A stretch of 64,000 bases of DNA from Blastocystis sp. Blastoise (Eukaryota > Sar > Bigyra > Opalinata > Blastocystidae), in assembly GCA_039096225.1 (NCBI GenBank), contig JBBPEB010000014.1, positions 1,009,501 through 1,073,500 on the forward strand, in the 5' to 3' direction. The position numbers and the translations under genes are program-made. The stretch's first letter is position 1, and each line of letters opens with the position of its first letter. The notes under the pieces are model-generated. The model searched no databases and was not told where the DNA came from. It saw only the letters and a list, made by a program, of their open reading frames with translations. Positions 1-64,000 of this stretch are shown piece after piece.

Positions 1-3000
1 TGAATGGTACATCTTCATTATATATATTATCTATAAAACAAGAATCTCCAGAAGTTTTATTTGATGGAAATATATATACATCTCTTGTTCTTAATTATTC
101 AAAAGCTGATATCATCTATTCATTTGGAAATAAGTATATATGTTTATTTATATATATATTTATATATCATTATTATCATTATTATATAGTTGTCATTTAT
201 TAAATTTATATTCAATTGGTTCTTCATCTTCATTACAATATGGTGATCCTAAATCGTGGTCTTTATATGGATATACAATAAATCATGAATGGGAATTATT
301 AGATAAAACATCAGATTATATATTTAAACAAAGAAATTATAGAGAAATAAGAGAAGTTAATAATATATTATGTTATACCCAATATAAATTAAGTATTGAA
401 GATAGTTCAAATGAAGAGAATTTATCATTCTCTTTATTTGAAGGAATGTTTCATTCTACATTAGAGAAATCTATACAATTATATGAACATACCTTATTAA
501 CAGGGTATATTGGAATCACGTATATATATGAAATACCTTCTTTTGAAAGTTATACGAATTATACTTCATCTTCTTTATTACCTAAAGGTATATATTTAAA
601 TCCATTATCAGGTATTCTTGAAGGATATCCATTAGATAATGGTATATATATATATACTATTACTGCATACCATAAAATAACAAAGAAAAGTAGATCAACT
701 ATAATAAAGACACAATTCTCATCATGTGATATTTCTCAACAACTTATAGAAATTAAAATAGAAGAATATAATTATTTTCCATATGATTATATCTCTATTT
801 ATGCTATTGATGCAACTACTATAGATAATAAAGATAAACTTATTTATTTATCATATCCTTTTATATCAAATATTACTAGAATACAACGTTTCTGTTTATC
901 TCCTGGTCTTTATAAAGTATATTTAGGTACTAAAAAAACATATTCATGGAAATCTGGTCATTCTATTGAATTTAATAAATGGAATTCTATTTTTGGATTT
1001 ATACATTTATATACGTATATCTATGATATATATAATGATAATAATTCTTTTATTATGAATACAAATGATGCAATTCCTGAACAATCAATCAATTGGCAAT
1101 ATACACAAAAAACACCACCAAATAATTGGATATCCCTCAGTCTACCACGTGATTTTCAACCCTATTTATGGAAAGAAAAACCAGTATCTACTTCATCTCG
1201 TTGGTATTTTAGACATATATTTACAATTCAAAATGAATTATTAGCTACTGGATTTATACTTGATATATATCGATATGGTGATGTTATTATTTATATTAAT
1301 TCGAAAATAATATTTAATACAAAAACCATGATATCTAAAATTCCCACGGATATATCATCTTTTTCAAAAGAGAATATTATGTCAATTATGGGTCCACTAT
1401 CCTATTTGCAAATAGGTGTAAATATAATATGTATTCTCTTTGAAAATCCTTCTTCATTAGAAATTCCTTTTGTTTTTTTTAATGTAAATATGAGATATAT
1501 ATATGATAATACATCTTCTATTCGTTATTCAAAATTCAAGTATCAAACTATACCTTTATCAGTAGATATAGATAATTTATTTGATAATAATGATGAAACA
1601 GAATGGATATCCGCGTTAGGAGTTGCTAATGATGTTAGTATTATTATTCAATTTCCTTTATATACTTATCAATATATTACACATATATGTCTTACTTCTG
1701 ATAATGGTATTTTATATGGTAATGATCCTACTGAATTCTATGTATATTCTAATAATTATACAGGTATTAATAATTTTATTCAAAGTTTTTCTAATATAAA
1801 ATTTAAGTCTAGAAAAGAAAAACAATGTTTTCATCTTTCTAGTATTCATCCTCCTTCAAATCAATATAGAATTCGTTTTACTAAATATATGAATCCTAAT
1901 AATAATTTTGTTTCTTTAAGTGAATTATCTTTTAATATATTAAGTTCTTCTATAAATATTCTTTCTATACCAAAATTACAATATATGAAAGATTATATTG
2001 AAATATATGATGGATATCCTATTTCTCAATATGGACCAACACAAAATATATATACTAATTATACTATTTCTCCTCTTCTTCCTCAAGGTTTATCTATAGA
2101 TATGAACACTGGATATCTTTCAGGCATAATAGATAATAGTAATAAGTCACAATATATAGAAGAAACGTATTTTATATCAGCTTATGATATTCGTAGGAAT
2201 ATTCAAAATATAAGTATACAATTCCTCTATTTACATTGTGATAATCAGTATTCTGTTATTTCACTTTATCTTTCTTCTTCTTTTTCTTCTTCTTCTTCTT
2301 CTTCTTTTTCATCATCATCATCATCAGTAATTCAAAATGTTGGCTATTCTATATATAATCAAAAAGGAAATTTATTGGAATATAATGCGGGATTCTTTCC
2401 TCTTTCTTCTATTACTATATACTTTTGTATCACTCTTTCTTATATAGAAATTGCTTTCTCAACATTATTTAATAATAATATAAATCCTTCTACATTTTAT
2501 ATTTATAGAAATAATATGCAATTAGCACAAATCAATACATCTATAGAACAATGTATATATACATATACTATACCTCTTCAATATTTAATACATCCTTATT
2601 TTACATCATGGTCCTATACAAATGACACCAACTTACTATCTTCTGATTGGATAAACACAGATTTTAATTATTCTGATTGGCCATTAATGTCTCTAGTTCA
2701 TAACTCTTTTTTCCCATCTACTACAACTACATATTTTCGTACTTCATTTTTTATCAATAAGAATGATCCTCTAGGATTAATTCTTATACGTATATACAGT
2801 TCTCAAGGATTTATCCTTTATCTAAATGAACAAGAAATTTATAGATTTAATATGCCTATTGGTAATATAAATTCTTCAACATCTTCTCTTATTTCTTATG
2901 AATCAAATCAAAACATTATTCTTACATATTTATCTAGAAACATGCTATTTCATTCAGGTATGAATAGTCTATGTTTTGAATATCATTTATATAATATCGA

Positions 3001-4120
3001 TAAACCTGCTCCTCTATTAACAATGACTGTTGAAAATCATTTGTTTATATATAATACTATTTATGATACTATTTTTATATCATATCCTATTATGACAGAA
3101 ACACAAGATTTTTTAATTGATAATAAAAAAGAGACTATTTTTTATATTCAGAAATGTAGTGAAACTTCTCTTTATTTTATTAGTAAAAATAATGAATATT
3201 CATATATAAATTGCTATACATTTACTTCTGGTAATCGATGCAATACACGTCATCCAAGTGATTGGATTTTGGAAGCTTCTTTAGAAAATGAAACATGGAC
3301 TCAATTAGACAAACAAATAGAAATAGTCTTTGAATATTATCATCAAGATCTATCATTTTGTTTTTATAATGATCAATCTTATAAATATTATCGTTTCTCT
3401 ATTAAACAATGTAATAATAATCCTATTGAAAGTATATATACAGAGAATGAACTAGATTGTGACAATAAAGATGGATCAACTGGCTTTCAATTATCTCGAC
3501 TTTCATTATATTCACAGAAAATGGTGTCTTTTTGTGTTCCTCAAGATGATTTCCCTGGTGCTTTAAATAATACCATAGTTATTAAGAATTGTGATTCTTA
3601 TTATACAGGAATTATTACTGGTATATGTATAAATGAAAATATTATAATACAAAAAAGTAATTGTACATTATTACCATTAACTTCTATTACTTATCCTTCA
3701 TCAATACTCTCTATAGAATCTTTTACATCTATATCTATATTTCCTATTATAGAAGGAGCAGAATATATATGTTCTATTATACCTTCTCTTCCTTCACAAT
3801 TATCTATAAATTCTAGAACAGGAGAAATCTTTGGCTATTTTATGATTATTTCTTCCGATATTCAATATCAAGTTACTTGTAGGAATAATGCTGGATATAT
3901 ATCTACATATATAACACTTAATTATCAATGTTCTTTAGTCATTATCTTCTTATGTATTTCATTTTTAATCCTTATTACACTTTCTATTTATATATATTAT
4001 GTTATTAAACATCATACAAATAAAATGAATAATGCTAAGAAAAATCCAGATATATTTGCTTTATTACGTTCATCTTCATCTATATCTAAGAATAAGCTAT
4101 ACTTAGAAACATTTATATAA
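1..4120 (+). CDS. Large type I membrane protein with discoidin-like and putative-Ig modules (5' partial)
   Basis: The gene enters from the left edge: bases 3-133 are an open exon, a 56-bp intron (134-189, GTATATATG..ATATAG) follows, and the frame continues in one exon to TAA at 4118-4120. The codon split by the intron restores AAT. About 1,350 residues are visible. The ectodomain repeats three kinds of unit. Discoidin (F5/8C)-like strands read GDPKSWSLYG near 240 and HPSDWILEAS near 3250, plus DNNDETEWIS near 1590. Putative-Ig (He_PIG-like) signatures are LPKGIYLNPLSGILEG (~580) and LPQGLSIDMNTGYLSG (~2075), with a weaker third at ~3785. Jelly-roll-like segments are WYFRHIFTI (~1200) and TYFRTSFFI (~2730). 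A single hydrophobic helix (LVIIFLCISFLILITLSIYI, ~3935) is followed by a short basic tail of about 40 residues. I infer a surface adhesion or glycan-binding role; domain names are by eye. Confidence 0.8.
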
Positions 4121-4621
4121 TATATATGACATTATTTATAACTTAATTTTTTTTTAATTTATTTATTGTACTCTGGTTCATTTTATTTTTTCTTTTTTTT
4201 CATATTTCTATAATTTTCTTTTTTTTTAGTGTTATTATTATTTAACTGTTTTTAATTAATATTAATTCATGAATGTTTTCATACATATAAAAGCTTTTAA
4301 TAATTAATTAATATGTTTCTTTTTATATATAGAATATAGTATATTGTAGTTTCATATTTTTATTTGTACTTAATATATTATACTTTAAAATAAATATTGT
4401 TGTTTTAATTTATTTGATATAAGTTCATTTTATTTTTAAGGTCAGTTTAGTCCCTTTTGTTTTTTTTTTTGGAAATTTTTTATTTTAAATATTATTTGTT
4501 TTAATTGTTTTGTGAAAATAATATATATAAATATATTAAAACTAAATTACTATTTATATAAACTTATAAAAATTAACATAGCATAGTATAAAATAATCTA
4601 AGAAAAACATAATAGATTCGT
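4121..4621. other. Intergenic gap between convergent genes
   Basis: About 500 bp of T-rich then A-rich sequence between the stop codons of two convergent genes. I see no ORF or RNA gene; it presumably holds both 3' ends and polyadenylation sites. Confidence 0.6.
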
Positions 4622-6261
4622 TTATTTCTTCTGAGGAGTATAAATACTATCTTGAACAAGTCGAATACACATTTCTTTTCTGGAATCATCAGTAGGCAAG
4701 TTAATCATCTATAAAATATATTCACAAAGAAATATATATATATATATAAACATAAATATAAATATAAATAATAATAAAAATAATAATAAAAATAAAAATA
4801 TATACTTCATCTAGAGCTTTAGGATAAGTATCCTTAATTAATTCTTCAATAGTTTTCTTCATACTCTCTGAATTATTCGATACTTCAATAGATGTAGAGA
4901 TTGTTGATAATTTTAATAAAGAAGGATAATCTTCTATATATACTTTACCCCATATTTCTTGAAGTGATTCTTTACATGTAGCAGTTCTTTGAATCATTCT
5001 ATATATAGGGAAATCAAGATGATAGTCTCTTTCTGATTGAAGAGAAATGAGAATGTCAACAGCCTATGGAAAAAGAGTTTATTCTTATATAATTATTATT
5101 ATAGACTAATATTATTATATTCTTTATCAGAACAATAAACATGATTAGTATAATAAATATATGTATTTTTATCATTAATGTAAACAACTATCTTTATATA
5201 TACTTGATGAATATTAACTTTTGATTGAATATTTACCCATATTGAGAAAGTTTTTGCTTCATAACCATAAGAATCACCTACCCAACGATGACTTTCTCCA
5301 AATTCATCAGGAACACCAAACATATCATAAGGAATAATATTTCCATTTATAGTGACACTAGCAGCAGGATATTGATTGAATAAACGGAATCTATAAGCAC
5401 GTGATTCAAGAGCACCTTCATAACCGTCACCTTCAACAGGATTAATAGTGATTCTAATATGAGTACTATCAATTTGTTCATAATCTACATTAGTCTTATA
5501 ATATTTTCCTTTATATATATCCATATTCTTTCCTTGATCATCTATATACCAAGTATGATGAATCTGATTATCCTCAATAGGATAAACATTAAATAACATC
5601 ATTTCAGGAGAACGAGAAGCAGCTCCTTCAAGTTGTTCATTATTGAGTTCCATCATGGGAATAATACTACCTGCTTTTGCGAATACAGGAACTTCCGATA
5701 AAGTGAAATTCATTGTATATTCAATACCACCTATATATTATATATATATATATATATATTTGTTATATCCATTATATATATACCATAATTCTTAAGACCC
5801 GTTGAGAAATCAAAGTATTCACCTTCAGGTAAATATATACTATATATTATTGTAGATATATATATATATATATATTAATTATGAATAGAAACATTAATAC
5901 TATATATATATATATAATACTCTCTAGAAGTAAGAGTAGTTTGAGGATCATTGGATTTATCGAGAACAGGAGCTACAACAATATCTTTACCAAACATATA
6001 TATAGTCAAATATTTATAAGACATTTCATTAGTAGGTTCTTCATAATATAATCCATGAACATAAGATAAACCTATAAATATATATATATAATTATTTGTT
6101 TCAAAAAGTGTACTTTAATTGGAGTATTTAATATGAAAGATATAAATAATATATGTTTTTATATATACCTGTTTCATGAGCTTCAATAGCACTTTTATAT
6201 AAATATGGAACCATACGTTCACCTATATATATATATATATTATTATTATGATTCTTACTTT

Positions 6262-6320
<59 letters not shown>

Positions 6321-7035
6321 GTAGTCTATAGATTCTCTTGAGAATAGTCATAATAGGGAAACGATAAGCAAATGGAGCGTGTTGAGGACCATTCTTTGTG
6401 CCATGAGTTCTGAATGAATGACTCCAGAGACCTAATTGTAACCAACGTGTATTTAATTCTTCATCTGTATTCTATATATAATAATAATAATAATAATAAT
6501 ATATATATAATAATTAAACATATAATAATTCAATATAGATATATATACTCCAGAGAACCCTCCTAAATCATTAGCCCATTGCCAAGCGACATTAGCTGCC
6601 ATTGTGCTGAATTCTGGCTGAAATTTCAGTGTTGCCCAAGAAGTGTGAGTATCTCCAGAGAAGCCGATAGGATAACGATGTGTGCCGAGACCTCCAAAAC
6701 GACCCATTATAAAGGGACGATCTCCATTAGACCAACGAGTTCTATATATATATGTAGTATATCTTTAGTATCAAGTATAAAATAGTTCAAATATTCATAT
6801 ATTGAGAAATAATAGAATATAATAATAATATTTATGATATAAATATATATATATATATATATACTTTGTAGTAAACCATGTATAATCTGTCCAAAATGTA
6901 GGATTGACGTTTTGATATGTAGTTGTATGTTCTTGTTGATAATCTATCCACCAAAATTCCATCTATATATATATTTAAGTGATATAAATAACAAATGACT
7001 AAAGATATTGAATAAAATATAAAGAATTATGATTA

Positions 7036-7076
<41 letters not shown>

Positions 7077-8993
7077 TCCTCGATCATGGAAAGGTTGGAG
7101 AACGATCTTAAATAGGTTTTCAGCATATTTCAGATCAGTAATATTCCAAGGTACTGTTTGTCCTTTTTCAGGGTCCATTCCCATAGCGATAGCCATCTCC
7201 TTATAGAACTCTTCCACAAATTGTATTCCTTAAATATATATATATGAATAATAGATATATAAATAATATATATATTAATAATATATATGAACTATATATA
7301 GGTATATTAATTTGATATAGATAATTGAGAATATATATATATATACCAGCAGCAGGATGAATATTTAAAGTTGTATATATATTTCTTCGTTTCATATAGT
7401 TCATAAGATGAGAAGGAGAAGGGAATTCTTCATCATACCAAGTAAAACTATATATATATATACATATATTATTGTGTGAATAATAAATGAATATATATAT
7501 ATATACCCAGACCATCCTTGAATAGTGACATTATAAGGATTTGGTAAACCACGGGAATAACTATATATAAAATATAATAATTAAGAATATTATATAATTG
7601 ACGAAATATATATATATAAAATAGAATAGTGATAAAAAACAATATATATATATACCTCTTATGAAAGTCCATATCTAAAACCATAATATCAATAGGTATA
7701 CCAGTATTAGCAAATGTTTCTAAATATAATTTACGAACATCAGTATCAGTATATGCATGCCACTTAGAGTACCAAGTACCGAGAGAATATTTTGGAACAA
7801 TAGGAATAGGACCTGATAAAGTAGTAAATTCTTTAAGAGCCAGTTTATAATTATATCCATGTCCAAAGAAATAAAAATCATACTATATATAGTATATATA
7901 TAATAGTAAATATATACATATTTTTGATCTTCTTCAAGGGCTTCTGGTATTACTCCTATATAATAAAAATAATAAAAAAAATGTAATAATTAGCATAATA
8001 TATATAATATATATATACCCTCAGTCCACATCCAATCATATTTATCTGTATAACGAGGTCTGCGATCATCCACTATAATTGCCCAACCGTCACGTGATAT
8101 AACCCCTTTTTCACAATAATTTGAACTATCCCAAGACTCACCTATTCATTAAAGTATAATAAAATTATAATAAATAAGACTTTAATAAATAAAATAATAA
8201 TGAATAAAATAATAATGAATAATAATAAATAAAATTATAATAAATATAATAATAAATATAATAATAAATATAATAATAAATATAATTATATAATAATATA
8301 ATAAATATAATAGTATAATAAATATAATAATATAATAATAGCATACGTAAGCAGTCCATTCCAGCTATTCCATCTACTCCATCTAAAGTGCTAATAGCTC
8401 CATTTAATCGACCAGGATTCTTCATACCTATATAATATATATATACTATATTCTAACTCTATTCTATATAATAAATAATATATAGAAAATAGTTATATAA
8501 AGAAAATATGAATTATAATAAATAGTTCAATGTGATTTACCATAATGCCATTCAACTTTTTGATCTTTTTTCATTGTTATCTTTAGAGCATCAGGATTTG
8601 TAACAGTTCCAATCGTTGAATTATATTCAAGAATTAATGCATCAGTTTCAATTTTTATATAATCTGATTTTATTTCCTTTGTATATTTTGGAACTTGAAG
8701 ATTTCTTTGGAGAATAGCAAAAGAGGGTTCATCATGAAATTTAGGAGGAGTTAACTTAGAGTATTCTACACGAATAATCTATAAAAGAAGGAATTAGCAT
8801 AATAGTTTTATAAATTGGTAATATACATAATCTGTAAGAATAGTAAATCGCGCTCTTTCTAAAGTAACAACAGCCTCAGGATTAGCCACTGGATCAACTA
8901 AATACTATAAAAAAACTCATTCAAAAATAAGTATATACATCCTTCAAAGGCAAGACAGGCAGCAAAGCAAAACAAAAACAAGAATACTTTCAT
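4622..8993 (-). CDS. Secreted GH31 alpha-glucosidase, about 18 introns
   Basis: A glycoside hydrolase family 31 enzyme expected to release glucose or a related sugar from alpha-linked glycans in the secretory pathway or outside the cell. The start at 8993 gives a signal peptide (MKVFLFLFCFAACLAFEG). Exon 1 (8993-8939) joins exon 2 at 8897 in phase 1, giving GFDPVANPEAVV then RFTILTD, the usual N-terminal GH31 sandwich. The barrel follows: MVLDMDFHKR (~7670), TTLNIHPAAG (~7350), the nucleophile strand FWWIDYQQ (~6950; Asp of WID) and acid/base segment GFSGDTHTSW (~6650; Asp of GDT). VPVFAKAGSIIPM (~5690) starts the distal sandwich. The last two exons (5075-4806 and 4708-4622) add a helical C-terminal extension I do not recognise. 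The WIDYQQ form places it away from classical ER glucosidase II (WNDMNEP type). Without the intron at 5204-5076 the protein would end at 5099. Confidence 0.88.
6258..6320. repeat. (TA)n tract in a GH31 intron
   Basis: Nearly pure TA dinucleotide tract of about 60 bp forming most of one intron, ending at the GTATATATA donor of the minus-strand gene. Confidence 0.8.
8165..8345. repeat. Intronic AAT/ATA-rich microsatellite
   Basis: Imperfect AATAATAAATATAAT repeats fill an intron of the GH31 gene. On the sense (minus) strand they read ATT/TTA, not AAT. Confidence 0.7.
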
Positions 8994-9754
8994 ATTATAA
9001 CACAATAACATTAAATTGTAATTACCTTTTAAGATATAAACAAAAGAGGTTTTTGAAATCTAAAAACAGAAATCTCACCTCACTTTTTGATTCATTGTAT
9101 TGGATATAAAGAGAGATTAGCCAATAAAAACGAATTTTTCAAGTGGAATTGTATTTAAATCTCAGTTGTTCATTATTTGTTTCAAAAACCCATATTTTTT
9201 CTGGATTTCACCAAAAGAATCTATCACTAATGGTGTTGCAATTCATTTATGAATTCCTCTATATTCAAATATCTGGGAAACAGGGTAAAATTATTGTATC
9301 AAATTGTCTTTTTTTATCATTAAAACGCAATGAAATAATTTTTTATGGTAATAGATGATAGGAGTATGATATTAAGTCTAAGTGTGAAATAAATGAGAAT
9401 GTTTTTTGAGTTTTTATATTTAATTTTTGTCCTTTTTCTTCTTTTAAAAGTATTTCGGATAAAAATATAAAGGATAATATATAAAAAAAATATATTGTTT
9501 TTAACGATAAATAAGAAAAAGAAATAAAGATATACATTAAAAAAAAATAGAATAAGAAAATGAACATGTTATATTAGATATAAGACACAGTAATGAATAC
9601 ATATGAATTAATAAGAAAAGATAACAAGAAAATAATTAGAATACAAAAAAAAAATGAATATAAATATGATTTTTTAAAAAATAGAGCTTATTCTATTATT
9701 AGGGTTAATGATTTGTAATTATGAATATTATAATTATTATACACATAATAATAA
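8994..9754. other. Intergenic gap, promoter side of the GH31 gene
   Basis: Between the GH31 start and the 3' end of the prominin-like gene. It holds the GH31 promoter by position, with a CCAATAAAAA sequence at 9121. Short ORFs here are AT-rich and unsupported. No RNA gene seen. Confidence 0.5.
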
Positions 9755-10614
9755 TTACTTGACAGCTAATAGTTTCTTCTCTCTTATGGCAAGTTGAGTT
9801 CTTATACTTTTATATCCCATTCTCTCTTTTGTTTTTAAACCAGAACATGTCTATATATTATTATACTTATATTTATTATATTATATATTATATTATATAT
9901 TATATTTATATTTATTATCAATTATATTTATTATTAATATATATACAAAGCATAATAATATTATTACAAATATGAAGAGTCCACAGGAAAGATAAACTAA
10001 CTATATATATATAATAAATAAGTGAAATAATATATATATATATGTTCATAAATATACTATAGTAACACTATTATTACAGTAGGTAGATTGTATAGAATTA
10101 TAAGTATTACTAATATCCTCACATCTATATATATATTATTAATTACTTTTATTTACAAATAAAAAAACTCATAAATAACAAATATATATATATATATATA
10201 TATAATATACTTTTTGTCTCCACAGTCAAACTGATTAAGATCTGAAATCGACTGAACAATAGGATTAATACAATTACAGGATGTTGAAGATATAGAAGAA
10301 TGTAATGTATTCAGTATATCTTGATAATTACCGATAGAAGCTACATATTGTTTAAAAGGTTGATTTATAAAAGGAACTATTTTCTGAAGCTCCTCATTGG
10401 CTAATTGACGGGAACACGAATAAGCCCATTGGTTAATAATTATAGGGTCTATACTAGGGGATCGAATGAAAACAGATTGAATAAATGTCTATATATATAT
10501 ATTATAGTAACTATTAATTATATTAATTATATTAATTATAATAGTATATATATACATAGGGATCTGGATCATCCATTGGATTACATAGATTATCCGATGT
10601 AAAAGGAATAAATG

Positions 10615-10654
<40 letters not shown>

Positions 10655-10795
10655 ATCTTAAATACATACATAAATCATTATATAGGTGTGTGGATGAAAT
10701 ATAAGTATTCAATGTGTTTAAAGAAGTGGAGCAATCATCATGAAGATTAGAGAGAAATGCAGTAAAAGCCGTGATATCCTATATAGAGAAGTAAT

Positions 10796-10826
<31 letters not shown>

Positions 10827-10837
10827 ATATTAATAAT

Positions 10838-10874
<37 letters not shown>

Positions 10875-10895
10875 GTATAAAAATAGTATAATAAC

Positions 10896-10937
<42 letters not shown>

Positions 10938-12329
10938 ATATATATATACAGATTGAATATCATTTGATAATTGAGTAGTTGTTGATGATTTATCTCTTGT
11001 TATATAGGGACAAGTAAGACGATCTGTAATAAGAGACATATCCACAACAGAAGATATATAGGAATTATCCTTAAATATACTATTTGCAACTAGAAATATA
11101 TATATATATAATAGACTAACAATATTTCAGCAGAAAAAATAATAATAAATAAATAAAAAAAATGAAAATAATAATTAGAAAATAAACAGTTCAAATGATA
11201 TAATTAGAATATAAATAATTATATTATATGATAAATATACTCTTAATAACTTGATTATTCATAATATCTGGATATTTATTATTTAATACATCAGTTTCTA
11301 ATAAACATACTATATATATGTAAATAAATAAATTAATTAATTATAATTCTTTATTAAAAATTAGTTATAATAAGAATATATAAATAACAAGAGATACCAT
11401 CTGTGTTTACAAGTGCAACGGGGAATAGTATTCCAGAAAGGAGAGCAAAGAATAATAGACAAGGAGAAAGAAGACACATAGAGAAACCAAATGTAGTAGA
11501 ATAGCATCCCGTAAAAGAAATAAAAGTGAATAATTGTGGTAATATGGTAAATAAGAGTACATAAATAGAAATTCCCATAAAACAATAGCGTAATATTTCT
11601 GGAATTGGAATACTTTCAGGTTGTTTAAGAATATTCAGATAACTCTGAATATATTGAATTATCATATCTAAGAGTGATTGTGCAAATCTATAGAAATATA
11701 TATAATAATTAACAAAAATATTAATATAAATATAAATAATTACTATAAATATTAATAAATATAAAAATAGAAGAATTATTGATATATATATACTGCATAA
11801 AAGAGTAGAATGATGAGAAATAAGAACTAATGGTATCTGCATTATATTTAGAGAGAAATACACCCTAAATAAATAAAATGAATAGTATATATATATAGTT
11901 AATTAGTAAATAAAATAAATAATATTAAAAATGAATATTACTATTATATATATATACATCTTCAAGAAGTCGTTGTTCATCAGTAGATATAAATCGTTCG
12001 GTGTAATTATGAACTTTATAATATAAGCTATTCAATGATTCAGAAGTAATACAATTATGATTATAATAATCACAATTACTATATATATATAATATAATGT
12101 AATAGTATAGATACATATATATGTAATATATATATATATACCTAGGATAATATCTTGGTGTAAAATTACTGACAAATATAGTATTATATTGATCATACTA
12201 GATATATATATATATAATAATTATGTATAATTTTTTTATATGTATATATACAGTAGCTTTTCCAGTAGCAATTGAAGTTTCATCCACTGTGAAGTAATTA
12301 CTAGAAAAACATAAAAATAATAATAATAA

Positions 12330-12368
<39 letters not shown>

Positions 12369-13453
12369 ATATATAAATAAATATATAAATAAGCATCTAA
12401 ATAAAAACATATATTGAATATACTCTACACAAGTTACTTGTTCAACTGCTGTTGATTGTACAGTAGAAACAGAAGTCACAAGATCTGAAGATCGATTATA
12501 AAGAAGATTTATAAATGTTATGGGCACAGAGACACCTGTTGTATAGTAATTTGTCATTGTCTACATAGAATTATAATAATAATATATATAATGATAAATA
12601 AGAATAATAAATATAAATATAATAATAAATATAAATATAATAATAAATATAAATATAATAATAAATATAAATATCCCATAACAACATAATTCTTTAATTA
12701 AATAGAATATAAGCAAAAAATATATATTGATATCCATAACAATAAAAAAAAACATATAATAATATATTCATACATATGTATAGCAATAGAATAAAACCAT
12801 TATGCAAATACACACTAAAGAATATAAGAATGTGCATAAACAAGAAGACCATTGTTCAATCTTATCATATCCAGTTATTGTTTGAACGAGACTAGGTCGA
12901 CTCTTACACTATAATCATGATGATGTAATAATATATTTATATTAGACATTTATATCTAAAAAAAATAAAAACAAACTATATATAATAATATTTAATTGTA
13001 AAATAAAACATACACAACAACCACAACTTCGTAAGCAAACAGATAAGAATCCAATAATTGCTACGACTAAGATAATCATCGCAGGAATCAACATCAATAC
13101 GATTTGGGTATAATAACTCTAAATATTTATATAGAGAATACGAATTCATAGTTAATCTTAATTTATATGGAATAATTCTTATAATAAGCTTACAGTTATA
13201 TCGTTCAACGCATCTTTGATAGCTTTTGAGTCATGGTTTAGAAGTTTCTAAAAGAATGACAAAAATAAAAAAAGTTAATATACAGTGATAGCTGGAAGGA
13301 TATCAACTCCAGACACAGTCTTATTAATCACTTCATCTACAAAAGGAATAGAAGGAGTTGTGTCCGCTGAAACAAAACTATACATCATAACAAAACTTTA
13401 AAAATAGTATACATGACTAGAAGTAAGATAAATAAATATATTTGATGTTTCAT
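9755..13453 (-). CDS. Prominin-like five-pass membrane protein
   Basis: Joined by hand from about 17 short exons; roughly 700-750 residues. Start 13453 gives a signal peptide (IYLFILLLVIFVSA); the first intron splits an Ile codon. Topology matches prominins, glycoproteins that bind cholesterol-rich membrane protrusions: TM1 (IVLMLIPAMIILVVAIIGFL, exon ~13120-13019) then Cys-rich SVCLRSCGCC and CKSRP; TM2 (~12860-12790, LVCICIMVLFYC); a large loop rich in Cys and N-glycosylation sites (12557-11797); TM3 and TM4 together in the exon ~11690-11399; a second large loop (11310-10210); TM5 (LVYLSCGLFIFVIILLCF, ~10001-9950); and a short basic tail ending LAIREKKLLAVK at TAA 9755. The pattern signal peptide-TM1-Cys cluster-TM2-loop-TM3/4-loop-TM5-tail is the evidence; sequence identity was not tested. 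Tweety-like five-pass proteins are the main alternative. Confidence 0.72.
10800..10935. repeat. AAT microsatellite in an intron of the prominin-like gene
   Basis: Two AAT runs (10800-10872 and 10903-10934) separated by a short unique stretch. On the sense strand of the minus gene they read ATT, and they sit just inside splice sites. Confidence 0.75.
12326..12395. repeat. (AAAT)n tetranucleotide repeat in an intron
   Basis: AAATAAATAAAT repeat in an intron of the prominin-like gene; read on the minus strand in an open frame it gives a false LFIYLFIY peptide. Confidence 0.75.
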
Positions 13454-13694
13454 TATAATTTAGAAATGAAAATATAATAAAATAAACACACCTTTATATT
13501 TAAAATATGAAGAAACTGAACTTTACTAATTTATTTTGCTAAAAAGTGACTGATAAGTTGAATTCAGACCCAATTTCAGTCAATAAAAACCATGGAGAAA
13601 AGAATGAATTGTTTTTTTTTGGAATTAAAAATTTAAATAGTTTCTTTCTATTCGTTTATAATTTGTTGGACATCTTAATAATAGAAATTCGAAT

Positions 13695-15692
13695 ATGGAA
13701 AACAACCGTATATATTTCATGAATATTACTTAACATCATTCTCTCTTTTTTTGTAGAATTAAAGAGAACAGTATCTGATTGTGATGGCCAAAATAATGTA
13801 TATTTCTAATATGAATTTAAAATTAAAATATAATTATTATTTATATATATTTTTTAAAGAATCAAAATGTACCAGAAAAAGTAGATAGTTCCATGTATTT
13901 TCTTAATAATAATATGAGGAAATGTATACTATCAATAATAGTGAATATGGGAAATCAGAAAATAAGCCAGTTGAACAAGAATCATCTTTACATGAATCAA
14001 AGTATTGTTAGGTTATATTTAGTTCAACACTGTGATTTTTTTTATTATCTTGAGTTATTTTCAATTTAGTCTATATGCCTTTTTATTCTTATTTATCTCA
14101 AATAAAATGTTTTTCTCATATAATTTCAATAGTTGCTCGTTTTTTTTTAATACATAATTCTTAATATTTATAATAATGAAACCCATTTATTAATTTATAT
14201 ATAGAAAGTTGAAAACTGAAGATAATGATTCCATTGAGAATAATGAAAACAACAAAGAAATGAATACAGATAAGGTCACAAGTCAAGAAAGTATATATAA
14301 ATATAGAATTAATAAAGTATATGTTTTCTATAGAACCTGTAAAAACATTCTTTGGTGTTCCAGTGTCTCAAAGTATTTTCAATCATTCTATATTAATATA
14401 TTAATTAATAAAAGATATTTTGATAATACTTGATAATTGAATGAGTTATATATACATATATAGTATCAAAAAGTAATTTTTCAGGTGGTATTACCCAATT
14501 CTCTTCTTCTTCTTCTTTTAAACCAATTACTTCTAATGGTATTTTCTCCTCTTCAAAGACTGGATTTGGTGCTTTAAATGCTTTAAAGCCAACTTCATCT
14601 CCTTTTAGTTCATTGAGTAATACAATTAAAAAAGATAGTTCTGTTAGTACTCTAGGTTCAATAACAAATAATTCTCCTATACCAATCAAGTCTACAATAG
14701 GCACTCCTTCTACTATAAAGTCTCCATTGAATCCTATTTCTTCAATAACTACTACTTCAAATACTGATATTCATTGTTCAGAATCTACTAATACAACGAA
14801 TCAAGGTATTTCTTTATATAATATACAATTGTTTAACTAATACAATATTTTTTTAATTATTATTATATAGAAAGTAATTCAAAAGAAGATGATCCTAAAA
14901 ATGAAACCATTCTTTGCCATGTATATACAATTATATGTATTATTAACATGAGTATTATGATTATTTTTATTATTCAAAGTATTATTCTCTTATTATTATA
15001 AATCTTTATCCATATATAAATATTAGCCTAATTATTCAATTTTGTCATTTTTTCTAGTATATATATTCTATATAGTATCGTATAAAATTATATCGTCTTC
15101 GAGATAATCATTATAATGATTGTGGAACAGGTCCTCTTGAAATAATTCATATCAAAAAGGTTTGTTTTTTATTCTATTGTGTTTTTATTCTATATTATAT
15201 GTATTTTTTTTTATTAAATAATTATTATACTTATTATTCTATATAATAATAAATATTATTATATTAATTATTCAATATTATATGCTTTTTTTATTAAATA
15301 ATAATAATCATTATTATATAGAATAATGAGAAAGATTGTGTATTATGTACAGTTGGGAGAGAATCAACAAATGGTATTTCTTTGTTTTAATTATTATAAT
15401 GATTATTAATACTTATTAAATAATTCAATAATATAGGTGGCAAGTCATATATGACATTATTAAGTGAATATCTATTTAAAGAAATAAGATATGAGAAACA
15501 AACTTCAAAAATCATTCGAATTACTTTTTATCATGAACAACCTATCACTTATTTATTTAAAGTATATTCTATCTTATTTATTATATTTATTATTATTATT
15601 ATTACTATTCTATATAGACAACAACAGATAAAGAATGTGAGAATTTATATACTGATATTCAGAAAGCCATTAATACTCTTGATTCCAAATAA
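13695..15692 (+). CDS. NUP50/Nup2-like nucleoporin with FG motifs and C-terminal Ran-binding domain
   Basis: Expected to act at the nuclear pore basket, binding importin alpha and Ran-GTP during cargo release. The model starts at ATG 13695 (MENN), splits a Gln codon at the first intron, and continues LKRTVSDCDGQNN. Acidic and Ser/Asn-rich exons follow (13974-14030; 14204-14294). A short exon at 14338 reads KPVKTFFGVPVSQ; the next (14463-14804) contains TGFGAL and many Ser/Pro residues, like FG spacers. The C-terminal exons form a RanBD/PH fold: HYRIKLYRLRDNHYNDCGTG, with the hallmark Leu-Tyr-Arg and GTG-PLEIIHIKK, then KDCVLCTVGRESTNGGKSYM and ITFYHEQPITYLFK, ending INTLDSK, TAA 15690. About 420 residues, near NUP50 size. 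RANBP3-like proteins are an alternative; the short FG region and terminal RanBD favour NUP50. It is divergent from the prominin-like gene across 241 bp. Confidence 0.8.
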
Positions 15693-16501
15693 TTTTTATT
15701 TATAATCATTTTATTATTACTTATTTTTAAAATATCATTTTACCAATTTTTTCTTTGTTTACAATTCTTATTCATTTATAAAACAATTTGCTAACGTCTC
15801 TATAACACTGATTATTATGCATTTCCTCATTGAAAGAATCAAATAAATAGGTGAACTTCTCCCCTAGATGAACTTTTACTCATAAAACAAATTTTTGTTC
15901 TTTAATCAACAAAATATAGTTATATATATATAAATAATATTGATCTACAACAAAGAATTTATGTGATTTACACAAATCAAACTTAAAAAAGCAAATTTAA
16001 AAAATATATATTTTGTCTAAACTATTTTAAATGATTATCAGACTAATGCCTATTTTATATTAATGATCATTTATCTTATTTAACCATGTTATAAAATGAA
16101 ATAACAAAAAAAGTCTAAAATGGAAGCGAAAGCAGTTTACGTTAACAATATCTCCATAATAACGTGTCAAGAAGATCTCAATATCATTTATAACTTGCTC
16201 ACAACTCATAAGAATCGCATTTTCTCCACATCTCCAAGTTTTCTCATTTTCAAGAATGTTTTTCTACTAAAGTTCTATACCGCGATTCTTATCGCTACAC
16301 AAGTCAGAAACAAACTATTTCCATGAATATTAATTCCTTGTGCATAGTAATCACAAATTCTCATGATTATTATAAATACAATTTTCCATATTCGTTGATT
16401 ATACTTTATACCCTTTTTTTTGCTGATTCATACTTTTTATACGAAGGAACAAGGGACAATTTTTATTTTAATTATCATTATAATATAACTGATTATTTAT
16501 A
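15693..16501. other. Intergenic gap upstream of secreted protein A
   Basis: About 800 bp. Most is A/T-rich. A less AT-rich block at 16120-16326 is open for 68 codons on the plus strand (MEAKAVYVNN...) but matches nothing I know. It contains an 11-bp perfect inverted repeat (16208-16218 and 16282-16292). The rest of the gap serves by position as promoter of the secreted gene at 16502. Confidence 0.45.
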
Positions 16502-19500
16502 ATGAAATCCATATTCATCTTCATGTTTATGCTTCTTGCATTCGCTGAGATTAGTAAATAAATAATTTTCATAAGTTCAAACTAATTATTTTTATAAATC
16601 TATAGCTTGTAACAGCGATTCTCAAAGTAGTGTAACTCTCAGAGTCTCTGGACCTCTTAGCAAAGAGTACAGTGATGAAACAAATGATGTTTTTACTATT
16701 GCCTTAAGCTATTATAATGGTGATAATATTATAGTTAATGATTATAACTTTTGCTTTCTTCCTGCTGAGGGTGGTGCTAATACTGGTAATTATTGTCAAA
16801 AGACTTACTCATTTAGTTATAAGCAAATTGAAGAAAACACTGCATCCGTCGATCTTTGCTTCCCATTTAAAGGAGATGGAAATAATGCTAATGTTGTTAA
16901 TTTTGATCCAGCAGCATCTACAGTGTTTGGTGCTTGCTTAGAACTTTTTAACAGTGTTGAAAACAGCATTTATTATACAAAGAATTGCTATTATTCCTCA
17001 GAGAATCTTCAAACTTTCAATGAGTATTTCGTTTCAGAGAGTCAAACAGAAGCTGCTTTTACGGGATCTCTGAAAACTACTGTTTATGTTGATAGTGTCA
17101 ATCCTTTTGTTCTTCATCCTACAATTGCTTTATCTGTTGCAAATGATGCAGTTACTGTAAATCAATTAACTGCTACTTATATTCAATCTATTGAATTTAA
17201 TTCCGATCCTCAAATTTCTGGATTATCTTTCGATGAAAAGCGTTATGTCTTTTCTGGTACTGTCTCTTTTACTGGAGATTCTGCTTCCGTTAGTGTTCTT
17301 AATAATCAAAATACAAACACACAATATTCATTTACTCTTACAAAATTTTCTTGTAGTGGTGAAAACGCTGGTAAATATCCTGTTATCTTAACACTTTCTC
17401 ATAAGACTGCTAGGTATAATTTAATATTCAGAATTGAGCAAGGTGAAACTGTTATTGGATCTACATATTTAGATGCAGATCCTACTGATACATGGCCTAA
17501 TGAATTAAAGAGAAAAAGTGAAGATGGAGATGAAATTTATGAACTTGGTATTTGTTTAGAACCTGGTGATTATTCATTAACTATGTCTATGCTTTATATA
17601 AGTGGTCCATTTGTAAATCAACTTGCTAAAGGTCAATCTTGGCCTGAAGATTCTTTTTTAACTATTTCTGTATTATCTGGAACTGCTGCTAACGGTCTTA
17701 CTCATGATTTTAATGGATATACAGTAGGTGATTTTGCTTTTACTGCTTCTCTTGAAGATGATCATTTGACTCCTGTAGCTGATACTACTACTACTTTTTC
17801 TATTGGACCTAAAGAATGTAAGACAGGTGAGAGAGTCGTTATTATCGATAAACTTGGTTCAACAGAAGCTGGTTTTGAAGGTTTTTCTATTTATTCTAAA
17901 GATATAAGTTCTGGAGAAACTACTCTTCTTAATACATATGTTGGCTTTGCTAGTCTATATTCCTCTCGTTTCTCTCCTGTATTTAGAACTTTTGTATGTT
18001 TAGCTGAAAATCAATATTATACTATTCGTGCTTTTTCAAAGGGTGATTATGAAGTGACCAATAATGTTGTTACTCTAGTCAACGAGTGTCCTGCTTGGTC
18101 TACTGATTTATCAGTTGAAAGTTTAACTTATTATGATATCTATACTCGTACAGAAGTTACTCAACGTCATACTTCTTTAATTTGTGTATCTGTCTTATCA
18201 GAGAATTCTTATTATGGTGGAGAATTTATAAGTGATCCTGAATATAATAGTTTCTGTTCTAATGGTAATGCTGTTCTTAACGATGCAACTATTGATCGTA
18301 ATGATATAATAGATGCATATACTTGTGAACATTCTTTTGATTTTTATTTATATAAATATGCTACCTTTATTTCTAAGAGAAATGATGATACTAATTATGT
18401 AAGTAAAACCATAGAAATGAAAGAAAGTGATGTTTACAATTTTAAATTTGTTTGTAATGAACAAGATGATAGTAGTAATTGTAAATATATTGAATCTTAT
18501 TCTATAATTTGTTCTTTATCTAATGCAGATGATGCCACTCCTGTTGATTGTGGTACGTATGGTATTGTCTTAGATGGTAATACTATTACTAGTTTAGCTA
18601 TAAATGGTGATGATACAGCTGTAACTGTTTATTTAACTATTATACCTAATGTTAAATCTGAATATTATTATTATAAAGGTGTATCTGATAAATTTACTAT
18701 TACTATTAATAAATTACCTCCTCCCGCCAATGCTTTTACTGTAAAACAAGATAATGTTTTAGCTATACCTAAAGCTACTTATCAAAGTGATATTACTACA
18801 TTTATATGTAAATTTGATAATGATGTTCCTCTTACTGCTAATGAAGTTACTATTGAAGATGATAGTGCTACGAATCATTATAATATACAATTTTCTGTTT
18901 CTTCTTATTCTTCTTTTAGTTGTACATTAGGAGATCATTCCTTTGATGTATATGTTCGACCTGTATGTAAAGATCTTGATGGATATATGCTTCAAGAACA
19001 TGGAGATGTTGAAAATCCTGTTTGTAATGAAAATGGATATACTACTCAAACTTTATGTGCTTATAATCCTATGATTAAACGTGCAGAACTTGTTTATAAA
19101 ACTATTCCTTGTCGTAGTAGTGTTAGTACATTATCACTTGATTATAATGAAAATATGGGTCCTGAAGATGAAAGTATTCCTGCTGGTCATACTGAAGTTA
19201 CTTCTAATTTCTGTTTAGGTTCTACTATTACTACAGATTATCCATCTATCAAAAGCAATCCTTCTTGGTATTTTAAAGCTATTGAAACTTCATTTAAAGA
19301 AGCTTTTACTGTTCCTTTAAGAGATGTTTATGTAATTCGTCGTTATGTTAGTGATGAATCGGATTGTATAACTGTTTTATTTGATGCTCCTTATGGTGAA
19401 AAAGATGATATTATATCTCTTTTAGATGAAAATGGTTTTATGGATAGTGTTAATGGTTATTTACAAACTCTTGATAATGTACATTTTACTGATACTTTAG

Positions 19501-20318
19501 GATTTGAACATGTTGATTCTAATGGTGGTCAACATTCTGCTATGTGTGCTACAGAAATTGTTACTGAAGTTAAATTCTTATATTATCCTGATAATGTAAC
19601 TGCTACTCCTGTTGTTGCTACTCTTAATAATATTCAATTTAATTCAACTTATGCATTCTATTATTCATATACTCCTATTCCTGATTATCTTAATGCTACT
19701 TATAATGGTCAATTAACTAGATTATGTAAACCTACTTATTTTGATAGTGTTTTTACAGATGTATCTACTAATTCTTTAGTTCAAGTTATAGATTTAACTT
19801 GGTGGGATTTACCTATGGTTGTATATATTACCGGATTTGATGTTCGTGCTGCTAATTTCGATGTCCGTTATGCTCTTCAACGTGCGTTAACTCGTTTGGC
19901 TTTTAATGATCCTACTGGTGTTTTTGAACATATGACACGTGATGTTAATGTATATAATGTACATGGTGTAGATGTTAATCATATAGAAGATGACGATGAA
20001 ACAGCTATTGTTAATCCTGATCCTCGTGTTTATAAAGATACTGCTTTCTCTGTTGTTATTCGTGTTAAAGATAATACTGAAATTGCTGATTGGTATGACC
20101 ATATGAATGCTCATATATGTTTAAAGAGTAGTCTAGTTCGTGGGCAATTACGTGAAGGTATTTCTGATTTAATGCTTGGATTTATGCAAAAACAATTAGG
20201 TAAAGATAAAGATGGTAGTCCTATATTTAAGTTAGAAAATAGAGAAATGCGTCTTTATTTACCTGATTATTATGATCCTAAAGGACTTCCTACTAAAGCT
20301 CCTACCGCTTCTCTTTAA
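16502..20318 (+). CDS. Large secreted protein A, unrecognised family (paralogue of B at 43347-47193)
   Basis: Two exons: 16502-16553 encodes the signal peptide (MKSIFIFMFMLLAFAEI) and 16606-20318 the rest, joined in phase 1 across a 52-bp intron; 1,254 residues. No membrane helix after the signal, no asparagine tracts, and many cysteines in pairs, so probably an exported soluble or wall protein. The N-terminal two thirds looks like a series of beta-sandwich repeats, each with a Cys near a conserved Ser-Gly or Asp turn. The C-terminal third has two alpha/beta units: the first around WYFKAIETSFKEAFTVPLRD, the second around LTWWDLPMVVYITGFDVRAA and MTRDVNVYNVHGVDV, which resemble ferredoxin-like (SEA-type) folds. 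The C-terminus is LYLPDYYDPKGLPTKAPTAS. Codons are richer in G and C than in neighbouring genes, suggesting high expression. I know no named family. Confidence 0.82.
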
Positions 20319-21234
20319 AGAATTTTAAATATATAAATTAGTGTAAATATATATTACTTTATATATTCATATTTATTAATTTTATATAATTATTTGTTTT
20401 TATATATATTAATTCTATTCACTCTGCTGTATCTTTATTATATATACTTTGTTCTAATTCTTATATATTCTTGACCTCTTCTTAAGGCTATTTAATATTC
20501 TATATATATCTATATATATATTCATATTTATCATTATCTTTTGGTACACTCTTTATATATATATATTGTTTTAATTAATTATTATATATTTATTTATGTA
20601 AAATATTTAGAAAAATTTTATGTTTTTCTGGTTCTTAATATAATAAATCAATCTGATTTAGGCACAATTTTTTTTTTTTCTTTTTATTTATAATTTATAA
20701 TTATATATCTATAAATATATTGGTTATCTTCAGTATATTTTCTTCTTTATATTTCTAAAGCTCTCTCTATATTTCTGTAAATGTAATAATAAGTATATAT
20801 TGATTCCATTTATGGTAATCATCTTATAGTTATTATTGCTTCATATTTTCAGCTGTTTTTCTTATACTATGTATATTTTCATTGTTAATCGATATTTCTT
20901 TCAAGTTTTTACATATTGATTCAATGTTTTTTTTTTTTTTTGTATATATATATATTTTTCTCTCTTTAATAGGTGTTCTATATATTTCTATTGTTATACA
21001 ACTCAATAATTGTGTTTTTCTTGTGGTTATCTTCATCAAATCCTTATATTTATTTGTGCTTATTTATTTATACTAATTAATTTTAACTTGTACCAAATGA
21101 ATTATTTTTTTTAAGTGATTGTTTTTTATTTTGTTTATAACTGTATTATTATACCATACGAAGACTACATTAGAAACAAAGAATGAAACACTTATTGACA
21201 AAAGTAATACATATAATAAAATGAATAGTATATA
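20319..21234. other. Intergenic gap between convergent genes
   Basis: About 915 bp of T-rich sequence after secreted protein A, with a few short ORFs on both strands that are built of low-complexity IYI/FFF runs. I see nothing I can call a gene. Confidence 0.55.
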
Positions 21235-26620
<5,386 letters not shown>

Positions 26621-27456
26621 TTTTAATAACTTCTGAAGACTATTTTATATATAAAAAGAAATAATGCTTGGATGAATGTGACCAAAACTTGTTTTGAAAG
26701 ACAGTACAATATATTTACAACAAAGAATTTATGTGTTTAAATCTGAATTCTAACGTTTCAAATTCTGTAAATATATAAATATATAAAAAATAGTGAAACA
26801 TGACTAAAATTTTTTCGATCAAAAATTTTACAAAAAAAATTTTTTTGTTTTTTATTTTTGTAATAACCAATATTTAGGTCATATATAAAAATAATAAATT
26901 AATATTTAGATTATACATATAGTATCACTTATAGTAACTTTACTTAGAAGACATTGAAATATCATTTGTTTGATGCTCAGCAAAATAACTTTGTATTTAT
27001 GCAAATATCTGTATGTTTCATATATATATAGATATTCTATATATTGTAGATTGATACTCATGATTAAACTATTATAGTACTGCTGACATTTATAACGAAA
27101 TCATAAACATGTGGTTTGAATATGGAAAATGAAAAAATAATTCAATAATTCAAATAGTAAATGTATAAATTATTTATTTTCAAAGTGGATTCAATAATGT
27201 TTAAAGATTTGAAAGAAAGAAATAAACACTATAGATCAATCAAAATTTACACTCATATTTAAAAAAGAAAATTTATAATATATAACGAATTATAATGAAA
27301 AAAAGATAAGTGATAATAGAGAAATAAATAATAAATAATATAAAACACGTATAAATTAAGAATAGAAGAAAAATTATATAACAACAAAACATAACAAGAA
27401 AAATCTAAAAAAAAGATAATATTATTTATGAAGTAAATATATAATATATATATGAA
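26621..27456. other. Intergenic gap upstream of the TPR-J gene
   Basis: About 835 bp between two genes in tandem on the minus strand. It should hold the TPR-J promoter and the 3' end of the next gene. Very A-rich, no ORF or RNA gene seen. Confidence 0.5.
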
Positions 27457-27571
27457 TTATTCAGAATCCGTATTTATCCAAGTTATTTCTCCATCTAATG
27501 AATTACCTCTTTCTTCAGGACGGACATAGACCAGTTTACCTTCATCTGTTATATCTGACTCATTCTTATTT

Positions 27572-27604
<33 letters not shown>

Positions 27605-29698
27605 TTTTCATTACTAGATGTCTCTTCTTTAACAATATTATCTTGTTTATCATTGGTTTCATTTAGAGATAATACTGTTGAGGATATGAATGGATTAGGA
27701 GAAGAAAAAGGAGGACAAGAAGAAGAAGAAGGACTACTAGTGCTATTACTTATGGAAGATAGTTCAGTAATACTAGTGTTGAGACTATTATTCTGAATAG
27801 TAGAAGAATCTATTTCTGATTTAACTAGAGTATCAGATATACTATTTATTTCTTGATTATTATCTATAGTTATTTCCTCTTGGTTATTAAGTAATATATT
27901 ACTTGATTCATCAATTGTTTCTGGTACTTGATTTATTTGTAATTGATTAGATGATGAAGACAATACATTAATGGAATCTTCTGTTTGAGAATTATCTTCA
28001 TTATCAAAATCAATAGTGACTTCATTCACTTGATTCATATCCCCTGTTAAAGATGTTTCCTCATTTTGTATGGAAGGAATTTTCATATCAATATCTTCAT
28101 AGTTATTAATAGTAGTACTCTCTTTATGGTTAGTAATAGGATCATCATGACTAGTAGATACATTTGTAGAAATACTATGTTGATTCTCTATGGAAATAGT
28201 ACTAGAAGATTCTATTTCACTACTATTTGTAGAACCAGATAACTTTAATTTTGATGATATTGAAGATATTTCTGAAGAATTAGAATCATCTTTTGATTCC
28301 TTTTCAGTATTTTCTTGTATTTCATTCAATTTATTCATTTTTATAGCTTCTTTTTCATAACTATTATTATCTACTTTTTCTTCTTTTTCATGAATAATAT
28401 GTATATTTTCTTTTGTTTTAATATCATTATCATCTTCTTTATTATCATTTTCTTTATTATCATTATCTTCTTTATTATCATCTTCTTTATTATCATCAAC
28501 TTCTTTATTAACATCATCTTCTTTATTATCATCTTTATCATCATCTACTTTATTAACATCATCTTCATTCTTTTTATCTTCTTTTTCAATCACATCCTTT
28601 TCTATTCCTTTTTGATTATCTTTATTAATACATTCCTTATCTCCTTCTATAATCATCTTCTTTTCTAAATATAACGATAAAGGTTGATCACCATCAATTT
28701 CTTCATTCATAGAAGAATGTCCATTAAACTTCCCTATCTTCAATTCATCCTCTTTACAATTACCATAAGGAGAAGGATGCTCATAACGACTATAATCTTC
28801 TTCTGTATTCATCATAGTATATTCATAATTAACAACTTCTTTCTCTTTATAAAACTTATGTATATCATAATCTAATATTTTAGAAGCTTTTAATACTTTC
28901 TTACCTCCAATTTCATTATAAATAGCTTTCATCTTATTATATTCTTGAACTCCTTCTAAATAATCACCTATAAGTCCTTGTAAATCAGAAACAAGAGTAT
29001 TTCGTTTCTCTAAATAATTATCCATAAGAACTGACATAGTATATATAGTCATTCTTTTCTCTTCATTAATAGAAACATAATCATCTTTACTCTTCTTAAA
29101 AGATACACTTACTCCATGCAAACTCTTCTGAGCTTCAACTAAATCTCTATACATATATATATATATCATAAAATTATAGTATTATAACAAAAATAATTAT
29201 ATAGTCTAACAAAAAAAAATATGTAAATAAAAAAATAATATTATCATTATACTTTTGATTAATTTTCATTTTCTTCTTTAATTTAATAAGTTCCACAGTT
29301 CTTTCCTTATTAATATCTTTCTCACAATTATTTATCTTATATTGCATGTCTCTTAAATTCTTATATATTTTTTCATTACGCTTATTCTTCTGCATATATT
29401 CTTTCACAAGAAGGGATAAAACATTCTTTTTCATTTGATACTATACAATAAATACTTTTATCGTCATTCTTAGTATGAATAATTATACTTGGTTTAAATA
29501 TATAATATATATATATAATAAATACTTGAACTGTTAAATCAGAAATATCATATTTTTCTGATGAATCAACCTATATATATATATAGCTAATATATTAAAT
29601 GTAATATATAGCATACATCAGGTAAAGCATTATCAAAGATAATCATCGTTTGGTCCTTATCAAAGCCTATACATGAAAATATATAATAACAATATTAT

Positions 29699-29780
<82 letters not shown>

Positions 29781-30966
29781 TTTCAGGAATATCATCTTCA
29801 AGAGATTCTTCGTCATGTGTCATTGGGGGATTCTCCTCTTTATTTCCACTTTTCGACATATCCTCTTTATCTTGAGACACAAACAGGGATCCTCTATCTA
29901 GATTGTCAATATCTTCGGAAGGATCTTCTTCGTACATAGTATCTTGTATATCTTCTTTCTCTAAACTAATCTTTAATGGATCTTCATGAGTATAAAAACG
30001 ATTTAATTCTTCTTTATATTCTTCAGTTTTTCCATTATTCATATCAAAAGGATCATAATCATCATATATATCCTCTTTTCCTTGAGGAATAGAATCATCA
30101 TCATCCTTTGATTGTATTGTAGTTGAATCAGAATTACGACTAAAAAACCATCCTTTTTTCTTATTTGAAGTAGACTTAGAAGATTCTACAGAAGTAGAAG
30201 AAGTATGACTAGCAGTATTTGTTGTTGGCATAGTAGTATTATTAACAAGCATATCATCTATAAATGTATCTGTTTGTACTTCAGGAGTAGTAGTAAATAC
30301 ATCTTCAATTGAACTTAATAACTATATGTATAATTAAGATATATATTTAAACAACATAATTATAATATAATATAATTAATATAATATAATATATAATATA
30401 ATATATAATAAAATAAATCATAATATATAATATATAATATATAATATATAATATATAATATATAATATATAATATATAATAAAATAAATCACAATAAAAT
30501 AAATCACAATATAATATAATATAGAATAATAATTATTTATAAAAATACGTCAATAGAATCATGTGTTTGTGCTTCTTCTTCAGCAGTAGGATAGTCAGTA
30601 TTCACATTTGCAGTAACATTTGAAAAATCAGTTTCTATGAAATTGGAAACTTTATCTGTTTCAGCCTATAATATATAAATAATAATGGATTAAATCAAAT
30701 CATTATAAAAATTTAAATAAATAAATAAATAACAAAAGTTTCATATACGAAAAAGTCTTTGACCATATTCTGAGTAAATAATGGTTGCTGAGAAACCTAT
30801 ATGCGACATTGATAGAATAAACTAAAAAGTCAGTAACATACATTTTGATTTGCTTTTTGCAACCAACCTGAATTCTCGATATCAAAGCTAGTAGGCTATT
30901 AAAGAAAAGATCTATTAGAAACATAGAATAAGAATAAGATACGCTCTTTTTATGGGATTTCTTCAT
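27457..30966 (-). CDS. Acidic coiled-coil protein, function unknown
   Basis: Joined from about nine exons. Start 30966 gives MKKSHKKS, then in phase 0 PTSFDIENSGWLQKANQN and VSQQPLFTQNMVKDFF. Acidic Ser/Thr-rich exons follow (30662-30550, 30323-29781), including KKKGWFFSRN and YDDYDPFDMNNGKTEEYKEE. A helical block (29650-29270 and 29155-28860) is rich in Lys/Glu heptads and includes EAQKSLHGVSVSFKKSKDDY and DYLEGVQEYNKMKAIYNEIG; this could be a BAR-type or other helical bundle. The remainder (28860-27457) is disordered, with KEDDNKED repeats at 28560-28430, a Ser/Asn/Ile-rich stretch and a ten-residue Asn run at 27571. There is no signal peptide or membrane helix, so it is probably cytosolic. 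I recognise no family; the BAR-like idea rests only on helix length and on acidic flanks as in trafficking adaptors. Confidence 0.7.
29701..29780. repeat. (TA)39 tract in an intron
   Basis: About 78 bp of uninterrupted TA dinucleotides, making up nearly all of one intron of the acidic coiled-coil gene. Open on both strands as IYIYIY, which is not coding. Confidence 0.9.
30360..30480. repeat. ATATAATATA-type repeat in an intron
   Basis: Tandem ATAATAT units of 7-8 bp, including nine near-identical copies at 30424-30478, inside an intron of the acidic coiled-coil gene. Confidence 0.75.
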
Positions 30967-31344
30967 TAAAACTGATACTCTATAAAAATTTAGTCTTTTA
31001 TAACAAAGAGAATATACATGAAAACTCTGTATAGAGAGAAATCAATCTATAAAAGAAAAATAATAATAATGTTTCATTTCCTTTTTAAAATCACGATTAT
31101 TTTCATTTTTCCGGGGTATTTTCCTTATGTTTAAATGTCATCACAAAGTATTTCATACTTAATAAACACTTTGGTTTTCTATATTTAAAGTTGTGCTTAT
31201 TCTATTTATTAGTTATCAATTAAATATTATTCCTTGTAGAACTATTTTAAGTTTGCTTATGATCAGTAAGTAATTTTTTTTATCGAATTCATCATATTCT
31301 TTTCTTTTTAATTTACAAAGTATTACAGTAAGCAATATATATAG
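30967..31344. other. Shared promoter region of two divergent genes
   Basis: 378 bp between the start codons of the acidic coiled-coil gene (minus) and the type I membrane protein (plus). I see no third gene or clear TATA-type element distinguishable from the background. Confidence 0.5.
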
Positions 31345-35133
<3,789 letters not shown>

Positions 35134-35615
35134 TTCTTTTTCTCTTTTATGCTTTTATTCTTGTTTATATTTTTCTCTTTTTTAAATCAACATTCTCCAG
35201 TTTTCGTTTTATTTTTTTTTAAATATTTTTCTCTTCATTTAGTTTTTTTAATTTATATATTATTCAAACATTTGTTTTTATTATTAACAAGTATATCAAA
35301 AAACATGTTTTACAAAATGCTAGTTAAACTATATACTATTCAACTAACAGCAAAAAAACAAAGGACATTAATTGCATAGTACAATTAGCTACGAAGATAT
35401 TATCCAATAAAATGCAATAGATACAAGAACAGATAAACAAGAAATAATGAAAAAAGAACAAAAAAAAATAAGAATTTAATCAAATATCCTAATAAATAAA
35501 TATAAAAATATAGAGAATATATATATATAGTCTATATAAATATATATAATATATGCAAACTATTTTCTTGATGTTATTAAAAGAGTATTCTTATTTGGCA
35601 GACAATCGAGTGAAC
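35134..35615. other. Intergenic gap between convergent genes
   Basis: About 480 bp, T-rich then A-rich, between two converging stop codons. A 76-codon plus ORF at 35149 is low complexity and unsupported. Confidence 0.55.
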
Positions 35616-37003
35616 TTAATCGCGAGCACCAGAATAGCTACGTCTATTATCGGAGGATACAGGACTATCATTATGATAATTATTCACAGGAGAAGCACTG
35701 CCGTTTCTAGAGTTACTAGGGGCATGAGCAGGTATATCCATATTTCTAGGCATAGAATCATCACGACGAGAACTATGTCTAGCTTCATAACGAGGACTAG
35801 AATCACGAGAACGACTACGTCTTCGGCTATCTCTCATCGAATCATGATGACTATGTTCACGTCTATCTGTAGAATGACTAGAACGTCTATTACTACTATA
35901 ACGATCGTGTCTATCTCTATTATATCTACTAGAACTATCACGATCATGATTATAATGATCATTACGACGTTCCATCGTCTTAGGAAGGAACTGACGACAC
36001 ACTAAAGTACAACCATCAACTTCCTAAAGAATATAGTATGTATGTATTATATAAAATAATATTTAAATATAATAATATAATATTTAATATTTAATAAAAA
36101 CATATTAAAAATATATATATAATAAAAAAAAAATAATAAAAAACTATATATATAATAAAATAATAAATAAATAAAAAAAAAAAATAAAAATATAAAAAAC
36201 ATATATACCTTTCCATTAAGAGCATCAATAGCATGTCTCATTTGATCTTCAGTAGCAAAACGAACATAAGCAAGTCCTTTGAATTCATGAGTTTGACGAT
36301 CAACACCAAGTTTATTTTCACGAATTTCACCATAACCAGAACAAAGATCTTCTACTTCATGTTCCGTATATTGCTTAGGAAGATTACTAACAACTATTTT
36401 ATTTTCATCATTCCATTGAGGTCTACCCATAGGTTCACGTCTTTCGTATCTATCATGACTATCACGTCTATCATGTCTATCGTATCTATCATGTCTATCG
36501 TATCTGTCATATCTATCATGACTTCTATGATAGTCATCATCACGATAACGATCACGACGTTCATGATAATCATCACGATCAGGACGACTTTCACGACGGC
36601 GACTACGATCAGCAACTTGAACGGTTACTGTTCTATTACCCATATTCTACAAAAAATTATTTAAAAAAAATGAATGTTTAAAAAAAGATATAATATTTAA
36701 AAAAAAATAGTAAATATTAACTATAAGTATATACCATTCCACTCTTAGAAAGAGCTTGTTGAACACAGTCAGGATCATCAAAGATTATAAAACCAAAACC
36801 ACGAGACTTTTCAGTTTCTCTATCCTTAATAATATTGACATCCATGATATGACCAATATCTGCGAATCTGTCGCGGAGATCGTCTTCGGTAGTTTCATAA
36901 GGAAGACCTACAATCATGTAAGCAATCAAAGAACAATGAAATCGAGCACTTCGTCTTTCACAAGTATCCTCATACCTAAGCATATAATTTTGTTTTCGGA
37001 CAT
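35616..37003 (-). CDS. Two-RRM RNA-binding protein with RS/RD-rich linker and tail
   Basis: A splicing-factor-like nuclear RNA-binding protein. Exon 1 at 37003 reads MSENKIICL and ends in a split Gly codon; after an intron with donor GTATGAGG it continues GLPYETTEDDLRDRFADIG, completing RNP2 of RRM1, with RNP1 at KSRGFGFIIF (~36800). A linker exon (~36646-36430) is packed with RDR/DRYDR/HDR units. RRM2 has RNP2 KIVVSNLP (~36395) and RNP1 KGLAYVRF (~36270), and is finished after an intron by VDGCTLVCRQFLPK (~36015). The tail (35990-35616) is RS/RD-rich (SRDSSPRYEARHSSRRD) and ends TAA 35616. Reading across the first intron would give a false start at 36983. Cousins include plant and animal SR-like and tra2-like proteins; the exact orthologue is unclear. 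Confidence 0.85.
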
Positions 37004-37357
37004 TTTGACACGGACCAAAGGAAACAAAGAGTATGTATTGAAAAGTTCAAAAATATAAATAACTATTTATGTAAATTTCTTTTATAAAACCCAGCAGACA
37101 AATATCATTAAGCTCAAATATATTGGTAAATATCGGAAATCGTGTTTATAAACCAATGAAAATTGACAAAAAAATACTGTATATTCGGTTTCTATCAAAA
37201 AAAAATAAAAAGAATCACGGGAATTTTCTAAAAACTGAATAGTAAAACAAAAACTAGTTATATAGGATTAATGTCTACATTAAGTATTTACTACTTATGA
37301 AATAAAAGAACAGGATCAGAAGGAACAACCATATAAATATAGCAATAAGTAGACTCT
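37004..37357. other. Gap between the RRM gene and a small ORF
   Basis: About 350 bp, A-rich, holding the RRM gene promoter by position. A CCAATGAAAA sequence occurs at 37153. No ORF or RNA gene seen. Confidence 0.5.
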
Positions 37358-37573
37358 TTACTTTTGTTGTAAAATGATATTCCCCTGGTTATATCTCTGT
37401 TTTGAGGCACCGTCCAAAATAGGGTTTGTTACAAAGACTCTCTTGGGATACAAAATTCCCAATGAATTCGATTTCTGGCTTTTATTATGAGGTTCATGAG
37501 ATTCAATAAGATATTTCTGGGGTAGGAGAGTTTCTTTAAGTAGAGTATGGCGGACCCTGGTCCGAAAGCTCAT
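37358..37573 (-). CDS. Small ORF, 71 residues, hypothetical
   Basis: An open frame from ATG 37573 to TAA 37358 with normal amino-acid complexity: MSFRTRVRHTLLKETLLPQK, then a basic Ser/Asn-rich middle and PKRVFVTNPILDGASK. Base composition is clearly less AT-rich than the flanking gaps, and the ORF starts 174 bp from the divergent CXC-domain gene. No signal or membrane segment. I recognise no family. It could be a conserved small basic protein or an exon of something larger; it contains the short palindrome CGGACCCTGGTCCG at 37551. Confidence 0.5.
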   Translation of the reverse strand: MSFRTRVRHTLLKETLLPQKYLIESHEPHNKSQKSNSLGILYPKRVFVTNPILDGASKQRYNQGNIILQQK

Positions 37574-37747
37574 TTACCGTCTAGGAGATTTGCGGGAAAT
37601 TTTTTCTTTTTTATAAATTGAGTGTTTTTAAATATTGTCTGTTTTTTTCAAATACTATACTATTCTGCTTTGATTTAAGCATATCTAAAATATAAATTTT
37701 TAAAAGATACAAGTTTTTCTTCATTATTTCAAAGAATATAAATACAA

Positions 37748-42071
<4,324 letters not shown>

Positions 42072-43346
42072 AGTTCTTTTTTAAATATATTTTTTTATTG
42101 ACTTTATAGGGATGTATATATTTCCACTTTTCTTTTTCTCATCTTATTTACAATTTTTTATTTCATCACTTCTATTATTTAAAATGTAATACAAGTCACT
42201 TTTTCAATTTTTACTTTTTTTTGTCTTTTTTGTAATAGCTTTTTTATTTATTTTCTTTTTTTTTAATTTTCTTTCCTATTTATATTACAGTAAGTTAAGT
42301 TTTTATTATGTTTTGTATATCTCTGTATTTATAATACTTGATAAAGAAACGATTATTTTAAAAATATATATTTTTGATTATTAAACATGTCACTCATTGA
42401 GATAGCATACTTTACTTTGTCATATCTCTATTATATTATTCCTATTTCGTCATGTGAACAAAAAGCATCAAGATGATAACAAAATGAGAAATTATTCAAC
42501 AAAAAAGTATCAATCCAAAAATAGAATATGAAAATGAAAATAAAACATATAAAAAAAAATACGTAAATAAGGAGAAATTTCTATTAATCTTTGAAGTATT
42601 ATATAAAAACAACTTTAAAATGTAATTATACAACCAAACATTAAAAATAAAAATAGAAAAAAAGAAACTATTTAAATATATATACTAAAAAAATAAAACA
42701 AAGTTTATGAAATGAATAAAAATAAATGAGAACTTATAAGAAAATGAATGGGAATGAATTTTTACAAAGGGATAAAGACTATATGAGAATAATAAATACA
42801 CATACATACATAGAAGGGGTAAAAAATATTAAAAAAAAAAAAAAAAAGAATTTAATAATTCTAAAAAAAATACGTATTTTAAATAAATAGAATATTTTCA
42901 ATTTATGGAAAGAAACTTAATGTGAATATAATGATAACAGTATAAATGATTGATTAATTAAATATTTGAGATTGATAATAAATTACTACTATATATATTT
43001 ATATATATATATATGAAAGTACTAAAAGGAAGCAATTTTGAGAATCAGAGAGACATACATAACTTTAAAAAAAAAGTTATTTAAAAAAAATAAATATATG
43101 GTATATATATTATATATATATAATATATTAAAAGAAAAAATAAATTTAAAAAAGACAAATATACTAAGATATAAAAGAAGAGTTTAAAAAATATATATTA
43201 TAAATTATAATTGTAAAAGAGATGATCATAAAATAGCTAATAATCAATATATATATGTAAAATTGATATTAATTATTATTTTATATAAATAACATGAAAA
43301 ATATAAAACATATATATAAATATATAAATACTAATTTCCTTTATAT
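42072..43346. other. Longest intergenic gap, between convergent genes
   Basis: 1,275 bp between the CXC gene and secreted protein B, both ending here. It is T-rich on the left and A-rich on the right, with poly-A/T runs and no ORF of normal complexity. I see no RNA gene or transposon end. Confidence 0.55.
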
Positions 43347-46300
43347 TTATTCTTCAGCAGGTAATTTTTCTTCATCATAATAATCAGGTAAATAGATACG
43401 AACTGTCTTGTCATCAATCTTAAAAATATATTCACCATTAGTTTTACCAATAAGTTTTTGCATGGATTCTAATATAGTATTTGACCAGTCACCAAATAAA
43501 TGACCACGAATTCGACTAGCTTTATCACATACATTACTATTCATATAATTATAAAAACCACGAATTTCAGTAGTATCTTTAACTCTTAAGACAACATTAA
43601 ATGAGGTACCACCATAAACAAGAGGAGATTCGGACTGAATAGAAATACCTTCAATATTATATACATTAACATCACGAGTATAATGAGTATAAGCACCATC
43701 AGGTTGATTATAGACTTCTCTCATTAATGTACGTTGAAGAGCATAACGGACATCAAAATTAGCAGCACGAGGATCTAAACCATCAATATATACAACCATA
43801 GGTAAATCCCACCAAGTCATATTAATAATTTGAACAACACTATTTGTACTAGGTTTATCAAAATAGCTACCAAAATATTCAGGTTTACATAATCTAGTAA
43901 TCTTACCATTATAATTTTGTTCAATACTATCAGGAACAGGAGTATAAGCATAATAGAAAACTTCAGTTTCTTCAAAAGGAACATTTTCTAATACTACACT
44001 AACAGGATTCGAAGTAATATTATTAGGATAATAAATAATAGGTACATTAGCAGTGTCAGCTTTACATTTAGCAGAATTTTCTTTAGTAATAACATCTTGG
44101 AAGGAGAAATAACGAGTAGTAAATATTTCAGGATCAACAGAAGCTAAAATATTCTTTAAATTATCAGCAAATTCAGCATCAATTAATACTTCACTAACAG
44201 CATTAGATGTACCAAATTGACTATCAATAACAAAATCATATTCATTTCTATAATTACTAGAATCAGAAGTAAACATACGTCTAGTCATATAAATATCACG
44301 AATAGGAATACTAAAAGCTTCTTTAAGAGCAGATAAGATTTCTTCAAAGAACCATCCAGAAGCATTTAAGAAAGAAATATCATCTCCAGAAGCAAGAGCT
44401 TCATCAAGTTCTAAAATAGCATGTACTTGAGTATAAGCATGACCAGAAGGAACAGTAGCTAAATCTACACCTTGATCTAAAGAAGCTAATATACAAGGAA
44501 TATTCTTTGTATAAATTTCAGCACGTAATGTCATTTCATTATATACACAATATTGTTGAACATAATAACCATCAGTATTACAAGTAGATTCAATCATATT
44601 ATTCAAAGGAATTTCTACTGAGCTCATAGTATTACTATCACCTCCAGAAAGAGATGAACATATAGGACGACTATATATACGAACAACTTTTTGGCCAATA
44701 GTACATACGAAAGGAGTATAAGAAGAAATACTAAAAGCAAATTGATATAAAGCATTTCCAGAAACAAGAGAAATATCAATAGTGTTACTACCATGTGGAA
44801 TAACAACATTATTTAAGGTACAAACAACTTCAGTATCTACATTAACAATATTATCTTTAGAAGGAATATTTAAAGTACTTCCTTGAGTTGTAACATAAGC
44901 ATCAGCCATATTAACGTTCTTAGTAACAGTAAGCATATAAGTAGAACTTACACCAGAATAATATTCAGCAGTAGTAGCACTAGGAACAGAGGTAACAGTA
45001 GCATAGAAAGTGAATGCAGCATCATTAGGATTAGCAGCTCTTCCAGTAACACCAGCAGTATAGGAAGTAGCAGTAGAATCTAAAATAAATCCATAATCAG
45101 CACAATTAACAACAGTCTTAGTAACACCAGAATCAGTAGAAGTATAACAAGAAAGAGAATATGTATTAATAACAGTACAAGCAGCAGGAGTAGAATCTGA
45201 CATATCAGTACAAAGGAATTTGAAATCATAATTTTGTCCTTCCATAACAGTAACTCCAGCAGCAGGAATATCATTACCAGTACTATCAGAAACAGTAAAA
45301 GCAGCAGGTTGAACAATAAAAATATCAAAATTATAAGTACATAAAGTAGAACTAAGAAGATCATGACGATCTATACTATCATTATTAATAACAGCATATT
45401 TGGAACCTTCATAACTTGCATAAACTCTTTCAGTAGGAAGATCACCACCATAATAAGAAGAATCATCAACAATACGTATATACATCATAGAAGGATGAAC
45501 TTGAGTGACTACAGAGTCAGTATAGACATCAGTATAAGTAATAGCTTCAACAGAATTACTAGTAGACCAAGCAGTACAAGAAGCATATTGATAAACACCA
45601 GCAGAAGTAGTAGCAACAGGATAAGAACGTAAACGAATTTCATAAGTTTGTTTATTTTGTAAGCATAAGAAAACTCTAAAGAAAGGATCAAAACGTTTAG
45701 AAGCAAAACTAGCTAAACCAAAATAAGAATTCTTTAATGTTACTTCATTATTAATAACATCTTTAGTATAAATTTCAAAACCTTCAGAACCACCAGAAAC
45801 AGTAGCTAATTTATCGAAAATAACAACACGTTCTTCAGATTGACAAATCATAGGACCAATATCAACATTAATAGTAGCAGATTGAGAAATAGAATTAACA
45901 TTACCAGATTCAGTGTAAGTAGCAGTAAAACCGAAATCACCAACAATATATCCAGTAAGACTCTTACTAGTATCACTAGTAACAGTTTGAGATAAGACAG
46001 AAATAGTAAGATAAGAATCAGTATTCCATGAAATAGCAGTTAATACATTACCATTAGTATCAACAGTAGACATTTCTAATTGATATTGAGAAGAAGAAGC
46101 TTCTAAGCAAACAGCATATTCAGCTACAACATTAGAAACACCAGGACCACCACGTAATAAATGAGAAGTCCAATCATCAGTAGATAATTTAGTTGAACCA
46201 ACAACATTACCATTAACAGATAAAGTGAAAACTTCATAATTAGAAGAAGTAGAATAGACTCTAGTAAAAATAACAGGATATTGAGCAGGTACAGCACTTT

Positions 46301-47193
46301 CATCACACTTAAATCTAGAAATAGTAAATCTAGATGAAATAGTACTTGAATCAGCACCATTCTTAATAGTTACATCAACAGATTCACTACCTTGTAAATC
46401 GATAGTACCTCCAAAAAGTAATTGATTGGTATTGAAAGAAAGACCAATATCTTGATCATTTTCAACATGATAATAAACACTCTTAAGATAAGGAGAAGTC
46501 ATATCATCATTATTAATGGGTACACTAAAAGCATCAGAATCTTGTAATGTAACACTAATTTCAGGACGAATAACAGAACTTGAATAATAATCAATGTAAA
46601 CTTTTGAATCACCAACTCTATTTGTATTAATAGTAGCAAGAGGTTGATTATCCATAACAGCACGTTCAGAGAAGAAATAAGTACTACCACTTTGAGAATA
46701 ACAACGAACAGTATAATAAACTTGATTAACAGTATCATATAATTGGAAACAAGCACCACGAACATAAGTATCAATTCTTATATATAAAGCAACAACTGTG
46801 TAATAATCACTTAATGTTTTTTGCATACATAATCTTGCACTAGCAGTACCAGCATTAATTTGTTCATGAGTATAAGTAAATTCAGTTGGGCAACTAGTAG
46901 CTATACCACTCGCACCATTCGTATCGGGTAATTTACAAAAATTACTTGAACTTAATCTACCATTATCTCCATAATATTGTAAAGTAACTTTCAAATATTG
47001 ACTATCACTGTTATAATAGCCAACAAGTGGTCCAGTGACACTCAGGGTAATATCGTTAAAAAATGTAGAATCGCAATAAGCTATACACATTAAAATTTAA
47101 AAATAATAATTGATACAATAAATAGAAATATATATATATACGCTCTTGAGAGACAACTAAGATAGCAAAGAATAAAAAGAAATAGGCTTTCAT
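43347..47193 (-). CDS. Large secreted protein B, unrecognised family (paralogue of A at 16502-20318)
   Basis: Exon 1 (47193-47142) encodes MKAYFFLFFAILVVSQE and joins exon 2 (47080-43347) in phase 1 over a 61-bp intron: same exon length (52 nt) and same phase as gene A. 1,261 residues, no later membrane helix. Paired motifs with A include ITLSVTGPL against VTLRVSGPL, QSEERVVIFDKL against KTGERVVIIDKL, IPIRDIYMTRR against VPLRDVYVIRR, NGKITRLCKPEYF against NGQLTRLCKPTYF, TWWDLPMVVYI in both, and RAANFDVRYALQR in both. The C-terminal end is IYLPDYYDEEKLPAEE. Cysteine spacing is conserved through the repeats. Like A it has richer codon use and no Asn tracts. It probably belongs to a gene family for an exported, abundant protein; role unknown. 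Confidence 0.84.
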
Positions 47194-47979
47194 CCTTAGC
47201 AACGATAAATAAGATATTAAAAATAAATACTAAATTTACGACACCTATGTTTTTCTTTTTTCAATAAAAGAAGAAAAATACAGATAGAAGTATAGTTATT
47301 GAGATTGGTTTATATTTATCATTCAGAAATTTGACCTTTATTCTGAATCACTTTGCATACAAAAGAGACTTCAACTCGAGATGTTTGGTATTATTGGTCA
47401 AATTTTCGAAATAAGCCAATCACGTTGCACTCCAAACGCGAGTTTATTTTTTTTCTATAAATATTTTTATTCCAGACAAAAAGTCATTTAAAAATTCCCA
47501 CGAATAAGAATAATAAGCGCCTCAAAATTAAATTGTAGAATAGCAACCAAGTAACTATTTGTTTTTGTTTAGAAAACACAGTTTTTTATATTAATAGTTT
47601 TTCATGTAAGTTTTTTTTAATGATGTATGAAAGATAGATTGATTATTTAGGCATAACAGTTCAAACAGGTCTTTTCATTGTGTCATTATTTACAATAATT
47701 TGTTTATTCGATTGATCAACGCATAATAAATCAATTATATATTGTTTGAGTGTATATATATTCCATGTTTCAGTATATAAGTATCATTTTTGGTTAAACA
47801 AATATCATTAGTCAATTAACATGAAGGTTTTGTATTATAAATTATAGTAAATCAATAAAAATTTAATGAAGATTAAGAAAAAACGCAGACACTTTTCAAT
47901 TTTGAAAAAAAAAGAATTGATAATGTTAACTATAAGATACAATTGTATATATTAACAACAGAAAAATGATGATAATAAA
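47194..47979. other. Promoter region of secreted protein B
   Basis: About 785 bp upstream of B and downstream of Misato. Unlike other gaps it has less AT-rich islands, with three CCAAT-box-like sites (47304, 47393, 47416) in 120 bp. No ORF or RNA gene is clear. Confidence 0.5.
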
Positions 47980-50782
47980 TTAAGAAAATTGATATTCTTC
48001 TTTAAAGTTTGTTATAAATTCTTCAGCTTCAGATATATACTCCATTTCATCTTTTATAGTATCTGATACTCTTGTAGATATATAATGTAGAATATCAAGT
48101 TTATTTCGTCCATATAATATAGAACTCATTGAATTCGAGAGAATAGATGGAATTGCATATGTTGTAAAAACAGGAATAGATGAAGACTAAAAAAAATATG
48201 AAATATGTTATATATATTTGGTTCACAGTATAATAATAGTATTTATTGAATATATTGAAAATATATATATGTATATATACAGTAATAGATTCAAGTGGAT
48301 TTTCTTTTGGTATATTGATATTTGTATCATAATAAGTAACGAGAATTAATGAAAATAATATGAGAATATAGAATATAATATAGAATGAAAAATAAAAGAT
48401 ATTTTTTATTTATTGAATCAATTTGATTAAAGAATATATCTTTTGATGAAATAGAATAAATGGACATCTATAACATATGTTTATATTTTATATATTTTAT
48501 ATATTTTATATAATTATATATATTATATATATTTTATATATTTTATACATTTTATATATATTATATATTATATATACAGATCTATGTGGATTTTGAATTT
48601 GATTATATGTTGAAAAAGGGATAGTATAAGGTCTATAGAATATATATATATATATTACAAAGATACAATATATGATTACTATTCAATAATAGTTTTAAAA
48701 AAATGAATAGATTAAAATGAATACATTATAGAATATAAAAATGCATTCTTTATTATACTAATATACTTTTCTTCATTATAATAATATGGAGGAATACTTA
48801 GTGAAACATCTATATATATATATATATATATATAATAAAGAAATAATAAATATATATACCTATAAACTTCTTATATTGATTATATTGCATGACTCTTGTC
48901 CAATCATGTAAAGTATGTTTATTGGAACCATAACGATACCTATAATATAGATATCCATTATGATATATAGTACATATAAAGAATAAATATAGAGTAAAAT
49001 CAGTACAGAAAAGGCCTGCCAGTATGAATAGATAAAGAGGCATAATGAAATGATATACATAAAACAATTAACATAATATATGAAAGAAAACAAATATATG
49101 CATATATAATAACAATATACGAAATACAATAAAATAAAGAATATAGAATGGAAAAATATTATATCTATCATAATATAATGAAAAGAATAATATATATAAT
49201 ACGGTATAGTTAGATTATTGAGAATAAGTGATGATAGGAATGTTGATGTATATAGAGGATCATATAATGGGGACATATAACAAGAAGGAGTACATGACAA
49301 ACTAGAATTATAGTAGAATATAGACATATAAATAAATATGTAACAATAAAAAAAAGAATTTCATTATATAAGAATAAAGAAATAAAAGTTGATGAATAGA
49401 CTATATATATGTATGGAGATATAGAATATACTTACTCTATAGGTATACAGATATCACTTGATAGAGACATTTGATATAATGACATATATCGATTCATAAT
49501 AAGATCATCCATACTCGATTCTTTCTAATTATATATTATACATATATAACACTTAAACATAGAAAAACAAATCAAATACATATTTATTTATATATATATA
49601 CAATCTTTCTATATAAAACTATTTATAATTATATATATATACTCGTAGTTCATAACTATATACTCCTTGACTATCATAAATTCCCATAGTGATCATAGAG
49701 CATTTTCCTATTTCTCCTCTTGTTTCTTCTAGATACTTCTCAACAAATCCACCCCAACCACCGTCTGTATCTATTAATACTTGTATACATGAAACAGAAT
49801 CACATCTCTCTAATTCTTGACGCATTCCTTCAAAATATATATCAAATTGAGTATCCTAAATAGAGGATTATTATTATAGTTATTATATTATTATATTATT
49901 ATATTTATTATATTTATTATATTATTATTGATTTATATATTATATTTATTATATTTATTATATTTATTATATTTATTATATTATTATATTATTATTAGAA
50001 GAAGAAAAAGTAGAAATATAATCATATTATATTCAAACTTAGAACAAAAAATATATATATAATCTTAAAATAATATATTAATAATAATATTTTTATAAAA
50101 TACAGATATTAACGTTTTTCCTTGTAAATAACTCTGTAGAGGATTGATTGAAGTATAGGGATATATTTCGTAAATAGATCGCGGATTATAAGAACTGAAA
50201 AAAATATCGGACCAATGCTGATACTAAAAAAAATATATAATTATATATATAACACATATATTTGAAAAAAAAAAATTTACTTTACCTAGATAAATTATTT
50301 TCATTTCAATAATTTAAGGATAGTTAGAAACAAAATTGTATATAATAAAATGTGATAATAAGCACACACATACTTTTCTAAAAAGAACAAAACAGATACA
50401 TCATAAAATAATATTTAAAAAACATACATTTTGTTGTATTTTAATAACTTTTGTCATTCCATTCCTACATAATTGAATTCAACTTTAATATAGATGTCAA
50501 AAAACAAAAATACCATGAATCTTCTTTTTCATTTTCCTCTTTTAGTATTTGGATTGCTCCAGTTGTTGTATTAACAGATCCATAGCAACCTTTTTCTTCA
50601 AATGATATTGCTCGAGGATAATAAATTCCTGATGAAACTTCACTTACCAATATATTATTATTTATATTTGTTGAATCAGATTCTCCTAAATACTTTTGAA
50701 GTTGTACATCCTGTAAATTCCAATAGTTAGCACCTACCCAATTAGCTTTATTACCAAATTGAACAGTTATAACTTCACCCAT
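47980..50782 (-). CDS. Misato/DML1 family protein
   Basis: A tubulin/FtsZ-like family protein implicated in mitochondrial distribution and morphology and in tubulin folding. The start at 50782 gives MGEVITVQFGNKANWVGANY and WNLQDVQLQKYLGE, the diagnostic Misato N-terminus. Next come IYYPRAISFEEKGCYGSVNT (~50620), then across introns HWSDIFFSSYNPRSIYEIYP (~50210) matching the WSDFL..HPRS region of MSTO1. The nucleotide-binding-like core reads CDSVSCIQVLIDTDGGWGGF (~49790). Later exons include SSMDDLIMNRYMSLYQMSLS (~49520). It ends EAEEFITNFKEEYQFS, TAA 47980. About ten introns, many nearly pure TA/ATA. Total length about 500 residues, somewhat short for the family. Confidence 0.85.
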
Positions 50783-51127
50783 TTTTAAAATAGAAAAAAT
50801 AAATATTTTTTTAAAAAATAATAATTGTGTATATCTTCTTGATGAAAGTGAAGAAAATATTTAAAAATTCAGGGATATATATATTTATAAACATATATTT
50901 CGTGAATCTTGTTTTTAATAAGTTCTTATGAACGATGAATCATATCAACAACAACAATTGAAGAAAACAACACAATTTGATGTTTTTTATAAATGTATAC
51001 TTAAGTTTCAAGATTAAAATTGGAAAAAAAGATGAAAAGTAAAAAGAGTTAATGATCTAAGATAAAATGATCTTTAAAATAAAAAGATAGAATAATATAT
51101 ATATATTTTTAATAAGTTAGTCAGTGG
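50783..51127. other. Gap between Misato and CDK genes
   Basis: About 345 bp, A/T-rich, containing the Misato promoter by position and the CDK 3' end. Nothing else seen. Confidence 0.5.
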
Positions 51128-52749
<1,622 letters not shown>

Positions 52750-53407
52750 TTATCTATAGCCAAGTCACTTTTAAATTACAACTTTAGAAAACCTCCTTTC
52801 TTTTCTGTTAAAAAACTAGGAATAATTACTAACATGACACTGAAATTTCAAAAATAATCATTTATTTGCTCTTTTCTTTTTTTATTAATATTTAAAAGAA
52901 TATTAATTATTTCCTTTTATAATCATATAATCTCAGTCGTAATTAATATGACAGAATGATCATCTTCATATCCTATTGGAAACTCATTGATGATGGAATG
53001 ATAATTAACTTTATTGCTTTTCACCACTTTCTAATGTGTTAAGTTGTTTTGAATATACAAATTTAAGATAGTAAAAATAATAAAACTCACTTAATATGAA
53101 CATTTAGTACTCACAAAGTAATATATTTGTTGTGATAACGATATACTTCGTATAATGTAGTACTACTTGTCTATATTGCTACGTAATATTTTTTACTATC
53201 AAGTATAAGAACAAAAAAGAATGTATATGACTATATGTAAGGGTGAGATATTGTATAAAAACAATTTTAAAAAATAAATAATATATATATTATAAATTAC
53301 AAGTATGAGTTTAAACAACAAATAATAATAATAACGAATATGTGTAAATTGAAAAAAAAATAAAGTATATATAAAGTACATCAGAGATTGAATGATTATT
53401 TATAAAA
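52750..53407. other. Gap upstream of the CDK gene
   Basis: About 660 bp, A/T-rich, between CDK start and the 3' end of the multi-GILT gene. It holds the CDK promoter by position. No ORF or RNA gene seen. Confidence 0.5.
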
Positions 53408-54417
53408 TCAAAGTGAACAATATGAAGATTTAAGTAGTAACGGAGGAATACGTAAACACCACTATATATATATAATTATTATGATTATTATTATTATTAT
53501 GATTATGATTATGATTATGATTATGATTATGATTATGATTATGATTATGATTATTATGATTATGATTATGATTATTATGATTATTATGATTATTATGATT
53601 ATTATGATTATTATGATTATTATTTTTATATACAGAAGGAGGGGTTGCAAAGCTAGCACATAGTTCACTATAGAATACTTCATGTCGTGACATCAATTTC
53701 CCTTCTAAGAAAGTAGCAGGATATCTAATCTTATCTTGAGAGAGGAGAGAGGGAAGCACCACGGATGCTTGACGTATCTCTTCCTTTAATAACTATATAT
53801 ATTGATTAATAATGTTTTATTATATATATATATATATATATATCTTTTAACAATAAATATATATATAACAAAAATAATATGTCTACATATATAATATGCT
53901 AAACACAATAAAATATACTTTTTCTCCTTGTCCTGAATGTACACATGTATATATATCATTAAATAAAACATTAGAACCATCAGTACATAACTCCAAATTC
54001 TCAAAAATATATCGATTATAACTATATCAGTATATATATTTAGTATATTCTTAAATATAATAAAAAACAACTATTTTTATTACAAAAGAAAAAAATATTT
54101 CAATTACAAAACAAATAATAACAATATATATAATAATATTCAATAAAAGAATGAATAGAGAATATACCTAATGACACATCGTGTGACGCTCCATCGTATC
54201 TTTGGATCTATATATAAATGATTAACACAGGACAAGACCATATTTAGTTGGCAAGTTAATAATCCTGAAGAACAAATAAGATCATTATTTATAGATAAGG
54301 ATACACCTCCTACTGGATGTATTGTCATATTATAATATGTAGATCTATATATAAATGTATATATATATTATATTATATTTATTTAATAGAAGAAGAAGAA
54401 TACAGTAGATACATAAA

Positions 54418-54471
<54 letters not shown>

Positions 54472-56894
54472 TATATATAAACAACACATATAAACAATAC
54501 AAATATTAAAAACAATTAATATATATATATACTTTTCTTTCTTCATTATCCATGTTAATTGGTTTACAATGAAATTATTTGAGGATTCACAATTATTATG
54601 TGTATATATATCGATTTGAAGTGTTTTTCGTCGAGAAGATGTTAAGAATTGTTTCATATAATCATGATTACAATCTTTACATGTTGATTCAATTCCTGCA
54701 ATTCTCTGAGGCCCGCCACAAATAGTTGGCGGTAAACCATGTATATAATTACATATTCCATATAAAATCGACTTCTCTGAAGCAATATTAGTATATGTAT
54801 TAATAGATATTAAAGGTGGAGGTATAATAGTTGTACTATATATATAATAAGTTTGTTCATATAATTTAGTTATATATGCATCATGATCAAATGAATAAAC
54901 ACAAAATTTTAATGATTTCTGAGTTTCTTGTATATATATAGAATTCAAACAAGCTACTATAATGGAATGTATATGTTGCGTATTGTCTTTCTTTAATAAT
55001 TTCATAACACATATAGAATATTGAATTTTTTGTGAATCTCCTTGTATTTCTTTCAATCCACACATATAAGCATATACTTTATGACATCGGTTATTCTTCT
55101 CAATTTCACAAAGTCGACTACTTGTCTTTGTATTAATATCTAATCCACCAAAAGGAAGGAATTGAACTTCTAATGAATTATATATAATATTCATAACAGT
55201 AGAAGACATATAACTTAAAAACCATAAAGAAGACACAATTTCAATATCAAAATAAATATAAATAGTTGAGATTGAATGAGGAACAAGGAATTCATAATAA
55301 GATGATAAATGTAATTGTCTTATATAACTATCATATCTCCAGGATTCCATTCTATTTTCTAAATTATCATAATCATATATCTTATGAATATTTTCACTAT
55401 ATACAGAATAAAGATGACTTGTTATCTTTAATTTAATATTTTGTGATGGACTTTCAATTGTTTTATTTTCTGGATCCATAAACATAGTTAATGAACTTAA
55501 TCGATATATATTTTCATTCATGAACATTTTATTATTCATATAAATACTTGTATGACGATTACCTTTATTTATTTTATTATTCATATTTGTAAATATATCT
55601 GAAGAATAAATACGATTATTATTATTATTTAAATATAACGTATAAGTAACTTCAGTATTTTCAGTTTTATTCGGTAAATATATAGGTCCTCGCAAACTAT
55701 TATGTTTATAGACAGAAGATGCATAATGTATTTTTCTTTGTTTATGAGAACTACTTAATGTAGATTCTCTATCTAAAAGCGGACTTATATAATCATTATC
55801 TTCAATATTTGTATTATATCTCTTTCGTTTAAACATACCTAACACACTTGAAATAGATTTCTTATGATTTTTATTCGTATTTTCAGGATTAATAGTAATA
55901 GATTTAGTCGTCGTAGGAATAGAAGATAAAGTAGATTTTACGTGAATAAAAGAAAGTTTACTTTTATCATTAGAATCTAAATTAATATCAATTTCTTTTC
56001 CTTTATCAGTAGTACTTTTCTTTGTTCTAGAATGCTTCTTCTTTTTATGTAAATTAGAATGCTTACGTTGACGATCTTCTTTATATATATCCTCTTTATC
56101 CTCATTAATCATAGATTCATCATTATATACTTCTGTCTTTTTATTTTCTTCTTCTGCAAATTCAGGGCTTTCTTCTTCTTCAACATCAACATGTTTATAT
56201 GATATACTTTTCTTTATATTCATATTTTTAATTGTATCATCATTCTCTTGTTGATTCGAATTTTCTTTTCGAATTTCATTAAATAATTCTTCTTTTAAAG
56301 AATTTACAGTATCACTATAAAGTATTTCTTTATTCTTCTTATTCGATTGATTTACTAATATACATCTAGGATCTTGTTGATTCTCTATATCTAAACAATC
56401 AATCTTTTTAGATTTATTTGTTCTTCTCTTCTTCTTCTTCTTCTTCTTCTTTTCTGTAGTGTCTATAACAACAGATTCATCATTTGTAGTATTATTTTCT
56501 TCATCTATTATTCTAGATGTATTCTTATCATTAATACTTTCTTCATTATTATAATGCAGAGTATCAGAAGAAGATTGAATAGAAGTGTCATCTACTGTAT
56601 TTATACTTGGAGAATTATTAGTATTTGTATTTATAGTAGTTGATCTATATAAATTACTTTGTGAATCACTAAGTGATGATCCATTAGGAATATAGGAATT
56701 GCCACTAGAAGAAGAAGTTGTTGATGACGAAGATGATGATAATTTAAATGGATTAATATGATATGATTGACTATTATCATTTATATTATCAGTAGCAGGT
56801 ATTTCATTAAAATTATTATGACTTATATTATTATTTATACTACTTTGTTCATTATTCATATTATTCTCATTTGTATAAACTGTTGATCCTATAA

Positions 56895-56976
<82 letters not shown>

Positions 56977-59900
56977 TGAGATATTATTATTATTATTATT
57001 TGAGATATTATTATTAGTAGTAGTAGTTGTTGTTGTTGTTGTAGCAGGAATACTAGTATCACTTTCTTGAGTAGAAGTAGAAGTAGATAAAGAAGAAATA
57101 GTAGAAGGAATACGAGATTTAGGTTTATATCTTTTTTTTGAAGATCTCTTCTTTCTTGATACATTCTGTTTTAGTGCTATACATTTAGGATGACGACGAT
57201 ATTGAAATAATGAACAATTTATACCCCCTGTATTCATTTGTGTATCTTCATCATCATCATTAGTATCAGTGTCTAATGGTGTTTCAACTGGACTAGATGA
57301 CGATTGTATATTCTGATTTGATAATAATGTTGATGAAGAAGAAAGTTCTGTTCCTATTGTTTCTCCTTTAATATTGGTATCAATAATTGCTGAATTCCTA
57401 TTATTTATATTATTTACATTATTTATATTATTTATATTATTTATATTATTTATATTATTTATATTATGATCAATATTTAGAGTATTATCATTGTTTTCTG
57501 ATTGATGTTGAAGAAGAGAAGTTTGAGATTGTATATGACTTTCTGTAGGAGAAGAAGCAGTCATAGACTGACGAGATACAGGAATAGCCATATTCCTAAT
57601 AAATCGATTCTGTCTTATATTTGCATGTTTATATTTACTTGATTTTGAAGATTCTTCATTATTGTCATCATTATCATTATTATTATTGGTATTATTATCA
57701 TCATTATCATCATTGGCAGAAGTATTTTCATTATTAGTCATAAAAGAGGGTAATTGGTCCTTTATTGCTGGATCTTCTAGATGTTCATCATTATTATTAT
57801 TCTCTATAGAATTTAATGGATCTGCAAATGTAGATAATGAATCACCATCATCATCTGTACTCATTGGATCTATTCTTGTCTTAGTATTTGTTATAGGAGT
57901 ATTTAAAGGAGTATTTATAGGAGTATTTAAAGGAGTATTTAAAGGAGTATTTAAAGGAGTATTTAAAGGAGTATTTAAAGGATTATTCATAGGATTATTC
58001 ATAGGATTATTCATAGGATTATTCATAGGATTATTCATAGGATTATTCATAGTATTCATAGTATTCATAGTATTCATATTATTCATAGGATTAGGGTTAA
58101 CTGCAGTATTTATAGATGGGTTTGTAAATGATGATTGACGGAATACAATAGGATTCTTTCGACTACTAAATATAACACGTCTATTTGTTGAACCCAAAGA
58201 CTTTAAGGTTTTTATACTAGTAAATGGAGATGAAGGATCTGTATTTGGATCCATAACAGGATTCGCATTTAAGCCATTCACTAATTTACTTGCTTCACTA
58301 CGATCTACATGCATAAAGTTAATATTATTATTCATATTATTATTCATATTATTATTCATATTATTCATAACATTCATATTATTATTCATATTATTATTCA
58401 TATTATTCATATTATTATTCATATTATTATTCATATTATTCATATTATTATTCATATTATTATTCATATTACTAAATGAAGAAGAAAGACCGTTATTATT
58501 TTGTATTCCATTTTCATTAATTATATTATTATCTATATTTCCTTGTGATATTCCTGTAGAAGTATTTATACTACTTATTCCATCTTTATGAAGTAATTCT
58601 TCATCACGAAGAGAATCTTCAGAAACAATATCATGTCCTATATTATCTTCTTCATCTCCTTCTTCTTCTCCTTCTGAATTATTATCTTCATTTCTCTCAT
58701 TATCAATATCTTCATCTTTAGTTGGTGATCGTATTTTTAATGATACTTTTGACTTATCAGAAGTAGTGATACTTATTCTATTCTGTTTCGACACAGATTC
58801 TCTATTATTTTTATTCATTTTTGTCTTTTTAAGTTTTTGATTTTTTAATGAAGATTTTCTTTTCCTAGGTAGAACTTCTTCCTCTTCTTCCTCTTCTTCT
58901 TCTTGTTCCTCTTCTTCATCAATTCGATGTTTATTAACATTCTTTTTAGAACGAGATAAAGGTGTTCTTTTAGTTTTCTTCTTTATAATCTCTTCTTCTT
59001 CTTCTTCTTCTAAAGATTTATTATTCTTATTTTTTTCTTCATCTTCTTCATTCTTTTCTTCTTCTTTTTCTTCTGTACTATTCTTTATACTCTTCTTTTT
59101 CTTCTTCTTTGGTTTCTCTATAGAATCATTTGTTATATCCATATTTTCAATTTTTTGTTTCTCTTCAAGAGCTTCTTCTTTCTCTTCATCCTCACTCTCA
59201 GCTTTCTTTAAACCTTCAGAATTATTATTATTATCATTATTATTATTATTTAATAGATTTAATCGTAAATCTTGACCTGTAGCTACTTGTGTATTATCTG
59301 GACTATTACTCATATCATCATTATCATCTTCATCTTCATTCTTATTGTCACCTATAGGCAAACTATGAATATCTTCAACTTGTTGTAAATGTAAAATCTC
59401 TTCTTTTTCTTGTTCTTTTCCTTCTGAGAAATGATTATCTTCCATATTAACATCTTTTGCTCCTAATCTTAATAATAAAGTATTTCCTTCTTTAGATGGA
59501 ATTCTATTCTTTTCTACTTTTGAACTTTCTTTAGAATCTAAAGTATCTTCTTTCTTTGTAGTTTTTTTAGAGACTCTTTTTGATTTTCTTTTCTTTCTCT
59601 TTCCTTCTTCTTCTTCTTCATCATCATCATCATCATCACTATTAATTCGTTCAATAACTAAAGAATCTGAAATATATTTATTTTCTGTATTCAAGGGATC
59701 ATCTTCTCCCTTGGATTCCATATTCATAGAATTATCTTTATTATTATTATCATCATCATTATTATCATTATTATTATTGTCATCATTAGTGTCTCCTTCT
59801 CCTTCTTCAGAATTCTCCTTAGAAAAACTATTATTTAAGATATTCTCTTCTTGAACACTTTTCTCTGGCAATACTTTTGTATTTTCATTATTATTATTAT

Positions 59901-61915
59901 TAGAAGGTATGGTATTCATAGATTCATTCTTCTTCTTATGATTATCTGATACTTTAATAACAGGAGGATTCAAAAGAGGACGTTCGGCTAATTGAGATTT
60001 TGTCATTGGTATAAATGAATATAATCTATTAATAATATCAACACATAAGCCACCACAAGGTTGACGATTGATACGAACAGCAGGTATTTCAGAAGGAATA
60101 GTATTATATGTATTATTAGTATAGTACATCTGATCTATTAACAACTATATATATATGTAGTATTATATAGATGATAAAGTAAGGTTTAAAAACGTTTGTA
60201 GTAGCAAATAATATATATATAATAAAATCAAGAATAGTGTTGTAAATCAATATATATATATAAAGAAAAATACTTATAAATCTATAATATAATCAATAAT
60301 ATATAATATATATATAATATATATATATATAATATATACTTGTTTTCCTCTTGAAGTAATACATTCTAAAATGTCCTTTTCATATGAAGGAGAACACTTA
60401 GCTAACGATGCTTTGGTATATTCATCACTATATATATATATATATATGTTATCAATAATTATAGGTAAAGAATACACTAAAATGATTTATTTCATTATAA
60501 TTATATAGGATAATATTTATAAATTACATATATACATATAGAAATAGTATATTAATCAAAGGAAGAAATATAATAGATATATATATATATATATATATAC
60601 AATTGAATGCATTTAAGCATAGGAATATAGATTCGATAGTCCTCAATAACGTCAATAGTACATGCTTGTAGTTTATTTGCAATAATTTCATTAATACCAT
60701 TCTTAGCTATAATCTTCTTCTTTGGAGATAAATACATATTAAACCCTGTTATTACTTTCATATTCACTCTCTCTGCAAATCTATATATGTATATATAGAT
60801 ATATAATCAAAGAAAATTAATATGGTATGTATAATTACTAATAATAATATTACATATATTTTACTAATAAGAATATATATATATATATACTGAGGAAAAT
60901 TAATAAGTTCCGTTTCAATGATGTCAAAAAGTGAAATAGTATCTTCTAAATAAGAAGTTAAATATATTTCAACTAGAATCTAGATATATATATATTGTAA
61001 TACGTTATATATTAATAATAATATACTGTATCACTTAAAGATTGCGTTCTTCGTGGAGTTCTATCACTCAAAGAATTACAACACTATAATAATATAAATC
61101 AATTTTAACATATATATATATATACTTCTATAGATAGATCATTATAATCTTTGCAAAGTATGTTCAATAGGTCCATAAATGGATAATAAAAAAGCTTATT
61201 AGAATAAGTCACAGATATATTAGTATCTTGATTCAAAACTGATAATGACGATAAATGAAGTGACTAGAAAAAAAAATTAAAAAAAAAATTGAACAATATG
61301 AAAAAAAAAGAGATAAAAAAGTAAACAGAAAAAAAAAGTAAAACTTTGAAAAATAAAATACAGAGAGAGCTTTGTTTGTGCAATTATGTATATCATTGAT
61401 TTTTCTGTTTGTACCCAACAGTTCTACCAATTGAGATTGACTAAAAGAGAATAATGAATTATTAATGGGCCATTTAAAAGTAAAATAGTAGCTATCATAT
61501 AAAAATAATAGATAGATACGGTTCTTTGCATGTAAGCAGTAATTTTGATATACTTATTGCTTCAGAAAAAGGTATGTTTGACATTAGACACATTTGAGAT
61601 ACGGCTACAAAGCACTGGATTTTGTCTCCAATACATTCAAATGAGTCTGTAGCACCTGATGACTTATTCAAAAATGCATATTCATACGAGACAGCAAGAT
61701 TGTGTTTTTCACTATATAATAAAGTAATCAATAATATTAAATACGTTAGTTCATGAGTTTTCAAATAAAAGTCATTGATTTGATCGAGTGTTTCTGATTG
61801 AATTGACGGTATGTGGACAATTAAGTTTCGAAAAGCCTATAGATTTAGTCTATTCTTTAAGTATATATACTAGTATTTCTTCAACAAAAAGAAATAGCAG
61901 GTAATACCAAATCAT
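53408..61915 (-). CDS. Giant secreted protein with about four GILT-like domains and a central low-complexity stretch
   Basis: Built from about 13 exons, about 2,500 residues. Start 61915 gives a signal peptide (MIWYYLLFLFVEEI). Four regions resemble GILT (IFI30), a lysosomal thiol reductase with signature C-x2-G-x3-C-x2-N-x4-C. Domain 4 shows it exactly, CSSGLLTCQLNMVLSC (~54280); domain 1 has CIGDKIQCFVAVSQMC (~61640) and domain 3 has CEIEKNNRCHKVYAYMC (~55115). Domain 2 (61010-60020) keeps the later Cys pattern (LKC..LAKC..ILEC..GKQLL). LPFGG before the domain 3 signature and HPVGG before domain 4 match GILT's PYG strand. Reductase CXXC is missing in all; domain 4 has NCESS. One 5.6-kb exon (60144-54533) carries the end of domain 2, 1,400 residues of Asn, Ser, Lys/Glu and Met-Asn repeats, and most of domains 3-4. 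Final intron 53634-53465 is uncertain: without it the protein ends at 53430 after an Asn/His run. Confidence 0.72.
53481..53625. repeat. ATTATG/ATTATTATG repeat at the 3' end of the multi-GILT gene
   Basis: About 145 bp of ATTATG and ATTATTATG units. In the sense direction it would code Asn-His repeats, but GTATATAAAA before and ATATATATAG after suggest it is intronic. Confidence 0.75.
56898..57013. repeat. AAT array with two variant cores, coding Asn
   Basis: AAT triplets on the minus strand, interrupted twice by TTGAGAT on plus (sense ATCTCAAAT), giving NISNNNNNISNN in the multi-GILT protein. The core differs by one base from the ATCTCAGAT form elsewhere. Confidence 0.88.
57900..58480. repeat. 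Coding minisatellites: NTPL, NPMN and MNN repeats
   Basis: In the long exon of the multi-GILT gene, 15-bp units at 57900-57980 (GTATTTAAAGGA on plus) encode NTPL, 57981-58080 encode NPMN/NTM, and 58325-58470 encode MNNN. All stay in frame. Confidence 0.85.
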
Positions 61916-62184
61916 ATTTCGTTTTAGAAATAAAAAAAAATGTATTTTCAAAATAGTGGTTTTTTGTCTGATAACCAGTGAAGAATGAGTTTTTCCAAAA
62001 AAAAATTGTTTTTTGTTTTTTCTTTTTAAATGGTCAAGGAGTCAAATAAAATAGACAATAGATATTCATAGAATAACTAAACATACTGAAATCGTAAAAA
62101 AATGATTTATATATAAGAACACCAATTAAATATTTATCAAAAAAACATATAAAGAAGAGAAGAATTGATTTAAAAGTTAAAGAA

Positions 62185-62459
62185 TTAATTAGTTGTATTG
62201 CTTCTACTTTCAAGAAGAAGTAGTTGTTGTTTAGCTCTTTCCGATATTCCTTTCGATTTCTTTAAGATTTGTTCATATCTATATATATATATATAATTTC
62301 AAATTAGAACAATAATAATATATATATATATATATTATATATTCATATATAGGCTCATTAGTTCCACGAATAATAACTTCATTAGAGTCTTCTTGTATTT
62401 CATAGAAGAATCGTTTATAATTCACTGAAGCAGTACTTAACCAACTCTCTAATTCATCT

Positions 62460-62497
<38 letters not shown>

Positions 62498-62832
62498 AAA
62501 AGAGAAGGATAATCATTAGAATAACATATATTTGATAATAAATAATAGTATATATACTTATATGAAGAATGGAAGTAAGATGGTCGATGGAGCTAGTTCT
62601 GAATAAAGGACAATAAACATCAAGAATCAATAAACGAATATTAGACATGATTTTTTGAATGAATTCATCACCTAAATAAGAGAAGAAGAAATCACTATAT
62701 AAGAATATTTCCATTTCTTTCATGTGTTCCTTAATATTATCAAAGTTCAAGTTAATTAATAAATCAACTAATAATTCTGTGAGAGGATCAGAATATACAG
62801 TACTAATACGTTTTAAGAGCTATATATATATT

Positions 62833-62912
<80 letters not shown>

Positions 62913-63252
62913 AATGTAAAATATTTATAATAATAATAAATATATATACATCAACAATATGTGATTTCCATGCCTTTTGGTTATTAATAACAGAGGCACA
63001 AACATAACGCATGAGCCAAGGACAACATAACTCAATAGTAGATAAATACCTGTATATATAATAATAATAATAATATCTCAGATAATAATAATAATAATAA
63101 TAATAAAAGTATATATAAATACTCTGTAGGTTTGGTCATATTGAAGATGATGTTATTAAATATGTCGATTCCCGCGGGGTGTTGAGCAGCGAGGAATAAA
63201 CTCCAGTGAAGAAGATAAGCACGTTGCTGGAGAAGCTCAGAAGGACTAGATG

Positions 63253-63283
<31 letters not shown>

Positions 63284-64000
63284 TTTGAATAATAACAATA
63301 ATCAGAAATAAAAATTTTGGATTACATATGATATATATATATAAATAAATATAATATAACATAATATAATACTATACATATCTATATCTATATACATCAG
63401 TAGAGATAATATCCATAATACGTTTCATTCCTAGAAAAGCATCTTGAGAGGACGAATGAAGTAAATCGGCAGCGAATTTGCCCCAAAGAGCGACGACAAG
63501 AGGATCATTAGGCATAGAGATAGGACGAGGAAGAGTAGGAGTTAAAAGAGTACTATATATAGATATAAGTATAGAATAATATGTAAGCAATAAAGGCATA
63601 TATATATAGAAGTATACTACTTTTAAACAAATATATATATATATACATATAATAGAAAAGAAGTTCTGAAGCTTCTTGATAAGCACCACAATCCATTTGG
63701 AATTTAGCGATAGAGAGAGATTCATCAATAGCAGAAGAAGATATCTATATATATATTATATATATATAAAATTAAAATAAAAATAATTAAAAATAATAAA
63801 AAAAAATGAACAATTATAAATATAAAAATTAACTAGTATACTATAATAAATGAAAAAAAAAAGAATAGAATAGATATTTCATGTTCTTGAAGAGCTTGTC
63901 TAGTAAATAAATTATCGTTAATAAGTTGATCGACAGTCTCTGTCTCATTAGATAAGAAAGAAACAAAATCATTTTCTTGAATAACTTTAAATTGAGCTAA
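62185..64000 (-). CDS. EIF3E: Eukaryotic translation initiation factor 3 subunit E (5' partial)
   Basis: The 3' part of eIF3e (INT6), a PCI-domain subunit of the initiation factor that helps recruit mRNA to the 40S ribosome. The gene runs off the right edge. Exons in order: KVIQENDFVSFLSNETETVD (~63960), IAKFQMDCGAYQEASELLFY (~63690), LVVALWGKFAADLLHSSSQD (~63500), QQRAYLLHWSLFLAAQHPAG (~63220), and the key match DPLTELLVDLLINLNFDNIK (~62780) with YSDFFFSYLGDEFIQ and LLILDVYCPLF, aligning with [20 protein letters not shown] of animal eIF3e. The winged-helix end reads EDELESWLSTASVNYKRFFY (~62440) and SKGISERAKQQLLLLES before TAA 62185. At least seven introns, one of which (62836-62908) is pure TA. 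Length fits the family's about 445 residues. Confidence 0.9.
62836..62908. repeat. (TA)n tract in an eIF3e intron
   Basis: About 73 bp of uninterrupted TA dinucleotides in the intron between two eIF3e exons. Confidence 0.9.
63057..63119. repeat. AAT array with ATCTCAGAT core in an eIF3e intron
   Basis: AAT triplets around ATCTCAGAT at 63074-63082, flanked by splice-type TATATATAC and GTATATATA ends; antisense to the gene, so the sense strand reads ATT. Confidence 0.88.

Follow-up and report, generated by a model that had tools for sequence, protein, structure and literature searches.

A four-domain GILT-fold protein is encoded on the minus strand at 61915-53408 in Blastocystis sp. Blastoise, and its gene is very probably one of seven loci descended from one multi-domain ancestor. 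Blastocystis is a gut protist carried by many people and animals. GILT usually is a single domain of about 200 residues that carries a CXXC, and it is known as an enzyme. Since none of the four domains described here has a CXXC, the protein is called GILT-fold and the reductase status of GILT is putative for it. The sequence suggests that an enzyme fold has been converted to a binding or thiol-capturing scaffold.

Gene model and order of domains

The gene consists of 14 exons encoding 2354 aa. It starts with an ATG at 61915, ends with a TGA whose last base is 53408, and all of its exon joins keep phase. Behind a weak signal-like segment come D1 and D2, both GILT domains, then an insert of 1566 aa that is for the most part disordered, and lastly the GILT domains D3 and D4. 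All features given below lie on the minus strand of the window, by which the whole 64-kb stretch of DNA that was analysed is meant.

Exon 1 (61871..61915) encodes the signal-peptide-like N-terminus, MIWYYLLFLFVEEIL. The hydrophobic segment is present but weak: judged by hydropathy only, its peak over nine residues is 2.08, the lowest of the seven N-termini scored, the other six reaching 3.19-3.66. The signal peptide of the original prediction was therefore found as a signal-like but weak N-terminus, and the product is putatively secreted.

The divergent D1 (61027..61836) is encoded by exons 2-6 (61836-61745, 61711-61520, 61440-61362, 61263-61126 and 61083-61027). A 33-nt in-frame intron within it (61712..61744), for which the paralogues have an intron at the same place, was removed from the reading frame, and the model therefore has 14 exons and 2354 aa. 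D2 (59998..60979) is made up of the exons 60979-60891, 60780-60601 and 60427-60340 and the beginning of a long exon, and carries a CX3C motif (CGGLC, about 60057-60043). The long exon (54533..60144), which lies within a 1921-codon stop-to-stop frame, contains the last part of D2, the whole insert, D3 with the D3-D4 linker, and the first part of D4. The insert (55300..59997) is rich in N, S, T, D, E and K and mainly of low complexity; the disordered stretch of the original prediction measures 1566 aa between D2 and D3 instead of 1,400 residues. Two small cysteine pairs occur in it, from 57222 and from 56403. D3 and the linker occupy 54646..55299, and the CKDC of the linker (54670..54681) is the sole CXXC of the protein. 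D4 (53408..54645) is encoded by the end of the long exon and by 54344-54168, 54021-53919, 53792-53634 and 53461-53408; the last intron (53462..53633) consists mostly of imperfect ATAATC repeats.

Stop codons created by polyadenylation are known in Blastocystis (PMC5608401). A wrong 3' end arising through such a stop was considered and rejected, since the window contains no TGTTTGTT motif and the model ends in TGA.

Recognition of the GILT domains

The Pfam GILT profile (PF03227, curated cut-off 22.4 bits) matched D2 with 28.9 bits and D4 with 50.4 bits and left D1 and D3 unmatched, so that a search of each domain region, as originally proposed, recovers two of the four. A second search used an own-genome profile made from the 33 (of 36) GILT domains that do not belong to this gene. 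With it, D2, D3 and D4 scored 80.8, 77.3 and 132.3 bits, exceeding all 2000 shuffles of each domain, the maxima of which were 15.2, 14.9 and 12.0 bits, respectively. D1 scored a weak 13.4 bits, which was reached by none of 5000 shuffles (null maximum 12.5). When the canonical profile was used by itself, D1 did no better than shuffled sequence, 1673 of 5000 shuffles reaching its score. The paralogue profiles gave marginal results: the score of D1 was reached by 41 of 5000 shuffles for the profile of all paralogue domains and by 29 of 5000 for that of the D1s alone. The case for D1 as a GILT-like domain is weak and is drawn mainly from its position, its cysteines (six of the eight structural ones), its introns and its place in the tree.

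When the PDB was searched with the family profile at E values up to 1, the sole match was the solved GILT structure 6nwx (2.5e-15). The D4 profile matched 6nwx over positions 6-177 of 177 (E 1.5e-13), in an alignment that places the D4 active-site cysteine on the first C of its CGAC, and the D3 profile gave an E value of 4.8e-5 for the whole chain. An AlphaFold2 run on D3 with five distant GILT proteins, on an input without the paralogues, returned a low-confidence model (pLDDT 31.4, pTM 0.22).

D4 carries the exact GILT signature C-x2-G-x3-C-x2-N-x4-C, beginning at about 54274. The recognisable form of this signature in D1 and D3, which had likewise been predicted, was confirmed by a cysteine spacing that is kept or one off (C-x6-C-x7-C in D1, C-x7-C-x7-C in D3); in D2, G, N and the last C are left and the first two cysteines are gone. 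All eight structural cysteines are retained in D3 and in D4, and four of eight in D2. Together with the paralogues and the tree, the profiles bear out the prediction of tandem GILT-like domains, two on each side of a disordered stretch, with D1 as the weakest of the four.

Active-site columns and the paralogue family

The active-site columns read QSET in D1, LEDT in D2, IVSS in D3 and CESS in D4 (54580..54591), where the first cysteine is retained and the second is replaced by serine. The original prediction had the reductase site lost from all four domains; this holds for the CXXC itself, but the loss is not complete. Across the seven loci, the first cysteine of D4 is present in 7/7 and the second is missing in 6/7, the columns being CESS, CTAS, CPQT, CRNS, CIYN and CEIS in six loci and CKWC in L011. 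D4 thus has the monothiol CxxS pattern (first cysteine retained, the second replaced by S, T or another residue), and D1-D3 do not: both active-site cysteines are missing from all 20 of the D1-D3 domains of the family. The D4 domains share 22-36% identity with D4 of this gene, yet the first cysteine is present in all seven, a count that is inflated by shared descent. In a census of 36 domains, which includes all 19 Pfam GILT matches, eight had CXXC, eight the first cysteine only, 20 neither and none the second only. Two domains outside the family also have only the first cysteine (CPDT and CPGT); they are placed apart on the tree.

The order D1-D2-insert-D3-D4 is common to six genes of the genome, this one included. 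Because five other genes have the same architecture, it belongs to a family and not to one odd gene. The seventh locus, L011 (C34), has D1, D3, a linker CXXC and D4 and is without D2 and the long insert; its gene model, with the CKWC, has one putative splice join. PF03227 matched all six paralogue concatenations, that of L012 in four stretches, and the matched D3 stretches are free of stops in all seven loci. In the tree, the domains cluster by their position in the protein; the architecture is therefore older than the gene copies. Two protein searches, one starting from the alignment of six paralogues and covering 2846 candidates, the other starting from D3-D4 of this gene's ORF and covering 1039, found no relative at E values up to 1e-3. 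The annotated products of the gene and its paralogues are themselves missing from both candidate sets, so absence elsewhere does not follow from this result.

The linker CXXC is found in five of the seven loci, and its two cysteines are gained or lost as a pair. The idea that it is a relocated active site was demoted to a rival reading, since two of the seven loci are without it.

Possible function and comparison with known systems

The reading that we prefer, with a probability of roughly 0.45, is that of a thiol-dependent capture or retention scaffold that would not act as a reductase. The protein would enter the secretory route, D1-D3, without either active-site cysteine, would serve as binding modules, and the insert would be a flexible spacer separating the D1-D2 pair from the D3-D4 pair. 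The single nucleophilic cysteine of D4 would hold a partner by a mixed disulfide, as in CxxS thioredoxins, which can form a more stable covalent complex with their substrates (PMC10775533). With the first cysteine but no resolving one, D4 could enter a mixed disulfide but would not carry a reduction to its end in the way of CXXC enzymes. An elaboration of this idea, which we regard as rather doubtful, is a covalent trap in which D1-D3 would dock on cysteine-rich partners (e.g., proteins of mucus or of the host surface), the single cysteine of D4 would capture a partner disulfide, the length-variable disordered inserts would set the reach, and the linker CXXC of five loci might be a release switch.

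A possible, if tentative, alternative is a non-covalent binding scaffold like mosGILT, in which D1-D4 would bind ligands through their surfaces, the cysteine of D4 being either a relic or a structural residue. The complete loss of both cysteines from D1-D3 fits such a protein, as does mosGILT itself, for which the published assay detected no reductase activity and in which mutation of the sole active-site cysteine to serine left the effect on cell traversal unchanged (PMC6060088); such a cysteine can therefore be dispensable. However, retention of the first D4 cysteine in every locus, with the second lost in six, is unexpected for a free relic at such divergence. Capture by D4 would in turn be weakened if this cysteine is engaged in a structural disulfide, which it could be. 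A mouse GILT CxxS mutant retains some reducing activity at a lower level (PMC6060088), which makes the reading as a non-reductase uncertain and lends something to a weak or split oxidoreductase, in which a thiol from outside, or the linker CXXC with its two cysteines that co-occur in five loci, would act together with the D4 cysteine. Such an enzyme appears unlikely, as the D4 cysteine is found without the linker CXXC in L020 and L022, and L011 carries the linker CXXC in addition to an intact CKWC. That the two halves are separate transcripts, or that the gene is drifting, is highly improbable: D1 is strongly diverged, with a branch length of 4.06 in the tree, and the annotated product is absent from the protein-search candidates, but one 1921-codon frame runs from the end of D2 to the start of D4, the exons join in phase and five other genes share the domain order.

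Searches of the non-subscription literature on Blastocystis with GILT or lysosomal thiol reductase, and on GILT domains, gave no report of a four-domain, insert-bearing architecture. One paper lists a GILT orthogroup among the phagotrophy markers of marine stramenopiles. With GILT/IFI30 (PF03227, 6nwx), the Blastocystis protein shares the fold at profile level, the order of structural cysteines and a full-length match of D4, but it has four units and a long insert. In mosGILT (AGAP004551) of Anopheles, the GILT domain also has CxxS instead of CXXC; this protein is described as a homologue of GILT in which a hydrophobic C-terminus is extended, and the available text mentions neither tandem domains nor an insert (PMC6060088). 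Within the same genome, the tandem GILT C24 (P0001 = WA158_006200) likewise has several GILT domains per chain (four in P0001 and four in P0002). It differs in that CXXC is intact in all four domains, the insert is absent and the gene is a single exon and ORF; its domains form a clade of their own (99/93), and tandem, insert-free GILT with intact CXXC also occurs in the relatives P0002-P0010. ERp44-like CxxS thioredoxin proteins achieve retention through one cysteine and mixed disulfides; they are a different family, and their likeness to D4 lies in the idea of single-cysteine retention only. The precedent of mosGILT indicates that a CxxS form of GILT is able to do other work. The set of genes described here has four GILT domains, an active site that is lost according to the position of the domain, and one cysteine left in the last domain; if that cysteine does capture partners, it would represent a new use of the GILT fold.

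Gene structure and domain assignments

The window corresponds to C8:1009501-1073500 of an AT-rich genome of 33.3 Mb in 34 contigs (G000). The gene under study is read on the minus strand from an ATG at 61915 to a TGA at 53408, with in-phase exon joins, GTAT-type donors and TAG acceptors. Removal of an in-frame 33-nt intron (61744-61712, minus strand) gives 14 exons and 2354 aa. At the DNA level, the N- and C-terminal halves are predicted to form one gene, as had been proposed, because a continuous 1921-codon frame (60144-54379, minus strand) runs from the last part of D2 through the insert, D3 and the linker into the beginning of D4.

When each domain was compared with the Pfam GILT profile, D2 and D4 exceeded the cut-off, and D1 and D3 were unmatched. 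A profile of 33 GILT domains of the same genome, none from this gene, scored D2, D3 and D4 at 80.8, 77.3 and 132.3 bits, each above all 2000 shuffles; D1 reached 13.4 bits, barely above all 5000. Against the canonical profile alone D1 failed, as 1673 of 5000 shuffles reached the same score. By hhalign, D1 alone matched the combined profile at a probability of 64.0%, the other D1s at 2.0% and canonical domains at 0.4%. Six-row alignments matched canonical GILT at 97.6% (D1s, this gene's row still containing the unspliced 33 nt), 99.3% (D2s), 96.2% (D3s) and 99.2% (D4s). In the domain tree D1 joins the other D1s (81/92), its own branch being very long; it keeps six of eight structural cysteines, and its introns lie close to two of the three positions at which introns recur.

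A family sharing the four-domain layout

A search with the D3 exon returned seven loci, with all matched stretches stop-free: the gene under study, L021 (contig C31), L022 (C29), L019 (C8:399k), L012 (C25), L020 (C8:1226k) and L011 (C34). The order D1-D2-insert-D3-D4 is present in six; L011 has D1, D3 and D4 only. The predicted disordered insert was found, although at 1566 aa instead of about 1,400; in four other loci, L020 aside, it measures 712 (L021), 362 (L022), 336 (L012) and 130 aa (L019). Two small, similarly spaced cysteine pairs lie in this insert (57222-57170 and 56403-56350, minus strand), and one resembling pair in the long-exon insert of L021. L019 also carries a 540-aa frame (130-1749, plus strand) that by eye looks like a hAT-type transposase, with no Pfam match at E up to 0.01.

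All 19 Pfam GILT matches of the genome fall within these loci or canonical genes; a protein encoded on contig C24 matches WA158_006200 from Blastocystis sp. Blastoise exactly. A 36-domain tree resolved canonical (99/93), D3 (100/97), D4 (100/99), D1 (81/92) and, weakly, D2 (52/89) groups, with one change per group, four altogether, the minimum possible. Since the domains group by position, the D1-D4 layout predates the divergence of the copies. L011 falls outside the other six in the D3 tree (97/91) and, with weak support, beside L012 in the D4 tree (91/47), so the second active-site cysteine of D4 may have been lost once or more than once.

Introns were mapped at the junctions chosen in our own assemblies, in 14 D1, D2 and D4 domains from five genes (leaving out L011, L021 and D4 of L020). 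They recur at alignment columns 40-45 (14/14), 117-124 (13/14) and 167-169 (11/14); the exception at 117-124 is D1 of the gene under study, whose intron falls at column 140, in an uncertain part of the alignment.

Active sites and possible function

Loss of the reductase site had been predicted throughout; a census of the 36 domains agrees for D1-D3, which lack both cysteines, and only in part for D4, which retains the first. CXXC is present in eight domains (four of C24, C22_1, C22_3, C19_1 and D4 of L011), the first cysteine only in eight (six D4s, C22_2 and C16_1), neither in 20 (all D1, D2 and D3) and the second only in none. The D4 profile aligned end to end with the solved GILT structure 6nwx, its cysteine falling on the first C of CGAC. 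Three GILT genes with the sites CNAC, CPDT and CPDC stand in a row at L009 (C22:1154500-1163500), adjoining exons with a thioredoxin- or PDI-like appearance, as judged by eye.

The D3-D4 linker carries a CXXC, the sole one in this protein, in five of seven loci (54681-54670 in the window; L010/L019, L011, L012, L021); L020 and L022 have neither cysteine. Inspection of the alignment by eye shows a CX3C close to the domain's C-terminal end in 11 of the 27 family domains, all of them D1, D2 or D3; the nine canonical domains have none.

The D4 cysteine pattern, together with statements in excerpts of PMC6060088 and PMC10775533, the latter holding that CXXS sites can retain substrates more stably, suggests that the protein could be a thiol-capturing scaffold (probability about 0.45). 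According to the excerpt of PMC6060088, the reductase activity of mosGILT, an Anopheles homologue with a CxxS site, is undetectable, and its cysteine is dispensable in a traversal assay; a scaffold that binds non-covalently is a somewhat less probable reading. The same excerpt states that a mouse GILT CxxS mutant retained a lower activity, and a weak or split oxidoreductase seems unlikely here.

Genome setting and relation to known GILT proteins

The Blastocystis polyadenylation motif TGTTTGTT occurs at 3674 sites in the 33.3 Mb, about one per 9 kb, with no enrichment over the reversed control (3853), and at no site in the window; an excerpt of PMC5608401 reports a density of about one every 3 kb for ST1, ST4 and ST7. 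This strain may do without stop-codon creation through the polyadenylation-motif route. Two frames of about 1250 aa (16575-20318, plus strand; 43347-47096, minus strand) appear by eye to be mutual copies, and are possibly large surface or secreted proteins.

In the database proteins P0016-P0018, a papain-type protease is fused to a C-terminal GILT domain. Tandem CXXC GILT is already present in the same genome and in relatives, and CxxS GILT in insects. The literature searched gave no instance of four domains together with position-specific loss, a single retained cysteine and a disordered insert of variable length.
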